Below are positions 1 to 64,000 of a stretch of 64,000 nt of DNA, in pieces. The stretch lies in contig NZ_LMSK01000001.1 in the NCBI RefSeq assembly GCF_001428385.1, positions 683,355 to 747,354 of the forward strand, in the 5' to 3' direction. The notes under the pieces are model-generated. The model was not told the DNA's origin and did not search any database. It was given only the letters and a program-made list of their open reading frames with translations. Position 1 is the stretch's first letter; each line of letters opens with the position of its first letter. Position numbers and translations under genes: made by a program. This DNA comes from Rhodanobacter sp. Soil772 (GTDB lineage: Bacteria; Pseudomonadota; Gammaproteobacteria; Xanthomonadales; Rhodanobacteraceae).

Positions 1-152
1 TGCACAAGGCTGCCGAGGCGGCCGACGTTTTCAATGAAGAAGAACTTCGACGCTGCGTGTCCAGCCTGCTGCCCTCGTTCCGCTGGAGCGAATCGGCACA
101 GCCGGACAACGTGGTGTCGATCCGTCGCGCCAACCCGGAGATCAATGAGTGA
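1..152 (+). CDS. 3' end of an unidentified gene
   Basis: This is the end of a coding region that starts before the window. Codons beginning at base 3 give about 49 residues ending in PEINE, with TGA at 150-152. The tail is charged and holds no motif I can name. Its stop overlaps the GTG start of galU by four bases (GTGA), so the two genes are probably in one operon and translationally coupled. In relatives galU often follows nucleotide-sugar or polysaccharide genes, but nothing in this fragment proves that here. Confidence 0.6.
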   Translation, partial: HKAAEAADVFNEEELRRCVSSLLPSFRWSESAQPDNVVSIRRANPEINE

Positions 153-1039
153 GCAAGCCCCTGCGCAAAGTGGTGTTTCCCGTGGCCGGACTCGGCACGC
201 GCTTCCTGCCGGCGACCAAGGTGGTCGCCAAGGAAATGCTGCCGGTTCTCGACAAGCCGCTGATCCAGTACGCCGTCGACGAGGCGGTGGACGCAGGTGC
301 CGACACGCTGATCTTCGTCACCAACCGCTACAAGCACGCGATCGCCGACTACTTCGACAAGGCCTACGAGCTGGAGTCGAAGCTGCAGGAAAAGGGCAAG
401 GCCGAACTGCTGGCGCTGGTGCAGGGCACCTTGCCGCGGCACGTGCGGGCGATCTTCGTGACCCAGCCCGAGGCACTCGGCCTGGGGCATGCGGTGCTGT
501 GCGCGAAGCCGGTGGTCGGCGACGAGCCGTTCGGCGTGATCCTGCCGGATGACCTGATCTGGAACGGCCAGATGGGAGCAGGCGCCGGCAAGGGTGCGCT
601 GCGGCAGATGGCCGAGCTCGCCGATGCGCAGCAGGCCGGCGTGATCGCGGTGGAGGAAGTGCCGCACAGCGACACCGACAAATACGGCATCGTCGACGCC
701 ACGCCGGTCGACGACCGCAGTGCCCTGATCCGCTACATGGTCGAGAAGCCCAAGCCGGCCGATGCGCCGTCGAACCTGGCCGTGGTCGGGCGTTACGTGC
801 TGCCCGGCCGTATCTTCCAGCTGCTGGAACAGACCACGCCGGGCGCCGGCGGCGAGATCCAGCTCACCGATGCGATCGAGGCGCTGCTGAAAGAGCAGGG
901 CAAGGTGCTGGCCTATCGTTTCGAAGGCATCCGTTTCGATTGCGGCAACAAGGCCGGCCTGGTGCGCGCCACCATGCACATGGCCATGCAGGACCCGAAG
1001 CTCGCGCCCACCGTGCGTGCCTTCCTCGGCCAGCTTTGA
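149..1039 (+). CDS. galU: UTP--glucose-1-phosphate uridylyltransferase
   Basis: Cytoplasmic enzyme that makes UDP-glucose from UTP and glucose-1-phosphate, supplying LPS, exopolysaccharide and osmoprotectant synthesis. The 296-residue length is normal for bacterial GalU. The nucleotide-binding signature GLGTRFLPATK is at residues 14-24 and is followed by KEMLPVLDKPLIQYAVDEA. Substrate-binding segments VEKPKP (about 197-202) and GGEIQLTDAI (about 235) are present. I chose the GTG at 149, which overlaps the upstream stop. The ATG four bases earlier is in a different frame. Family assignment is firm; the start is well supported by the N-terminal family signature. Confidence 0.96.
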   Translation: MSKPLRKVVFPVAGLGTRFLPATKVVAKEMLPVLDKPLIQYAVDEAVDAGADTLIFVTNRYKHAIADYFDKAYELESKLQEKGKAELLALVQGTLPRHVRAIFVTQPEALGLGHAVLCAKPVVGDEPFGVILPDDLIWNGQMGAGAGKGALRQMAELADAQQAGVIAVEEVPHSDTDKYGIVDATPVDDRSALIRYMVEKPKPADAPSNLAVVGRYVLPGRIFQLLEQTTPGAGGEIQLTDAIEALLKEQGKVLAYRFEGIRFDCGNKAGLVRATMHMAMQDPKLAPTVRAFLGQL

Positions 1040-1117
1040 ACCACGTTCGCGTCAACGTCCGGGTTTGAGCGATATGCTTGCCCGGTTACGGACATCGGCG
1101 TCGGCCATCGCTGCAGC

Positions 1118-2407
1118 ATGAATCCATCCTCGCCCACCTCCTACTACCGCGCCACGGCCACGCCGTACGCGGCCTGGACGCCACTTCAGGGCAGCGCGCA
1201 CGCGCGTGTTGCCGTCATCGGTGGCGGCTTTGCCGGCTTGAACACGGCGCTCGGGCTGGCCGAGCGCGGCGTGCGCGACGTGGTGCTGCTGGAACGCGAG
1301 CAGGTCGGTTTCGGCGCGTCCGGCCGCAACGGCGGCTTCGTCTTTGCCGGCTACTCGCTGGGCGAGCAATCACTGCTCGACCAACTGGGCGAGGCACGCG
1401 CGCAGGCGCTGTTCAAGCTCACCACCGAAGCGGTCGGGCGGATCCGCCGGCGCATCGCCGACCACGCAATCACCTGCGATGCGGTCGACGAAGGCGTGAT
1501 CTGGGCCAACTGGTTCCGCGACCCCGCCGTGCTGCGCCAGCGCCAGCAACTGCTGGCCGAACATTACGGCGTGCAGTGGCAGTGGCTGCCCGAAACCGAA
1601 CTGCGCGCGCGCATCCGCAGCGAGCGCTATCACGATGGCCTGTACGAGCGCGACGCGTTGCACCTGCACCCGCTCAACTATGCGATTGGCCTGGCCGCGG
1701 CGGCAGCCGGGCAGGGCGTGCGCATCCACGAGAACAGCGGCGTGCGCAGCCTCGCGCGCGAGGGTCTGCAATGGCGCCTGCGCACCGCGCAAGGCGAACT
1801 GCTGGCCGATCAGGTAGTGCTGGCCTGCGGCGGTTACCTGGCTGGCCTGCAGAAGCCGATCGATCGGGCGATCCTGCCGATCGCCACCTACGTGATGGTG
1901 ACCGAGCCGCTCGGCGCTCGCCTGGACGAGTGCCTGCACACCCGCGCAGCGATCTACGACAGCCGCTTCGCGTTCGACTACTACCGCGCGCTGCCGGATA
2001 CGCGGCTGCTGTGGGGCGGGCGCATCTCGGTGCTCAACCGCTCGCCACGCGGAGTGCAGCGCCTGCTGACGAGGGACCTGCTGCGGGTATTCCCGCAACT
2101 GAAAGGCGTGCGCATCGAGCATGCCTGGTCGGGCCTGATGAGCTACGCGCGGCATCAGATGCCGCAGATCGGCGGCGACGGCGACGGCCTGTGGTGGGCC
2201 CAGGCCTTCGGCGGCCACGGCTTGGCGCCGACCTGCGCCGCCGGCGAGTTGCTGGCGGCGGCGATCGCCGAGGGCGACGACCGCTGGAAGCAGTTCGCCG
2301 ACTACGGCTTGGGCAGCACCCACCGCCCATTCGGTTATCTTGCGGCGCAGGCCAGCTACTGGTGGCAGCAAAGCCGCGACTGTCTGAAAACGAGGTTGGA
2401 AGGATGA
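1118..2407 (+). CDS. FAD-dependent amine/amino-acid oxidoreductase (DAO family)
   Basis: A 429-residue cytoplasmic flavoenzyme of the D-amino-acid-oxidase (DAO) fold. The dinucleotide-binding motif GGGFAG is at residues 35-40, followed by [18 protein letters not shown], which is typical of gamma-glutamylputrescine oxidase and related oxidases (PuuB/OrdL group). A C-terminal [16 protein letters not shown] contacts FAD in this family. The true substrate cannot be read from sequence: polyamine derivatives, sarcosine-like amines and amino acids are all possible. The stop overlaps the next start by four bases (ATGA), so it is co-translated with the CsaA-like gene. The agmatine deiminase at the far end of the window is too distant to imply a shared pathway. 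Confidence 0.85.
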
Positions 2408-2751
2408 GTGCAACGAATCACCCGGAAATCAGCTGGGCCGATTTCGAGAAAGTCCTGATCGTCGCCGGCACGGTGACCAGGGTCGAGCCATTCCCTGAGG
2501 CACGCAAGCCGGCATGGAAAGTGTGGGCGGATTTCGGACCCTACGGCGAGAAGAAGACCAGCGCGCAGATCGCCGCGCTATACCGGGCAGAGGACTTGCT
2601 CGGCCGACAGATCGTGGGCGTGATCAACTTTCCGGAAAAGCAGATCGGCCCGTTCCGCTCGCAGTTCCTGCTGACCGGCTTTCCCACCGACGATGGCGTG
2701 GTGGTCACCGCGATCGAGCGCCCGGTACCGAACGGCACCCGGTTGGCCTGA
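2404..2751 (+). CDS. CsaA-like tRNA-binding domain protein
   Basis: A 115-residue single-domain OB-fold protein of the tRNA_bind / CsaA type, the module also found at the ends of MetRS and PheRS. The segment [18 protein letters not shown] followed by [22 protein letters not shown] matches the CsaA pattern of a substrate-binding beta-barrel. CsaA proteins are described as chaperone-like or export-related and bind tRNA. The ATG at 2404 overlaps the stop of the flavoenzyme gene (ATGA). Preceding GGAAGG bases form a good ribosome binding site. Confidence 0.88.
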
Positions 2752-2849
2752 GCCGGCCGCGCGTTGCCCGCGATTTGCCAGCAACGCGCCAGCATATGTT
2801 CGCCAGCGCCGGCCACCATGACGACTTCGTTTCCGCCATGGAGCCCCGC

Positions 2850-3728
2850 ATGAACCCCTTCATCCGCACGCTGTGGATTGGCGCCGCCCTGTTCGCGGCA
2901 GGTATGGCGCACGCGAACAATGCCGCCTGGAGCCAGCCGCAGCAGCCGTTCCGCATCTACGGCAACAGCTGGTACGTGGGCACGCAGGGACTGAGCGCGA
3001 TCCTGATCACTTCGCCGCAGGGCCACGTGCTGATCGACGGCACGCTGGAAGGCAATGCGGCGCAGATCGAGGCGAACATCCGCGCGCTCGGTTTCCGCCT
3101 GCGCGACATCAAGCTGATCCTCAACTCGCACGCCCACTCCGACCACGCCGGGGCGATCGCCAGGCTGGCGCACGACAGCGGCGCCACGGTAGCGGCAAGC
3201 GCGGCCGGCGCGAAGGAGCTGCATTCGGGCGGCCATGATCCGGACGACCCGCAATTCGGCATGGCGCCACGCTATCCGGCGGTCGCGCCGGTCGAGGTGG
3301 TCGCCGATGGCGCTGCCGTGCAGGTGGGGTCGATCGCCATCACGGCGCACTACACGCCCGGCCACACGCCAGGCAGCACGTCATGGACCTGGCGCTCCTG
3401 CGAAAAGAAACGCTGCCTGTCGCTGGCTTACGTCGACAGCCTCACCGCACTCGGCCACGATGGCTTCCGCTACAGCGACGACCCGGCACGGGTCGCGAGT
3501 TTCCGCCGGTCCTTCGCAACGGTCGCCGGCTTGCCGTGCGACATCCTGATCACTCCGCACCCCGAGGTCAGCGGCTTCATGCAGAAGATCGCCGCGCGCG
3601 ATCGCAAGCATTCGCCCGATGCCCTGGTCGACACCGGCGCCTGTCGCGCCTATGCCGCGGCGGCGCAGCCGCGCTTCGAGGAACGCCTGGCGAAGGAGCA
3701 GCAGGAGGCGCGCGCAACGGGCAAGTGA
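2850..3728 (+). CDS. Subclass B3 metallo-beta-lactamase
   Basis: A predicted periplasmic zinc beta-lactamase of 292 residues. A signal peptide (residues 1-22, ending MAHA) precedes the mature protein. The B3 ligand pattern is complete: HAHSDH at 94-99 gives H94, H96, D98 and H99, H172 lies in GHTPGSTSWTW, and H237 lies in LITPHPEVSG. No B1/B2 zinc-site cysteine is seen. Two cysteines (184 and 189) lie where some B3 enzymes form a disulfide. I used the ATG at 2850 because GGAG sits six bases before it; an in-frame ATG at 2838 lacks such a site. Close kin are L1, CAU-1 and THIN-B type environmental enzymes. Hydrolysis of carbapenems is inferred from the family only. Confidence 0.92.
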   Translation: MNPFIRTLWIGAALFAAGMAHANNAAWSQPQQPFRIYGNSWYVGTQGLSAILITSPQGHVLIDGTLEGNAAQIEANIRALGFRLRDIKLILNSHAHSDHAGAIARLAHDSGATVAASAAGAKELHSGGHDPDDPQFGMAPRYPAVAPVEVVADGAAVQVGSIAITAHYTPGHTPGSTSWTWRSCEKKRCLSLAYVDSLTALGHDGFRYSDDPARVASFRRSFATVAGLPCDILITPHPEVSGFMQKIAARDRKHSPDALVDTGACRAYAAAAQPRFEERLAKEQQEARATGK

Positions 3729-3743
3729 GCCGATGCCGGTCGA

Positions 3744-4667
3744 TCAGCGATCCAGCCAGACCTCCAGCCCCTGCGCATTCAACTCGATATCCATGCCCAG
3801 CAGCTGGCGCAAGGCGTCGCGTCCGTGGCGCCAGCCGTGGGCCGCGGCACGGGTCGCGTAGAGATCGGTCAGCGACTCCATCAGCACGGCATGCCGGTCG
3901 GGCTTGCCGTGCGCGGCGCGGGCGAGATCCACCATCGCGTCGATCTGCGCATGCAGGTCGGCGGCCAATCGTTCGACGCTCTCCACCCGGCCGTAGTGGG
4001 TGAGGTACATCGCGTCGGGTTTCAGGGCGACCAGCCGCTCGATCGACGCATGCAGCGCTGGCGGATCGAACTGCACCGGCGAGGTGGTAGGCAGGATGAA
4101 CGGGCCGTTCGCGGTGTCGAAATCGCGATACGACAAGCCGAACACGTCGCCGGTGAAGCACACGTTGGCGCGCTCGTCGTACACAGTAAGGTGGTGCTTC
4201 GCGTGGCCGGGCGTGTCGATGCACAGCAGCGGCCTGCCAGCCAGTTCCACCACGTGCCCGTCCGGCGCCTCGATGACGCGCTCGGCAGGAATCGGGCGCA
4301 GCCGGCCGTAGGTCTGCTCCATCACCGCCTCGCCATACACCGCGCTGGCGCCGGCCCACAGCACCGAGGGATCGATCATGTGGCGCGCGCCGCGCGGATG
4401 CACTACCAGCTGCGCGTTCGGCAGCCGCGCGATCAATTCGCCGGCGCCGCCGGCATGGTCCAGGTGCACGTGGGTGAGGATCAGCCAGTCCACCGCGGCA
4501 GCGGCGATTCCCGCCTCGTCCAGCGCCGCCAGCATGCGCGGCACGGCGAAGTTCGTGCCGCAGTCGATGAAGGCGCCGCGGTCGTTCTCCACGACCAGGT
4601 AGGCCGCGTCGAACTGCGGCCGCACGAAGCCGGTGTCGATGGTGTGGATGCCGTGGGTGCTTGCCAT
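3744..4667 (-). CDS. MBL-fold metallo-hydrolase
   Basis: A 307-residue cytoplasmic metallo-beta-lactamase-fold hydrolase, convergent with the B3 enzyme but not closely related to it. The metal motif THVHLDH is at residues 65-71, with further ligands in DTPGHAKHH, FTGDVFG and YLTHYG. There is no signal peptide. The layout is glyoxalase II / quorum-quenching-lactonase-like, but the substrate is unknown. I preferred the ATG at 4667 (MASTHGIHTID), preceded by GAGGCAGG, over an upstream extension that is arginine/proline-rich and unlikely to be coding. Confidence 0.85.
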   Translation of the reverse strand: MASTHGIHTIDTGFVRPQFDAAYLVVENDRGAFIDCGTNFAVPRMLAALDEAGIAAAAVDWLILTHVHLDHAGGAGELIARLPNAQLVVHPRGARHMIDPSVLWAGASAVYGEAVMEQTYGRLRPIPAERVIEAPDGHVVELAGRPLLCIDTPGHAKHHLTVYDERANVCFTGDVFGLSYRDFDTANGPFILPTTSPVQFDPPALHASIERLVALKPDAMYLTHYGRVESVERLAADLHAQIDAMVDLARAAHGKPDRHAVLMESLTDLYATRAAAHGWRHGRDALRQLLGMDIELNAQGLEVWLDR

Positions 4668-4861
4668 GCCTGCCTCGCGAACCGGACGATCCGGCGAGGG
4701 TAGCAAGTCACTGCGGGACGGACACCCGGACCATGGTCGCAATGGCTGCCTGAAAGGTGCATCCTGCATGGGTCGTCGCAGCGCTGGGGAACCTTGGGGC
4801 GCGCTGCCGCATCCGATCAGTTGTTACTCACTTCATCAACGCGTGACTCAGGGGGAACGAT

Positions 4862-5203
4862 ATGCTGCTCTATGCGATTCTGGTTTTTGCGATTGCCGCC
4901 ATTGGCGGACTGGTGCTGGCTTCCAGCGTGTTGCGCGGCAAGCTGGCGCCGTGGGCGATCTCGGTGCTGCACGCGCTGCTTGGTGCCAGTGGTCTGGTGC
5001 TGCTGATCCTCGTGGTGCTGCAGGGTGCGGCGCCGGGGCGGCTCACCGCGGCGCTGGGTCTGCTGGTGGTTGCGGCGCTGGGCGGCTTCTTCCTCGCCTC
5101 GTTCCACCTGCGCAAGCAGATCGCGCCGAAGGCTGTGGTGTTCGTGCACGCCGGTGTCGCGGTGGCCGGTTTCCTCACCCTGCTGAGCCTGCTGCTGGGC
5201 TGA
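4862..5203 (+). CDS. Small four-helix membrane protein
   Basis: A 113-residue, almost entirely hydrophobic protein with about four transmembrane segments (roughly 4-24, 32-53, 62-80 and 92-112) joined by short basic turns (RGK, HLRKQ). A strong AGGGGGA ribosome binding site precedes the ATG. The next gene (a DUF2231 membrane protein) starts 9 bases after this stop, so the two are probably co-expressed and may form one complex in the inner membrane. No catalytic motif is visible. Confidence 0.8.
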   Translation: MLLYAILVFAIAAIGGLVLASSVLRGKLAPWAISVLHALLGASGLVLLILVVLQGAAPGRLTAALGLLVVAALGGFFLASFHLRKQIAPKAVVFVHAGVAVAGFLTLLSLLLG

Positions 5204-5212
5204 GGTATCGCC

Positions 5213-5638
5213 ATGCGCCATCCACTCCATCCCGCGCTGGTCCACTTCCCGATTGCCTGCTGGTCGCTGGCCACGGCGGCGGATCTTGCCAGCCCGGTAT
5301 GGGGTGAACCGGCGTGGCGCCTTGCCGGCGTATTGCTGATGGCGGGGGTCGGCTTCTCGATCCCCGCCATGCTGGCCGGCTTTCTCGAGCTGGCCAAGGT
5401 CGCCGAGGACAATCCGGCGATCAAGGACGTCAATCGGCACATGATCATGGTGATGAGCGCGCTGACCTGCTATGTGGTCAGCCTGTTCCTGCGCCTGCAC
5501 GGCACCGAATTGATCGAACCCGGGCTGCTGGCAATCGGGCTGAGCGTGCTGGGCTTCCTGTGCCTGGGCGTAGCCGGCTGGCTCGGCGGGAAGCTGGTGT
5601 ACGGGCATCGACTCGGCGTCAGTCCGCCGTCCGCCTAG
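5213..5638 (+). CDS. DUF2231 family membrane protein
   Basis: A 141-residue inner-membrane protein with four predicted helices. The N-terminal MRHPLHPALVHFPIACW is the hallmark of DUF2231, where the HP..VHFP histidines are thought to bind a cofactor or metal. The function of the family is not established; members often lie near cytochrome or redox genes. It is probably co-transcribed with the small membrane protein just upstream. Its 3' end overlaps the convergent AlkA-like gene by 20 bases. Confidence 0.85.
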   Translation: MRHPLHPALVHFPIACWSLATAADLASPVWGEPAWRLAGVLLMAGVGFSIPAMLAGFLELAKVAEDNPAIKDVNRHMIMVMSALTCYVVSLFLRLHGTELIEPGLLAIGLSVLGFLCLGVAGWLGGKLVYGHRLGVSPPSA

Positions 5639-6281
5639 CCACTTTCGCCGGCCGCGGCACGCGCCACAGGTACCAGGCGGCAGCGGTGCGATGCGGGCTC
5701 CATGCTTCGCCGATCGCCGCCATCGTCTTCGCTGACGGCGCGGTTTCCAGCGACTTCAGCAGGCGGTGGCCCTCGCGTACGCCGAAGTCGTCTGCCGGCA
5801 GGATGTCGGGCCGATCCAGGCTGTAGATCAGGAACATCTCCACGGTCCAGCGGCCGATCCCTTTCAGCGCGCTGAGCCGGGCGATCAGTACCTCGTCCGG
5901 CAACGCCAAGGCCGTAACCAGATCCGGCACCACACCATCCAGCGTGGCCGCGGCGATGCCGCGGATCGTCTCGATCTTGCGCGCCGAAAAACCACAGGCA
6001 CGCATGCTGTCGAAGTCGGCATCGAGCAATTGCGCCGGCGACGGAAACGCCTGCCGCGGATGCAAAGCCAGCAGCCGCGCCAGGATCGCGTCACCAGCCT
6101 TCACGTGCAGCTGCTGGTAGGCCACCGCGCGCACCAGTGCCTCGTACGGCTCGCGCGCCGGTTTCGGTTCGTGGCCACAGGGGCCAATCTGCGCAACCAG
6201 ACGCGCCCAGTCGGCATCGATCGAGGTCAGGAACGCCGATGCTCCGGCATACGCTGCCCGGGATGGCTCACGGTTTTTCAT
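5619..6281 (-). CDS. DNA-3-methyladenine glycosylase II (AlkA-like)
   Basis: A HhH-GPD base-excision glycosylase that removes alkylated purines. The helix-hairpin-helix LKGIGRWTVEMFLIYSLDR is followed by DILPADDFGV, whose second DD should hold the catalytic aspartate. The upstream motif YEALVRAVAYQQLHVKAG is typical of AlkA/MAG enzymes. It is shorter than E. coli AlkA because it lacks the N-terminal beta domain. The start is uncertain: ATG at 6281, ATG at 6290, ATG at 6317 or GTG at 6323 are all in frame. It lies only 3.5 kb from the ada-alkB operon, in keeping with a shared alkylation-repair role. Confidence 0.88.
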   Translation of the reverse strand: MKNREPSRAAYAGASAFLTSIDADWARLVAQIGPCGHEPKPAREPYEALVRAVAYQQLHVKAGDAILARLLALHPRQAFPSPAQLLDADFDSMRACGFSARKIETIRGIAAATLDGVVPDLVTALALPDEVLIARLSALKGIGRWTVEMFLIYSLDRPDILPADDFGVREGHRLLKSLETAPSAKTMAAIGEAWSPHRTAAAWYLWRVPRPAKVARRTAD

Positions 6282-6355
6282 CGGCGGCATCGCTCCCGTG
6301 GGTCGCGGACTGCACATCGGCACTCAGGCATTGATGTTCCAGTGGTTTGCATGAA

Positions 6356-7591
6356 CTACACCGAGCGCAACGCCTGCGTCGGCTCGACCTTCACAGCGCG
6401 CAGGGAAGGGAACACGGCGGCGCCCTGTCCGAGCAGGATCACGATGAGCGCGCACAGAAGCAGCTCCCACGCCGGCAATCGTCCCACCCCGTAATGACTC
6501 CACAGCCAGATGTTCAAGCCGCGCGCGACAACCATGCCGAACAGGACGCCGGCCAGACAGAGCAGCGCGTTCTCGATCAGGAAGTAGCGCACGATGGCCG
6601 CGCGTGTCGCACCGAGAGCACGGCGAATGCCGATCTGCCGCTTTCGCCGCGCCACCCAGAAGCTGGTCAGGCCCACGATGCCCAGGGCGGTGACCAGCAC
6701 CAGGACGCAGCACACGATACCCAGCGCGATGGCCATGGAGCGATCTTTCTCATAGGCGGTGCTGCGGATTTCGTCGAGCGGCCGCAGTCGCCCGAAGATC
6801 CGCTGCGGATTCGACGCGATCAGCGCCTTCTTCACCTCCGGCATCGTGGCGTCGAGCGAACCGGGCGTGACGCGCACCATGAGCAGGCCGCCCGGGCCGG
6901 CACTGGCAATCGGGACGATGATCGAGTTTTCGCTCACCGCCTTGTCGATGGTGCCGGCCGCAGCCGGCGACTGCAGACGTTCCACCACGCCGATGATGGC
7001 GACCGGCTTGCCCGCATCCGATGACAGATAGATCGACTTGCCCAGGGCTTCCTCCCGGGGAAACAGTTGCCGGGCCAGCGTCCGGCTGACGATGGCCACA
7101 CCCGGCATGGGCCCCGCATTGAAATTGCCCTGCAGCACGTCTTCGGCCGTGAAATTGCGTCCCGCCAGCAGGTGCAGGCCCAGCGTGCCGATGCCGTGCT
7201 GATCCATCGCGTAAACGGCGGTCTGGGCGCTCTGGTCCCGCTGGTTGCTGGCATCGGGAAGCAGGCTGACGCCTTCGCTCCAGCCGCTGCCCCGCAAGGG
7301 GTAGGTGTTGGTTGCCACCGCATCGACCACGCCGGGAACGGCGCGCACGCGGCTCAGGTCCGTGTCCAGTGCCGCCTTGCTCCCGCTGCCGCTGGTGAGC
7401 CGGAAACCGATCGCGAACAGGTTGTGCTCGTCCGTCCCGGTGGGACGGCTCAGCAAGGCCGTGCGCTCACCGACGATGGAGATCACGTTGCTGATGATCG
7501 CCAAGGTCAGGGCGACCTGTATCACCACCAGCAAGGCGCCGATCTTGCTTCGCCTCAGTGCCGCCAGGATCGGTGCTACTTCCATGCTCAT
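6356..7591 (-). CDS. ABC transporter permease, MacB/FtsX type (second of pair)
   Basis: A 411-residue inner-membrane permease. A single N-terminal helix (about 17-40) is followed by a large periplasmic MacB_PCD-like domain. Three C-terminal helices of the FtsX fold follow, containing WVARRKRQIGIRRALGA, a coupling-helix signature of this family. It lies 53 bases downstream of a paralogous permease and is probably in the same transcript. Pairs of this kind in Xanthomonadales normally work with a LolD/MacB-type ATPase and an HlyD-type adaptor, but neither is present in the neighbourhood. Confidence 0.88.
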   Translation of the reverse strand: MSMEVAPILAALRRSKIGALLVVIQVALTLAIISNVISIVGERTALLSRPTGTDEHNLFAIGFRLTSGSGSKAALDTDLSRVRAVPGVVDAVATNTYPLRGSGWSEGVSLLPDASNQRDQSAQTAVYAMDQHGIGTLGLHLLAGRNFTAEDVLQGNFNAGPMPGVAIVSRTLARQLFPREEALGKSIYLSSDAGKPVAIIGVVERLQSPAAAGTIDKAVSENSIIVPIASAGPGGLLMVRVTPGSLDATMPEVKKALIASNPQRIFGRLRPLDEIRSTAYEKDRSMAIALGIVCCVLVLVTALGIVGLTSFWVARRKRQIGIRRALGATRAAIVRYFLIENALLCLAGVLFGMVVARGLNIWLWSHYGVGRLPAWELLLCALIVILLGQGAAVFPSLRAVKVEPTQALRSV

Positions 7592-7644
7592 CTCTCGGTG
7601 TCCGGATGGTGGGGTGCGCTACAGCTACGCAAGATTCGCAAGTG

Positions 7645-8961
7645 CTAACCGACCTTCAATTGCAGCGCCGGCGCGATCCGCATGGCCCGCCATGCCGGAT
7701 AGAACCCGGCGACAAGGGTCGCGCCTGTCGCCAGCGCCAGCGTGATCGCCAACAGCGAGGCATCCATGCTGGCGATCCGCCCCATGCCGACCGGGAACAG
7801 GGTGCGCAGTGCCCACAGCGCCAGTACGGTGAGGGACAACCCGAACACGCCGCCGAGCAACCCGATGACGCCGGACTCGATGATGGCCTGCGCGAAGATG
7901 TTGCGGCCGCTGGCGCCCAGCGCGCGGCGCAGGCCGAACTCGCCCGCGCGCTCGAGCGACTTGGCGAGCATCAGCCCCAGCGCGCCGACGAGGCAGACGA
8001 CGAAAAAGCTGAAGGCGACGAGCACCGAGAGCCTGGCATCGTTGGGCACGACTTTCTGCGCCACCAGCCAGTCGCGCACGTTGCGCAGGCGCACGTTCGG
8101 CTTCCAGGCAAACCGGCCGGCCTGTGTTTGGTCGCGTGCGTAATTCGTCAGGAAGCGCCGATACGCCTCAGCCTCTGCCGACGTGGGCAGTTCGGCCCAG
8201 AACTGCAGCCACACGCACTCCGAGCGGATCAGGTCATCAAAGGTTTCGCCGCGGGGGCCGGCGTCGCAGAACTCATATTCGGAAGTGGACATCTGCTTGC
8301 CGATGGTCAGCGTGAGCGGAAGAAACGCATCTTCGCCTTCCTCGAAGTCCTGTCCGTTGATGACGTCGTAGTAGCGCGGCTTCGGGTCCCACGTGTCGAT
8401 AACGCCGACCACCCGGTAGCTGGCATCGTTCAGATACACCGATTTCCCCACGCTGTCGGCGCCGCCGAAGAGGCGCTCGTTGAGCGACTTGCTCAAGACG
8501 ACCAGTGCAGCGCCCCTGGCGCCGTCGGACGCATCCCAGGCATGCCCGTAGCGCATCGGCACGTCGAACATCCTGAAAAAGTCCGGCGACGTCGCCCGTG
8601 CGGCGATGGAGAAAGGCTTCAGGCTGCGATCCGCCGGAATCACCGTCGCCGACACCTGATACATGGCCACCTGATGGCGTGCCTCATGCGCGGCCAGCAG
8701 CGCCATCGCGTCCCGATAGGTGAGCTGGGTGGGCGGCTCGTCGTCGCCCGCCTTGCGGCTGCGCGGACCGCCGTTGTCGAGTTGCACGGCGTAGAGCTGA
8801 CTCGATTTCTGCGGAATCGGGTCGCGGGCCATCACATACAGGATGGTGTAGGCGGTCATGGTCATCGCCACGCCCAGCCCGATGGCGACCACCATCAAGG
8901 CAGTGAGCATGGGGTTGCGACGGAAGCTGACCAGGGCCAGCCGAAGATAATAGGTCACCAT
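7645..8961 (-). CDS. ABC transporter permease, MacB/FtsX type (first of pair)
   Basis: A 438-residue permease with the same layout as its downstream partner: an N-terminal helix (about 18-40), a periplasmic domain containing PRYYDVINGQDFEEG, and three C-terminal FtsX helices with the coupling motif FGLRRALGASG. The chosen start (MVTYYLRLALVSFRR) has GGGGGAAAGG a few bases upstream; an in-frame extension to 9030 looks non-coding. It is the first gene of the operon, and its 223-base upstream region holds a sigma-54-like promoter and palindromes. No ATPase or membrane-fusion protein gene accompanies it. Export of a small molecule or peptide is inferred from the family only. Confidence 0.87.
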   Translation of the reverse strand: MVTYYLRLALVSFRRNPMLTALMVVAIGLGVAMTMTAYTILYVMARDPIPQKSSQLYAVQLDNGGPRSRKAGDDEPPTQLTYRDAMALLAAHEARHQVAMYQVSATVIPADRSLKPFSIAARATSPDFFRMFDVPMRYGHAWDASDGARGAALVVLSKSLNERLFGGADSVGKSVYLNDASYRVVGVIDTWDPKPRYYDVINGQDFEEGEDAFLPLTLTIGKQMSTSEYEFCDAGPRGETFDDLIRSECVWLQFWAELPTSAEAEAYRRFLTNYARDQTQAGRFAWKPNVRLRNVRDWLVAQKVVPNDARLSVLVAFSFFVVCLVGALGLMLAKSLERAGEFGLRRALGASGRNIFAQAIIESGVIGLLGGVFGLSLTVLALWALRTLFPVGMGRIASMDASLLAITLALATGATLVAGFYPAWRAMRIAPALQLKVG

Positions 8962-9065
8962 GGCATCGCCTTTCCCCCGAAGTGCTGCCTGATGTCCGAA
9001 GTCCGCGACAGCGGATTTTTTCGTGGCCAAGCCGGATGTCCCGGATGACTATCCCGAATGACGTC

Positions 9066-9081
9066 AGCACGAGTCATGCCA
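9066..9081 (-). promoter_or_regulatory. Predicted sigma-54 (RpoN) promoter of the permease operon
   Basis: Read on the minus strand the bases are TGGCATGACTCGTGCT. The invariant GG (-24) and GC (-12) are separated by ten bases as required. Two bases differ from the TGGCACG-N4-TTGCT consensus. The predicted start of transcription is near 9055, about 95 bases before the first permease ATG. Palindromes sit upstream at enhancer distance. Confidence 0.6.
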
Positions 9082-9125
9082 ACGGATGATGCCTGATGCA
9101 CCGCCTTGCGCGATCGCCAAAGCAC

Positions 9126-9158
9126 TGTCCGCGGACACTTCGTCCGCGGACGCGGACA
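9126..9158. promoter_or_regulatory. Tandem palindromes, likely activator-binding sites
   Basis: A perfect 12-base palindrome TGTCCGCGGACA lies at 9126-9137. A second palindrome core GTCCGCGGAC lies at 9142-9151, followed by GCGGACA. The outer arms TGTCCGCG (9126-9133) and CGCGGACA (9151-9158) also pair. The centre is about 85 bases upstream of the predicted sigma-54 start site, where NtrC-type activators bind. The cognate regulator is not in the window. Confidence 0.6.
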
Positions 9159-9184
9159 GATATCGAAGTTCCATCCGGCTGGCG

Positions 9185-9841
9185 TTAGCCAGCCCGCCGG
9201 AACGTGAGGTTGATGCGGCAATCGCCCAACGCAGCGTGATGGTTCGGCTTCAGCGGCAGCACGCCGTGATAGCGCAGCCGCGCCGGGCCGCCCCACACGA
9301 CCACGTCGCCATGTGCCAGCGGCACGCGTTGCGGGTAGTCCGAGCGCTGCAAGCCGCCGAACAGGAACACCACCGGAATGCCCAGCGAGACCGACACGAT
9401 CGGCTGACCCAGGTCGTGCTCATCGCGGTCCTGATGCAGGCTCAGCCGGGTACCCGCCTCGTAGCGGTTGACCAGGCAGGCATCCGGCACGAAGCCGGCG
9501 AAACCGGCGTGCGCTGCGGTGGTAGCCGCCAGGTGCAGGAAGGCCGCTGGCATCGGCGGCCATGGCTTGCCGCTGTCCGGGTCGATCGGATCGTAGCGGT
9601 AACCGCGGCGATCGCTGACCCAGCCCAGCGGTCCCGCATTGGTCATGGCCACCGACATGCGGAAACCGCCGGGCGTGACCAGATGGCGGAACGGCGCCCG
9701 CGCCACGATCGCGTCGAGCGCCTGCAGCAACGCCGCCTCATCCGCCAGCGCAAACCCGCGCAGCACCATCGCGCCCTCGCACAATGGCTCGTCCCGACGG
9801 ACAGGAGCAGGAGCGGCAGCGAACAGGTCGGTGGTGATCAT
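9185..9841 (-). CDS. alkB: DNA oxidative demethylase AlkB
   Basis: A 2-oxoglutarate/Fe(II) dioxygenase of 218 residues that repairs 1-methyladenine and 3-methylcytosine by oxidative demethylation. The iron triad is visible as the HQD of LSLHQDRDE and the histidine of RYHGVLPL. The 2OG-binding arginines lie in DCRINLTFRRAG at the C-terminus. MPAAFLHLAA and CLVNRYEAGTRLS are conserved AlkB segments. The ATG at 9841 overlaps the stop of the upstream oxygenase by four bases. It is the third gene of the ada operon, so induction by Ada is likely. Confidence 0.95.
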   Translation of the reverse strand: MITTDLFAAAPAPVRRDEPLCEGAMVLRGFALADEAALLQALDAIVARAPFRHLVTPGGFRMSVAMTNAGPLGWVSDRRGYRYDPIDPDSGKPWPPMPAAFLHLAATTAAHAGFAGFVPDACLVNRYEAGTRLSLHQDRDEHDLGQPIVSVSLGIPVVFLFGGLQRSDYPQRVPLAHGDVVVWGGPARLRYHGVLPLKPNHHAALGDCRINLTFRRAG

Positions 9842-10569
9842 GTGGCGTCGTGAAAGATGATGCCGAGCGTGTGGCGATGGCCGCTGCGCACGCGGCTGAC
9901 GCCGTGGCGCATATTCACCCGGTAGCTGCCGCGCGTACCTTGCACCGGACGCTGGTGTACCGCGAACACCACCGCATCGCCCTGGCGCAGCGGCACCACG
10001 TCGGCGCGCGACTGCATGCGCGGGCGCTGCTCGGTCAGCACGAACTCGCCGCCGCTGAAATCGCGTCCCGGCTCGGACAACAGGATCGCCAGCTGCAGCG
10101 GGAATACGTGTTCGCCGTACAGATCCTGGTGCAGGCAGTTGTAGTCGCCCGCACCGTACTGCAGCAGCAACGGGGTGGGACGCCGCTGGCCGGCGGCGTG
10201 GCAGCTGGCGATGAATTCGGCATGCGTGGCGGGGTAGCGCACGGCCAGTCCTATCGACGCGTTCCAGCGGTTCGCGATCGGCACCAGTTGCGGGTAGATC
10301 GCGCCGCGCAGCTCGGCCACCAGCTCGGGCAGCGGATAGTTGAAGTAGCGGTATTCGCCACGGCCAAAACCGTGGCGGCCCATCACCACGCGGCTGCGAA
10401 ACCGTCCATCGTCCGCGTACAGGCTGGCCAGCGCCGCGCACTCCTGCGGCGACAGCAGGGCTTCCAGCATCGCGCAGCCGTGCGCGTCGAGTTCGTCGGC
10501 GATACCGGCCCAGTTGTACACCTGCAGCCGCGGGTCGGTTTCGGGGGCAGGGTGCAAGCGCGCATTCAT
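9838..10569 (-). CDS. 2OG-Fe(II) oxygenase between ada and alkB
   Basis: A 243-residue dioxygenase distinct from AlkB. The predicted iron ligands are H and D in LHQDLYGEHVFPLQ and a histidine in NMRHGVSRVRSG, near the arginines expected to bind 2-oxoglutarate. A double-stranded beta-helix pattern (QLAILLSEPGRDFSGGEFVLTEQ) runs between them. It starts with an ATGA overlap on ada and ends with an ATGA overlap on alkB, so all three are translated together. Homologues are usually named only as 2OG-Fe(II) oxygenases, some related to prolyl hydroxylases. A role in alkylation damage is inferred from the operon. Confidence 0.85.
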   Translation of the reverse strand: MNARLHPAPETDPRLQVYNWAGIADELDAHGCAMLEALLSPQECAALASLYADDGRFRSRVVMGRHGFGRGEYRYFNYPLPELVAELRGAIYPQLVPIANRWNASIGLAVRYPATHAEFIASCHAAGQRRPTPLLLQYGAGDYNCLHQDLYGEHVFPLQLAILLSEPGRDFSGGEFVLTEQRPRMQSRADVVPLRQGDAVVFAVHQRPVQGTRGSYRVNMRHGVSRVRSGHRHTLGIIFHDAT

Positions 10570-11645
10570 GCCTTTGCCTCGCGCTCCAGCAGCGCGCGCT
10601 TGCGCTGCACGCCCCAGCGATAGCCGGACAGGCCGCCGTCGTTGCGCACCACGCGGTGGCACGGAATCGCGACCGCCAGCATGTTGGTGGCACAAGCCTG
10701 CGCCACCGCCCGCGTGGCCTTGGGCGAACCGATGCGCCGCGCGATCTCGCTGTAGCTGGCGGTGCTGCCGGCCGGGATCTCGCGCAACGCCCGCCACACG
10801 CGCTGCTGGAACGCGGTGCCGCGCACGTCCAGCGGCAGGTCCAGGCCGATCGCCGGCGCCTCGATGAAGCCGACCACCTGCGCCACCAGTCGCTCGTAGT
10901 CGCGGTCGCCGCCGAGCAGCCTGGCCTTGGGGAAGCGATCCTGCAGGTCGCGCGCCAGCGCGTCCGGATCGTCGCCGAGCAGGATTGCGCACACGCCGCG
11001 TTCGCTCTGCGCCACCAGGATCGCACCCAGCGAGCACTCGCCGATGGCAAAGCGGATCTCGCTGTCGGCGCCGCCGGCGCGATAGCTGGAAGGCGTCATG
11101 CCCAGCACCTGGTTGGCGGTTTCGTAGAAACGGCTGCTGGCGTTGTAGCCGGCGTCGAAGATCGCCTCGGTCACCGAAGCGCCGCGCTCCAGCTCGTTGC
11201 GCACGCGCCGGCTGCGGTGCGCCGTGGCGTACTGCTTCGGGGTCACGCCGGTGACGGCCTTGAACACGCGGTGGAAGTGGAACGGGCTGAGCCCGGTCGG
11301 CTGCGCCAGTTGTTCAAGCGTGGGCGCCGTCTCGGCCTGCTCGATCAGCCGGCAGGCGGCGGTGACCATCGCCGCGTGCTGTTCCGCCAGCGACGGCTGA
11401 TTGGGCTTGCAACGCTTGCACGGGCGAAAACCGGCGCGTTCCGCGTCGGCCGCGGTGGCGTGGAACGCCACGTTCTCGGGCCGCGCCGGGCGCGCCGCGC
11501 AGGACGGGCGGCAGTACACGCCGGTGGTTTTCACCGAATAGAAGAAGCTGCCGTCGGCACGCGCGTCGCGCGCCTGCAGCGCGGCCCAGCGCGGGTCGGC
11601 CAGGGTGATGGCGGCAAGCTCGGCATGTTTATCGAGGGTCTTCAT
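10566..11645 (-). CDS. ada: Ada: methylphosphotriester/O6-methylguanine methyltransferase and activator
   Basis: A 359-residue bifunctional adaptive-response protein. The N-terminal zinc domain has C45, C49, C76 and C79 (GVYCRPSC and CKRC); C45 is the expected methyl-phosphotriester acceptor. An AraC-type helix-turn-helix follows (LEQLAQPTGLSPFHFHRVFKAVTG). The C-terminal methyltransferase domain carries the active-site PCHRVV, with C329 as O6-methylguanine acceptor. The ATG at 11645 has GGAAGGAA upstream; a longer in-frame start at 11675 lacks such support. It heads an operon with an oxygenase and alkB, so methylated Ada probably activates its own operon. Confidence 0.96.
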   Translation of the reverse strand: MKTLDKHAELAAITLADPRWAALQARDARADGSFFYSVKTTGVYCRPSCAARPARPENVAFHATAADAERAGFRPCKRCKPNQPSLAEQHAAMVTAACRLIEQAETAPTLEQLAQPTGLSPFHFHRVFKAVTGVTPKQYATAHRSRRVRNELERGASVTEAIFDAGYNASSRFYETANQVLGMTPSSYRAGGADSEIRFAIGECSLGAILVAQSERGVCAILLGDDPDALARDLQDRFPKARLLGGDRDYERLVAQVVGFIEAPAIGLDLPLDVRGTAFQQRVWRALREIPAGSTASYSEIARRIGSPKATRAVAQACATNMLAVAIPCHRVVRNDGGLSGYRWGVQRKRALLEREAKA

Positions 11646-11739
11646 GGTTGTTCCTTCCGTCAGATTATCGCGCAAGGCTCAATCTACGGATCAGCAACCG
11701 CCGCGGCACCCCGGGTCTTGCGGTCGAATTCGAACTGGT

Positions 11740-12483
11740 TCACCGGCAGGAGCGCCCATGGGCGCTCCTGACGTCCACCAGCACCAGTTCCGCATCTTCC
11801 AGCGCGATCACTTTCAGCGTCGCCTCGTCACGGATCGCCGCGCCGTCGCGGGCGTCCAGCTTCACGCCGTTCAGTTCCACCGCGCCGGTGGCCGGCACCA
11901 GGTAGGCGTAGCGGCCGGGGGCCAACGGGTACTCGGTGCTTTCGCCGGCCTTGAGCGTCGCGCCCAGCACGCGCGCGTCGGTGCGCAGCGGCAGTGCCTC
12001 GGTGTCTTCCTTGAAGCCGCTGGCCAGGGCTACGAAGCGACCCGAGCGCTCGCCTTTCGGAAACGGACGGGCGCCCCACGCTGGCGGTTCGCCGTGACCG
12101 TCGGGGATGATCCAGATCTGGAAGATGCGCGTGCTCTCGTTCTCCAAGTTGTACTCGGCGTGGGTGATGCCGCTGCCTGCGCTCATCACCTGCACGTCGC
12201 CGGCCTCGGTGCGGCCCGCATTGCCGAGGCTGTCCTTGTGGCTGATCGCACCTTCGCGCACGTAGGTGATGATTTCCATGTCCGCGTGCGGATGCGGCGG
12301 AAAGCCCGTTTGCGGAGCAATGGTGTCGTCGTTCCACACGCGCAGCGCGCCCCAGCCCATGCGGCCGGGGTCGTTGTAGCCGGCGAACGAGAAATGATGC
12401 TTGGCCTTGAGCCAGCCGTGATCGGCTCCGCCCAGGCTGTCGAAGGGTCTGCGTTCAATCACGGTGGTGCTCCTCATGTTCAT
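11740..12483 (-). CDS. Pirin family protein
   Basis: A 247-residue cytoplasmic bicupin. The N-terminal cupin holds the metal ligands of the family (FPPHPHADMEIITYV, GSGITHAEYN with a following glutamate), and the C-terminal cupin is degenerate. This resembles bacterial YhaK/pirin proteins, some with quercetin-2,3-dioxygenase activity; the in vivo role is unknown. Two near starts (12483 and 12477) are possible and neither has a clear ribosome binding site. It stands alone between ada and the SDR gene. Confidence 0.88.
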   Translation of the reverse strand: MNMRSTTVIERRPFDSLGGADHGWLKAKHHFSFAGYNDPGRMGWGALRVWNDDTIAPQTGFPPHPHADMEIITYVREGAISHKDSLGNAGRTEAGDVQVMSAGSGITHAEYNLENESTRIFQIWIIPDGHGEPPAWGARPFPKGERSGRFVALASGFKEDTEALPLRTDARVLGATLKAGESTEYPLAPGRYAYLVPATGAVELNGVKLDARDGAAIRDEATLKVIALEDAELVLVDVRSAHGRSCR

Positions 12484-12584
12484 CGCGCCAGGCTGGCGCC
12501 TGGGTACAACATAAGGCTACGCAGCGCCGTCTGAAACGGGCGCGAAGGAAACGGATTGTCGTCGTTTCCGCGCCAGTGGCCGAC

Positions 12585-14201
12585 TCACCAGTCGGTGGGC
12601 CGGTAATCCTTCAGGAACTGGCCCCACACGTGCTCGCCGGTGTTGATGCCGTGGATGATCGGATCGACGATGCGCGCGGCGCCGTCGACGATGTCCAGCG
12701 GCGGGTGGAAGCGTTCTGCCAGCACCTTCTTCGCGGCCAGCTCGGCGGGGTCTTCGTCGGTCACCCAGCCGGTGTCGACGCTGTTCATGTGGATGCCGTC
12801 GTTGTGGTAATCGGTGGCCGAGGTGCGCGTCATCATGTTCAGCGCGGCCTTGGCCATGTTGGTGTGCGGGTGGCGGGTGGTCTTGAAGTTGCGGTAGAAC
12901 TGACCCTCCATCGCCGACACGTTGACGATGTGCTTGTCGCGTTCGGGCGTGCGCAGCATCAGCGGCTTCAGCCGCGCGTTGATGATGAACGGCGCGATCG
13001 CATTCACCAATTGCACCTCCAGCAACTCCACCGACGGCACTTCGGCCATCAGCAACCGCCACGAATTGCGCTGGCGCAGGTCGATCTGCTGCAGGTCCTG
13101 GTCCAGCCGGCCTTCGGGAAACAGGTGGCTCTGCGCCAGCAGCTCTTCCGGCAGCAGCGGCAATTGCGACAGCTCGGCGGCGCGGCTCAGCCCGGGCAGG
13201 TCGGAAGCGCGGCCGGCCAGCGCCGTCGCACCAGTCTCGGGCAGGAGGTTCGCGCCACGCAGGCCTTCGTAATGGCCGACCAGTTGGCGCACGTGCTCGG
13301 GCAGGTCGTGCAGCGCAGCGGTCTCGCCTTCCATCATGTGCGCGTAGAAATCCGGCGGGCGGCGCACGGTCTGGCAGGCGTTGTTGATGATGAAGTCCAG
13401 CCGCGGCCGGGTGGCCACCAGTTCCTGGCAGAACGCCTCGACGCTGGGCGTGTGGCGCAGGTCGAGGCCGTAGACTTGCAGGCGGTGGCCCCATTCGGCG
13501 AAGTCCGGTTCGGCCGCGTAGCGCGCCGCCGAGTCGCGCGGGAAACGCGTGGTAACGATCAGTTCGGCACCGGCGCGCAGCAGCTTCAGCCCGGCCTGGT
13601 AGCCGATCTTCACACGGCCGCCGGTGAGCAGCGCCACGCGGCCGCACAGGTCGGCCAGTTCGCCACGCTTGGCGTAGTTGAACGCGGCACAACCGGGGCA
13701 CAGCTGGTCGTAGAAGAAATGGATGGCCGTGTACTTCTGCTTGCACACGTAGCAGTGCTTCGGTTCGATCGACTCGCGCGGCTGCGCGGCGTCGACCTCC
13801 GGCGGGACGTCGTGCGGCAGGAAACCTTCGGGCGCGAACACGTTCGGCGTGGTGAACACCGGCTTACGCCGCAGCGCGCGGATGCCGGTCTGGTTCAGCA
13901 CGGTTTCCTCGGTCTCGATCTTGTTCGCATGGCGCGCTTTCTCGGCCGCCTTCAGCTTGACCCGGCGTGCCACCGGGTCGGGGTGGTAGACCTGCGCCAC
14001 CGCCTGATGCAGGCGCTGGCGGTCGTCTGCCGGCAGCTGGTCCAGCAACTGGCGGTCGGCCGCCACCGATTCCAGCAGTGCCGCCGCGGTGCGCAGGCGC
14101 TCCAGCAGCGCGGTATCCGCGTTGTCGGGCAGGGGCGTGGGTGCGGGCGTGATCGTCAAGAGGGTCTTCCGTTGTTCAAGTAAGGGGCAGGGCACCACCA
14201 T
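12585..14201 (-). CDS. Atypical short-chain dehydrogenase with N-terminal Cys4 motif
   Basis: A protein of about 538 residues, double the length of a normal SDR. The first part is helical and contains a likely zinc-binding segment CYVCKQKYTAIHFFYDQLCPGC (CxxC...CxxC). The Rossmann region follows, with TGGRVKIG in place of TGxxxGIG and NNAC in place of NNAG. The catalytic serine is seen in VNVSAMEG, but the YxxxK motif reads TNMAK, so the catalytic tyrosine is missing. The N-terminus is uncertain: ATG at 14201, or TTG at 14159, which has a much better ribosome binding site (GGAAGA). NAD(P) binding is likely; oxidoreductase activity is doubtful. The role is unknown. Confidence 0.8.
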   Translation of the reverse strand: MVVPCPLLEQRKTLLTITPAPTPLPDNADTALLERLRTAAALLESVAADRQLLDQLPADDRQRLHQAVAQVYHPDPVARRVKLKAAEKARHANKIETEETVLNQTGIRALRRKPVFTTPNVFAPEGFLPHDVPPEVDAAQPRESIEPKHCYVCKQKYTAIHFFYDQLCPGCAAFNYAKRGELADLCGRVALLTGGRVKIGYQAGLKLLRAGAELIVTTRFPRDSAARYAAEPDFAEWGHRLQVYGLDLRHTPSVEAFCQELVATRPRLDFIINNACQTVRRPPDFYAHMMEGETAALHDLPEHVRQLVGHYEGLRGANLLPETGATALAGRASDLPGLSRAAELSQLPLLPEELLAQSHLFPEGRLDQDLQQIDLRQRNSWRLLMAEVPSVELLEVQLVNAIAPFIINARLKPLMLRTPERDKHIVNVSAMEGQFYRNFKTTRHPHTNMAKAALNMMTRTSATDYHNDGIHMNSVDTGWVTDEDPAELAAKKVLAERFHPPLDIVDGAARIVDPIIHGINTGEHVWGQFLKDYRPTDW

Positions 14202-14454
14202 GCGCACCGCCAGCCGCCTATTTTGCCTGCTTTCTGGCCGGATTTCGGGAAACGGGGGCCAGCTGCCCTGATCGTGCGGCCCGCTCCAAGCAGACTCGAA
14301 GTTCAATTATTGGGCGCCGGCGCACACTTTCATGGCACGGGTGATGCAAAAGTGACAGCGTGGCCATCCAGGCGGGATGGCATGAGGACCCGGGCAGGGC
14401 GAGGCGCTGGCAGAGTTGAGCGTCGTGACCGCCCACAGCGACGAAGGTTGTTTT

Positions 14455-15552
14455 GTGAGTGTGTCGATAACCGCAAGCGTGCGTGTGCAAGAAGCCGTAA
14501 CGGCTAAGCCTTTCGCTGTCTCCGTTCCATCCATCGACGCCCTGCTGGGCGACCTGCCTACCGCGCACCGCGCCTTGCCGATCGGACGCCGGATCGCCGG
14601 GCAGGGTTGCCATGGCGCGAAAACCACCACCCGATTCAACCCGGCCGGCTGCAAGATCCGCATCCGCTTCGTCTATTTTCCGGTGGTCGACGACAACGAC
14701 CGCTGGGCGACCTGCCACCAGCACCTGATCGCCGCCGAGGTCCTGCTCAGCCGCGTATTCGCTGCCCGCGCCGCCGGCCTGCGGCCGATGGCTCCCTCGC
14801 TCGACTACGCCGCCGAGGCTCGCGCCACGGTACGGCCGCCGCAGGCCATGTTCCATCCGGCCACGCTGGAATATCGACGCTGGTACCGCGCCGACGGCAC
14901 GGCGCGCGCGCAGCCGCTGACCCAGGAAGCGCTTTCACTGCGGCTGGCCGCCACCGACGACCTGCCGATGAAGGAAGCGCGCGCCCGCGTCGCGCAGCGC
15001 TCGCATGCCTTGTCGACGCTCGACCAGACGTGGCTGGTCGACCGCCGCCACACCCCGCTGGAACGGCGTCCGCTCAACCAGGCGGAGTACCGCGCCCTGG
15101 TCGGCGCCCTCGATGGCGTCTGGCAATTGTCGGCCGGTGCCTCGCACATGGAAGGCGCGAACCGCCGGATCGCGCTGCGCGTGGCTGCCGCGCTGGGCAG
15201 CCTGCTGGACGAATACGTCGCGTCGCCGTTCGAATCCGCCGCCTTGAGCGAAGCCTTCAACGAGCACCACCTGGCCCATCTGCGCCAGACCATCGAGAGC
15301 TCGCGCCAGGCGGAATCCGCCTCGTGCACCTTGCTGGCCGGCCCCAAGGCCTGGTTCGCCGCCAAGACGGCCCGGATGCGCGCCGAACACCAGATCGGCC
15401 TGTCGATGTCGCCGACCGCATCCCCCGCGATGCGCCTGTTGGGACGCCCGGTAGTTGCCGTGGTCGGCGGCCGCCTGCACACCTTCGTGGACGGCCGGCG
15501 TCCCGGTGCCCGTCTGGTCCCGGCCGAACCGGTCTACGCCACGTTCGGCTGA
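14455..15552 (+). CDS. Conserved hypothetical protein, 365 aa
   Basis: I do not recognise the family. The protein has no signal peptide or membrane helix and is rich in Ala and Arg. Recognisable stretches are CKIRIRFVYFPVVDDNDRWATCHQHLIAAEVLLSR near the N-terminus and a beta-rich tail (RPVVAVVGGRLHTFVDG). I chose GTG at 14455 because GAAGG lies seven bases upstream; a TTG at 14416 has no such site. It is divergent from the SDR gene and followed by an intergenic repeat. Confidence 0.7.
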   Translation: MSVSITASVRVQEAVTAKPFAVSVPSIDALLGDLPTAHRALPIGRRIAGQGCHGAKTTTRFNPAGCKIRIRFVYFPVVDDNDRWATCHQHLIAAEVLLSRVFAARAAGLRPMAPSLDYAAEARATVRPPQAMFHPATLEYRRWYRADGTARAQPLTQEALSLRLAATDDLPMKEARARVAQRSHALSTLDQTWLVDRRHTPLERRPLNQAEYRALVGALDGVWQLSAGASHMEGANRRIALRVAAALGSLLDEYVASPFESAALSEAFNEHHLAHLRQTIESSRQAESASCTLLAGPKAWFAAKTARMRAEHQIGLSMSPTASPAMRLLGRPVVAVVGGRLHTFVDGRRPGARLVPAEPVYATFG

Positions 15553-15700
15553 ACGTGCAGTCGCTCCATCCCTGATCCATCCGGTTGCCGATGCAACTAC
15601 CGGATGCACAACTGCGTATTCGCTCCCTGAACCCGTGCTCGCATCCCCGGCGGCTTGATCCGCCCGGCAACTACAGACACCGCGCGCTCTTTCCGATCAT

Positions 15701-15729
15701 CCTTCGACAAGCTCAGGACGAACGGAAGG
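15701..15729. repeat. TTCGACA-type dispersed repeat (single copy)
   Basis: The core TTCGACAAGCTCAGGACGAA, flanked by CC and CGGAAGG, recurs almost unchanged at 17955-17982 and in variant form at 20755-20779. It lies between the hypothetical gene and the DUF5329 stop. It looks like one arm of a REP-type intergenic element. Confidence 0.7.
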
Positions 15730-15737
15730 GTCCGGGT

Positions 15738-16157
15738 TCACGGAGTGCGAAAGACGGCCAGCTTGCCGCGCAGGAACGTGGCGGCGTCGATGTTGTGGCC
15801 ATCGGCGAAGCGGATGGTGTAGCGGGTTCCGGATACCGACGAGCCGGTGGCGCAATAGACGATGAAGTCGTCCACGGTTTTCACCCGGCTGCCGGCGAAG
15901 CGCAGCTTCAGGCGCATGTGCGCGGCCGCGTGCTCCGCGTCGTAAGCACTGCCGTTGCGGATGAAACTGGCGCCGTGCAGCATGGCGACCGTGGTGATCA
16001 GGTAGTCGATTTTCTGTTGTTCGGTCGGTGGCGACGACACGGGTTGCTGGGCGAGTGCGGGCGTCAGCAGCAGGGCGAACAGCAGCCATGCCAGCAGCAC
16101 CCTGAGCAGGCACGCGGGGACGGGTCGGTCGAGAGGGTGGCGTGTTGCGGGAAGCAT
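15738..16157 (-). CDS. DUF5329 family periplasmic protein
   Basis: A 139-residue secreted protein with a long hydrophobic signal peptide (cleavage near TPALAQQ). The mature part matches the DUF5329 pattern: KIDYLITTVAMLHGASFIRNG, HAAAHMRLKLRF, TVDDFIVYCATGSSVSGTRYTIRF. The usual cysteine before FIRNG is replaced by serine. The start at 16157 has AAAGGA upstream; one at 16175 is possible. It follows the phospholipase D lipoprotein gene by 27 bases and may share its transcript. Function unknown. Confidence 0.8.
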   Translation of the reverse strand: MLPATRHPLDRPVPACLLRVLLAWLLFALLLTPALAQQPVSSPPTEQQKIDYLITTVAMLHGASFIRNGSAYDAEHAAAHMRLKLRFAGSRVKTVDDFIVYCATGSSVSGTRYTIRFADGHNIDAATFLRGKLAVFRTP

Positions 16158-16184
16158 GGGGCAGGGTCCTTTCATTCGGCGGCC

Positions 16185-17741
16185 CTAGAGCAGGCTTTCC
16201 AGCGGCAGCAGCTTGAGCATCTGCACTTCGATGCGACGCTGGGTGGTGGCGTCGGGGTCGCGGTCGTAGCTCACCGGTTTGCCGTTGTCGCTGGCCTGCC
16301 ATTGCATGGCGCCGCCGTCCGTCTTCAGCGTCACGTGGTAGGCACTGGCGGGCATCGTGGCTGTGTCGAAGAACTGGGTCACCGCCGCAGCCAGCGGCGG
16401 GCAATCGACAATGAGGCCCATCTCGGTGTTCAGCAGTTTCGAACGGGCATCCATGTTCATCGAGCCGATGAACACCTGCTGTCGGTCCACCACGATCGCC
16501 TTCGCATGCAGGCTCACTCCGGACGAGGTGCCACCCGCGGTGGCGGGTTGGGCCACGCCGGCAGCGGGACGCAGTTCGTACAGCTGCACGCCACCTTCGA
16601 GCAGCGCACGGCGGTAGCGCGAATAGCCCGAGTACACCGCCGGCTCGTCGTTGGAGGCGAGCGAGTTGGTCAGCACTTTCACCGTGACGCCGCGCGCCGC
16701 GAGTGTGGTGAGATATTGCGTGCCTCGGTCGCCCGGAATGAAGTACGGCGAAATCAGCAGCAGTTCGTGCTGCGCGCCGTCGGTCAGCGCCTTGATGTCC
16801 GGACCGATGCGCAGCTGCGGCTGGTCGTGTCCGGCGTCGATTTTTTCCGGCTGGTCGGCGACCAGGCTGGCCGGCCCCCAGAACCACTTGCCCGGGCGGT
16901 CGGCGGAAGCACCGTGGGGCAGCTCGTCCAGCGTCGCCTGCGCATAGTCCGACTGCGCGAACACGCGCGCGTCGTGCGCCAGGTCCACCCGCAGCTTGGC
17001 CAGGTCGTAGTGGTCGGCATGCTTGCCGCTGAAGGCTTTCACCGGATAAGCGGCGTCGCAATTCCAGTAGTCGTCGAACGCTTGCGACGCCTGCTTCACC
17101 ACCGGCCCGATCGCGATCAGGTCGAGGTCGCGGAAATTGGTGCTGTCGCCGGCATCGAAATAGGCGTCGCCGATATTGCGGCCGCCGACAATGGCGACGT
17201 TGCCGTCCACGATGAACGACTTGTTGTGCATGCGGCGGTTGAGCCGGTGCGCATCCAGCAGGAACTGGGTGGCTCTGGAGAAGAGGGATGGTTTTTTCGT
17301 GGCAAACGGATTGAACAGCCGCACCTCGATGTTCGGGTGGGTATCCAGCGCGTCGAACATGTCGATCGCCTCGCCCGCATTGATGTCGTCCACCAGCAGG
17401 CGCACGCGCACGCCGCGATCCGCCGCCGCCAGCAGCCGCTGCGCCACCAGCCGCCCGGTCGCGTCGTTGTCGAAGATGTAGTACTGCAGGTCGAGCGCGT
17501 GCTGCGCGTGGTCGGCCAGCGCCACCCGGCTCATCAGTGCGTTGGTGCTGCGCGTGAGCAGACGGAAGCCGGACTTGTCCTGGTGCTGCTTCACTTCGGC
17601 GTGCACGTAGCGCGCGCCTGCCGTGGCCATGGTCGGTGGCAATGCCTTCGACGACGGCTTGATCACCGCCGCCGGCGGCGAGCAGGCACCCAGCGCCAGA
17701 CCCAGTGCCGCCAGTGCAACCGTCGTCATGAAGCGCCGCAT
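16185..17741 (-). CDS. Phospholipase D family lipoprotein (cardiolipin synthase ClsC-like)
   Basis: A 518-residue envelope protein. An N-terminal lipoprotein signal ends in LGAC with the acylated Cys at position 20. Two HKD active-site motifs are present: HNKSFIVDGNVAIVGGRN in the first half and HAKAIVVDRQQVFIGSMN in the second. Overall order and length match the YmdC/ClsC group, which makes cardiolipin from phosphatidylglycerol plus phosphatidylethanolamine. A periplasmic lipid anchor is as expected for some members. The start at 17741 (MRRFMTTVAL) is set by the signal peptide. It is probably the first gene of a two-gene unit with DUF5329. Confidence 0.9.
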   Translation of the reverse strand: MRRFMTTVALAALGLALGACSPPAAVIKPSSKALPPTMATAGARYVHAEVKQHQDKSGFRLLTRSTNALMSRVALADHAQHALDLQYYIFDNDATGRLVAQRLLAAADRGVRVRLLVDDINAGEAIDMFDALDTHPNIEVRLFNPFATKKPSLFSRATQFLLDAHRLNRRMHNKSFIVDGNVAIVGGRNIGDAYFDAGDSTNFRDLDLIAIGPVVKQASQAFDDYWNCDAAYPVKAFSGKHADHYDLAKLRVDLAHDARVFAQSDYAQATLDELPHGASADRPGKWFWGPASLVADQPEKIDAGHDQPQLRIGPDIKALTDGAQHELLLISPYFIPGDRGTQYLTTLAARGVTVKVLTNSLASNDEPAVYSGYSRYRRALLEGGVQLYELRPAAGVAQPATAGGTSSGVSLHAKAIVVDRQQVFIGSMNMDARSKLLNTEMGLIVDCPPLAAAVTQFFDTATMPASAYHVTLKTDGGAMQWQASDNGKPVSYDRDPDATTQRRIEVQMLKLLPLESLL

Positions 17742-18049
17742 GTCCACACCGCCTGTCTGCTGTAACCCGCGAGCCACTCCGGCCTGACCGCGACGCCGGT
17801 GGATTGACCATTACTCTGCGCAGACTGTCGTGAACGCGACGCGACCGGCCCGAACTCGTTCGCCCTGAGCCACAAACCGCGTTCACCCTGAGCCTGTCGA
17901 AAGGCACTGCCGAGATGCCGGCCCAACACCCCACGCTCCTTCCATCCATCTTTCTTCGACAAGCTCAGGACGAACGGAAGGAAATGTCGTTCGCCGAACC
18001 CAGCCGGCGCACGCCGGACCGGACCCGTGCGTGCGCCGCGTCAACCCGT
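17742..18049. repeat. Intergenic region with a REP-like inverted pair
   Basis: This stretch between the phospholipase and autotransporter genes holds no convincing coding region. It contains an inverted copy of the repeat at 17881-17903 (GTTCACCCTGAGCCTGTCGA plus AAGG), a fragment at 17859-17870, and a direct copy at 17955-17982. The facing copies could fold into a long cruciform, as REP doublets do. Confidence 0.65.
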
Positions 18050-18077
18050 CAACGCCTGCCACTCCGGGCAGGCGTTG
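18050..18077 (-). terminator. Hairpin after the autotransporter gene
   Basis: An 11-bp perfect stem CAACGCCTGCC / GGCAGGCGTTG with a six-base loop lies directly after the stop codon at 18081. No clear U-run follows, so its strength as an intrinsic terminator is uncertain. Confidence 0.6.
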
Positions 18078-18080
18078 CCC

Positions 18081-20201
18081 TCACAGCGCCACGGCGAACT
18101 TCACCATGACCTGGCCTGCCTTGTAGCTGCGATTGAACTGGTAGTCGTAGGTGCCGGCCAGCGACCAACGGTTGCCACCGGCGATCAGCAGGCCCGCGCC
18201 CAGCTCGGCCAGATCGCGGCCCGGCTTGACCCCGGTGGCGGTGAACGACGGCCCGCCGCTGGCGAACTGCGCGGTCTCGCTCACGCTGCGGCCGCTGAAC
18301 GAATGCAGCCAGTTGGCATGCACCTCGGGGCGCACGGTCAGGTCGCCGGAGGTGGCCAGGTCGCGGGAGAATTTCATGCCCACGCCGGACTGCAGGAAAT
18401 GGTACGTCTGCGCATCGACCGCCAGATTGACCGAGTTGCCGCCGAACTCGCGGTAGCCGGGCATGTTCATGCGCGTGTACTGCACGGTGGCGGTCGGCGT
18501 GATCACGCTGCGTCCATCGCCCACGTAGAAGTGATACCCGGTAGCACCGAACGCGGTGTACTGATGACCGCTGTAGTCGGCGCGCGCCGTCTCGTCGATC
18601 CCCGGGAACGCGACCCGGCGCGAGCTGGAATAATCATCCAGTCCATAGACCAGCGCCGCATGGGCGAACCACGGTCCCGGCGCATAACCCAGATAGGCGG
18701 TGGCCTGGTAGGAACGGATATGGCCGCGGCTGGCCGAGTCGAGGCCGTCGAGCGTGGAGCGGGCGTACCTGACGCCGACACCGGCCGTGGTCGCCTGGCT
18801 CAGCGGGAAATCCACACCGAGCATCGCGCCCTGGCTGTTGTCGGTATAGCCCTCGTAGCCCTGCCTGCCGCGCTGCGTGCCTGCATAGCCGAACGCCGCG
18901 CCCCACACTTGTGGACGGCGCTTGTCGGACTGGCATGCCGCGGCGTCATCCCGGCGCGACCGGTTCCGCTCATCGGTTGGGTCGCGCTGGTCGCACGCCG
19001 GCTGGATGGCGTCCATATGCTCGGCCCACAGCCCCTGGAACTGCTGGGTGACGCGGTAGCTCGCCTGCGGCGAGGCCAGGCTGACGGCACCTGGCTGGAG
19101 CTGCGCCAACGCGTCGGCTACGCTGGCGGCATCCGGCAGCAGCGTGATCGCCGTCAGCAGCGGCACGGTGGCTGGCGTCAACGGCAGCGCGTCGACGATC
19201 GGCGCAATCACCGGGGCCGTGGGATTGCTTACCGGGGCCACCACCTCCGCCAACGGAATCTGCGTCGCAATGATCTGCACCTGGCCGTTCGTGGTCGGCG
19301 CCGCCGAGAACAGGTAGCGCGTGGTGTTGCTGGTCGCGGTCACCGTGCTGCCATTGGTGCCGCTGGTGGCATCGACGATGTTGAAAATGCTGCCCACCGG
19401 GATCGGCCCGGTGACGGTCACGTTGACCTGCAGCGCGTTGCCGATGGTGGCCGCGCCGACCGGCACGATCTTGCCGTATAGCGATGGGCTGAAGATCGTG
19501 GTGTTGATGGTGCCGGCCACCGGAATCTTGAAGGCGCCTGCCACATTGAGCGTGTTGGTATCGAGCGTGTAGGCCGCGGCATTCGCTTGGCCGGTGATCA
19601 GTGCATTGCCGCCGACCACGTTGATCTGCTTGAGCCCGCTGGCGGCACCCACGGCACCATCCAGAATGCTGTCGGCCTGCAGCGTCAACGTGCCGGTACC
19701 GGCGCCCGCCGTATTGGTGATGGCGGCCTTGACGGTCTGGCCCGCGGCGACATTGATGAAGCCGTCGCCGGCAAAATCCATCGTCGAGCCCGTGTTGCTG
19801 GTAAAGCCGCCGTTGAAATTGACCGTGCCGGTGCCGGCCAACGAGAACGTGGTCGCGTAGACCGGGCCGTTGAAGCTGACCGTATTGGCGTTGGTGCCGG
19901 CGGAAATATTGAGGAAGGTGTTGCCGGTCGCGCCGACGAAGCCGGTTACCGTGGAGCTGCCGGTGAACAGGATGCTCGCCGTATTGGCCGCGTCAGTGGT
20001 GATCGCGCCGCCGGGGTCATTGCCGGTGTTGATGTCCTGGTTGCCGACAGTCAGCAGACCGGGGCCTTGCGTATCGACGCCGCTGGCCACGCCGACCGGG
20101 CTGACCACGCCGGGCAGCACGACGACTTCACGGGCCACGGTCATCGGCAGCCAGGCCAGCATGGTCGTGCCAAGGAGGGGAATCAGTAGGTTTTTTTTCA
20201 C
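18081..20201 (-). CDS. Autotransporter with C-terminal beta-barrel
   Basis: A 706-residue type V secretion protein. A signal peptide (KKNLLIPLLGTTMLAWLPM...) leads a passenger of about 400 residues rich in Gly, Thr, Asn and Val, with short beta-helix-like repeats (for example GTGTVNFNGGF and STMDFAGDGFINV). A linker follows, then the autotransporter barrel of about 270 residues, starting near QVWGAAFGYAGTQRG and ending in KAGQVMVKFAVAL. The start is GTG at 20201, with AGGA eight bases upstream; codons 2-4 form an A-rich run. No protease triad is visible, so an adhesin or structural passenger is more likely than an enzyme. A REP-like hairpin lies downstream. Confidence 0.88.
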   Translation of the reverse strand: MKKNLLIPLLGTTMLAWLPMTVAREVVVLPGVVSPVGVASGVDTQGPGLLTVGNQDINTGNDPGGAITTDAANTASILFTGSSTVTGFVGATGNTFLNISAGTNANTVSFNGPVYATTFSLAGTGTVNFNGGFTSNTGSTMDFAGDGFINVAAGQTVKAAITNTAGAGTGTLTLQADSILDGAVGAASGLKQINVVGGNALITGQANAAAYTLDTNTLNVAGAFKIPVAGTINTTIFSPSLYGKIVPVGAATIGNALQVNVTVTGPIPVGSIFNIVDATSGTNGSTVTATSNTTRYLFSAAPTTNGQVQIIATQIPLAEVVAPVSNPTAPVIAPIVDALPLTPATVPLLTAITLLPDAASVADALAQLQPGAVSLASPQASYRVTQQFQGLWAEHMDAIQPACDQRDPTDERNRSRRDDAAACQSDKRRPQVWGAAFGYAGTQRGRQGYEGYTDNSQGAMLGVDFPLSQATTAGVGVRYARSTLDGLDSASRGHIRSYQATAYLGYAPGPWFAHAALVYGLDDYSSSRRVAFPGIDETARADYSGHQYTAFGATGYHFYVGDGRSVITPTATVQYTRMNMPGYREFGGNSVNLAVDAQTYHFLQSGVGMKFSRDLATSGDLTVRPEVHANWLHSFSGRSVSETAQFASGGPSFTATGVKPGRDLAELGAGLLIAGGNRWSLAGTYDYQFNRSYKAGQVMVKFAVAL

Positions 20202-20702
20202 GGGGAATGTCCTAGAGGGTGGACGAACAAAGCTTGCGGCGGTGCCTGGCCCACTGGGTCAGCAGGTGCTCGAAACGCTCGTCAGTCCCCGTTTGGCGTA
20301 TCACCCCGGAGGTAAACGTGTGGAACCATGCACTCGATATCTCTCACCGCCGAATCGGCGATGTTCCCGTGCAGATGGTTTTCTGCATGACCGGATGGAA
20401 TGGCATGTCCGACGGATGCCGTCGCACGCGTGTTTCGGTGACTCGTGCGAGCGTGAAGGCCTGGTGTCGGGCGAAGCATGATGCGAAGAACGCCAGGGTC
20501 TGCCCTGGTGCATTCATCGCGATCATGTGGGGAGGGATGTGGGTGCAACGGAGGGCAGTACGCACGAGACGGCGTGATGCGGGCGTGCATGGGCAACATC
20601 GCACCATCGTTTGTCTTCGGCACGCAACGCCGTCGCACACTGCACGCGGCCGCCGAAACAGTTCAAGGATCACTACAAGGATGCGAACGCTTTCCCGGAT
20701 AC

Positions 20703-20779
20703 CGTTCGTGGTGAGCCTGTCGAACCATGGACGGTATCGGTGTCGGCCGTCCATCCTTCGACAGGTTCAGGGCGAACGG
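20703..20779. repeat. REP-like inverted pair
   Basis: The left arm (20703-20724, CGTTCGTGGTGAGCCTGTCG plus AA) and right arm (20755-20779, CCTTCGACAGGTTCAGGGCG plus AACGG) are near complements separated by about 30 bases. They belong to the same family as the copies at 15.7 and 17.9 kb. Confidence 0.7.
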
Positions 20780-21015
20780 CCTTCGTATCGACAGGAACGG
20801 CAACGCGAGCGTTGTCATCGAAGCAGCGCATCAGCAGCGTCGAAACCCGGATCGTGGTGAACGTCACGCGGCGGGCCAGACGCGAAGCCGCCAACGCCGC
20901 ACGCTCCACGAGAGAGCGCCGCGAGCACCACCGCCACCACGGCCTGCCGAACCACAACGCGCAGCGAGTGCAGCGCGAAAAGAAGGTGCGCGATCACTGA
21001 CAGAATCTCGCGGGC

Positions 21016-21245
21016 GAGGCTTTCTGCTTCACGCACCGACCGGCGAGCTCCAGTCACGGAGCGTTTTGCTCCGGCACCGAAGCTCCGGATTCGACACGCG
21101 AGGTTTTTTTGTCCGTCGATGGAGCTGCGGAACTGCAGCGCTGAGGCTTTTTTGCTCGACGCCGGAGCAAAAAGCCCCGACGCCGGAGCAGGGAAGGGCA
21201 ACGCCGAAGTTCTTTCGTCCGACGCCCGGGCAAAAACACACGACG
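21016..21245. repeat. Degenerate T-run / CGCCGGAGC repeat cluster
   Basis: Modules of the form GAGG-T(3-7)-GC/GTCC followed by a GGAGC-type block recur at about 21016, 21101 and 21143. CGACGCCGGAGCA occurs at 21159 and 21179, and a variant CGACGCCCGGGCA at 21220. Several modules could fold on each other (GCTCCGG against CCGGAGC). It is not a CRISPR array: units and spacers vary in length and there is no constant repeat. Confidence 0.5.
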
Positions 21246-21400
21246 ATGGCGTTCCGCGCCCCGCGCAAGAGGCCGTGGGAACCGCCGATGCGATCCCGCG
21301 TACCGACTGCGCAGCGGAAAGCATCGGGTGTGGCCGGCAAAGCGCGTGTGCCATCACGTTTTCGCTGCGCTATGCTCGGCCGGTATTTCGGGGGGAATGG

Positions 21401-22012
21401 ATGACCATGCAGCGCTGGCTGATCGCCGCCGCCATCACCTGCGTCGCCGCTACAGGCTGTAGCAAGGCAGACGGTGAAGCGACAACCACCACACGCCGAC
21501 CGCAACAGGCCGGCCAGGGCACGAACCCGCTAATCACCGCCGGCCATCTCGCCGGCGTCGAGGTTGCGGGCCTGAGCGGCGACCAGCACGCCATGCAGGC
21601 GCACGTCAACGCGATGCACAAAAACATGATGCGCGACATGCGTCTGGTCGACCCGTCCCGCCGCATCGACCACGAAGCCGCCCGCGCCGCCGTGCGCCCG
21701 CTGCAAGGCGTGCAGTCCGCCGTCTGGATCGACAACGCCAACCTGCTGGTGATGGTCGGCGGCGGCCAATACCGCAGCATGGCAATGATCGACAACGTCT
21801 GCCTCGCCCTGGAACCGCTGGGCGACACGCTGAGCGTTGTCGTCAACGTGCAGGACGTGATGGCGGCGACGTCAGAAGACGCGGATACGTTGTCGCGAAA
21901 TTGCCAGCTCGGGGCAGGGGAGCGGGCGATGTTTCAGCAGAAGCGGCAGGTGGATGTGCTGGATCCGGAGGTGAGGCGGGTGTTTCGGGTGCAGCAGGAA
22001 GCGGGTAAATGA
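21401..22012 (+). CDS. Hypothetical lipoprotein, 203 aa
   Basis: The N-terminus MTMQRWLIAAAITCVAATGC is a lipoprotein signal with lipobox ATGC and acylated Cys at position 20. The mature protein has a conserved-looking block (MRDMRLVDPSRRIDHEAARA, VWIDNANLLVMVGGG, LEPLGDTLSVVVNVQDV, LSRNCQLGAGERAMF). I do not recognise a named family. GGGGGAA precedes the first ATG; ATG at 21407 is a near alternative. Envelope localisation is inferred from the signal. It is the first gene of a small accessory group. Confidence 0.75.
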   Translation: MTMQRWLIAAAITCVAATGCSKADGEATTTTRRPQQAGQGTNPLITAGHLAGVEVAGLSGDQHAMQAHVNAMHKNMMRDMRLVDPSRRIDHEAARAAVRPLQGVQSAVWIDNANLLVMVGGGQYRSMAMIDNVCLALEPLGDTLSVVVNVQDVMAATSEDADTLSRNCQLGAGERAMFQQKRQVDVLDPEVRRVFRVQQEAGK

Positions 22013-22051
22013 ACCTAGCCTCTTATTTTTCTATTTTCCCACTGAATAAAA

Positions 22052-22303
22052 ATGGGGCGCTCAGTCACGACAGGAACCGTTGGTCACTTGGTTGTGTTTT
22101 CCGATGGAGTTTCGGAAGACGGCGAATGGCGTGGTAAATGGACTATTCACCGACCTGACCGTGAGTTGGCCGCAACGAATGGCGGCCTGCTTTTGGTCGC
22201 CGATGGCGAGACGCAAGAGATTTACAGTGATCAAGTGGAAGCACAGAAGGTGAGCCACGAGATAGGTATGTCGCGGGCCCAAGAGCTTTACGACGAGAGA
22301 TAG
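22052..22303 (+). CDS. Hypothetical protein, 83 aa
   Basis: A short, acidic, soluble protein (GHLVVFSDGVSEDGEWRGKW ... IYSDQVEAQKVSHEIG) with balanced amino-acid usage and lower GC than its neighbours. No ribosome binding site precedes the ATG, only an A-rich stretch. I recognise no family. It may be a real accessory gene, given composition unlike random high-GC frames. Confidence 0.45.
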   Translation: MGRSVTTGTVGHLVVFSDGVSEDGEWRGKWTIHRPDRELAATNGGLLLVADGETQEIYSDQVEAQKVSHEIGMSRAQELYDER

Positions 22304-22349
22304 AGACCCGCGCACCATCGGTGCACTAAACAGGACAGGGATTTCACGC

Positions 22350-23006
22350 ATGGCATGTAACTCGATTGACTGGAACGCGGTGGGAGCCGTGGCAACGGCC
22401 GTTGCCACACTCGTGGCCCTTTGGTTTGGCCTGAACGAGACCTTTCGCCGACGTCGAGAACGGACGATTCGCGGGCGAGTTGCCCTCAGCATGCTGCTGC
22501 CAGAGATCGCCAGATTGGTGGCGCTTTTTGATCTCGTTGAAGGTCACTACCGAGGGATTCAAGAAAATCCGGAAAAGCTGCGACACCACGGATTGGCGCT
22601 TGCCAGTTTGGCGCCGGCGTTCGAAACGCCGTTGACGAAATACTCGCCGGCCGACTTTTGCGACTTGCCCGAGATGTTCGGTTACAACCTGCCGACGGTA
22701 ATTCACTCGCTTCGCGCCGTTGCGGCATTCGCCGTGCAGACAAGAACTCGGATGATCGGTGTGGATGGGCCACGTCCCACGGATGCCGTTACCCACCTTG
22801 ATGCCGAATACGAAACCAAGAGGCAGCGCGAGCAGGAAACGTTTGACGCACACATTGTGGCCGCCTTGGACTACACGCACAGCTGCAGCATTGAATTTCG
22901 CGCAGCGATGTCGTATGCAGAAAAACACCTCCTGCCGCTGCAGATGGCGAACATGGCCAATCGCCTTCCAGAGCGATTCGAATCGCAACCACCGCCGAAA
23001 ATCTGA
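22350..23006 (+). CDS. Hypothetical membrane-anchored protein, 218 aa
   Basis: One N-terminal transmembrane segment (about 8-28, GAVATAVATLVALWFGL) is followed by an arginine-rich turn (FRRRRER) and a mostly helical cytoplasmic domain (EIARLVALFDLVEGHYRGI; IVAALDYTHSCSIEFRAAM). AGGACAGGGA lies upstream of the ATG at a useful distance. Base composition is less GC-rich than the flanking core genes, in keeping with acquired DNA. Proteins of this layout occur in accessory and defence-type regions, but no function can be assigned. Confidence 0.7.
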   Translation: MACNSIDWNAVGAVATAVATLVALWFGLNETFRRRRERTIRGRVALSMLLPEIARLVALFDLVEGHYRGIQENPEKLRHHGLALASLAPAFETPLTKYSPADFCDLPEMFGYNLPTVIHSLRAVAAFAVQTRTRMIGVDGPRPTDAVTHLDAEYETKRQREQETFDAHIVAALDYTHSCSIEFRAAMSYAEKHLLPLQMANMANRLPERFESQPPPKI

Positions 23007-23184
23007 GAGGCTCATGCGGCGATCCTTTCCGGCATTGCCCATCGACCAGACCCCACGCGAACAGCGATGCGTTGCAGGGTCTGTCGGATCTTAGGAATCA
23101 AAGGTGTCCGTCAAACTCGGGCCATCTCAGAGTCACTTATAGAAACATTTTGTCTTAGTCGTGCAAATCACAAGGAGAGAAACT

Positions 23185-23787
23185 ATGCGTTTGATCCAAT
23201 GGAGTTTGGCAATCCTGCTGCTGGCCGGTCTGACCGGCTGCCAGTCGTCGTTGATGGTGAAGTCGGGCGGCTCGGCGCCGATGCCTGAGCCGGGCAAGGC
23301 ATTGGTGGTGTTCATGCGGCCGTCGTCGCTCGGCGGGGCGATCCAGTCGTCGGTGTATGACACCAGTGACAAGGAAGACAAGTTCATCGGCATCGTGTCG
23401 AGCAAGACCAAGATCGCCTACCAGGCCGAACCGGGGGAGCACTTGTTCATGGTGATCGCCGAGAACGCGGACTTCATGGTCGCGCATCTGGACGCGGGCA
23501 AGACCTACTACGCACTGGTCAGTCCGCGCATGGGCGTGTGGAAGGCGCGCTTCTCGCTGTTGCCGATCCACAACCAGGCCGGTGCGAAGTACAGCGTGCA
23601 GTCGTCCGATTTCCGCGAGTGGATGGACAAGACCGCCTGGGTCAACGTCACGCCAGCCGCCGAAGCATGGTACCGCGAGCACGCCGCGGACATCCGCGAG
23701 AAGAAGCTCGACTACATGCGCCGCTGGAACACGGCCGATGCCGAACAGCGGGCCGAGCTGACGCTGCCTGCTGCAGACGGCATCTAG
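23185..23787 (+). CDS. Lipoprotein with DUF2846-like domain, 200 aa
   Basis: A lipoprotein signal (MRLIQWSLAILLLAGLTGC; lipobox LTGC, Cys19) leads a beta-rich domain containing PGKALVVFMRP, AYQAEPGEHLFMVIAENADFM and LDAGKTYYALVSPRMGVWKARFSL. The pattern resembles DUF2846-type envelope proteins. AAGGAGAG forms a strong ribosome binding site. A perfect terminator hairpin follows the stop. Function unknown. Confidence 0.8.
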   Translation: MRLIQWSLAILLLAGLTGCQSSLMVKSGGSAPMPEPGKALVVFMRPSSLGGAIQSSVYDTSDKEDKFIGIVSSKTKIAYQAEPGEHLFMVIAENADFMVAHLDAGKTYYALVSPRMGVWKARFSLLPIHNQAGAKYSVQSSDFREWMDKTAWVNVTPAAEAWYREHAADIREKKLDYMRRWNTADAEQRAELTLPAADGI

Positions 23788-23823
23788 CTTACGCCGCGAT
23801 TTCGCTCGACCAAGATTAAAGAG

Positions 23824-23847
23824 CGGCGCCGTATCGCTACGGCGCCG
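23824..23847 (+). terminator. Intrinsic terminator, copy 1 of a shared hairpin
   Basis: A ten-base perfect stem CGGCGCCGTA / TACGGCGCCG with loop TCGC, followed by TTCCTGTTTT. The same stem with the complementary loop GCGA recurs at 26621-26654. Confidence 0.85.
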
Positions 23848-23987
23848 TTCCTGTTTTCCCGAGCCGCATCCAAGGCGCGGAGGACGGAGTTCTGATCGCG
23901 TCGTTCTGCGCCACGCATACCGCCCGCGTTTGTGAACCGCCCGCAGAACGCACAAACTTCGGACCATTCCATTCCGGGAGGCAGACC

Positions 23988-24482
23988 ATGACAACAGGGC
24001 AGCTTGCGCCACCGTGGCAGATGTCGCGCTGGTTCAACAGTGCGCCGCTGACCCTGGCCGACCTGCGTGGACGCGTGGTCGTTGCGCATGCTTTTCAGAT
24101 GCTGTGTCCGGGTTGCGCGATGCAAGCGCTGCCGCAGATGCAGCGCGTGCGGCAGACTTTCCCTGCCGATCGTGTGGCGGTGATCGGGCTGCATACGGTG
24201 TTCGAGCACCACGAGGCGCAAGGGCCACTGGCGCTGGAAGCGTTTCTGTACGAATACCGCTATGCGTTCCCCGTCGGCGTGGACGCGCACGCCGATGGCG
24301 ACCCGCTGCCGCTGACGATGCGCGCCTACGCTATGCAAGGCACGCCCACGCTCATGCTGATCGATGCGCAGGGGCGGCTGCGCGAACAGCACTTCGGAGC
24401 GCTGGACGATCTTGCGCTGGGCGCAGCGCTGGGCAGGTTGTTGGAGGAGGCCGATGCTGCGAAAGCAGGGGCGAACCCATGA
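23988..24482 (+). CDS. Thioredoxin-fold redoxin (TlpA/AhpC-like), 164 aa
   Basis: A cytoplasmic thioredoxin-fold protein without signal peptide. The redox motif is CPGC in FQMLCPGCAMQALPQMQRV, and the cis-proline region reads MQGTPTLMLIDAQGRL. It resembles peroxiredoxin/TlpA-type proteins that act as thiol-disulfide reductases; the exact partner is unknown. A good GGGAGG ribosome binding site precedes the ATG. Confidence 0.85.
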   Translation: MTTGQLAPPWQMSRWFNSAPLTLADLRGRVVVAHAFQMLCPGCAMQALPQMQRVRQTFPADRVAVIGLHTVFEHHEAQGPLALEAFLYEYRYAFPVGVDAHADGDPLPLTMRAYAMQGTPTLMLIDAQGRLREQHFGALDDLALGAALGRLLEEADAAKAGANP

Positions 24483-24623
24483 ACCTGACACGGATGGCGC
24501 TTGCCTGAGCGCTGCCTCGCGGGAATGACGAGGAGTGCGGGGTTTCGCCAAGCCACGACCCGTGTTCACCTGCAGGACATCTTGAGACCCTAAAACTTCA
24601 CCGTTTGAACCGTGGGAGTAGTA

Positions 24624-25790
24624 GTGCGATACGGCAAATCCGAAAACACTGCCTGCTGGAGCAGATCGCGTTCCCACACTGCATGTTGGGGTTTGTTGCT
24701 GCTCATCTGCGCAGGTTTGGCAGGCACGGTGCCTGCCCACGGCAGCACGGTACGTAGCGGCGGGAAAGCAATCCCGCAGCGGATGGCCATCCAGGTCAAC
24801 GACGACCGCATGACGGTAACGATGGCCGGCGCGCCGCAGGTTTATCTGTATGGCGTGATCGACGCCGACGCGCCGACGCGCTTCGAGGCGCTGGTGAAGT
24901 CGGGGAAGATCCCGCCCGGGTCCGATATCTATCTGAATTCCGCGCAGGGCGACCTGGCTGCCGGCATGGCGCTGGGGCGGCTGTTCCGCGCCGGCTCGAT
25001 GACGACGCACCTTGGAACGCCGCGACGCAAAGGCCGTGCCGGGTATCGGGGCATCAAGGCGGCCGTCTGCAGCGGAGCCTGTGCCTATGCCTACTTCGGC
25101 GGCCTCTACCGGTGGGCTCCCACGGGCAGTGATCGCATCGGCCTGAGTCGTCAGCAGGCTGCGGGCAACACGCCGATCCAGTTGACGAGCGGTGAGGCGG
25201 ATGCGTATCTGAAGAACATGGGCATCGATCTCGAAGCGCTCGCACCGGTGCCGACGTCGCCAGTCGATTCGCCGATCTGGCTGACCGCGGATCAGATGAC
25301 CGTCGCCGGCCTGGCCAACAATGGCCGACTCCCTCTCAAGACGAAAAGCTGGCTTCTGCCGCCCGCGCCTTTCCTGGAACTTCAGCAGGACGATCGCGAC
25401 GGCAGCCATCGGCTCGTCCTGCAATGCAAGCCGGGCAGCGTGACGCTGACCGCGTACGATCTGGTGGGCGCAACCCGTGCCAGGCAGATCGTGGCGCACG
25501 AAACGCGATCGTATTTCGAAGTCGACCGCCAGGAAGTGCTGGTCGAGCCGCGCGGTGCGGCCCGCGTCGTCGATAGCGCTGTCGTGATAACCCGGCCTTA
25601 TCCGCCCACCGAGTTGGGAAGCCTGCTTTCGTCGCGATCCATCGGTGCCTGGGTCGGCGGCAGGCGCAGCGCGTTCCGCTACGGCGCCACCTTCATGCTC
25701 TATCCCGCCCGGCACGCCATCAAGGATTTCTACAACGCCTGCTGGCGCGCTGCGCCCTGGCCGGTCAAACCGTCACCGAAGAAGGGCTGA
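24624..25790 (+). CDS. Secreted ClpP/crotonase-fold protein, 388 aa
   Basis: An N-terminal hydrophobic segment (TACWGLLLLICAGLAGTVPAHG) suggests export. The central part has a ClpP/SDH-like layout: IYLNSAQGDLAAGMALGRLF, then VCSGACAYAYFGGLYRWAP, with S in CSGAC at the place of the nucleophile in related predicted periplasmic proteases. The C-terminal 150 residues are beta-rich and unassigned. GTG at 24624 is chosen because GGGAG lies five bases upstream. Protease activity is inferred only from the fold pattern. Confidence 0.7.
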   Translation: MRYGKSENTACWSRSRSHTACWGLLLLICAGLAGTVPAHGSTVRSGGKAIPQRMAIQVNDDRMTVTMAGAPQVYLYGVIDADAPTRFEALVKSGKIPPGSDIYLNSAQGDLAAGMALGRLFRAGSMTTHLGTPRRKGRAGYRGIKAAVCSGACAYAYFGGLYRWAPTGSDRIGLSRQQAAGNTPIQLTSGEADAYLKNMGIDLEALAPVPTSPVDSPIWLTADQMTVAGLANNGRLPLKTKSWLLPPAPFLELQQDDRDGSHRLVLQCKPGSVTLTAYDLVGATRARQIVAHETRSYFEVDRQEVLVEPRGAARVVDSAVVITRPYPPTELGSLLSSRSIGAWVGGRRSAFRYGATFMLYPARHAIKDFYNACWRAAPWPVKPSPKKG

Positions 25791-26108
25791 GCCTGTTCAC
25801 GCGCGGCTTGGTTGCCGCGGGAAGAAGCGCGTGTGCGGTGGTCGCCAACGAATACGTTGGCCCATGACTTCCGACCTCCAATGACCTCTGACCCTTCGAG
25901 GGATACCTGACGCCGACGTAGCCTGCGCCCGACCATCCGGTGACTCACCCGATGGCCGAGGACGGAGAGCGAAACGATGCCTGCTCCAGGTGGCCATCCC
26001 CAGGCCCGGCAGGCAGGCAAAACCGTCCAGAACTCCCCATGCGGACTGCCAAACGGTTTGGCGGGCTCATGTCCCCACAGTCGTTATCAAACGGAATCAG
26101 GAGATCCC
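25791..26108. other. 318-base intergenic region, nothing assigned
   Basis: No plausible gene is seen. A riboswitch was considered around 25990-26070, but no known aptamer core could be traced. AGGAG just before 26109 is the ribosome binding site of the next gene. Confidence 0.4.
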
Positions 26109-26507
26109 ATGAACAACAACTCCCTCTCAAGCAACCGCCCCCGGCACCGCCGCGGCTTCTTCATGCGAAGCCTGGCGATGGCGGCTGTCATCGGCGTGTG
26201 TGGCGCGGCGGGATCCGCCGCGGTCTACGCACAGGCCACCGCGGGCAATGTCTTCGGAAAAGCCCCGGCGGGCGACACCATTACCGCGCACAGCACGACG
26301 ACCGGACTCCAGCGCGAGGCTCAGGCAGATGCCAAAGGTCGTTACAGCATCGGCCCGCTGCCGGTTGGTGTTTACACGGTGACGCTGGAAGAGGACGGTC
26401 ATTCCGTCGTCAAGCATCTGAACGTGCCGGTCGTCGTGGGCCGCGGCATCAAGGTCGACTTCAATTGCGTCCAGGGCCAGTGCGCACAGCTTGCGAGCAA
26501 GCCGTAA
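26109..26507 (+). CDS. Stand-alone carboxypeptidase-regulatory-like domain protein
   Basis: A 132-residue exported protein. The N-terminus has RRGFFMRSLAMAAVIGVCGAAGSAAVYAQ, a signal resembling those of Oar-type TonB-dependent receptors. The mature part is one CarboxypepD_reg Ig-like domain (VFGKAPAGDTITAHSTTTG ... GRYSIGPLPVGVYTVTLEEDG) and ends after VDFNCVQGQCAQLASKP. The plug and barrel of the receptor are absent, so this is either a true small periplasmic protein or the front piece of a broken receptor gene. AGGAG lies six bases before the ATG. Confidence 0.8.
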   Translation: MNNNSLSSNRPRHRRGFFMRSLAMAAVIGVCGAAGSAAVYAQATAGNVFGKAPAGDTITAHSTTTGLQREAQADAKGRYSIGPLPVGVYTVTLEEDGHSVVKHLNVPVVVGRGIKVDFNCVQGQCAQLASKP

Positions 26508-26521
26508 CGCGATCGCCAGGT

Positions 26522-26601
26522 CAGGGTGAGCGAAGCGAACCCCAACGAGGCACCGCGCTGGGCGGGTTATGGGGCTCACGTTGCTCACCGCAACCTGCGT
26601 A
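26522..26601. repeat. Xanthomonadales-type GGGTGAGC/GAACCCC repeat
   Basis: The segment starting AGGGTGAGCGAAGCGAACCC and ending GCTCACCGCAACCTGCG is an imperfect inverted repeat of a kind frequently seen between genes in this order of bacteria. It lies directly upstream of a terminator hairpin. Confidence 0.55.
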
Positions 26602-26620
26602 GCCTCGCTTCAGTGGAAAC

Positions 26621-26654
26621 AACAACGGCGCCGTAGCGATACGGCGCCGTTGTT
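26621..26654. terminator. Bidirectional terminator, copy 2 of the shared hairpin
   Basis: A 15-base perfect stem AACAACGGCGCCGTA / TACGGCGCCGTTGTT with loop GCGA, flanked by A- and T-rich bases on either side. It serves the convergent small secreted protein gene and fadA. The inner ten bases equal those of the terminator at 23824-23847. Confidence 0.88.
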
Positions 26655-26707
26655 GTTTCGGCGAAAGACGCTGGATGCCAGCTTTCGCCGACATGACGAG
26701 CGAAGAA

Positions 26708-27913
26708 TCAGAGCGCCTCGAAGATACCCGCCGCGCCCATGCCGGTGCCGATGCACATGGTCACCATGCCGTACTTCTGCTTGCGCCGGCGCATGCCGTG
26801 CACGAGCGTGGCGATGCGCACGGCGCCGGTGGCGCCGAGCGGATGGCCCAGCGCGATGGCACCGCCGAGCGGGTTGACCTTGCCCGGGTCGAGGCCGAGG
26901 TCGCCGATGACGGCCAGCGCCTGGGCGGCGAACGCTTCGTTGAGCTCGATCCAGTCCAACTGGTCCTGGCTGATGCCGGTCTGGCGCAGCGCTTTCGGGA
27001 TCGCTTCCTTCGGGCCGATGCCCATCACTTCCGGCGGCACGCCGGCGACGGAGAAGCCGACGAAGCGGGCCAGCGGCTGCAGGTTGTACTGCTTGATCGC
27101 CTTCTCGCTGGCCAGCAGCACGGCGCCGGCGCCGTCGGACATCTGCGAGGAGTTGCCGGCGGTGACGCTGCCGCCGAACTGGCCGTTGCGGAACACGGTT
27201 TTCAGCTTGGCCAGCACTTCGGCGGTGGTACCGGCGCGCGGGCCTTCATCCATGTCGATGCTGCGGCTGTCGGTCTTGATGCCGCGGCTGGCCAGGTCGG
27301 GGTAGTGGTCGTCGAGCTGGAACGGGGTGATCTCGTCCTTGAACTCGCCGGCGGCCTGGGCGGCGAGCGCGCGGCGATGGCTTTCCACCGAGAACGCATC
27401 CTGCTGCTCGCGGCTGACCTTCCACCGCTTCGCCACGTTCTCGGCGGTGATGCCCATGCCGTAGGCGATGCCGATGTTCTCGTCGTTGAAGATCGCCGGG
27501 TTCATCGCGACCTTGTGGCCCATCATCGGCACCATGCTCATGCTCTCGGTGCCGCCGGCGAGCATCAGGTCTTCCTCGCCGAGGCGGATGCGGTCGGCCG
27601 CCATCGCCACCGACTGCAGGCCGGACGAGCAGAAGCGGTTGACAGTGACGCCGGGCACGGTGTCGGGCAGGCCGGCCAGCAACAGGCCGATGCGCGCCAC
27701 GTTCATGCCTTGTTCGGCCTCGGGCATGGCGCAGCCGATGATGACGTCGCCGATCTGCCGCGGGTCGACGCCCGGCGCCTGCGCCATCACAGCGCGGATC
27801 ACGTGGGCGAGCATGTCGTCCGGCCGGGTGTGGCGGAACACGCCGCGCGGCGCCTTGCCGACCGGGGTGCGGGTGGCGGCGACGATGTAGGCGTCTTGCA
27901 CTTGCTTGGTCAT
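26708..27913 (-). CDS. fadA: Acetyl-CoA C-acyltransferase (3-ketoacyl-CoA thiolase)
   Basis: Last step of fatty-acid beta-oxidation: thiolytic release of acetyl-CoA. Length is 401 residues. The nucleophile Cys is in NRFCSSGLQ, and the other catalytic residues lie in NEAFAAQ, GGAIALGHPLGATG and MCIGTGMG. GGAG lies upstream of the ATG at 27913. It follows the multifunctional dehydrogenase/hydratase gene in the same orientation with 141 bases between them, most of it an inverted repeat. It probably belongs to the operon led by the TetR gene. Confidence 0.95.
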   Translation of the reverse strand: MTKQVQDAYIVAATRTPVGKAPRGVFRHTRPDDMLAHVIRAVMAQAPGVDPRQIGDVIIGCAMPEAEQGMNVARIGLLLAGLPDTVPGVTVNRFCSSGLQSVAMAADRIRLGEEDLMLAGGTESMSMVPMMGHKVAMNPAIFNDENIGIAYGMGITAENVAKRWKVSREQQDAFSVESHRRALAAQAAGEFKDEITPFQLDDHYPDLASRGIKTDSRSIDMDEGPRAGTTAEVLAKLKTVFRNGQFGGSVTAGNSSQMSDGAGAVLLASEKAIKQYNLQPLARFVGFSVAGVPPEVMGIGPKEAIPKALRQTGISQDQLDWIELNEAFAAQALAVIGDLGLDPGKVNPLGGAIALGHPLGATGAVRIATLVHGMRRRKQKYGMVTMCIGTGMGAAGIFEAL

Positions 27914-27969
27914 GGGATTTGCTCCGTGGCGTCGCGCGTGAAGCAGCGACGCGTCTTCAGTTTTTTGAT

Positions 27970-28049
27970 CGTCATCCCAGCGCAAGCTGGGATCCAGTGT
28001 CGTTGTCGTGGATCGAAGTCGCTGGACCCCAGCTTGCGCTGGGGTGACG
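27970..28049. repeat. Inverted repeat between fadA and its upstream partner
   Basis: The left arm CGTCATCCCAGCGCAAGCTG plus GGATCCAG (27970-27997) is the near-perfect complement of the right arm CTGGACCCCAGCTTGCGCTG plus GGGTGACG (28022-28049), with a 24-base loop. It is a long REP-type hairpin inside the fad operon and could attenuate or stabilise the transcript. Confidence 0.75.
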
Positions 28050-28054
28050 ACCCT

Positions 28055-30442
28055 TCAGTTCCTCAGCGGTTTGCCGGTGCTCATGGTGTGGGCGATGCGG
28101 GCCTGGGTTTTTTCGGTCTTCGCCAGTTCCACGAAGTGCTTGCGTTCCAGCGCCAGCAACCATTCCTCATCGACCGTCGAACCGCGTTCGATCACACCGC
28201 CGCACAAGGTGTCGGCGATGCGCGAGGCGATGTCCACGTCGTGCTCGGAAGCGAAGTAGCCGGCTTGCAGGTTGGCCAGCGAGGCGCGGAAGGTGGCGGT
28301 ACCGACGTCGCCGGCGACCGGGATCGCACGCGCCGGCAGCGGCGGGCGGTAGCCGCTTTCGGCCAGACCGTTGGCAACTTGCTTGGCCACGTAGAGCAGC
28401 TCGTAGGCGTTGAACACGACCACGTCGCTGTCGCGCAGCAGGCCCATGTTCTTCGCTTCGATCGCGCTGGGCGAGACCTTGGCCATCGCCACGGTTTCGA
28501 ACACCTTCTTCAATTCCTCGAACGGGTCGGTCGGGTTCGCTTTCGCCGCGCGCACTACCAGCTCGTGCAGGCCACCACCGGCCGGCAACAGGCCGACGCC
28601 GGCCTCGACCAAGCCGATATAGCTTTCCAGTGCCGCCACGGTGCGCGCCGAATGCATCTGGAACTCGCAGCCGCCGCCGAACGCCATGCCGCGTACCGCG
28701 GCCACCACCGGCACCAGCGAGTGCTTGATCGCCATGCTGGTGCGCTGGAAGTTGGCCACCATCTTCTCGAAGTCGTCGAACTTGCCGGCCTGCAGCAAGC
28801 CCAGTGCACCCTTGAGATCCGCACCGGCGGAGAACGGCTCGCCGGTCTGCCAGATCACCACGGCCTTCAGCTTCTCTTCGGCCAGCCTGATCGCGTGCTG
28901 CACGCCGTCGAGCACGAAGTCGTTGACCGTGTTCATCTTGGTCTTGAACGAGAGGATGCCAATGCCGTCGTCGCCCAGCGTCCACAGGCGCACGCCATCG
29001 TTCTCCCACACCGTGGTGCCCTGGTCGAATTTCTCGCCGATCAACGGATCGGGGAACAGCTGACGCTTATAGACAGGGTGCTGCGAACGCGGCTTGTCGG
29101 CGTTGGCGCTGGCCGAGTACGAACCGTCCTTGCCATGGACGCCTTTACGGCCATCGGTGACCCATGCCGGCAGCGGCGCCTTGCTCATCGCCTTGCCGGC
29201 GGCGATGTCTTCGTTGATCCAGCCGGCCACCTGTTGCCAGCCCGCGGCCTGCCAGGTCTCGAACGGACCGAGCTTCCAGCCGTAGCCCCAACGGATCGCG
29301 AAGTCGACGTCGCGCGCAGTGTCGGCGATGTCGGCCAGGTGGTAGGCGGTGTAGTGGAACAGGTCGCGGAAGGTCGCCCACAGGAACTGGGCCTGTAGAT
29401 CGCTCGACGCGCGCAGCTTGCCGAACTTCTCGGCCGGGTCCTTGATCGCGAGGATCGCCGCGACTTCGTCGGATGGCTTCTGCTCGGAGGCACGGTAATC
29501 CTTTGCCGCCGGATCAAGCACCACGATGTCCTTGCCGGCCTTCTTGTAGAAGCCGTTGCCGTTCTTCTGGCCCAGCGCGCCCTTTTCGATCAGGCCGGCG
29601 AGCCACACCGGCGCCTTGAAATACTCATGCCACGGGTCGTCGGGCAGCGTATCGGCCATGGTCTTGATGACGTGCGCCATGGTGTCCAGGCCAACCACGT
29701 CGGCGGTCCGGTAGGTGGCGCTTTTCGGGCGGCCCACGGCCGGGCCGGTCAGCGCGTCGACGGTGTCGAAGCCGAGCTTGAACTGCTCGGTGTGGTGCAT
29801 GGTGGCCAGCATCGAGAACACGCCGATGCGATTGCCGATGAAGTTCGGGGTGTCCTTGGCGATCACCACGCCCTTGCCGACGGTGGTGGTGAGGAAAGCT
29901 TCGAGGCCATCCAGCACGTTCCTGTCGGTGAGTCGGGTCGGGATCAGTTCGACCAGGTGCATGTAGCGCGGCGGGTTGAAGAAGTGCACGCCCGAGAAGC
30001 GATGGCGCATGTCTTCCGGCAGCGCCTCGGCGAGGCCGTTGATCGACAGGCCCGAAGTGTTGGAGGCAATGATTGCCGTCTTCGACAGGTGGCCGGCGAT
30101 CTTCTTGTACAGGTCGAGCTTCCAGTCCATCCGCTCGGCGATCGCCTCGATCACCAGGTCGACGTCCTTCAGGTGGTCGAGGTCGTCGTCATAGTTGGCC
30201 GGGATGATCGCGGCGGCGAGATTCTTGTCGGCCAGCGGGGCAGGCGACAGCTTGGCCAGGTTGGCGATGGCTTTCAGCGCGATGCTGCTCTTCGGGCCTT
30301 CCTTGGCGGGCAGGTCGAACAGTACGGTTTCGACGCCGGCATTGGTCAGGTGCGCGGCGATCTGCGCGCCCATGACACCGGCGCCCAGCACGGCGGCCTT
30401 GCGGATGCGCAGCGCTGATGTGGGTGAGGATGCAGCGGTCAT
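28055..30442 (-). CDS. 3-hydroxyacyl-CoA dehydrogenase / enoyl-CoA hydratase (FadN-type order)
   Basis: A 795-residue cytoplasmic beta-oxidation enzyme. The N-terminus is the NAD-binding dehydrogenase (AAVLGAGVMGAQIAAHLTNAG at about 16-36, then HFFNPPRYMHLVELIP and KDTPNFIGNRIG). The C-terminal third is a hydratase of the crotonase fold (GEPFSAGADLKGALGL, GMAFGGGCEFQMHS). This order is the reverse of E. coli FadB and matches the Bacillus FadN type. It sits 39 bases after the TetR gene and upstream of the thiolase, forming a complete hydratase-dehydrogenase-thiolase set. Confidence 0.93.
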   Translation of the reverse strand: MTAASSPTSALRIRKAAVLGAGVMGAQIAAHLTNAGVETVLFDLPAKEGPKSSIALKAIANLAKLSPAPLADKNLAAAIIPANYDDDLDHLKDVDLVIEAIAERMDWKLDLYKKIAGHLSKTAIIASNTSGLSINGLAEALPEDMRHRFSGVHFFNPPRYMHLVELIPTRLTDRNVLDGLEAFLTTTVGKGVVIAKDTPNFIGNRIGVFSMLATMHHTEQFKLGFDTVDALTGPAVGRPKSATYRTADVVGLDTMAHVIKTMADTLPDDPWHEYFKAPVWLAGLIEKGALGQKNGNGFYKKAGKDIVVLDPAAKDYRASEQKPSDEVAAILAIKDPAEKFGKLRASSDLQAQFLWATFRDLFHYTAYHLADIADTARDVDFAIRWGYGWKLGPFETWQAAGWQQVAGWINEDIAAGKAMSKAPLPAWVTDGRKGVHGKDGSYSASANADKPRSQHPVYKRQLFPDPLIGEKFDQGTTVWENDGVRLWTLGDDGIGILSFKTKMNTVNDFVLDGVQHAIRLAEEKLKAVVIWQTGEPFSAGADLKGALGLLQAGKFDDFEKMVANFQRTSMAIKHSLVPVVAAVRGMAFGGGCEFQMHSARTVAALESYIGLVEAGVGLLPAGGGLHELVVRAAKANPTDPFEELKKVFETVAMAKVSPSAIEAKNMGLLRDSDVVVFNAYELLYVAKQVANGLAESGYRPPLPARAIPVAGDVGTATFRASLANLQAGYFASEHDVDIASRIADTLCGGVIERGSTVDEEWLLALERKHFVELAKTEKTQARIAHTMSTGKPLRN

Positions 30443-30481
30443 TGGCTTCTCCGAGGATGCAAAAAAGGTGGGACAGGTAGG

Positions 30482-31108
30482 TCAGGGATGGCTGAGCCCG
30501 GCGACGGCGAAGCGGATCAGATGCTGGGCGGTCTGTTCGCGATGGGTGTGCTCGCTGACGTCGCTTTTGCGCTGGATCATGCCGAAGCCGGACATCGCAT
30601 GGGTCAGCGCGCCGGTGACCAGGTCGATACGCCAGTACAGCTCTTCCTTGCTCAGCTGCGGCAGCAGGCGGGCGAATTCGGCGGTGAACTGGCGCATCAC
30701 GTGGCCGTAGTTCGCGGACAGGAACTGGCGCAGGGTGTCGTCGTGCTCGGCGAACGCCCGCGCCAGCACGCGCATGAACAAGGCGCCGCTGTCGTCGTGC
30801 GACAGGTCCAGGGCGGGGCGGATGAATGCTTCCAGCAGGTTCTCGAGGGTGGTTTCCGGGGCGCCGGCGATCTTGGCGAGCGCCGCTAGTCGGCGTTCAT
30901 TCAACGCGTCCAGCCGGCGCCGGAACACTTCCTCGACCAGTTTGTCCTTGGAGCCGAAGTGGTAGTTGACGGCGGCCAGGTTCACCCCGGCGGCGGTCGT
31001 CAGCTGGCGCAACGAGGCGCCATCGAAGCCACGTTGCGCGAACAGGAGCTCGGCGGCACCGAGTATCCGTTCCTTGGTCGAGCCGGAGCTGTTCACGGGC
31101 GGAACCAT
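30482..31108 (-). CDS. TetR-family regulator, PsrA-like, of the fad operon
   Basis: A 208-residue repressor. The N-terminal helix-turn-helix reads ILGAAELLFAQRGFDGASLR ... AAGVNLAAVNYHFGSKDKL, and the rest is the helical ligand-binding domain. Location as first gene of a beta-oxidation operon, plus CAAAC...GTTTG palindromes at its own promoter, match the logic of Pseudomonas PsrA, which senses long-chain fatty acids or acyl-CoA. The start is taken at 31108; an in-frame ATG at 31147 would run through an operator and is unlikely. Ligand identity is inferred. Confidence 0.88.
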   Translation of the reverse strand: MVPPVNSSGSTKERILGAAELLFAQRGFDGASLRQLTTAAGVNLAAVNYHFGSKDKLVEEVFRRRLDALNERRLAALAKIAGAPETTLENLLEAFIRPALDLSHDDSGALFMRVLARAFAEHDDTLRQFLSANYGHVMRQFTAEFARLLPQLSKEELYWRIDLVTGALTHAMSGFGMIQRKSDVSEHTHREQTAQHLIRFAVAGLSHP

Positions 31109-31127
31109 CCATCGGCCGCAGGCCGGT

Positions 31128-31143
31128 TCAAACGATCGTTTGA
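31128..31143. promoter_or_regulatory. Operator palindrome O1
   Basis: The perfect 16-base palindrome TCAAACGATCGTTTGA lies 20 bases upstream of the TetR start codon, just after the -10 box at 31143-31148. It matches the CAAAC-N4-GTTTG form bound by PsrA-type regulators. The second copy is 41 bases away centre to centre. Confidence 0.75.
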
Positions 31144-31172
31144 GCATACGCGGACAGCTCCGGGGCCGTCAA
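31143..31172 (-). promoter_or_regulatory. Promoter of the TetR-fad operon
   Basis: On the minus strand the -35 box is TTGACG (31172-31167), the spacer is 18 bases and the -10 box is TATGCT (31148-31143). The -35 lies inside operator O2 and the -10 touches O1, so a bound repressor would block polymerase. Confidence 0.65.
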
Positions 31173-31184
31173 ACGATCGTTTGT
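31169..31184. promoter_or_regulatory. Operator palindrome O2
   Basis: CAAACGATCGTTTG at 31170-31183 repeats the O1 core exactly. It overlaps the -35 box of the TetR promoter and abuts a possible ndk promoter on the other strand. Confidence 0.75.
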
Positions 31185-31212
31185 TGCAAATGTCCGGTTA
31201 CTTGCGTATGAG
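31184..31212 (+). promoter_or_regulatory. Possible ndk promoter
   Basis: TTGCAA (31184-31189), a 17-base spacer and TATGAG (31207-31212) form a weak sigma-70 candidate ahead of the ndk-der gene run. A TAGAAT box at 31214 lacks a spaced -35. Confidence 0.35.
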
Positions 31213-31337
31213 TTAGAATCTGTCAAACTTTCGTGGGCTAAATCCGCAATCCTTGTCGGAATTAGCCGATTCCGCCGGCCTGGGGGCCGGCCATGACCCC
31301 TTTCCCTATCCATCCGTTTTTTCCGGAGCAGACCCGT

Positions 31338-31763
31338 ATGGCGCTGGAGCGCACTCTTTCCATCATCAAGCCCGACGCCGTTGCCAAGAACGTCATCGGT
31401 GAAATCTATGCACGTTTCGAGAAGGCCGGCCTGAAGATCGTGGCCGCGCGCATGAAGCAGCTGTCGCGCCAGGAAGCCGAAGGCTTCTATGCCGTGCATC
31501 GCGAGCGCCCGTTCTTCAAGGCGCTGGTCGAGTTCATGATCTCCGGCCCAGTGATGATCAGCGCGCTGGAAGGCGAGAACGCCGTGCTGGCCCATCGCGA
31601 CCTGATGGGCGCCACCAATCCGAAGGAAGCCGCGCCGGGCACGATCCGCGCCGACTTCGCCGACTCCATCGATGCCAATGCCGTGCACGGTTCCGATGCG
31701 GTCGAAACCGCCAAGGTGGAGATTGCCTATTTCTTCGCTGCGACAGAAGTTTTGTCCAGGTAA
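31338..31763 (+). CDS. ndk: Nucleoside-diphosphate kinase
   Basis: A 141-residue enzyme that balances nucleoside triphosphate pools by phosphate transfer through a histidine intermediate. The active-site histidine is in [12 protein letters not shown] and the family start [15 protein letters not shown] is exact. GGAG lies upstream of the ATG at 31338. It leads a run of plus-strand core genes (rlmN follows 6 bases later), as in other Xanthomonadales. Confidence 0.97.
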
Positions 31764-31769
31764 TTATTC

Positions 31770-32900
31770 GTGAACCCAGTTGTCGCCAGTTCCGCCAAGG
31801 TCAACCTGCTCGATTTCGATCGTCAGGGTCTGCGTGATTTCTTCACGCAGATCGGCGAGAAGCCGTATCGCGCCGAGCAGGTGATGAAGTGGATCTACCA
31901 CGACCTGGAAGACAACTTCGAGAACATGACCGACGTGGGCAAGGCGCTGCGCGCCAAGCTCACCGAGGCCTGTTACATCGGCGCGCCGAAGACGCTGCTG
32001 GACAAGGTGGCCACCGATGGCACGCACAAGTGGCTACTCGGCATGGACAGCGGCAACGCGATCGAGACGGTGTACATCCCCGAACCGACCCGCGGCACTT
32101 TGTGCGTGTCCTCGCAGATCGGTTGCGCGCTGAACTGCAGTTTCTGCTCGACCGGCGCACAGGGCTTCAACCGCAACCTGTCCACCGCCGAGATCATCGG
32201 CCAGGTGTGGGTGGCGGCGAAGTACCTGGGCAACGTCACCCACCAGAACCGCCGCATCACCAACGTGGTGATGATGGGCATGGGCGAGCCGCTGGCGAAT
32301 TTCGACAACGTGCTGAAGGCGATGCGCCTGATGCGCGACGACCTGGGCTTCGGCCTGGCGGCCAAGCGCGTCACCCTGTCCACTGCCGGCATGGTGCCGT
32401 TGATCGACCAGCTGTCGGACGCCATCGACGTGTCGCTGGCGGTCTCGCTGCATGCGGCCAACGACGATCTGCGCACCGAGCTGATGCCGATCAACAAGCG
32501 CTACCCGATCGCCGAGCTGCTGGCCGCCTGCCAGCGCTGGATCGCACGCAAGCCGCGTACCTCGATTACCTTCGAATACACCTTGATGAAGGGGATCAAC
32601 GACCAGCCCGAGCACGCCCGCCAGCTGATCAAGCTGATGCGCAAGCTGCCGACGTGCAAGGTCAACCTGATCCCGTTCAACCCTTTCCCGGGCACTCAGT
32701 TCAAGCGCTCCGACGCCGACGACATCCACGCATTCCAGACACAGCTGCTGAATGCCGGGGTGCTGACCATGTTGCGGCGTACCCGCGGCGACGACATCGA
32801 TGCCGCCTGCGGCCAGCTGGCCGGACAGGTCACCGATCGCACCCGGCGCAGCGCCGACATACGCAAGCGGCAGGACGAGGGGACATTGCATGCGATTTGA
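31770..32900 (+). CDS. rlmN: 23S rRNA (A2503-C2)/tRNA (A37-C2) methyltransferase
   Basis: A 376-residue radical SAM enzyme. The iron-sulfur cluster cysteines are in [12 protein letters not shown] (CxxxCxxC). The second catalytic cysteine is near the C-terminus (DAACGQLAG). Other family blocks are [16 protein letters not shown] and [11 protein letters not shown]. The start is GTG at 31770, six bases after the ndk stop, so they are co-transcribed. The last 11 bases overlap pilW. Confidence 0.96.
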
Positions 32901-33678
32901 CCGGGTATTGATCTTCTGCCTGCTGTTGCCGCTGGCCGGCTGCATCACCACGCGCACCGACAGCAGTTCGCTGGGCAAGAGCATGCCGCAGTCCAGCAAG
33001 GCGGACCTGGCCGAGGATGCCGCCCGGGTCCATACCGAACTGGGCCAGCACTACATGGCTTCCGGCGACCTGCAGACGGCGCTGGAAAAACTGACCAAGG
33101 CGCTGCAGTTCGACCCCAGCTACGCACCGGCGCACACCGTGATCGCGGTGCTGTACGAGCGCATCAACAAGCTGCCCGAAGCCGAGCAGCATTACCGCAA
33201 GGCGGTGGCGCTGGAACCGGCCAAGGGCGCGCCGAACAACAATCTCGGCGTCTTCCTGTGCCACACCGGGAAGATCGCCGAGGCGAACCAGTATTTCCAG
33301 AAAGCCGTCGCCGACCCGTTCTACCAGAGCCCCGACGTGGCGCTGACCAATGCCGGCGTCTGCCAGCTGCGCGCCAACGATGTTACCGGGGCCGAAGCGA
33401 GTTTTCGTGACGCCATCGCAAGAAATCCCAAGAATGCGGAGGCACTCTTCCAGCTTGCGAATACGCTTTATCTGAATAAGGATGCATTTCGCGCCAGGGC
33501 TTTCATCCAGCGGTTCGATGCGCTGGGCCAGTCGACTGCCGCGTCGCTCAAGCTAGGCCACGATATCGAAACCCGTCTGGGCAACCCGGAAGGTGCCCTC
33601 ACTTACAGCAAGCGATTGCTCAGCCAGTTCCCGGACTCGGAGCAGGCGCACGCCCTAGACACAACTGCCAGCCCATGA
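32890..33678 (+). CDS. pilW: Type IV pilus biogenesis/stability lipoprotein PilW
   Basis: A 262-residue outer-membrane lipoprotein (PilF in some genomes) that stabilises or assembles the secretin multimer. The lipobox is LAGC (Cys17 within [18 protein letters not shown]). Six or so TPR repeats follow, for example [19 protein letters not shown] and [25 protein letters not shown] precedes the ATG, which lies inside the end of rlmN. The stop overlaps the rodZ start (ATGA). Confidence 0.93.
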
Positions 33679-34667
33679 CCTCCATGCAGCCTCAGCCGAC
33701 CGGACAGGATTCAAGCGAGCCCGGGTTGTTCGGTATCAATTTGCCCAACATGGATGTGTCGTCGACAAACCCTCACACGGTAAGTTTCGGCAGTCGTCTG
33801 CATGCAGCGCGTGAAGCCCAGGGCCTGGATCTGGAAGCCTGCGCGCATACGCTGAAATTGCCTGCCCGGGTGCTGCGCCAACTCGAACGCGACCAGTACG
33901 ACGGCATCGACTCCAAGATCTACCTGGGCAGCTACATCAACAAGTACGCCCGCCACCTGGGCATCAACGAGGCATCGATCCAGGTCGAGCTCGATCGCAT
34001 CAGGCAGATCGAAGCGCCGCTGGTAGCCACCGGTGGCATCTCGCATTCGCGCTTCCTGCTGGACCGTTACGCCACCGCTGCCACCTACGTCGTGCTGACC
34101 GCGGTGATCGTGGTGCCGATGATCTGGCTGGGCGTGCGCGGCACGCTGGATCGCGACCTCAGCCATCTCGCCCCGCTGGACGCCGCCCCGGTGGCCCAGC
34201 TGGAAGCGCCCGCTACCCACGCCGTCGCTGCCGACAGCCACGCCGGCGAACTGATCCCGCTGGCCCCGCCGAAGGCAACGCCGCCGCAGGAACAGGACCA
34301 GCCGCTGCTGGCCTCGATGGCGCCATTCCCGAACCTGGAAAGCGCCAACCTGTCGCCGGCCAAGCCGCTCGCACCGGTCGCGGATACCGGTACCGGCGAT
34401 CACAGCCTGAGCCTCAGCCTCTCCGCAGCCAGTTGGGTCGAAGTCATCCAGGCCGATGGCACGCGTCTGGAATACGGCCTGCTTTCAGCCGGCAGCAACA
34501 AGACCTATCACAGCGATCAGCCGCTGGATGTGCGCATCGGCAACGCCAGCGGCGCGCAGGTCAGCATCGATGGCAAGTCGATCGGCATGGACGATTTCCG
34601 GCGCGCCAACGTGGCGCGTTTCCGCATGCAGATGCAGGACGGCACGGCCTCCGCAACCAGCTTCTGA
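33675..34667 (+). CDS. rodZ: RodZ-like cytoskeletal/HTH membrane protein
   Basis: A 330-residue bitopic inner-membrane protein. The N-terminal helix-turn-helix domain (FGSRLHAAREAQGLDLEACAHTLKLPARVLRQLE) binds MreB in E. coli. One transmembrane helix (about 136-156, ATYVVLTAVIVVPMIWLGV) leads to a proline/alanine-rich periplasmic linker and the DUF4115 domain (SLSLSAASWVEVIQADGTRL ... VSIDGKSIGMDDF). It links cell-shape control with the pilW gene through an ATGA overlap. Confidence 0.92.
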   Translation: MTSMQPQPTGQDSSEPGLFGINLPNMDVSSTNPHTVSFGSRLHAAREAQGLDLEACAHTLKLPARVLRQLERDQYDGIDSKIYLGSYINKYARHLGINEASIQVELDRIRQIEAPLVATGGISHSRFLLDRYATAATYVVLTAVIVVPMIWLGVRGTLDRDLSHLAPLDAAPVAQLEAPATHAVAADSHAGELIPLAPPKATPPQEQDQPLLASMAPFPNLESANLSPAKPLAPVADTGTGDHSLSLSLSAASWVEVIQADGTRLEYGLLSAGSNKTYHSDQPLDVRIGNASGAQVSIDGKSIGMDDFRRANVARFRMQMQDGTASATSF

Positions 34668-34821
34668 TCGCCATTTGGGGCCGCTGCGAGCGGCCCATTT
34701 CGGTTATGCTTGCCCACTTGGTCCGCCCGGCAACGAGCGGGCGTGACCGGCTTTTCCCTTTATTTACCGCACCGGCCTGTGCACGCGTCTGCGGGCGCGC
34801 GGCCTTTTGAATGGTGATTGC

Positions 34822-35472
34822 ATGGCATTTGAAGAATACGACAAGTACGAACAGAGCGAGCTGGTCCAGAAATGGCTGCGCGACAACGGCGTGTCGATCA
34901 TCGCCGGCATCGTGATTGGCCTGGTCGGCATTTTCGGTTGGCAGCAATGGCGCAACCATCAGGCCCGCAATGAAGGCCAGGCCTCCCAGCTCTACCAGCA
35001 GATGCAGATCGCGCAGGCGTCCGGCAAGCCGGATACCGCCACGCAGCTGACCGACCAGTTGATGAAGGATTACGCGAAGTCGCCGTTCACCGTGTTCGCC
35101 GTCAGTGACCGCGCCAGGCAGCAGGTGCAGGCCAAACAGCTGGACAAGGCCGAGGCATCGCTGAAGTGGGCCGAGAGCCATGCCACCGCCCCGGCGTTGA
35201 AGTCGTTGACGCTGCTGCGCATCGCGCAGGTGGAACTGGCCCGCGACAACGGCAAGGAGGCGCTGGCCACGCTCGATCGCATCCCGGCCGACAGCTATCA
35301 GGGGCTGGCGCAGGAACTCCGCGGTGATGTGCTGGTCAAGCTTGGACGCCCGGACGAAGCACGCAAGGCCTATCAGGCGGCCTTGTCGACGCTGGGCAAG
35401 GAAGCGCCGCAACGCGGCGCCTTGCAGATGAAACTCGATGATTTGGCCGTGGCCGGGAAGCAGGGTGCATGA
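34822..35472 (+). CDS. yfgM: YfgM/tetratricopeptide ancillary SecYEG translocon protein
   Basis: A 216-residue inner-membrane protein: a short cytoplasmic start, one helix (about 25-43, VSIIAGIVIGLVGIFGW), then a periplasmic TPR-like domain. In E. coli YfgM interacts with the SecYEG-PpiD translocon and helps periplasmic chaperone networks. The ribosome binding site is weak. The stop overlaps bamB (ATGA). In many gammaproteobacteria ispG and hisS precede it; here rodZ does. Confidence 0.9.
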   Translation: MAFEEYDKYEQSELVQKWLRDNGVSIIAGIVIGLVGIFGWQQWRNHQARNEGQASQLYQQMQIAQASGKPDTATQLTDQLMKDYAKSPFTVFAVSDRARQQVQAKQLDKAEASLKWAESHATAPALKSLTLLRIAQVELARDNGKEALATLDRIPADSYQGLAQELRGDVLVKLGRPDEARKAYQAALSTLGKEAPQRGALQMKLDDLAVAGKQGA

Positions 35473-36665
35473 AAAGATTTTTACTGATCACGCTGGCTTC
35501 ACTGGTGACCCTTGCCGGTTGCCATTCGTTCAAGAAGGAAAACGTCCAGCCGCCGACCCCGCTGGTCAAGGATTTCAAGCCTACCGCGCAGGTCACCCGT
35601 CTGTGGCGCACCAGCGTAGGTGAGGGTGCCGGCACCAGCGGCGCGCGTCTGCGCCCGGCCGTGGTCGACGGCGTGCTCTATGCCGCCAGCACGGACGGCA
35701 AGCTGGTCGCGATCGATGCCGGCAGCGGCAAGAGCCTGTGGTCGAAGAGTTCGCGCACCCATGGCTGGTTCGGCTGGGGCGACAAGAAGCGCAAGGACGC
35801 CCAGTACGCCGGCGGCCCGGCGGTCAGTGGCGACCTACTCGCCGTCGGCACGCTGGATGGCCACGTCTATGCCGTGAATGCGAAAGACGGCAGCCCGCGC
35901 TGGGATGTCGAGGTAAGCGGCGAAGTGCTGGCGTCGCCGGTGATCGTCGGCGACCTGGTCGTGGTACGTACCGGCGACGGTCGCGTCTACGCACTGGACG
36001 CAGCAACCGGCCAGCGTCGCTGGGTCTACGACCAGGGCAGCGTGCCGCTGCTCAGCCTGCGCGGCAATGGCCCGATGCTGGCCGCCAACGGCGTACTGTT
36101 CTTCGGCAGCGACGACGGCAAGCTCGTCGCATTGCGCCAGGACAACGGCACGAAGTTGTGGGAACAGAAACTGGCCGGCGGCGAAGGCCGCACCGAAATC
36201 GATCGCCTGAACGACGCCGACGGCGCGATCCTGCTGGACGGCAGCACGCTCTACGGCACCGCTTACCACGGCAACCTGGCGGCGGTCGACGGCCCCAGCG
36301 GCCGTCCGCTGTGGACGCATCCATTCTCCAGCTTCGAATCGCTGGCGGTCAGCGCCAATGCGGTCTTTGGCGTCAGCGACGAATCGGTGGTGTGGGCATT
36401 CGACAAGAATGGCGGCGCCGACATGTGGAAGAACGACGCGCTGAAGTACCGTTGGCTCAGCGGTCCGGCCGTGCAGGGCGACTACGTCGTGGTCGGCGAC
36501 CTGGAAGGTTACGTGCACTGGCTGCAGACCGGTGACGGCGCGCTGGCCGCCCGCGAGCGGCTGTCGAAGAAGGCGATCCGCGCCCAGCCACTGGTGGTGG
36601 GCGACATCGTTTACGTCGAGGACGTCGAGGGCCGTATCGGCGCCTACCGTCTGTCTTCGCACTGA
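35469..36665 (+). CDS. bamB: Outer-membrane assembly lipoprotein BamB
   Basis: A 398-residue lipoprotein of the BAM complex. The lipobox is LAGC (Cys18). Eight PQQ-type beta-propeller blades follow, for example LVAIDAGSGKSLWSK, VYAVNAKDGSPRWDVEV, VYALDAATGQRRWVYD and GYVHWLQTGDGALAARE. The four-base overlap with yfgM and closeness to der are the conserved neighbourhood of this gene. Confidence 0.96.
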   Translation: MKRFLLITLASLVTLAGCHSFKKENVQPPTPLVKDFKPTAQVTRLWRTSVGEGAGTSGARLRPAVVDGVLYAASTDGKLVAIDAGSGKSLWSKSSRTHGWFGWGDKKRKDAQYAGGPAVSGDLLAVGTLDGHVYAVNAKDGSPRWDVEVSGEVLASPVIVGDLVVVRTGDGRVYALDAATGQRRWVYDQGSVPLLSLRGNGPMLAANGVLFFGSDDGKLVALRQDNGTKLWEQKLAGGEGRTEIDRLNDADGAILLDGSTLYGTAYHGNLAAVDGPSGRPLWTHPFSSFESLAVSANAVFGVSDESVVWAFDKNGGADMWKNDALKYRWLSGPAVQGDYVVVGDLEGYVHWLQTGDGALAARERLSKKAIRAQPLVVGDIVYVEDVEGRIGAYRLSSH

Positions 36666-36687
36666 TCGCTGGAACGAAGTACTCATC

Positions 36688-38091
36688 ATGCTGCCCGTCG
36701 TCGCACTGGTTGGTCGTCCGAATGTCGGTAAATCGACCCTTTTCAATGTGCTGACGCGCAGCCGCGACGCCCTGGTGGCTGATATGCCGGGCGTTACCCG
36801 CGATCGCCACTATGGCGTCTGCCGCACGGGCGAGCGGCCGTTCGTGGTGGTCGACACCGGTGGTTTGTCCGGGGTCGAGGAAGCCATGGACGTGCTGACC
36901 GCGAAGCAGGTGCGCCTGGCGATCGAGGAAGCGAACGTATTGGTGTTCGTGGTCGATGCACGCGAAGGTCTGTTGCCGCAGGACTACGTGATCCTGGGCG
37001 AGCTGCGCCGCAGCGGCAAGACCATCATTGCCGCGGTCAACAAGACCGACGGGCTGGAAGAGGAAGCCGTGCTGGCAGAATTTTCCGCCTTCGGCGTCGG
37101 CAAGATCCTGCCGTTGTCTGCCGCGCACAATCGCGGCACGGGCGATCTGATCCAGCTGATCCTGCCCCTGTTGCCGACCGACGAGGAAAGCACCACCGAG
37201 GCGGAAGGCGAGGACGGCAGCATCCGGGTGGCCATCGTCGGCCGTCCGAACGCCGGCAAGTCGACCCTGATCAATCGTCTGCTGGGCGAGGAACGGCTGA
37301 TCGTCTCCGACGTCGCCGGCACCACCCGCGACCCGATCCGGGTGCCGCTGGAACGCGACGGCAAGCGCTACACGCTGATCGACACCGCCGGCATCCGGCG
37401 CAAGGCGCGGGTCGAGGAAGCCGTCGAGAAATTCAGCGTCATCAAGACGCTGCAGTCGATCGCCGCCGCCCAAGTCGTGGTGGTGATGATCGACGCCCGC
37501 GAAAACCTGGCCGACCAGGACCTCACCCTGATCGGTTATGCGATGGACGAGGGCAGGGCGCTGGTGATCGCGATCAACAAGTGGGACGACATGGACTCGT
37601 ACCAGCGCGACGAATGCCGCCGCGCGCTGGATCGCCGGCTGGTGTTCGTCGATTGGGCGAAGCAGGTGCAGATCTCTGCACTGCACGGCTCGGGCCTGCG
37701 CGAGCTGATGCGCGCAGTGGTGCGCGCGCATGCGTCGGCGACCAAGGTGCTGGTGTCTTCCGACCTCACCAAGACGCTGGAGAAGGCGTACGAGAGCTAC
37801 CAGCCGCCACTGGTGAACGGTCACGCGCCGAAGCTGCGCTTCGCGCATCCGGGCGGCACCAACCCGCCGACCATCGTGATCCACGGCACCCGCACCAAGC
37901 ACATCGCACCGGCGTACCAGCGCTATCTGGAGAATTTCTTCCGCAAGCGCTACAAGCTGGAAGGCACGCCGGTCCGGATTACCTTCCGCGAGGGCGAGAA
38001 CCCGTACGCCGGGCGTAAAAAGGTGCTGACCAAGGAACAGCAGCACAAGGCCAGGCGCCGGGTCAGCGACCTGATCAAGCGCACGCGCTGA
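36688..38091 (+). CDS. der: Ribosome biogenesis GTPase Der (EngA)
   Basis: A 467-residue protein with two GTPase domains in tandem, needed for 50S assembly. The first has GRPNVGKST, DTGG and NKTD; the second has GRPNAGKST, DTAG and NKWD. A KH-like C-terminal domain ends with the basic tail QQHKARRRVSDLIKRTR. The chosen ATG (36688) places GRPNVGKS right after MLPVVALV as in other Der proteins. Confidence 0.97.
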   Translation: MLPVVALVGRPNVGKSTLFNVLTRSRDALVADMPGVTRDRHYGVCRTGERPFVVVDTGGLSGVEEAMDVLTAKQVRLAIEEANVLVFVVDAREGLLPQDYVILGELRRSGKTIIAAVNKTDGLEEEAVLAEFSAFGVGKILPLSAAHNRGTGDLIQLILPLLPTDEESTTEAEGEDGSIRVAIVGRPNAGKSTLINRLLGEERLIVSDVAGTTRDPIRVPLERDGKRYTLIDTAGIRRKARVEEAVEKFSVIKTLQSIAAAQVVVVMIDARENLADQDLTLIGYAMDEGRALVIAINKWDDMDSYQRDECRRALDRRLVFVDWAKQVQISALHGSGLRELMRAVVRAHASATKVLVSSDLTKTLEKAYESYQPPLVNGHAPKLRFAHPGGTNPPTIVIHGTRTKHIAPAYQRYLENFFRKRYKLEGTPVRITFREGENPYAGRKKVLTKEQQHKARRRVSDLIKRTR

Positions 38092-38146
38092 CTGCGCCTG
38101 CGGGCTTCTGGCGACACACCGCCGGCTGCAGCAAGGTGATTCCCGG

Positions 38147-38716
38147 TCAATCCGGATCCTGCTGAATCAGGGCGTACACCGCTGCATCGCGTGGCTGTTC
38201 GCCCACCCACAGGCGTTGACGTTCGATCGCCTCGAACCGTGCACCGATCTTTTCGGCCGTGCGCCGACTCGGCTGGTTGTCGGGCAGAACGACGATCTCG
38301 ATCCGAGTCAGTCCCAGCCGCTCGAAACCGAAGCGCGCCACCAGGGTGGCAGCCGCTGCCGCCACACCTTGCCCGTGACGTGACTGGCGCACCCAGTAAC
38401 CCATGTTGGCGCTGCGGCGGAGCCGGTTGCGCCGGGAAAGACCCACACTGCCGAGCAGTTCGCCCGAGACCGCGTCGAAAACCGGGAATGCAAAGTGCTC
38501 GCCCGAGCGCCATCCTGCCTGGCAATACATCACCCAGGCTCTGGCGTCGTCCAGGCCGTAACCGGCGTGACACCATGGCAGCCAGCGACCCACGCTGCCT
38601 GTCGATTCGCGTACAGCGCCGAGCAGGGCAGTGGTATCACCATCCTGCCAAGGCCGCAGGTGCAGCCGGCCATCAGCCAGTTCCAGCGTGGTCGGGATTG
38701 TCGAGTCCGCGCTCAT
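38147..38716 (-). CDS. GNAT N-acetyltransferase, RimJ/RimL type
   Basis: A 189-residue acetyltransferase. The acetyl-CoA-binding region includes GYWVRQSRHGQGVAAAAATLVARFGFERLGLTRIEI, with Q/RxxGxG/A features, and the RimJ-type PDNQPSRRTAEKIGARFE follows. The target could be a ribosomal protein N-terminus, an amino acid or a small molecule. It is the only minus-strand gene within the ndk-tadA run and diverges from folD. Confidence 0.88.
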   Translation of the reverse strand: MSADSTIPTTLELADGRLHLRPWQDGDTTALLGAVRESTGSVGRWLPWCHAGYGLDDARAWVMYCQAGWRSGEHFAFPVFDAVSGELLGSVGLSRRNRLRRSANMGYWVRQSRHGQGVAAAAATLVARFGFERLGLTRIEIVVLPDNQPSRRTAEKIGARFEAIERQRLWVGEQPRDAAVYALIQQDPD

Positions 38717-38728
38717 GGGGTCTGCCGT

Positions 38729-38757
38729 TTGTGCGCATCAGGCCGAGCCCCGATAAT
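38729..38757 (+). promoter_or_regulatory. Predicted folD promoter
   Basis: The -35 is TTGTGC (38729-38734), the spacer is 17 bases and the -10 is GATAAT (38752-38757), placing the start near 38764, about 20 bases before the folD ATG. Confidence 0.55.
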
Positions 38758-38783
38758 GATCGACTCTACAGTCAGGCATCAAC

Positions 38784-39653
38784 ATGAGCGCACGCATCCT
38801 CGACGGCAAACGCATCGCACAGGAACTGCTGGAGCGTGTCGGCCTGCGCGTCGCCGCGAGGGTGGCGCAAGGGCTGCCCGTGCCGGGACTGGCGGTGGTG
38901 CTGGTAGGCAGCGATGCGGCCTCGACGGTCTACGTGCGCAACAAGCGCAAGGCCTGCCAGCAGGTGGGTTTCCGCTCGTTCGGTTATGACCTGCCGCCCG
39001 ACACCACCCAGGAAGAACTGTTCGCCCTGATCGACCGGCTCAACGCCGACCCGGACGTGCATGGCATCCTGGTGCAGTCGCCGCTGCCGGAACATATCGA
39101 CGAGGACGCCCTTGTCGATCGCATCGACCCGAACAAGGACGTCGACGGTTTCCAGGCGATCAACGTGGGGCGCCTGGCCTTGCGCCGTTTCGGCCTGCGC
39201 CCGTGCACGCCCAAGGGCGTGATGACCCTGCTCGGGCATACCGATCGCCCGGTGCGCGGCCAGCACGCGGTGGTGGTCGGCGTGTCCAACCATGTAGGCC
39301 GTCCGCTGGTGCTGGAGCTGATGATCGCCGGCTGCACCACCACCAGCTGCCATCGCTTCACCCACGACCTGGAAGCCTTCGTGCGCCAGGCCGACATCGT
39401 GATCGTCGCCGTGGGCAAGGCCGGGCTGGTGAAAGGCGAGTGGATCAAGCCCGGCGCCGTGGTGATCGACGTGGGCATCAACCGGCTCGACGACGGCCGC
39501 CTGGTCGGCGACGTGGAATTCGCACCGGCCGCCGAACGCGCCAGCTGGATCACTCCGGTGCCCGGCGGCGTCGGCCCGATGACGGTGGCCACGCTGATGG
39601 AGAACACGCTGGAAGCGGCCGAGGCGCACACCACGCCGCACCGGGTCGCCTGA
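38784..39653 (+). CDS. folD: Methylenetetrahydrofolate dehydrogenase/cyclohydrolase
   Basis: A 289-residue bifunctional enzyme interconverting 5,10-methylene- and 10-formyl-THF for purine synthesis. The catalytic YVRNKRKAC (Y..K), the substrate loop [10 protein letters not shown], the NADP-binding region around [11 protein letters not shown] and the C-terminal [12 protein letters not shown] are present. The usual GRSxIVGxP reads GVSNHVGRP, with Arg replaced by Val, which may affect the NADP phosphate contact. Purine genes guaB and guaA follow. Confidence 0.95.
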
Positions 39654-39713
39654 CCCATCGTGGAGAGCCGCGGTGTTCAGCCGCACAGCTGGCGAGCATC
39701 CCGGCGAGGCGCG

Positions 39714-41203
<1,490 letters not shown>

Positions 41204-41204
41204 G

Positions 41205-41335
41205 TACGGGATTCGGGATTGGGGATTCGGGATTCGGAAAAGCCGCATGCCGAGCCCCACCCGATTCCTGATTCACCATTCCCTACGCGCAGCGCAGCCA
41301 TGACCGAATCACGAATCACGAATCCCCAATCCCGG
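41205..41335. repeat. GGGATTCGG-type inverted repeat spanning the guaA start
   Basis: The left arm at 41205-41237 has tandem GGGATTCGG/GGGATTGGG units. The right arm at 41305-41335 is its complement (for example CGAATCCCCAATCCCGG). The best pairing is 23 bases with one mismatch (CGGGATTGGGGATTCG then G/T then GATTCG). The right arm is inside the guaA coding sequence, three bases after the ATG. Confidence 0.75.
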
Positions 41336-42919
41336 CTTCACGACGACAAGATCCTGATCCTCGACTTCGGTGCGCAATACACCCAGCTGATCGCGCGGCG
41401 CGTGCGCGAGCTTGGCGTGTACTGCGAAATATGGGCGTGGGATCACGACCCGGCCGAGATCGCCGCCTTCGGCGCGAAGGGTTTCATTCTCTCCGGCGGC
41501 CCGGAATCCACCACGCTTTCAGGCGCGCCGAAGGCCCCGCAGCAGGTGTTCGACTCCGGCCTGCCGATCCTCGGCATCTGTTATGGCATGCAGACCCTGG
41601 CCGCCCAGCTCGGTGGTGCCACGGAAGCGGCGGACGCACGCGAGTTCGGCCATGCCAGCGTGGACATCGTGGCGCCGAGCCGCCTGTTCGACGGCCTCAG
41701 CGATCATCCGGGCGAGCGCAAGCTGGATGTATGGATGAGCCACGGCGACCACGTGTCGAAAGCGCCGCCGGGCTTCGTGGTCACCGGCGCGACCGATCGC
41801 ATCCCGGTCGCGGTGATGGAGAACGAGGCCAGGCGCTGGTACGGCGTGCAGTTCCACCCGGAAGTGACGCACACGAAGCAGGGCGGGGCGCTGTTGAAGC
41901 GTTTCATCACCGAGATCTGCGGCTGCAAGACGCTGTGGACAGCGGCGAACATCATCGACGACCAGATCGCCCGCGTGCGCGCCCAGGTCGGCGACGACCA
42001 CGTGCTGCTGGGCCTGTCCGGCGGCGTCGATTCGTCGGTGGTTGCCGCGTTGCTGCACAAGGCGATCGGCGATCGGCTGACCTGCGTGTTTGTCGACACC
42101 GGCCTGCTGCGCTGGCAGGAAGGCGACCAGGTGATGGCCACCATGGCCGCCGCTTCCGATGAGCATGGCATGGGCGTCAAGGTGATCCGCGTCAACGCGG
42201 CCGATCGTTACTTCAAGGCGCTTGAAGGCGTGGCCGATCCGGAAGCCAAGCGCAAGATCATCGGTGGCCTGTTCGTGGAGATCTTCGACGAGGAGTCAGG
42301 CAAGATCACCGCCGACGGCAGCAAGGTGAAGTGGCTGGCACAGGGCACGATCTACCCCGACGTGATCGAGTCCGCCGGCAGCAAGACCGGCAAGGCCCAC
42401 GTCATCAAGAGCCATCACAACGTCGGCGGCCTGCCGGCGCACATGAAACTGAAGCTGGTCGAGCCACTGCGCGAGCTGTTCAAGGACGAGGTGCGCCGGA
42501 TCGGCGTGGAACTCGGCCTGCCGCGGGCGATGGTCTACCGCCATCCGTTCCCCGGCCCCGGCCTGGGCGTGCGCATCCTGGGCGAGGTGAAGCGCGAATA
42601 CGCCGAACTGCTGGCCCAAGCCGACGCGATCTTCATCGACGAACTGCGCAAGGCCGACCTGTACGACAAGACCAGCCAGGCGTTCGCGGTGTTCCTGCCG
42701 GTGAAGTCGGTCGGCGTGGTCGGCGACGCACGCGCCTACGAATGGGTGATCGCATTGCGCGCGGTGGAGACCATCGACTTCATGACCGCACAGTGGGCAC
42801 GCTTGCCGTACGAGTTCCTTGGCAAGGTTTCAAACAGAATTATCAATGAGTTACGCGGTGTTTCTCGCGTTGTCTATGACATCAGTGGCAAGCCACCCGC
42901 CACGATCGAGTGGGAATAA
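41300..42919 (+). CDS. guaA: GMP synthase (glutamine-hydrolysing)
   Basis: A 539-residue enzyme converting XMP to GMP. The N-terminal class I amidotransferase has the Cys nucleophile in GICYGMQ and His/Glu in QFHPEVTH. The ATP pyrophosphatase P-loop is GLSGGVDSS, and the dimerisation domain ends in PPATIEWE. I chose ATG 41300, since [13 protein letters not shown] is where the family begins. Residues 3-15 ([13 protein letters not shown]) are encoded by the repeat arm and are extra relative to E. coli. No ribosome binding site precedes this ATG, so coupling to guaB or an alternative start (41219) is possible. Confidence 0.95.
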
Positions 42920-42950
42920 GGAAATCAGTGACTTGCGCGCGAAAGGGAAG

Positions 42951-42967
42951 GCCGGCAATTTGCCGGC
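42951..42967 (+). terminator. guaA terminator
   Basis: An eight-base stem GCCGGCAA / TTGCCGGC with a one-base centre (in practice a smaller stem with a short loop), followed by TTTCTC, lies 31 bases after the guaA stop. Confidence 0.6.
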
Positions 42968-42997
42968 TTTCTCACATTCAAGCGACAATATATTGAA

Positions 42998-43486
42998 ATG
43001 ACTGACGAAATAACCGGAACTTCAAGTACATTCTCAACTGCCGACGTGCAGTACATGCAGCGTGCGCTGCAGCTGGCGGCGCACGCCCGCGACGCCGAGG
43101 GCGAGGTGCCAGTGGGGGCCGTGCTGGTGCAGGACGGCGAGATCGTCGGACTGGGCTGGAACCGCAACATCACCCTGCATGATCCAACCGCCCATGCCGA
43201 AATCATGGCCATGCGCGCGGCTGGCGAGAAACTGGCCAACCACCGCCTGTCCGGCGGCACGCTGTACGTCACGCTAGAGCCGTGTTCGATGTGCGCGATG
43301 GCGATGATCCATGCCCGCCTTGGCCGCGTGGTCTACGCCGCCGCCGACCCCAAGACCGGCGCCGCCGGCAGCGTGTTCGACACCCTGGTCGATGCCCGCC
43401 ACAACCACCGCATCGACGTGGTCGGCGGCCTGCTCGCCGAGGAGTCTGCCGGCATGTTGCGCGAGTTCTTCCGCGCCCGACGCTGA
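42998..43486 (+). CDS. tadA: tRNA adenosine(34) deaminase TadA
   Basis: A 162-residue zinc deaminase that makes inosine in the wobble position of tRNA-Arg(ACG). The catalytic HAEIMAMR and zinc-binding PCSMCAMAM motifs are intact. GEVPVGAVLVQDGEIV is conserved. The first about 15 residues are unlike other TadA proteins; ATG 42998 has no clear ribosome binding site and a start at residue 20 (MQRALQLAA) cannot be excluded. It is convergent with the VOC gene, with four bases between stops. Confidence 0.94.
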   Translation: MTDEITGTSSTFSTADVQYMQRALQLAAHARDAEGEVPVGAVLVQDGEIVGLGWNRNITLHDPTAHAEIMAMRAAGEKLANHRLSGGTLYVTLEPCSMCAMAMIHARLGRVVYAAADPKTGAAGSVFDTLVDARHNHRIDVVGGLLAEESAGMLREFFRARR

Positions 43487-43490
43487 GCGG

Positions 43491-44021
43491 TCAGCCGCCG
43501 TCGACCGTGGCCAGGGATCCGCCGGCAGGCGCACTGGCATCGCTGCCGAGCAGTTGCAACCGCAGCCCCCACGGCGACACGAAATCAAGCACCATGCGTC
43601 CGGCCAGCGGACCGGACGTCAGCCGGTGCGGCGATCCGCTGACGTTGACGCCCATATGCCGCAGCCATTCGCTGGCGTGCTGCACATCGTCCGAAACGAA
43701 CTGCAGCGGCCGCTCGGCCCGACCCGATGCGGGGGAAGGGGAGATGCCGCGGTTGTCAAACAGCTCGATGACCGAGCCAGCATCGCAGGACAGCAGGCGA
43801 GACGCCGGTACGTCGTCCGATGAGGCCTCGGCCACCGCGGATTCCGGACCAATCAGACGGCAATCCAGAACATCCTGGAAAAACGCCACAGCCTGTTCCA
43901 GGTCCGGCACACCGACACTGACGTAGCCGCCACCGTACAGCGTGGCCGCGCGAGCGCTCGATGGCGCGATCGCGGCCAGGTTGAAAGCGAAAAGCAGCAG
44001 CGCGAATAGTGATTTGCCCAT
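43491..44021 (-). CDS. Exported VOC (glyoxalase-fold) protein
   Basis: A 176-residue protein with a signal peptide (cleavage near SSARAATLYGG) and one vicinal-oxygen-chelate domain: YVSVGVPDLEQAVAFFQDVL, SVIELFDNRG, FVSDDVQHASEWLRHMG and MVLDFVSPWGLRLQLLG. Most VOC proteins are cytoplasmic, so a predicted periplasmic one is unusual. The metal ligand set is incomplete by eye. Substrate unknown. Confidence 0.82.
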   Translation of the reverse strand: MGKSLFALLLFAFNLAAIAPSSARAATLYGGGYVSVGVPDLEQAVAFFQDVLDCRLIGPESAVAEASSDDVPASRLLSCDAGSVIELFDNRGISPSPASGRAERPLQFVSDDVQHASEWLRHMGVNVSGSPHRLTSGPLAGRMVLDFVSPWGLRLQLLGSDASAPAGGSLATVDGG

Positions 44022-44632
44022 GGTCCGGCACCCGCTCGAATAGGCGATGAGCGGCTACATGGGCATCGGCCATCCCCGGCAAAACCCCTGACTGATGGCC
44101 AGTAAGTTTCCATGGGTGAACAATCAGCCACGGCCGGCACTGTTCCCATACGGAAACGGAGCGATCGCCCGAATGCTGTTTATCTGCGGCTTCACAGCCC
44201 CGATCCTGTTATCACGCAAACAGACCGGCATGCGTTGCGTGACCCAGGCTGGTCGGTCCGGTCAATCCCATTCACCATCCGCCGTCGAGGGCTACCAGAA
44301 TGAAACGCCATCTCCACAGCTTGCTGCAACACTCGCGTAGCCGGTTCAAAGGCACCCGCGCCGCACATCGGGCCACGGCGCCTCGCAACATGGCCGCCAG
44401 TGCCAGCCTGCAGCCGCAAGACGGCTACGACTGGCTGCGGCAGATCAAGCAGGTGCAGAGGGTGGGCCGCACAGCGGGACGTTGAATGCAAATCTACGGG
44501 GCGCTACGCCTTCACCGACCTGGCGCTTTATTTGACCATAACGACGCGTTATCACACATCGGGTCCAATTGAGGACCCACAACAAGCCGGTAAGTCACTG
44601 ATTCTGTAGTAAAAATACCGATGGGTTTGGTA
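44022..44632. other. Gene-poor region left of dif
   Basis: About 600 bases between the VOC gene and the dif site. GC falls towards dif. One small frame (44300-44485) is possible; nothing else is supported. Confidence 0.5.
44300..44485 (+). CDS. Possible small protein, 61 aa
   Basis: A basic peptide (MKRHLHSLLQHSRSRFKGTR ... YDWLRQIKQVQRVGRTAGR) preceded by GAGGG at eight bases. There is no family match that I know of. It may be a phage-derived remnant or not coding at all. Confidence 0.25.
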   Translation: MKRHLHSLLQHSRSRFKGTRAAHRATAPRNMAASASLQPQDGYDWLRQIKQVQRVGRTAGR

Positions 44633-44660
44633 ATTTTACATAATATACATTATGCGAAAT
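44633..44660 (-). other. dif: Chromosome dimer resolution site dif
   Basis: On the plus strand the 28 bases are ATTTTACATAA (XerD arm), TATACA (central region) and TTATGCGAAAT (XerC arm). Compared with the reverse complement of E. coli dif, as I know it, 24 of 28 bases agree and the core CATAATATACATTATGCG is identical. The site lies where core genes switch from plus to minus strand. XerCD would resolve chromosome dimers here under FtsK control. Filamentous phages and Xer-using mobile elements integrate at such sites, so it could also be an attachment half-site. Confidence 0.88.
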
Positions 44661-44671
44661 TATAGAAGCTC

Positions 44672-45040
44672 ATGAACAAAACCAAACACCACCCCGTACG
44701 CCGCTGGTACGTCTCCCCCGCGGACTTTCTTGAATTGCGCCACAGTTGCGCCTTGAGCCGCAAGGCCTGCGCTGCGTACCTCGGAGTTTCGCCGCATACA
44801 GTGCGGCATTGGGAAACCGGCCGCCACCGCGTGCCATGGTCCGCCGTACGGCTGCTGCGCCTGTTGTGTTGTGGCGACCTAGGTGCATTGTCCGATGAAT
44901 GGGCCGGCTGGACGATCAATCGCCTTGGTCTGCATGCACCCGCCGGGCGGACCTACCGCGAACGTGACATGCGGGTCTGGTGGCAAACCTGCGAGCAGGC
45001 CCGCCTGTTCCGCGAGGCGTACGACCGCAAAACGCTTTGA
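44672..45040 (+). CDS. HTH protein of the DUF3653 / Xer-activation-factor (VC1465) type
   Basis: A 122-residue protein beginning 12 bases after dif. A Cro/C1-like helix-turn-helix ([28 protein letters not shown]) is followed by a C-terminal block with the pattern W.GW.I..lgLh.P.GR.Y...dmr.W...[12 protein letters not shown], characteristic of phage DUF3653 proteins as I recall them. The VC1465 family member XafT of the TLC-phi satellite phage activates XerCD recombination at dif. Placement next to dif strongly suggests a related element gene. No integrase or capsid gene is nearby. The family assignment is from memory and needs an HMM search. Confidence 0.7.
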
Positions 45041-45146
45041 ACCGCCCGCTTCTTTCCCCTTGCGCTGCTCATCGTATGCCGGGCTTGATTTGGGCGCGGC
45101 GACAGCCATCTTCATCCAGACTGAAACGAACCGAAGGAGGCCCGAC

Positions 45147-45596
45147 ATGTCCCGCTACACCAGGAACCCCGATGTGTTGTCGCGCCTCAGCCCTGAGCAG
45201 TATCGGGTAACCCAGCAGAGCGGCACGGAACGCCCCGGAACCGGCGAATACTTGCACAACAAGCAGCCGGGCATCTATGTCGACGTCGTGTCGGGTGAGC
45301 CGCTGTTCGCCTCGTCCGACAAATTCGAATCGGGCTGCGGCTGGCCGAGCTTCACCAAGCCGATCGAGCCAGCCCACGTCAACGAACGGCGCGACGCCAC
45401 GCACGGCATGATTCGCACCGAAGTACGCTCGGTGCACGGCGACAGCCACCTCGGCCACGTTTTTCCCGATGGCCCGGCCGATCGCGGCGGATTGCGCTAC
45501 TGCATCAACTCGGCCTCGTTGCGCTTCGTCCATCGCAACGACATGGAAGCCGAGGGCTACGGCGCCTATCTGGACCAGGTGGAGAACGTGCGATGA
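45147..45596 (+). CDS. msrB: Peptide-methionine (R)-S-oxide reductase MsrB
   Basis: A 149-residue cytoplasmic repair enzyme for methionine-R-sulfoxide. [16 protein letters not shown] and [11 protein letters not shown] (catalytic Cys) are present. The two CxxC zinc motifs of many MsrB proteins are absent, so this is the zinc-free subtype. AAGGAGG is an ideal ribosome binding site. The stop overlaps msrA (ATGA), giving repair of both sulfoxide epimers. Confidence 0.95.
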
Positions 45597-46102
45597 CGAC
45601 CGAACGCGCCGTCCTGGCTGGCGGCTGCTTCTGGGGCATGCAGGACCTGATCCGCCGCCAGGACGGCGTTGTCTCGACCCGGGTCGGCTACAGCGGCGGC
45701 GACGTGCCGAATGCAACTTATCGCAACCACGGCAGCCATGCCGAGGCGATCGAGATCGTGTTCGATCCTGCGCGGATCAGCTACCGCACGCTGCTGGAAT
45801 TCTTCTTCCAGATCCACGACCCGTCCACGTTGAATCGCCAGGGCAACGACCGCGGCAGTTCGTATCGTTCGGCAATCTTCTACGCGTCGGAGGAGCAGAA
45901 GCGAATCGCGGAGGACACCCTCGCCGACGTGGACGCCTCGGGCCTGTGGCCGGGCAAGGTGGTGACCGAGATGGCGCCTGCCGGCGATTTCTGGGAGGCC
46001 GAGCCCGAGCACCAGGATTACCTCGAACACTACCCCGACGGTTACACCTGCCACTTCATCCGGCCTGACTGGAAATTGCCCCGTCGCCACACCGCAGGCT
46101 GA
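45593..46102 (+). CDS. msrA: Peptide-methionine (S)-S-oxide reductase MsrA
   Basis: A 169-residue enzyme with the catalytic GGCFWG near the N-terminus, followed by VGYSGG and [17 protein letters not shown]. No additional C-terminal resolving cysteine pair is evident beyond the Cys in GYTCHF. It is co-translated with msrB and is convergent with zipA. Confidence 0.95.
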
Positions 46103-46127
46103 TGGCAGCAAGCCAGCGCAGGAAGGC

Positions 46128-47105
46128 TCAGCGGCCGAAGATGATTTCCTTGCCTTCGTGGTCGCGATCCCAGCCGCGCAACTGGTCGCGGATGTGGGCG
46201 ATGCGCTGGCGCCCGAGCGCGTTGCGCTCTTCATCGAGCACCTGACCGTCCAGCAATTCGGCCAGACGCTGCGCCGTGGGCAGCATGGCGTCCCAGGCGT
46301 CCAGCGCGGGCAACGGCGCCGGCAGGGTCATGAAGAAACTCACGCCGGGCGTGCGCAAGGCGTCCAGCCGGGCCAGGTCGAAATTGCCGGGTTTGAGCAT
46401 GTTGGCGACGCTGAAGATCGGCCCCAGCTCGCGCTTGCCGTCGACCAGGCGGTGGTAGATGCCCATGTCGCCGAATTCCAGACCGGCCTTCTCGGTAGCC
46501 ACGACCAGGTCCGGGCCATGGAAACGCCCTCCGTCGCGGGCCACCACGAACAACGTGACGATGCGCTCCACCGGCAACTGGGGCGGACGCCGGCCTAGAT
46601 CGGAACGCTGCGGCGCACTGGCTGCCGTTGCGGCCGCTGGCGCAGGAGTTTCCTCCGCGACAGGTGAGACGTCTTGCGGCGCTGGCTCGCTGGAGCTGGG
46701 TGCGCGCAAGGCATCGATGATCGAGGCGACATGATCGGCCAGCTTGGGCTGCTGCCTGGGCTTGGCCTTGGGCGCGATCGGCATGGAAGTCTTGGCGCGT
46801 TCGCCGGACAACGTGGCACCCAGCCGTTCGAGCTCCTCGCGCAGGCCGATCTCGAGTTCGCCCTGCTGCGGCTGCGCGCCCCCCATGAACGGATCACCCG
46901 CGACCGGTTCGTCACCCGGCTCGCCCAGGGTCGGTTCGCGACGCTCGCCCGCGTGCTGGTCCGACACGACCCGGCGCCTGCCCTGCTCCTTCTTGGGCTG
47001 ACCGAACAGCCAGATCAGCGCCAATACGATCACGCCGACGATCAGCAGCGGAATGCCGACGGCAGGATTCCAGGCAAGGGCAAGCACGGGTTGCAGCGTC
47101 ATCAT
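46128..47105 (-). CDS. zipA: Cell division protein ZipA
   Basis: A 325-residue bitopic protein that anchors FtsZ to the membrane. One N-terminal helix (about 16-34, GIPLLIVGVIVLALIWLF) leads to a basic then Pro/Ala-rich linker and the C-terminal FtsZ-binding domain (IVTLFVVARDGGRFHGPDL, KAGLEFGDMGIYHRL, VANMLKPGNFDLARLD). It starts eight bases after the smc stop; GAGG lies before the ATG. In Xanthomonas ligA often follows, but here msrA lies convergent. Confidence 0.93.
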   Translation of the reverse strand: MMTLQPVLALAWNPAVGIPLLIVGVIVLALIWLFGQPKKEQGRRRVVSDQHAGERREPTLGEPGDEPVAGDPFMGGAQPQQGELEIGLREELERLGATLSGERAKTSMPIAPKAKPRQQPKLADHVASIIDALRAPSSSEPAPQDVSPVAEETPAPAAATAASAPQRSDLGRRPPQLPVERIVTLFVVARDGGRFHGPDLVVATEKAGLEFGDMGIYHRLVDGKRELGPIFSVANMLKPGNFDLARLDALRTPGVSFFMTLPAPLPALDAWDAMLPTAQRLAELLDGQVLDEERNALGRQRIAHIRDQLRGWDRDHEGKEIIFGR

Positions 47106-47112
47106 GGGGTCC

Positions 47113-50100
47113 TCAGGCAGCTCCTGCCAGTTTAGCCGCTTCGGCCAGATCCACCTGCACCAGCCGCGACACGCCCGGCTCGCGCATGGTCACGCCGCAC
47201 AGCTGGGTGGCCGCTTCCATGGTGGCCTTGTTGTGGCTGATGAAGATGAACTGCACCTTTTCGCTCATCTCGCGCACCATGCTGGAGAAACGTCCCACGT
47301 TCGCTTCGTCCAGCGGCGCGTCCACCTCGTCGAGCAGGCAGAACGGCGCAGGATTGAGGCTGAAGATCGCGAACACCAGTGCCACTGCGGTCAGCGCCTT
47401 CTCGCCGCCGGACAGCAAGGTGATGTTGGACACGCGCTTGCCCGGCGGCCGCGCCATGATCGACACGCCGGTGTTGAGCAGGTCGTCGCCGGTCAGTTCC
47501 AGATAGGCATGACCACCGCCGAACAGGCGCGGGAACAGTTCCTGCACGCCGGCGTTGACCTTGTCGAAGGTTTCCTTGAAGCGCTGGCGGGTCTCGCGGT
47601 CGATCTTCTTGATCGCGCCTTCCAATGTTTCCATCGCACTGACCAGGTCGGCCAACTGGTTGTCCAGGTAGGTCTTGCGCTCGCTCTGCTCGGCATGTTC
47701 CTGGATCGCGGCCAGGTTCACTGGCTCGATCCGTGCGATCTTCTGGCCAATGTCGCTGAGCTGCTGACGCCACTGGTTGGCGTCGATGTCGTCGGCCAGT
47801 TCGGCCAGCAGAGTTTCCAGTTCGAGGCCGGAGGCGGCGATCGCCTCGGCCAGCTGTTCGGCGCGCAGCTGCAGCGCCTGGGCGGCGAGACGCTTCTCGG
47901 ACAGGCCCTCGCGCAAGCTGGCCAGCCCCTGCTCCGCCAGATGCCGCTGCTGTTCGAGCTTGCGAAATTCGACGTCGCAATCTTCCAGTGCGCGGCGTGC
48001 CTCGACCAGTTGCTTGTCGACCAGCAGGCGCTGATCCAGGTACGCCTGACGCTCGGCTTCGAGTTCGGCGATCGGGTCGGAGCCGGCGGCGAGCTGTTCG
48101 GTGATTTCGTTGCGACGCGCCTCGATCTGGCGCAGCTGGGCGTCCATGCGACCGAGCGCCTGTTCCAGCGAGCTCAGCGAAGAGCGCTTCGACTCCAGCG
48201 CCAAGGCCAGCGAATGCGATTGCTCGGCGGCCTCGCGCGCATTCATGCGCGCCTCTTCGCGCGCTTCGAGCAGCGTGCGGCGCTCGTTCTCCAGCTCGCG
48301 GCGCTGATCTTCCTGGTCGCCCATCAGGCCGACCGACTCGTCCAAACGGGCACGCGCCTCGCGGGTCTGGTTCTGCAGTTCGTCGATCTGCGTGGCCAGA
48401 TCGGCCAGCTCGCCGGTGACCTTCTCGGCGCGGGCGCGGGCGGTTTCCAGCTTGCCGCGATGGCTTTGCAGCTGGCCGGCCAGTTCGGATTGGCGGCGAT
48501 GCGCGTTGTACAGCTCGCGCTGCGCGTCGTCGCGCGCGCGCTCGGCCTCGAACTTGCTGGTACGCAGCGCGTCGAGCCGCTCGCTGGCGTCCTCCAGCTG
48601 CGCCTCCAGCATGGCGATCTGCTCGATCAGCAGGCGCAGCTCGCGCTCGCGCGCCAGCACGCCGACCTGGCTGCCCTGCGCGCGGCGCACGCGCGCCCAG
48701 CCCGGCCCCAGCCATTCGCCGCTGCGGGTGATCACCGACTGGTACGGCGCCAGTGCCGACAGCGCGGCCACGCGTTGATGCGCTTCGTCCAGCGACTCGG
48801 CGGTGAGCACATGACCGAGGATCGCCAGCGCCGCGGCCGGCCCGCGCACATGGGCAGCCAGCGTGCCGGCGGTGTTGGCGCCGCCGTCGGCGGCATCGAG
48901 CAGCGCCACGTCGGCGTTTTCGAGTGCGTTGAATTCGGCGGCGAGTGCATGCGAACCATCCACCAGCACGCTGTCGAGGAAGCCACTCAGCGCGGTTTCC
49001 ACCGCGGTTTCCCAGCCGGCTTCGACCTGCAGCGATTCACCGAGACGGCGCGAGCGGTCCAGCCCCAGCCGGGCCAGCCAGCTGCTGGCGGCGCTTTCTT
49101 CCTGACCCAGCGCGGCGTGCTGCAGTGCTTCCAGCGAGGCGTGCCGGCCGCGCGCCGCCTGCAGCTGCTGGCGTGCCTCGTTCAGCGTCGACTGCACCTG
49201 ACGTTCTTCTTCCAGCACCTTCGCGTGACTGGACTTGTGCTGGTCGAGCAGGCCGCCCAGGGTTTCCACGCGTTCGCGCTGGGTGTCATGTTCGTCGATC
49301 AACTGCTGGCCGGTGGCATCCAGCGCGGCCACGTCGGTGGCCTTCTGCTCGGTTTCCAGCGCCTCGCGCCGGCGCGACAGGTCGATCGCCTGGCGGTCGA
49401 GATAATTGAGCTTGGTGCGTTCCACCTCGGCCGCGCGGTTGGATTCGCCGGCATTGCGGGTGTGGCTGTCCCAACGTTGTTGCCAGTCGGCCAGCTTCGC
49501 CTCGGTGCTGCGCTGGGCTTCGCCGGTGTCGTCCTGCAACTGCTGCAGGGCTTCGAGTTTCGGTTCGCCCTCGGCCAAGGCCAGGCGCAGCGCCTCGCCC
49601 TGTTCGCGGTCGGTGGCGATGTGCTCGGCCAGTTCGGCATGCTCGCGCTCGGCGTCGCCGTGGGCGCGCTGCAGGCGATCGGCGGTTTCCTTGTTGTAGC
49701 GAACCTGCTGCTCGACCCGGGCGATCTCGGCGCCGACCTTGTACACCTCGGCCTGCACGGCATTCAGGTGTTCGCTGGCGTCGGTGTGGTGTTCGCGCAC
49801 GCTTTCCAGCTGTGCCTCGATCTGGCGCTGGTCGGCGAGCTGTTTCTCGATCTCGATTTCGGCAGCGGACAGGCCGGCACCTTCGCCATCGTGCTGGCTT
49901 TTCAGGCCACGGTATTCGAGCGCGCGCAACTCGGCTTCCTTGCGCGTCTGCTCTTCCTTCAGCGCTTTCCAGCGCTCGGCCGCGCGGGCCTGGCGGTTCA
50001 GGTGTTCGAGCTGTTTGTCGACCTCGTCGCGCACGTCGCGCACGCGGTCGAGGTTTTCGCGGGTGGCCTTGATGCGGCTCTCGGTTTCCTTGCGGCGCTC

Positions 50101-50622
50101 CTTGTACTTGGAGATGCCGGCAGCCTCCTCCAGGTGCGTGCGCAGTTCTTCCGGGTGCGCCTCGATGATCTGGCTGATCATGCCCTGCTCGATGATCGAG
50201 TAGCTGCGCGGCCCCAGGCCGGTGCCGAGAAACAGGTCGGTGATGTCGCGCCGGCGGCAGCGTGCGCCGTTGAGGAAGTAGGCGGACTGGCCGTCGCGGG
50301 TGACCTGACGCTTCACCGAGATCTCCGCGTACTGGCCGTACTCGCCCTGGATGGAACCGTCAGCGTTGTCGAAGATCAGCTCGACCGTGGCCTGCCCCAC
50401 CGGCTTGCGCGTGTTGGAACCGGAGAAGATCACGTCGGTCAGCGAATCGCCGCGCAGGCGGCTGGCCGCGCTCTCGCCCATCACCCAGCGGATCGCGTCG
50501 ATGATGTTGGATTTGCCGCAACCGTTCGGGCCGACGACGCCGATCATGTTGCTCGGCAGGTGCAGGGTGGTCGGGTCCACGAAGGACTTGAAACCGGCGA
50601 GTTTGATCGTGGTCAGGCGCAT
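47113..50622 (-). CDS. smc: Chromosome segregation SMC ATPase
   Basis: A 1169-residue condensin-type protein. The Walker A GPNGCGKSN is at about 32-40 in the N-terminal head. Long coiled coils flank a hinge at about 500-660 (SWLARLGLDRSRRLGESLQV ... SQVGVLARERELR). The C-terminal head has the signature LLSGGEKAL and Walker B CLLDEVDAPLD. It forms the SMC-ScpAB loop extruder. It is transcribed with zipA. The position near dif may be of interest, as SMC-type proteins act on chromosome arms up to the terminus. Confidence 0.97.
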   Translation of the reverse strand: MRLTTIKLAGFKSFVDPTTLHLPSNMIGVVGPNGCGKSNIIDAIRWVMGESAASRLRGDSLTDVIFSGSNTRKPVGQATVELIFDNADGSIQGEYGQYAEISVKRQVTRDGQSAYFLNGARCRRRDITDLFLGTGLGPRSYSIIEQGMISQIIEAHPEELRTHLEEAAGISKYKERRKETESRIKATRENLDRVRDVRDEVDKQLEHLNRQARAAERWKALKEEQTRKEAELRALEYRGLKSQHDGEGAGLSAAEIEIEKQLADQRQIEAQLESVREHHTDASEHLNAVQAEVYKVGAEIARVEQQVRYNKETADRLQRAHGDAEREHAELAEHIATDREQGEALRLALAEGEPKLEALQQLQDDTGEAQRSTEAKLADWQQRWDSHTRNAGESNRAAEVERTKLNYLDRQAIDLSRRREALETEQKATDVAALDATGQQLIDEHDTQRERVETLGGLLDQHKSSHAKVLEEERQVQSTLNEARQQLQAARGRHASLEALQHAALGQEESAASSWLARLGLDRSRRLGESLQVEAGWETAVETALSGFLDSVLVDGSHALAAEFNALENADVALLDAADGGANTAGTLAAHVRGPAAALAILGHVLTAESLDEAHQRVAALSALAPYQSVITRSGEWLGPGWARVRRAQGSQVGVLARERELRLLIEQIAMLEAQLEDASERLDALRTSKFEAERARDDAQRELYNAHRRQSELAGQLQSHRGKLETARARAEKVTGELADLATQIDELQNQTREARARLDESVGLMGDQEDQRRELENERRTLLEAREEARMNAREAAEQSHSLALALESKRSSLSSLEQALGRMDAQLRQIEARRNEITEQLAAGSDPIAELEAERQAYLDQRLLVDKQLVEARRALEDCDVEFRKLEQQRHLAEQGLASLREGLSEKRLAAQALQLRAEQLAEAIAASGLELETLLAELADDIDANQWRQQLSDIGQKIARIEPVNLAAIQEHAEQSERKTYLDNQLADLVSAMETLEGAIKKIDRETRQRFKETFDKVNAGVQELFPRLFGGGHAYLELTGDDLLNTGVSIMARPPGKRVSNITLLSGGEKALTAVALVFAIFSLNPAPFCLLDEVDAPLDEANVGRFSSMVREMSEKVQFIFISHNKATMEAATQLCGVTMREPGVSRLVQVDLAEAAKLAGAA

Positions 50623-50753
50623 GCGGTCATCAATGGGTCATCGGGTAACGCCCACAGAGCCGGGCGACGGGTCACTGTGCCAAACGCGGGGCGGAGCTGC
50701 AATGCGCGTCGACATGAGGTAGCACTTCAATAATAGTAACTATCTAATTGTTA

Positions 50754-51017
50754 TTATTTATCTTTTGCATCAATCGACAAGGCATGGATGCCACGATCCA
50801 TCAATCCGTCCAGCGCCGCATAGATCATCCGATGGCGCTTGATCGGCAACTGACCGGCGAAAGCGGCGCTGACGATGCGCACGTGGTAGTGCCCTTTGCC
50901 CTCCCCCGCATGACCGGCGTGCTTGTGGCCTTCGTCCAGCACGTCCAGTTCGGCCGGCGCGAATGCGGCTTGCAGGCGTTCGCGGATCTGCGCAATGACG
51001 GGCTGCCCCGCGGTCAC
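50754..51017 (-). CDS. BolA family protein
   Basis: An 87-residue BolA/IbaG-type protein: [26 protein letters not shown] ... [31 protein letters not shown]. The invariant His and the helix-turn-helix-like FxGxxxxxRHRxIY block are present. BolA proteins pair with monothiol glutaredoxins in Fe-S trafficking. The GTG at 51017 overlaps the stop of the YciI gene (GTGA). Confidence 0.9.
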
Positions 51018-51313
51018 GGCAGCACTTTGCGGAACGGCTTGACCGTGGTCTCGCGGTAGACGCCGGCGGCGACATACGGGTCGGCCTTGGCCCAACTTTC
51101 CGCCTCGGCCAGCGAGGGGAACTCCGCCACGATCAGGCTGCCGCTGAAACCGGCCGGGCCCGGATCTTCCGCGTCGATCGCAGGGAACGGACCGGCCAGC
51201 AACATGCGGCCTTCGTTCTGCAACTGCTGCAGGCGGGCCAGATGGGCCGGGCGCGCGGACTTGCGCGCTTCCAGCGAGTCGGGGTTATCGGTGCCGATGA
51301 TCGCGTACCACAT
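51014..51313 (-). CDS. YciI family protein
   Basis: A 99-residue ferredoxin-like-fold protein ([29 protein letters not shown] ... LLAGPFP ... [23 protein letters not shown]). The His of RPAH and Asp of ADPY form the putative active-site pair of YciI/muconolactone-isomerase-like proteins. AGGGAA precedes the ATG. It is co-translated with the BolA gene. Confidence 0.93.
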
Positions 51314-51441
51314 AGAAATTCCCTGCGAGGCAATCCGTGATTTTAACCGACTGTGTCATCGGTCATGTGATCATTCTGCTTGAAATGCTCATGGACATTC
51401 CCATTTGTATGGTTCATCACCGATGATCCGAGGGGAGAGTA

Positions 51442-52083
51442 ATGGCTATCTGGTCGATGTTTGTCGAGGGGATTTCCGCTTTGCTGGCGCAACTGGCACA
51501 AATGCTTGATGGCAGCTTCGGGTTGGCCATTATCGCGTTGGCGATGTTCGTACGTCTCATGTTGTTGCCGATGACGCTGAAGGTCGCCGAACAGGGGTGG
51601 CATCGACAACGGCAGATGGCCGCACTGAAACCAAAACTGGAACGCCTGCGTGAACGTCATGCCAAGGATCCAGCAGCCTATGCCAGCGCAACACAGGCGC
51701 TATACCGCGAGCATGGCGTGACTGCTGGTTTAGGCAGCAGCTTGCGCGTCGCCGTCGTGCAGGCACCCATCGGTGCCGGTATATATGCAGCGATCCGGCA
51801 AAGTGTGGCAGGTGCCGGGGCGTTCCTGTGGATACCCAAGCTGGCCCGACCGGACCTGTGGCTGGCCGTGATTGTCGCTGCACTGAGCCTTGCGGCGATG
51901 TTGCTCAATCCGGCGATGCCGGAACAGACACGAACCCTGCTACAGCTTCTGCCGGTAGTGATCTCGTTCGTCTTGGTGTGGCACCTTGCTGCAGGGCTCG
52001 GCCTGTATTGGGCCGGCTCGACCAGCGTGAACCTGTTGCAGATCCTGTTGCTACGGCGACGTATCCGTCGCATGCCATCCTGA
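51442..52083 (+). CDS. Short YidC/Oxa1-like membrane insertase paralogue
   Basis: A 213-residue protein consisting of only the conserved membrane core of YidC. LAIIALAMFVRLMLLPMTLK corresponds to the first core helix with its arginine. A coiled cytoplasmic loop (QMAALKPKLERLRERHAKDP) follows, and the later helices include GLYWAGSTSVNLLQILLLRRR. The large periplasmic domain of proteobacterial YidC is missing, so it resembles Gram-positive or organellar forms. GGGGAGAG precedes the ATG. It is flanked by minus-strand genes. The main YidC is presumably elsewhere. Confidence 0.82.
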   Translation: MAIWSMFVEGISALLAQLAQMLDGSFGLAIIALAMFVRLMLLPMTLKVAEQGWHRQRQMAALKPKLERLRERHAKDPAAYASATQALYREHGVTAGLGSSLRVAVVQAPIGAGIYAAIRQSVAGAGAFLWIPKLARPDLWLAVIVAALSLAAMLLNPAMPEQTRTLLQLLPVVISFVLVWHLAAGLGLYWAGSTSVNLLQILLLRRRIRRMPS

Positions 52084-52089
52084 AAGCAC

Positions 52090-52116
52090 AAAGGCCTGCA
52101 TCATATACAGGCCTTT
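52090..52116. terminator. Bidirectional terminator between the YidC-like gene and lysS
   Basis: A nine-base perfect stem AAAGGCCTG / CAGGCCTTT with a nine-base loop and flanking A/T bases lies between two convergent stops. Confidence 0.85.
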
Positions 52117-52135
52117 GTTTCCACATCTGCCGGAT

Positions 52136-53668
<1,533 letters not shown>

Positions 53669-53777
53669 GGGGATTCCATTGCTGCCTGCGCTCGCGCCGG
53701 TCGGCGGGCGCCTCTTTGTCTGTCATCTGATTGCCAGACTGATGTGTACCAGTGTCTCGCCGCGACGGCATCGCGCG

Positions 53778-54104
53778 TCAATCGTCCTTGCCGAACACCT
53801 GCTTGACCGCATGCTTCGTCGCATCCCAGCCTTCGCGCGCACCGTGGCCGACGGCGACGCCGGCTTTCTTCGCGCCGTGGCCGATGCCGGTGCCGGCCTC
53901 CTTGGCACCGTGGCCGACCTTCTTGGCGACGTGCTTGGTCGCGTGGCCGACATCACGGGCGCCGTCGGCAACGCCGTGGCCGACGGCCTTGGCATCCTGC
54001 TTGATGCCCTGGCCGGCGCTGCCTTGCTGCGACTGTGCTGCCGCGCCGAACGCAGCCAGCGCGGCAGAGGCGATCAGGATTGCACAGATCTTCTTGCTGT
54101 TCAT
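53778..54104 (-). CDS. Ala/Gly/His-rich periplasmic repeat protein, 108 aa
   Basis: After a signal peptide (AILIASAALAAFGAAAQS) the mature protein is built of near-repeats such as KVGHGAKEAGTGIGHGAKKAGVAVGHGAREG and AVGHGVADGARDVGHATK, an 11-residue amphipathic period reminiscent of LEA-type proteins. It ends in KQVFGKDD. GAGGTGG precedes the ATG. It lies between prfB and lysS and may share their transcript. Stress protection is an inference from composition. Confidence 0.75.
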   Translation of the reverse strand: MNSKKICAILIASAALAAFGAAAQSQQGSAGQGIKQDAKAVGHGVADGARDVGHATKHVAKKVGHGAKEAGTGIGHGAKKAGVAVGHGAREGWDATKHAVKQVFGKDD

Positions 54105-54146
54105 GCGGGCCACCTCGTCAGTGAGCGGAGCGAAAGGAATCGGGCG

Positions 54147-55272
54147 TCACGCATCGACGCGTTTGGAACCGGCCTCGAGGCCGGATTTCAGGCTCGCCTC
54201 GATGAACTCGTCGAGATCTCCGTCCAGCACCTTCTGGGTGTCCGAACGCTCGATGCCGGTGCGCAGATCCTTGATGCGGCTCTGGTCCAGCACGTAGTTG
54301 CGGATCTGGCTGCCCCAGCCGATATCCGACTTGGTCGCTTCCAGCGCGTCGCGCTCGACGTTGCGCTTCTGCACTTCCAGCTCGTACAACTTCGCCGCCA
54401 GCATCTTCATCGCGGTGGCGCGGTTGGCGTGCTGGCTGCGACCGGTCTGGCAGGCCACCACGGTGTTGGTTGGGATGTGGGTGATGCGCACTGCCGATTC
54501 GGTCTTGTTGACGTGCTGGCCGCCCGCGCCGGAGGAACGGTAGACGTCGGTACGCAGGTCGGCCGGGTTGATGTCGATGTCGATGTCGTCATCAACTTCC
54601 GGTGACACGAACACCGAGGTGAAGCTGGTATGCCGGCGGTTGTCCGAATCGAATGGCGACTTGCGCACCAACCGGTGCACGCCGATCTCGGTCTTCAGCC
54701 AGCCGTAGGCGTAATCGCCCTCGACGCGGAACGTGGCTGACTTGATGCCGGCCACGTCGCCGCCGCTGACTTCCATCAACTCGGTCTTCCAGCCGCGCGA
54801 TTCGCACCAGTGCAGGTACATGCGCAACAGCATTTCGGCCCAGTCCTGCGCCTCGGTGCCGCCGGCACCGGCCTGGATGTCGACGAACGCGTTCATCGCG
54901 TCCATCTTGCCGGAGAACATGCGCTGGAATTCCAGCTTGCTCACCTGCGCATCGAGCTTGGCCAGGTCGTCGACCACCGAATGGGCGGTCTCGTCGTCGC
55001 CATCGGCGATCGCCATCTCCAGCAGGTCGCCGGCATCGGTGAGGCCGGCGGTCAGCGTGTCGATGCCGTGGACGATGGTATGCAGGCGGGCGCGTTCGCG
55101 GCCCAGTTCCTGCGCACGGGCCGGATCGTCCCACACGGTGGGGCTTTCCAGTTCGCGGGTTACTTCTTCCAGACGTTCGCTTTTTGTAGCGTAGTCAAAG
55201 GTACCCCCTAAGCGACTCGACGCGCCCACGGATGTCGGCGATCTGCGCAAGGATGGGATTGGTCTCGATCAT
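54147..55272 (-). CDS. prfB: Peptide chain release factor 2 (programmed +1 frameshift)
   Basis: RF2 recognises UGA and UAA. The gene is read in two frames. From ATG 55272, 25 codons ([20 protein letters not shown] ...) end at CTT followed by in-frame TGA (55197-55195). A +1 shift then gives GAC and continues to the stop at 54147, for a 374-residue product. [10 protein letters not shown] and the GGQ motif ([17 protein letters not shown]) are intact. The tripeptide codon-recognition motif of RF2 appears as SPF in [11 protein letters not shown]. Low RF2 favours the shift, giving autoregulation. Confidence 0.97.
55194..55209 (-). promoter_or_regulatory. prfB recoding site
   Basis: On the minus strand the bases read AGGGGGTACCTTTGAC: an internal Shine-Dalgarno-like AGGGGG, then the CTT slippery codon and TGA C. 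This is the standard RF2 frameshift signal; E. coli differs only in TAT for TAC. Confidence 0.95.
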
Positions 55273-55356
55273 GGTGATGTCAGCGCTGGATGCAAGCTGC
55301 CTAGAATAACAGACGCTCCCGCACGGACGCTGACCGTTGCAAGGGAACTTCGGGAT

Positions 55357-55421
55357 CGTGGGGCGGGCACTGCCCGCCAGCTTCTGGTACGTGCGGCGGC
55401 GGGCAGGGCCCGCTCTACGGG
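55357..55421. repeat. GGCGGGCA-type intergenic repeats
   Basis: GGCGGGC / GCCCGCC (55362-55378) and a second copy (GGCGGGCAGGGCCCGCTC near 55398) lie between asnB and prfB. They resemble the short GC palindromes scattered in Xanthomonadaceae genomes and may end asnB transcription. Confidence 0.5.
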
Positions 55422-55443
55422 GTGCGAATGGTCGCGCCGCCGT

Positions 55444-57111
55444 TCAGGCCAGCGCCTGCTGATGCACCCCCTTGACCGCCCGCCCGGACGGATCGGCCGC
55501 GTTCGCAAACGCCGGATCCCACGCCAGCGCCGCCGGCGATGAACAGGCGATCGACTTGCCGCCGGGCACCGTCGCCGCGCAGGCCTCGCCCGGGAAGTGC
55601 CGTTCGAAGATGCGCCGGTAGAAGTACGCCTCCTTGGTTGCCGGCGTGTTGAACGGGTAGCGCGCCGCGGCCGCAGCGAACTCGCGGTCGCTGACCGCCT
55701 GCTCCGCGTGCGCCTTCAGCCCGTCGATCCAGCCGTAGCCGACGCCGTCGCTGAACTGCTCCTTCTGCCGCCACAGGATCGCATCCGGCAGCGCGCCGTC
55801 GAACGCCTCGCGCAGCACCGCCTTCTCGATGCGCCCCTGCCCCGCCATCTTGTACTTCGCATCCAGGCCCATCGCCACGTCGATGAACTCCAGGTCGAGG
55901 AACGGCACACGCGCCTCCACGCCCCACGCCATCATCGCCTTGTTCGCGCGCAGGCAGTCGTAGCTGTGCAGCGCGTCGAGCTTGCGCACGGTCTCCTCGT
56001 GGAAGGCCTCGGCCGACGGTGCCTTGTGGAAGTACAGGTAGCCGCCGAAGATCTCGTCCGAACCCTCGCCCGACAGCACCATCTTCACGCCCATCGCCTT
56101 GATCCGCCGCGCCAGCAGGTACATCGGCGTGGCGGCACGGATGGTGGTGACGTCGTAGGTTTCGATATGCCGGATCACCTCGGGCAGCGCGTCCAGGCCC
56201 TCCCAGAACGTGTAGACGAAGCCGTGATGCACGGTGCCCAGCGCGTCGGCGGCGACCTGCGCCGCGGCCAGGTCGGGCGAGCCGTCCAGCCCGATCGCGA
56301 ACGAATGCAGCCGCGGCCACCACGCCTCGCTGCGGTCGTCGTCCTCGACCCGCTCGCGCGCGAACTGCGCGGCGCAGGCGGCGACCAGCGACGAATCCAG
56401 CCCACCGGAAAGCAATACGCCATACGGCACGTCGGTCATCAGCTGGCGATGCACGGCCTGCTCGAACGCCTTGCGCAAGGCCGGTGCAGCCACGTCATGG
56501 CCGCGCGTGGCGGCGTAGTCGCGCCATGGTCTGGCGTAGTAGCTGCGCAGCTCGCCGCTGGCGCTGTCGTAGACATGGCCCGGCGGGAACGCCGCCACGT
56601 CGGCGCACACGCCGACCAGCGCCTTCATCTCCGACGCCACGCACAGGCGGCCTTGCGCATCGTGGCCCCAGTACAGCGGGCAGACGCCGATCGGGTCGCG
56701 CGCGATCAGGTAACGCTGCGCCTCGCCGTCCCACAATGCGAACGCGAAGATGCCGTTGAGCTTGTCCACGAAATCGCCGCCGTGCTCGCGGTACAGCGCG
56801 TTGATCACCTCGCAATCCGAGCCGGTGGTGAAGTCGTAGTCGCTGGCCACACGCAGTTCGCGGTGGTTGTAGATCTCGCCGTTCACCGCCAGCGCCAATG
56901 CGCCGTCGCGCGAACGCAGCGGCTGCGCGCCCGAGGCCGGGTCGACGATGGCCAGGCGCTCGTGCACCAGGATCACCCCGGCGTCGACGAACACCCCGCT
57001 CCAGTCCGGCCCGCGGTGGCGCTGGCGCTGCGACAGTTCCAGCGCCTGCCGGCGCAGCGCCGCCAGGTCGTCACCCGGCTGCAGGTCGAATATTCCGAAA
57101 ATCGAACACAT
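55444..57111 (-). CDS. asnB: Asparagine synthetase B (glutamine-hydrolysing)
   Basis: A 555-residue enzyme making asparagine from aspartate, glutamine and ATP. The N-terminal Ntn glutaminase starts MCSIFGIF, with Cys2 as nucleophile, and has RHRGPDWSG and VNGEIYNH. The synthetase domain has the PP-loop LLSGGLDSSLVAA and SGEGSDEIFGGY. The ATG at 57111 is fixed by Cys2; an upstream extension would bury it. A hairpin-terminator and a predicted Asn-rich leader peptide lie just upstream, indicating attenuation. Confidence 0.96.
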   Translation of the reverse strand: MCSIFGIFDLQPGDDLAALRRQALELSQRQRHRGPDWSGVFVDAGVILVHERLAIVDPASGAQPLRSRDGALALAVNGEIYNHRELRVASDYDFTTGSDCEVINALYREHGGDFVDKLNGIFAFALWDGEAQRYLIARDPIGVCPLYWGHDAQGRLCVASEMKALVGVCADVAAFPPGHVYDSASGELRSYYARPWRDYAATRGHDVAAPALRKAFEQAVHRQLMTDVPYGVLLSGGLDSSLVAACAAQFARERVEDDDRSEAWWPRLHSFAIGLDGSPDLAAAQVAADALGTVHHGFVYTFWEGLDALPEVIRHIETYDVTTIRAATPMYLLARRIKAMGVKMVLSGEGSDEIFGGYLYFHKAPSAEAFHEETVRKLDALHSYDCLRANKAMMAWGVEARVPFLDLEFIDVAMGLDAKYKMAGQGRIEKAVLREAFDGALPDAILWRQKEQFSDGVGYGWIDGLKAHAEQAVSDREFAAAAARYPFNTPATKEAYFYRRIFERHFPGEACAATVPGGKSIACSSPAALAWDPAFANAADPSGRAVKGVHQQALA

Positions 57112-57140
57112 GTTGAAAGTTCCTCGGTTGAGACCCAAAA

Positions 57141-57173
57141 CGAAAGAGGCCCGCACTAGGCGGGCCTCTTTCG
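57141..57173 (-). terminator. Attenuator hairpin in the asnB leader
   Basis: A 14-base perfect stem, CGAAAGAGGCCCGC / GCGGGCCTCTTTCG, with a five-base loop (CTAGT on the minus strand) is followed directly by TTTTGGG. It lies 29 bases before the asnB ATG. The 5' arm can instead pair with GGCGGGCC in the leader (57212-57205), eight G-C pairs, which would prevent the terminator. Confidence 0.85.
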
Positions 57174-57195
57174 CGTATTCAATGGAAACTTGCTG

Positions 57196-57318
57196 CTACG
57201 CGCGGGCCCGCCAACGGTTGGCGTTATTGTTCGCGCGATTATTGTTGTTGCCGGCCAGCACGAAGCCCCGCGCGGAAAGCGCGGTGAGGTTCAGGCAGCT
57301 GGCGGCGACGGGATGCAT
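57196..57318 (-). CDS. Predicted asnB leader peptide, 40 aa, Asn-rich
   Basis: From ATG 57318 to TAG 57196 the peptide ends in GNNNNRANNNANRWRARA. Eight of the eleven codons between 57249 and 57217 are AAC or AAT, and one more Asn lies earlier. Downstream Trp-Arg-Ala codons (TGG CGG GCC) contain the antiterminator sequence. Stalling for lack of Asn-tRNA would leave this segment free to pair with the terminator arm; reading to the stop would cover it. The ribosome binding site is weak; an internal GTG (57260, giving 21 residues) is an alternative start. Size and layout are as in his, thr and trp leaders. Confidence 0.72.
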   Translation of the reverse strand: MHPVAASCLNLTALSARGFVLAGNNNNRANNNANRWRARA

Positions 57319-57379
57319 GAGCCGACTTGAACAGATCGACCTGGCCTTGGCAAGTGCCGCGAACACCCCGTCGGGCGCA

Positions 57380-57754
57380 TCAGCTGTCGTCCGGGGCCGT
57401 GATCCAGCGGGTGGCTTCCTCGATTTCCGCGCCGTGGAACAGGCGGAACTGGGCCGGGATGGCGAAACTGAAGGCGACCGCCGTGCCGCGCAGCCAGTGC
57501 ACGTCGGTGACCAGCGCGACACGATCCCAACCGCTGAGATGGCGCATGCCCAGCTTGGCGTCGTCCCACACCGCGCCGGGGTCGAAGCCGGTGAAGTCGT
57601 CGGCCGTGACGTACAGCAGGCGCAACTTGCGGTTGAGCGCGAACGCCGCCTCGACATCCGGCACGATGATGTTCTTGTAATCTTCCGCCGTCACGTGGCC
57701 ATGGGCACGGAAACCCAGCGTACCGGGCGGCAGTCCTTCGATCAGTGCGATCAC
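57380..57754 (-). CDS. SpoIIAA-like STAS/SEC14 domain protein
   Basis: A 124-residue single-domain protein (MIALIEGLPPGTLGFRAHGHVTAEDYKNIIVPDVEAAF ... LLYVTADDFTGFDPGAVWDD ... VALVTDVHWLRG ... FRLFHGAEIEEATRWI). The pattern matches the SpoIIAA-like/DUF3478 STAS family, thought to bind lipids or act in stress. No operon partner: the asnB leader lies downstream and recJ upstream on the same strand. Confidence 0.85.
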   Translation of the reverse strand: MIALIEGLPPGTLGFRAHGHVTAEDYKNIIVPDVEAAFALNRKLRLLYVTADDFTGFDPGAVWDDAKLGMRHLSGWDRVALVTDVHWLRGTAVAFSFAIPAQFRLFHGAEIEEATRWITAPDDS

Positions 57755-57821
57755 GGGCGTTCTCCATGAGCGAGGTGGACGCCAGTCTGGATCAGGTCAC
57801 GTGAAAAACACGCAAGTGGAA

Positions 57822-59534
57822 TCAGCCCGGTTCGATATGCCGCAATAGCAAGCGTGGCGCCTCGCGACCCTGCCAGTCGTTGATGGCCAGCTCGTAGGCC
57901 GCGCGCAGCCGCGCCGGCGGCGGCTGGCCGTGATAGGCGTTGAACATCACCGCGTCATGCAGCGCACCATCGCGCGGGTCGCGCAGTTGCAGGCGCAGAT
58001 GGCGCTCGCCCATCAGCTTCCAGCCGGCGCACTCGAAAAGGTTGTCGAACAGCGGCTCGGGGAACGCCTGTCCCCACGGTCCGGCCCCGCGCAGCTGGCG
58101 GGCCAGCGCCAGCGTGGCGGCGCCGGGCGGCAACTCGCCATCGGTGTACAGCACGGCCTGCAGGCGTTCGGCGTCGATCAGCTCGCGCGCGACCGCGTCG
58201 AAGGCGGTGGCGAAGCGCGCATAGTCGCTGGTCTTCAAGCTCAGCCCCGCAGCCATCGCGTGGCCGCCGAAACGCTCGATCAGGCCGGGCTGGCGCGCGT
58301 CGATCGCGGCCAGCGCATCGCGGATGTGGAAGCCGGGAATCGAGCGCGCCGAGCCGCGCAGATGTTCGGTGTCGTCTTCGCCGGCGGGGGCAAACGCGAT
58401 CACCGGGCGGTGCAGCCGCTCCTTCAGTTTCGAGGCGACCAGGCCGACCACGCCGGCGTGCCACGACGGCTCATACAACGCCACGCCGACCGCGTCGATG
58501 TGGCCCAGGCCGGCGGCCATCACTTCGGCCTCGGCCACCATCGACGCCTGCAGGTCGCGGCGCTCGCGGTTGATCGCGTCGAGTTGCTCGGCGTAGCGGC
58601 GCGCCTGCGCCACGTCGTCGCTAAGCAGGCATTCCACGCCCAAGCGCATGTCTTCCAGCCGCCCCGCCGCATTCAGCCGCGGCCCGACGGCGAAACCGAG
58701 GTCGCTGGAACACAGCGTCGCCACACTGCGTTTGCCGACCTCGACCAGCGCCGTGATGCCGGCGCAGGCACGGCCGCTGCGCATGCGCTGCAGGCCAGCC
58801 TCGACCAGCACGCGATTGTTGAAATCCAGCGGCACCAGGTCGGCCACCGTGCCCAAAGCGACCAGGTCGAGCAACGACGACAGATCCGGCTTCGTTTCGC
58901 CAAATGCACCCTCTTCGTACATCCGCGCACGCAAGGCCAGCAGCAGGTAGAACATCACGCCCACGCCGGCCAGCATCTTGCTCGGGAACGGGTCGCCGGC
59001 CAGGTTCGGATTGACCATCGCATCGCAGGCCGGCAACTGCTCGCCGGGCAGGTGGTGGTCGGTGACGATCACCCGGATGCCGCGCGCCTTCGCCGCGGCC
59101 ACGCCGGCGATGCTGGCCACGCCGTTGTCGACGGTGACGATCAGCTGCGGCGTCGGCTGCAGCGACGCGACAAAAGCCGGACTCAGGCCGTAGCCGTGCG
59201 CGAAGCGGTTCGGGATGGCGTAGCCGACCCGCTTCGCACCAAGCAGGCGCAGCCCGCGCACGGCCACGGCGGTGCCGGTGGCGCCGTCGCAGTCGTAGTC
59301 GCCGGCGATCAGGATCGACCAATCGTCGCGAATCGCCTCGACCAGCAGCTCGACCGCCTGCGCCATGCCGCCCAGCAACTGCGGCGACAGCATCCGCGCC
59401 AGCCGGTGTTCGACCTGGCCCGGTTCCAGCACGCCGCGCGCAGCGTAAATCTGTTGCAGCACCGGATGCACCGAGTCCGGCCAGCCGTGCGGCACGCCCT
59501 TGCTTTCGCGCCGGCGCAGTTGCAGCACGCTCAA
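57822..59534 (-). CDS. recJ: Single-stranded-DNA exonuclease RecJ
   Basis: A 570-residue 5'-3' exonuclease of the DHH family used in RecF recombination and mismatch repair. Motifs in order: DYDCDGATGT, IVTVDNG, IVTDHHLPG, NPNL, LDLVALGTVADLVPL and GFAVGPRLNAAGRL. The DHHA1 motif is FGGHAMAAG. The family N-terminus LQLRRRES appears right after the start, which is TTG 59534 (overlapping the previous stop as TTGA) or GTG 59528. Translational coupling to the upstream gene is likely. Confidence 0.95.
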   Translation of the reverse strand: MSVLQLRRRESKGVPHGWPDSVHPVLQQIYAARGVLEPGQVEHRLARMLSPQLLGGMAQAVELLVEAIRDDWSILIAGDYDCDGATGTAVAVRGLRLLGAKRVGYAIPNRFAHGYGLSPAFVASLQPTPQLIVTVDNGVASIAGVAAAKARGIRVIVTDHHLPGEQLPACDAMVNPNLAGDPFPSKMLAGVGVMFYLLLALRARMYEEGAFGETKPDLSSLLDLVALGTVADLVPLDFNNRVLVEAGLQRMRSGRACAGITALVEVGKRSVATLCSSDLGFAVGPRLNAAGRLEDMRLGVECLLSDDVAQARRYAEQLDAINRERRDLQASMVAEAEVMAAGLGHIDAVGVALYEPSWHAGVVGLVASKLKERLHRPVIAFAPAGEDDTEHLRGSARSIPGFHIRDALAAIDARQPGLIERFGGHAMAAGLSLKTSDYARFATAFDAVARELIDAERLQAVLYTDGELPPGAATLALARQLRGAGPWGQAFPEPLFDNLFECAGWKLMGERHLRLQLRDPRDGALHDAVMFNAYHGQPPPARLRAAYELAINDWQGREAPRLLLRHIEPG

Positions 59535-60451
59535 CGCCCCGCCCCGCGCCAGAAGCGCCAGCGGTGCCACGGCTGGTGCCGCCAGCGTTCGCCGCTGGCG
59601 AAGTGCAGCACGACGGATTGGCGGCCAAGCAGCGGCAACAACGTCGGCCACCAGCGCGAGGCGACCTCGTGCGCCGGCAGATCCTGCAGGTCGATCAGCC
59701 AGCCCGCCGCGCTGGCGACGATGGCATCGGCCGTGCGCGACTGTTGGGCGACACCAGCGCGTGCGGCCAGCGCGCGCAGCAGCAGATCGTCGCTGACTAC
59801 GCCCGGCACGTTGCCGGGCAACGCATCCGGCAGGCGACCGCCACCCCACAGCCACAGGCTGTTGACCGGTGACTGCCCACGCGCCTGCCGCCGGGCATTC
59901 AGCGGATGCTGGTGCAGCAGCACCTGGACGTCGTTGAGCAAGACCCGCCAGCGGCGCCCTTCCGGGCCCTGCGGCAGATGCTGCGCCAGGTCCTCGCCCA
60001 GTGCCTGCTCGGGCGCGGCGAAACCGGGCAACGATGTGTCGCCCGGCAGGCGCAGGTGCCAGTGATCCGGGGTGGAAATCTCCAGTTGCATGCCGGCCTC
60101 GTCGAACACGGGTCGCAGTGGTTCGGCCAATGCCTGCGCCTCGTCCATGCCCAGCTGCATCTGGCCACAGGCGAGCAGGCGCACGCCGTTCATGTCGGGC
60201 TGCACCCAGGCCGGATCGGCCGACAGCCAGGTGCCATCCGCCGCATCGCCGGCGATAAACTCGCGGGTGATCGCCGCCGCGGGTACGCCCGCGTCGACGC
60301 CGGGGAAGTGATCGCCGAGGCCGCCCAGGTAGCCGACGCCGCCATCCGGCAAACGATCGGCACGGGGCAGCCATTCGCGCAGCGGATGGGTTGGCTCGAA
60401 ATGCGCCAGCGCGGGCAGCCACAGTTGCAACGATTGCTCCGGCGTCGGCAT
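59531..60451 (-). CDS. Conserved hypothetical protein co-translated with recJ
   Basis: A 306-residue protein with no signal peptide. Features: a WL..L.HF N-terminus (LQLWLPALAHFEPTHPLREWLPRADRL), LLACGQMQLGMDEAQAL, and many tryptophans near the C-terminus (SRWWPTLLPLLGRQSVVLHF, WRHQPWHRWRFWRG). Homologues beside recJ in Xanthomonadales are sometimes labelled phosphoglycerate mutase-like (a COG4255-type protein), but I see no catalytic motif that supports this. Its stop overlaps the recJ start and it begins two bases after the ABC-F gene stop, so all three form one operon. Confidence 0.75.
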   Translation of the reverse strand: MPTPEQSLQLWLPALAHFEPTHPLREWLPRADRLPDGGVGYLGGLGDHFPGVDAGVPAAAITREFIAGDAADGTWLSADPAWVQPDMNGVRLLACGQMQLGMDEAQALAEPLRPVFDEAGMQLEISTPDHWHLRLPGDTSLPGFAAPEQALGEDLAQHLPQGPEGRRWRVLLNDVQVLLHQHPLNARRQARGQSPVNSLWLWGGGRLPDALPGNVPGVVSDDLLLRALAARAGVAQQSRTADAIVASAAGWLIDLQDLPAHEVASRWWPTLLPLLGRQSVVLHFASGERWRHQPWHRWRFWRGAGR

Positions 60452-60453
60452 GT

Positions 60454-62388
60454 CTAGGCCTCCAGTTGTTCGACCAGGGCCAGCCACTCGGTTTCCAGCG
60501 CTTCCTTCTCGCGGCGCAGTTCGGTCTGGCGCTGGCTTAGCCGCATCATCTCGCTGGTCGGGCCGTTGTAGGTGGCGGGGTCGGCCAGCTGCGTCTCCAG
60601 CGTGGCCAGTTCGGTGTCGATCATGGCGGTGCGGGTCTCGACCTTCTTCACCCGCTGGCGCGCGGACTTCTCGTTCTCGCGCTGGGCGGCCGCCTGGCGG
60701 CGACGTTCCTCGGGCGTGGTTTCCGGCACTACCTTGACCACCACCGGCTTGGCCGCCGCGCCGGTCTTCGCCGCCTTCTTGCTGGCGGCGCCGCGCGTTT
60801 TCAGCCAGCGCGCGTAGTCGTCCAGGTCGCCGTCGAAGCTTTCCACCACGCCGTCGGCGACGCGCCAGAAGCTGTCGCAGACCATGCCGAGCAAGTGGCG
60901 GTCGTGCGAGACCAGCACCAGCGCGCCGTCGAAGTCGGCCAGCGCATCGGCCAGCGCCTCGCGCATGTCCAGGTCGAGATGGTTGGTCGGCTCGTCGAGC
61001 AGCAGCAGGTTCGGCTTGTCCCACGCGATCAGCGCCAGCGCCAGACGCGCACGCTCGCCGCCGGAGAAACCATCGACCGACTCGAACGCGCGGTCGCCGG
61101 CGAAATTCCAGGTGCCCAGGAAATCGCGCATCACCTGGTTGGCCACGCCGGGCGCCTTGTCCTGCAGATGGTCGAGCGGGCTGGCGCCTTCGCGCAGGCT
61201 TTCCACCGTGTGCTGGGCGAAGTAGCCGATCTTCAGGTCTTTGTGACCTTTGCGCTCGCCGCTGAACGGTTCGAGTTCGCCAACCAGGGTCTTGACCAAG
61301 GTGGATTTGCCAGCGCCGTTCGGGCCGAGCAGGCCGATCCGTTCGCCGGCCTCGATGCTGAAGCGCACGTCGGCGAGCACGATGTTCGCCACTTCGTCCG
61401 CATGCGTGGACGGATCGGCCAGGTAACCGGCGGTGATGTCCTCCAGTTGCAACATCGAATCGGGCAGTCGCCCGGGCACGGGGAACTGGAAGCTGAAGGG
61501 CCGCTCGGCGCGCACCGCCTCGGTGCCGGCCAGCTTCTCCAGCCGCTTCATCCGCGACTGCGCCTGCTTGGCCTTGCTAGCCTTGGCCTTGAAGCGATCG
61601 ACGAAAGACTGCAGGTGCGCCCGCTCGGCCTGTTCGCGTTCGTGCGAAATCTGCTGCTGGCGCAACTGCTCGGCGCGCAGGCGTTCGAACGCACTGTAGT
61701 TGCCGGTATAGAGCTTGGCCTTGCCGTCGTTGAGGTGCAGCGTGTGGGTGATCACGCCGTCGAGGAATTCGCGGTCGTGCGAGATGATCAGCAAGGTGCC
61801 CTGGTAGCGGCGCAGCCACTCTTCCAGCCACAGCACGGCGTCGAGGTCGAGATGGTTGGTCGGTTCATCCAGCAGCAGCAGGTCGGACGGACACATCAGC
61901 GCACGCGCCAGGTTCAGCCGTCCGCGCCAGCCGCCGGAGAATTCCTTCACCGCGCGCTCGTGCGTTTCCGGCGGGAAACCCAGGCCGTGCAGCAACCGTC
62001 CGGCGCGGGCGCGGCCGTCGTAGCCGTTCAGTTCCTCGATGCGGTGATGCGCTTTCGCCATCGCCTCCATGTCGCCGCGATCGCCGGCGTCGGCCTCGTC
62101 GCGCATGGCGGCGGCCAGTTCCTCGTCACCGCCCAGCACGTAGTCGATCGCCGCGTCCGGCAGCGCCGGGGTTTCCTGTGATACCGAGGCCAGCCGCAGC
62201 TTGGCCGGCATATCGAGATCGCCAGCATCGCTCTCCAGGCTGCCCTGCAAAGCCGCGAACAGGCTGGATTTACCGCAGCCGTTGCGACCGATCACGCCCA
62301 GCCGCCAACCGCTCTGAATCACCAGGTCGATGTCGGAAAGCAGCAGCCGGCTACCGCGGCGCAAGGCGAAATGTCGAAAGGAAATCAT
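60454..62388 (-). CDS. ABC-F ATPase, YheS type
   Basis: A 644-residue soluble protein with two ABC domains: Walker A GRNGCGKSS (about 35) and GPNGAGKST (about 335), signatures FSGGWRGRLNLARAL and FSGGERARLALALIAW, and Walker B LLLLDEPTNHLD twice. The linker is basic (FKAKASKAKQAQSRMKRLEKL) and a C-terminal coiled coil follows. ABC-F proteins act on ribosomes; start MISFRHFALRRGSRLLLSDIDL and length match E. coli YheS. First gene of the operon with the unknown gene and recJ. Confidence 0.92.
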   Translation of the reverse strand: MISFRHFALRRGSRLLLSDIDLVIQSGWRLGVIGRNGCGKSSLFAALQGSLESDAGDLDMPAKLRLASVSQETPALPDAAIDYVLGGDEELAAAMRDEADAGDRGDMEAMAKAHHRIEELNGYDGRARAGRLLHGLGFPPETHERAVKEFSGGWRGRLNLARALMCPSDLLLLDEPTNHLDLDAVLWLEEWLRRYQGTLLIISHDREFLDGVITHTLHLNDGKAKLYTGNYSAFERLRAEQLRQQQISHEREQAERAHLQSFVDRFKAKASKAKQAQSRMKRLEKLAGTEAVRAERPFSFQFPVPGRLPDSMLQLEDITAGYLADPSTHADEVANIVLADVRFSIEAGERIGLLGPNGAGKSTLVKTLVGELEPFSGERKGHKDLKIGYFAQHTVESLREGASPLDHLQDKAPGVANQVMRDFLGTWNFAGDRAFESVDGFSGGERARLALALIAWDKPNLLLLDEPTNHLDLDMREALADALADFDGALVLVSHDRHLLGMVCDSFWRVADGVVESFDGDLDDYARWLKTRGAASKKAAKTGAAAKPVVVKVVPETTPEERRRQAAAQRENEKSARQRVKKVETRTAMIDTELATLETQLADPATYNGPTSEMMRLSQRQTELRREKEALETEWLALVEQLEA

Positions 62389-62591
62389 GCAAAACCTGGG
62401 TCGGAACTGGGCAGGCAATCGCCCGCAGCCGCCCATGATAGCGGCGATGGCGCTATTCTCGACGAACCGGCCGATGCTGCCGTGCCATGACGAATGCCGA
62501 ACCCATCGCAATCGGCGGCCATCGGCATGGCGCAGCACAAGCGGTTCTGCTACAACGACGCCGCATACAGCCTTATATGGAGAGGGGAGCC

Positions 62592-62960
62592 ATGGTCAAG
62601 TTCACGAGCAGTTTGCCGATCGTCATCATGCTGGCCGCTGCCGCCGGCCTGGCCGCGCCTCAGCTGGCCAACGCGGCGCAAGCGCGGACGGAGCACGGCG
62701 ACAGCCTGCTGATCCACCGTGTGCAGCAGGAAAAGGGCATGAACCTGCCCCAGCGCGGGCTGAGCATGACCCAGGTCGAAAAGACCTGGGGCGCGCCGCA
62801 GCGCAAGCTCTCGCCGCGCGGCGGCGATACCAAGAAGCACCCGCAGATCAACCGCTGGGAGTACCCGGAGTTCATCGTGTATTTCGAGCACAGCCACGTG
62901 ATCCACGCGGTGCTGAACACGCCGGCCGGCAACAACACCGATCCGGCGGCCGTCAACTGA
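62592..62960 (+). CDS. Periplasmic SmpA/BamE-like small protein, 122 aa
   Basis: A signal peptide (LPIVIMLAAAAGLAAPQLANAAQA) is followed by a domain with GLSMTQVEKTWGAPQRKLSPRG ... INRWEYPEFIVYFEHSHVIHAVL, the turn-and-strand pattern of the SmpA/OmlA-like fold. There is no lipobox, so it should be soluble in the periplasm. GAGGGGAG precedes ATG 62592. A strong terminator follows. Function unknown. Confidence 0.85.
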   Translation: MVKFTSSLPIVIMLAAAAGLAAPQLANAAQARTEHGDSLLIHRVQQEKGMNLPQRGLSMTQVEKTWGAPQRKLSPRGGDTKKHPQINRWEYPEFIVYFEHSHVIHAVLNTPAGNNTDPAAVN

Positions 62961-62974
62961 GCTGACTTCCCACC

Positions 62975-63004
62975 GACGCGGCCCGTGGCGACACGGGCCG
63001 CGTC
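62975..63004 (+). terminator. Intrinsic terminator
   Basis: A 13-base perfect stem GACGCGGCCCGTG / CACGGGCCGCGTC with a four-base loop follows the stop at 62960 by 14 bases; the trailing bases are TTCGTG. Confidence 0.8.
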
Positions 63005-63065
63005 TTCGTGTGCGCAGCCTTCGCGTCGTACAATTTACGGCCCTCACCCCGACGAGACAGCCAGC

Positions 63066-64000
63066 ATGACCGACCACTCCTTGCGCCTGCCGGCGGAATG
63101 GGAACCGCAGGCCGCCGTGCTGATCGCCTGGCCGCATGCCGGTACCGACTGGGCCGAACGCCTGGCCGCGGTGGAAACCACCTACGTGGCACTGGCCACG
63201 GCGGTGACACGGTTCCAGCGGCTGATCATCGTGGTGGCCGATGCCGCGCTGAACGCCCATGCGCAATCGCAACTGCGTGACGCCGGCGTGGATCTCGCGA
63301 AGATCCGCTTCGTCGAACTGCCGTACGACGACACCTGGCTGCGCGACTCCGGCCCGATCACCCTGATGGGCGGCGCAAAAGGCTTCCAGCTCACTGACTT
63401 CCGCTTCACCGGCTGGGGTGGCAAGTTCGGTGCCGAGCAGGACGATGCGCTGGTCGCCGGTCTGGTCGACGCCGGCGTGTTCGGCCAGGCCGCGCACAAG
63501 CGCATCGACTGGGCTCTGGAAGGCGGCGGCATCGAAAGCGACGGCGAAGGCAGCGTGCTTACCACCTGGCGCTGCCTGGTGCAGCGGCATCCGGAACAGT
63601 CGCGCGAGGAGATGAGCGCGATCCTGCGCGACAGCCTGCACGCCGAGCGCGTGCTGTGGCTGGACTACGGCTACCTCGAAGGCGACGACACCGACGCGCA
63701 CATCGACACCCTCGCCCGCTTCGCCCCGGGTGAGCGCATCGTGTTCCAGGCTTGCGACGCTCCCGGCGACCCGCACTACGACGAACTGCAGCGGATGGCT
63801 GCCGAGCTGGCCGCGCTGCGCACGGTCGATGGCAACCCCTATCAGTTGCACCCGCTGCCATGGGCCAAACCCATTCTCGACGAAGGCCGCCGGCTTGCCG
63901 CGTCCTATGCGAACTACCTGATCGTCAACGGCGCCGTGCTGGTACCCGCCTACGGCGACAAGGCTGACGACGAAGCCGCGCGCATCATCGGCAGTGCGCA
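63066..64000 (+). CDS. Agmatine deiminase family protein (5' part)
   Basis: The gene runs off the window after 311 codons. Agmatine deiminase converts agmatine to N-carbamoylputrescine and ammonia in polyamine synthesis. Typical blocks are RLPAEWEPQAAVLIAWPHAGTDW, ELPYDDTWLRDSGPITL (guanidino-binding acid residues), TDFRFTGWGGKF, ALEGGGIESDGEGSVLTT and the His of DAHIDTLARF. The catalytic Cys expected near the C-terminus lies outside. A carbon-nitrogen hydrolase gene usually follows. Confidence 0.93.
   Translation, partial: MTDHSLRLPAEWEPQAAVLIAWPHAGTDWAERLAAVETTYVALATAVTRFQRLIIVVADAALNAHAQSQLRDAGVDLAKIRFVELPYDDTWLRDSGPITLMGGAKGFQLTDFRFTGWGGKFGAEQDDALVAGLVDAGVFGQAAHKRIDWALEGGGIESDGEGSVLTTWRCLVQRHPEQSREEMSAILRDSLHAERVLWLDYGYLEGDDTDAHIDTLARFAPGERIVFQACDAPGDPHYDELQRMAAELAALRTVDGNPYQLHPLPWAKPILDEGRRLAASYANYLIVNGAVLVPAYGDKADDEAARIIGSA

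Follow-up and report, generated by a model that had tools for sequence, protein, structure and literature searches.

Ribosome stalling at upstream asparagine codons appears to turn on asnB in bacteria of the Xanthomonas/Rhodanobacter group

T-box riboswitches sense aminoacylation. The his, trp, thr, ilv, leu and phe attenuators (for example Rfam RF00513 and RF00506) are built from leader codons of the regulated amino acid, an intrinsic terminator, a mutually exclusive antiterminator and a biosynthetic gene downstream. For trp, superattenuation is described in the parts of PMC1183508 that treat it, and the passages of PMC7298713 on trpL/rnTrpL of Sinorhizobium meliloti describe a leader RNA that is made by attenuation and starts with the ATG of the leader ORF. 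The same elements precede asnB in Rhodanobacter sp. Soil772, and comparison among its relatives identifies a shared core of Asn codons, terminator, mutually exclusive antiterminator and promoter spacing. From this comparison it is very likely that the asnB leader is a ribosome-mediated transcription attenuator that senses asparagine via charged Asn-tRNA, a reading in which stalling, termination efficiency and the response to asparagine are inferred.

The window analysed is a stretch of 64,000 nt of Rhodanobacter sp. Soil772 (NZ_LMSK01000001.1), in which the locus was read directly on the minus strand and translated. Its features, from upstream to downstream and each with the evidence for it in brackets, are as follows.

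57348-57353, minus strand: -35-like TTGCCA of a putative leader promoter (conserved spacing from the leader start)
57325-57330, minus strand: -10-like TCAAGT of the putative leader promoter, a weak match (conserved position relative to the ATG)
57196-57318, minus strand: leader ORF of 40 codons plus TAG, probably leaderless with the A of ATG as +1 (sequence, translation, start-site comparison)
57217-57249, minus strand: putative regulatory Asn block NNNNRANNNAN (translation, control pieces, genome pattern search)
57205-57212, minus strand: 5' arm of the antiterminator outer helix, GGCGGGCC (tail-arm swaps, alignment)
57197-57202, minus strand: 5' arm of the antiterminator inner helix, CGCGTA, which holds the TA of the TAG stop (swap test)
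57172-57177, minus strand: 3' arm of the antiterminator inner helix, TACGCG (swap test)
57137-57173, minus strand: intrinsic terminator, a 14-bp hairpin (57173-57160/57154-57141) plus TTTT at 57140-57137 (sequence, folding, alignment)
57159-57166, minus strand: 3' arm of the antiterminator outer helix, GGCCCGCC, which is terminator 5' arm plus first loop base (swaps, alignment)
57121-57125, minus strand: Shine-Dalgarno-like GAGGA of asnB (sequence reading)
55444-57111, minus strand: asnB, glutamine-hydrolysing asparagine synthase B (sequence, NCBIfam, Pfam)

Direct reading and translation bear out the elements that the initial annotation had picked out: a 40-codon frame (product MHPVAASCLNLTALSARGFVLAGNNNNRANNNANRWRARA) from the ATG at 57318 to the TAG at 57198-57196, with eight Asn in eleven codons at 57249-57217; a 14-bp hairpin followed by TTTT, with arms at 57173-57160 and 57154-57141, a loop at 57159-57155 and a 5' arm that starts 22 bases past the leader stop; and complementarity between GGCGGGCC (57212-57205) and GGCCCGCC (57166-57159). 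The ATG of asnB follows at 57111, and its product, at 862.8 bits against a cut-off of 499 for NCBIfam asparagine synthase B and also classed as asparagine synthase by Pfam, makes by the NCBIfam assignment the same amino acid as the leader codons specify. The fold of the full leader has the terminator at its 3' end, with a z of -3.00 against shuffles. Scanning the window leader against Rfam gave no match at curated thresholds and none to the T-box covariance model; the best sub-threshold matches were Trp_leader (24.3 bits against a threshold of 41) and Thr_leader. Beyond asnB on the same strand, a short ORF (55195-55272) ends in RGYL-stop just before the prfB frame (54147-55250), an arrangement that presumably resembles the known RF2 frameshift site.

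The density of Asn codons sets the leader apart from its surroundings. Counted per 13 codons within a closed frame, Asn reaches a maximum of 8 in the leader; among 500-nt control pieces no count exceeds 4 in the 503 others from the window or 5 in the 1547 from related loci. A search of the 3.57-Mb genome for AAYAAYAAY-N0-9-AAYAAYAAY finds a single occurrence, at the asnB leader; the pattern is present in 59 of 147 family genomes, in many at the asnB leader and in some elsewhere; at the places away from the asnB leader the reversed control pattern matches too. In the blocks of 147 leaders, the interval from first Asn to last holds 470 AAC and 443 AAT codons and no Lys codons, the blocks being ones that were picked as Asn-rich and hence have Asn at their ends by selection, and the non-Asn codons inside them are mostly Ala and Arg. 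ARN repeats are a motif of Hfq, and the AAY triplets fit it, which raises the possibility that the repeats form an RNA-protein site, or an unstructured spacer, and that the ORF is incidental; an AAT share of Asn codons of 48% in leader blocks, compared with 17% within asnB itself at the named loci, could likewise mean selection for weak structure. This scenario has very little probability, given that AAA and AAG do not occur inside any of the 147 blocks although both are compatible with ARN (the block ends being Asn by selection), that an open frame with an ATG start is present in 191 of 193 leaders, that the distance from leader stop to terminator arm is 18-36 nt in all 161 leaders compared, and that the tail after the Asn block, which mimics the terminator 3' arm, ends at the leader stop. 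The AAT share in 33 long ORFs of the window is 25%.

For the comparison among relatives asnB was sought in 197 family genomes, 182 of which gave a match of some kind at E <= 0.001, often a distant one, and upstream sequence was compared for 149 of these. A single rule was applied, which asks for a closed frame with 3 or more Asn in 13 codons and for a terminator no more than 130 nt from the stop of that frame. Leader and terminator precede asnB by this rule in 126/149 family genomes, compared with 4/503 control pieces of the window and 2/1547 of related loci, and when at least 5 Asn are asked for the counts become 107/149, 0/503 and 0/1547. A further five family genomes have the Asn ORF with a terminator that the scan missed, 17 have no Asn ORF and in every case a divergent AsnB (63-68% identity), and in one the upstream region is truncated where the contig ends; the count per 13 codons is just 3-4 Asn in 21 of the 149. 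Where AsnB is at least 78% identical and enough upstream sequence is available, an Asn ORF with at least 3 Asn in 13 codons is found in 131 of 131 family genomes, 110 of them with at least 5 Asn.

Sampling across the order gave AsnB at E <= 1e-150 in 106 of 160 genomes, 78 of them outside the family, and 60 of these 78 upstream regions were compared (17 of family f8 and one of f10 were left out). The leader is present in 30/31 genomes of f2, where the single miss has a 65% AsnB, and in 3/3 of f3 (33/34 together), and the other families give 1/26 (f10 0/18, f8 1/6, f6 0/1, f5 0/1), the f8 pass being L275 with 4 Asn and an AsnB of 67%. The named loci are the best 80 of 591 asnB matches; among these the rule is passed by 14/16 of L031-L046 and 21/25 of L047-L071, with L035, L066 and L068 having the Asn ORF and a terminator missed by the scan. 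Among L072-L110 of the same 80, mostly other gammaproteobacteria, 2/39 pass the loose rule (L084 with 4 Asn, L100 with 3) and 0/39 pass with at least 5 Asn. The Asn run, whose conservation the initial annotation had named as support for its proposal, is thus kept before asnB in loci of Rhodanobacter, Dyella, Fulvimonas, Frateuria, Xanthomonas and Stenotrophomonas, and also of Lysobacter, Luteimonas, Pseudoxanthomonas, Thermomonas and Arenimonas. The resulting list of 194 leaders omits by hand L072-L110, L264-L290, L044, L051 and L067; in a one-rule recount of all 289 regions L084, L100 and L275 were the hand-omitted ones to pass the loose rule, none with at least 5 Asn. Named loci and other genomes share species, and 194 is not a count of independent species.

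Some loci at the edges of this distribution are of separate interest. In L074, a MAG of Lysobacterales (71% AsnB), there is a short leader, ATNNTNRR, and a terminator that the scan did not accept. L275, L074 and L084 all carry shorter Asn leaders before a divergent asnB (67%, 71% and 65%), which may represent an older form, one that arose independently, or chance. In L044, L051 and L067 the leader is absent and AsnB is 77-82% identical to that of the window, in records labelled Rhodococcus, Holophagales and Deltaproteobacteria, which suggests transfer or mislabelled contigs. Between terminator and asnB, L007, L009, L011, L022, L028 and L031 contain repeated GCGCGG-TCCATCCGCGC and CCGGCCATCCATGGCCG-like elements, sometimes in tandem, which widen the gap between attenuator and asnB; a motif of this type occurs in 20/194 leaders, and three exact versions of it are absent from the window.

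The antiterminator is positioned downstream of the presumed stall codons, excludes the terminator and finds support in the comparison of species. The Rhodanobacter pairing is that of GGCGGGCC with GGCCCGCC, leaders of the Dyella type have GGTGGGCC opposite the same arm, and in Xanthomonas and Stenotrophomonas CGATGCGGGT or CGATGCGGG pairs with a ACCCGCATCG arm; since tail and arm both differ between Rhodanobacter (GGCGGGCC/GGCCCGCC) and Xanthomonas (CGATGCGGGT/ACCCGCATCG), the two sides have changed together in a compensatory manner. Tails and arms were then swapped over species (154 and 140 unique tail-arm pairs; an earlier set had 161 leaders, 131 unique). Complementarity of a tail to its own arm was 22.60 for the outer helix, compared with 20.13 when swapped (sd 0.28, z 8.8, 0/20,000 permutations), and 12.81 compared with 10.99 (sd 0.17, z 10.6, 0/20,000) for an inner helix that the last codons and stop form with the bases before the terminator arm, examples of which are GCGTGT/ACACGC in 32 leaders and CGCGTA/TACGCG in 20. 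The antiterminator of the initial annotation is retained as the outer helix and refined by this second, inner helix, which uses the last leader codons and the stop. TAG is the stop codon in 164/194 leaders, which would fit stop bases that belong to the inner helix.

A structure-blind MAFFT alignment was made of 76 of the 194 leaders, picked for low 6-mer sharing. Outer antiterminator pairs are formed in 86.0% of cells compared with 79.9% when shuffled (0/500), with a covariation score of 0.181 compared with 0.101 (0/500), and sliding the antiterminator off register leaves 31-49% paired. Two measures should suffer least from inflation by relatedness, and on these both-sides changes number 4 against 2.9 in shuffles (8/500) and further pair types 10 against 9.7 (327/500), such that three of five antiterminator measures stand clearly above shuffles and the other two weakly or not. 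For the terminator the corresponding values are 94.0% against 84.4% (0/500), a score of 0.345 against 0.164 (0/500), 6 against 5.7 both-sides changes (357/500) and 17 against 15.6 further pair types (77/500). The covariation expected in both hairpins is thus borne out in the swap tests and on most of the pair-count measures, though not on every one, and it is the slide control together with the swaps that favours antiterminator pairing. The best contiguous antiterminator stem is just 5-6 bp in 47/161 leaders, and the structural tests leave out L131, L135, L215, L220, L221, L035, L066 and L068, where the scan missed the terminator.

The recurrence within clades of the tail motifs WRARA, GWAGV, RARPMRD and SLPRAGD could instead point to an arrest peptide, in which a specific nascent chain, perhaps together with free asparagine, stalls the ribosome in place of empty Asn codons. 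This is very unlikely: leaders differ in how their Asn residues are ordered, in how many there are and in how they are spaced (NNNNRANNNAN, LNNNANNN, NNANRNNLRANN, NNANTNNARN), the segment ahead of the block can be short or long, and the tail motifs change along with the terminator arm, by which they follow the RNA pairing.

A consensus promoter scan of the window locus reported no promoter, the -10 being weak. TTG[CA] starts 35-37 nt before the leader start in 170/193 leaders, compared with 38/1206 other ATGs of the same regions, the script having favoured, in its choice of leader start, starts with TTG[CA] anywhere 24-45 nt upstream; when only sites with TTG[CA] in that range are taken, the 35-37 spacing holds for 170/189 leaders and 38/152 control ATGs. 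The element is kept in 23/27 leaders with 3-4 Asn, and C stands at -1 in 91% of 169 unique leader sequences. A Shine-Dalgarno-like 5-mer precedes the leader in 2/193 cases (the leaders with a start, L195 having none assigned) and asnB in 143/194. Given that a -35 element would lie at this distance from an AUG whose A is +1, and that the leader lacks a Shine-Dalgarno sequence, the leader transcript is probably leaderless. A transcription start downstream of 57196, which the initial annotation had named as evidence against its proposal, is not what the conserved spacing indicates, since the promoter-like element places the predicted start at the leader AUG. The position of this element also bears on whether the hairpin merely terminates the SpoIIAA-like gene that lies upstream of the leader on the same strand and ends at 57380, with asnB using another promoter. 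This is very unlikely, as the promoter-like element lies between that gene and the leader, and as leader tail and terminator arm change together.

In folding models that stop before the terminator 3' arm is made, antiterminator probability in free RNA has a mean of 0.68 and exceeds 0.5 in 141/193 leaders; a ribosome on the second Asn codon brings the mean to 0.86 and the count to 180/193, one on the middle Asn codon gives 171/193, and one at the stop codon gives 0 by construction, the bases being masked. The modelled stalled ribosome raises the probability by more than 0.1 in 59/193 leaders and lowers it in 5, and L069 (0.03) and L250 (about 0) fail to form the antiterminator when stalled. Taking every second leader, no general excess of structure was found ahead of the Asn block or within it (mean z -0.42 for 62 and -0.53 for 97 leaders), nor was a universal protector hairpin (1:2, as in trp and his) found across leaders. 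With no strong conserved protector, the antiterminator appears to be what most leaders fold into by default. It loses in free RNA in 52/193, however, and for this reason a protector may exist in some clades; certain leaders, such as L145 (0.0004 free, 0.57 stalled), seem in the model to have one. AsnRS scored over its cut-off in 21/21 genomes tested, and Asn-tRNA may therefore report free asparagine, a possible amidotransferase route to Asn-tRNA left aside.

The attenuator reading of the Asn run and its terminator/antiterminator pair, as first put forward in the initial annotation, is supported by the cross-species comparison and would operate as follows. Transcription would start at or beside the leader AUG, as the promoter position suggests, and a ribosome would translate the leader during its transcription. 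When Asn-tRNA is scarce the ribosome would stall in the Asn block, upstream of the tail, leaving the tail to pair with the terminator 5' arm (outer helix 57212-57205/57166-57159, inner helix 57202-57197/57177-57172); the antiterminator so formed would block the terminator and asnB would be transcribed. When Asn-tRNA is ample the ribosome would reach the stop codon within the antiterminator and cover it, the terminator would form, and termination would leave a leader RNA of about 182 nt (57318-57137). A plausible if tentative extension is a reduced design, in which the leader is leaderless, there is no pause or protector hairpin, the antiterminator is the default and termination occurs only with a ribosome at the antiterminator-embedded stop. 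If so, a shortage of Asn-tRNA and a failure to translate the leader would alike leave asnB on.

The distribution of the structure was also approached with a covariance model (R1), which gave a match at E <= 0.01 in 49 of 276 sampled genomes of the class. The four best places (64-107 bits) correspond to leaders in four genomes from this order, and all other listed places score at most 40.2 bits; in its own genome the model scores 107.4 bits at the leader and 27.0 at the next best place. Sixteen lower loci (L325-L340), with no asnB in the locus and 0-4 Asn per 13 codons, were taken as chance terminators. Within 1500 nt before the ilvB, aspartate kinase and hisG matches of the same genome, which need not be the first genes of operons, no ORFs rich in Ile/Val/Leu, Thr or His were found. 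In the open-access literature searched, among the matches listed, no description of an asparagine attenuator was found; the initial annotation had remarked that it knew of none widely described.

On this comparative evidence the asnB leader probably represents a classical mechanism with a new amino-acid specificity, possibly with new design features. If this is true, asparagine joins the amino acids to which leader-peptide attenuators respond, and does so in an order to which plant pathogens and Stenotrophomonas maltophilia belong. Among the 194 leaders, of which 76 were aligned, stop codon, antiterminator and terminator have varied naturally and in concert, so that the set could serve to test how attenuation proceeds with a probably leaderless mRNA and without the hairpin thought to synchronise ribosome and polymerase. 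Whereas T-box regulation relies on direct tRNA binding, the asnB leader points to codons in a translated ORF. In this it is like the his, trp, thr, ilv, leu and phe attenuators, from which it differs in that its leader codons are for asparagine, that no universal protector hairpin was seen and that its promoter spacing implies a leaderless leader. The likeness to trpL of S. meliloti, as described in the relevant parts of PMC7298713, would lie in an RNA that starts at the leader ATG, and the difference in that trpL concerns tryptophan and an alphaproteobacterium. The trpL RNA also has roles in trans. Under the tentative reduced design a failure of leader translation would leave asnB on, the reverse of superattenuation as the pertinent parts of PMC1183508 present it for trp.
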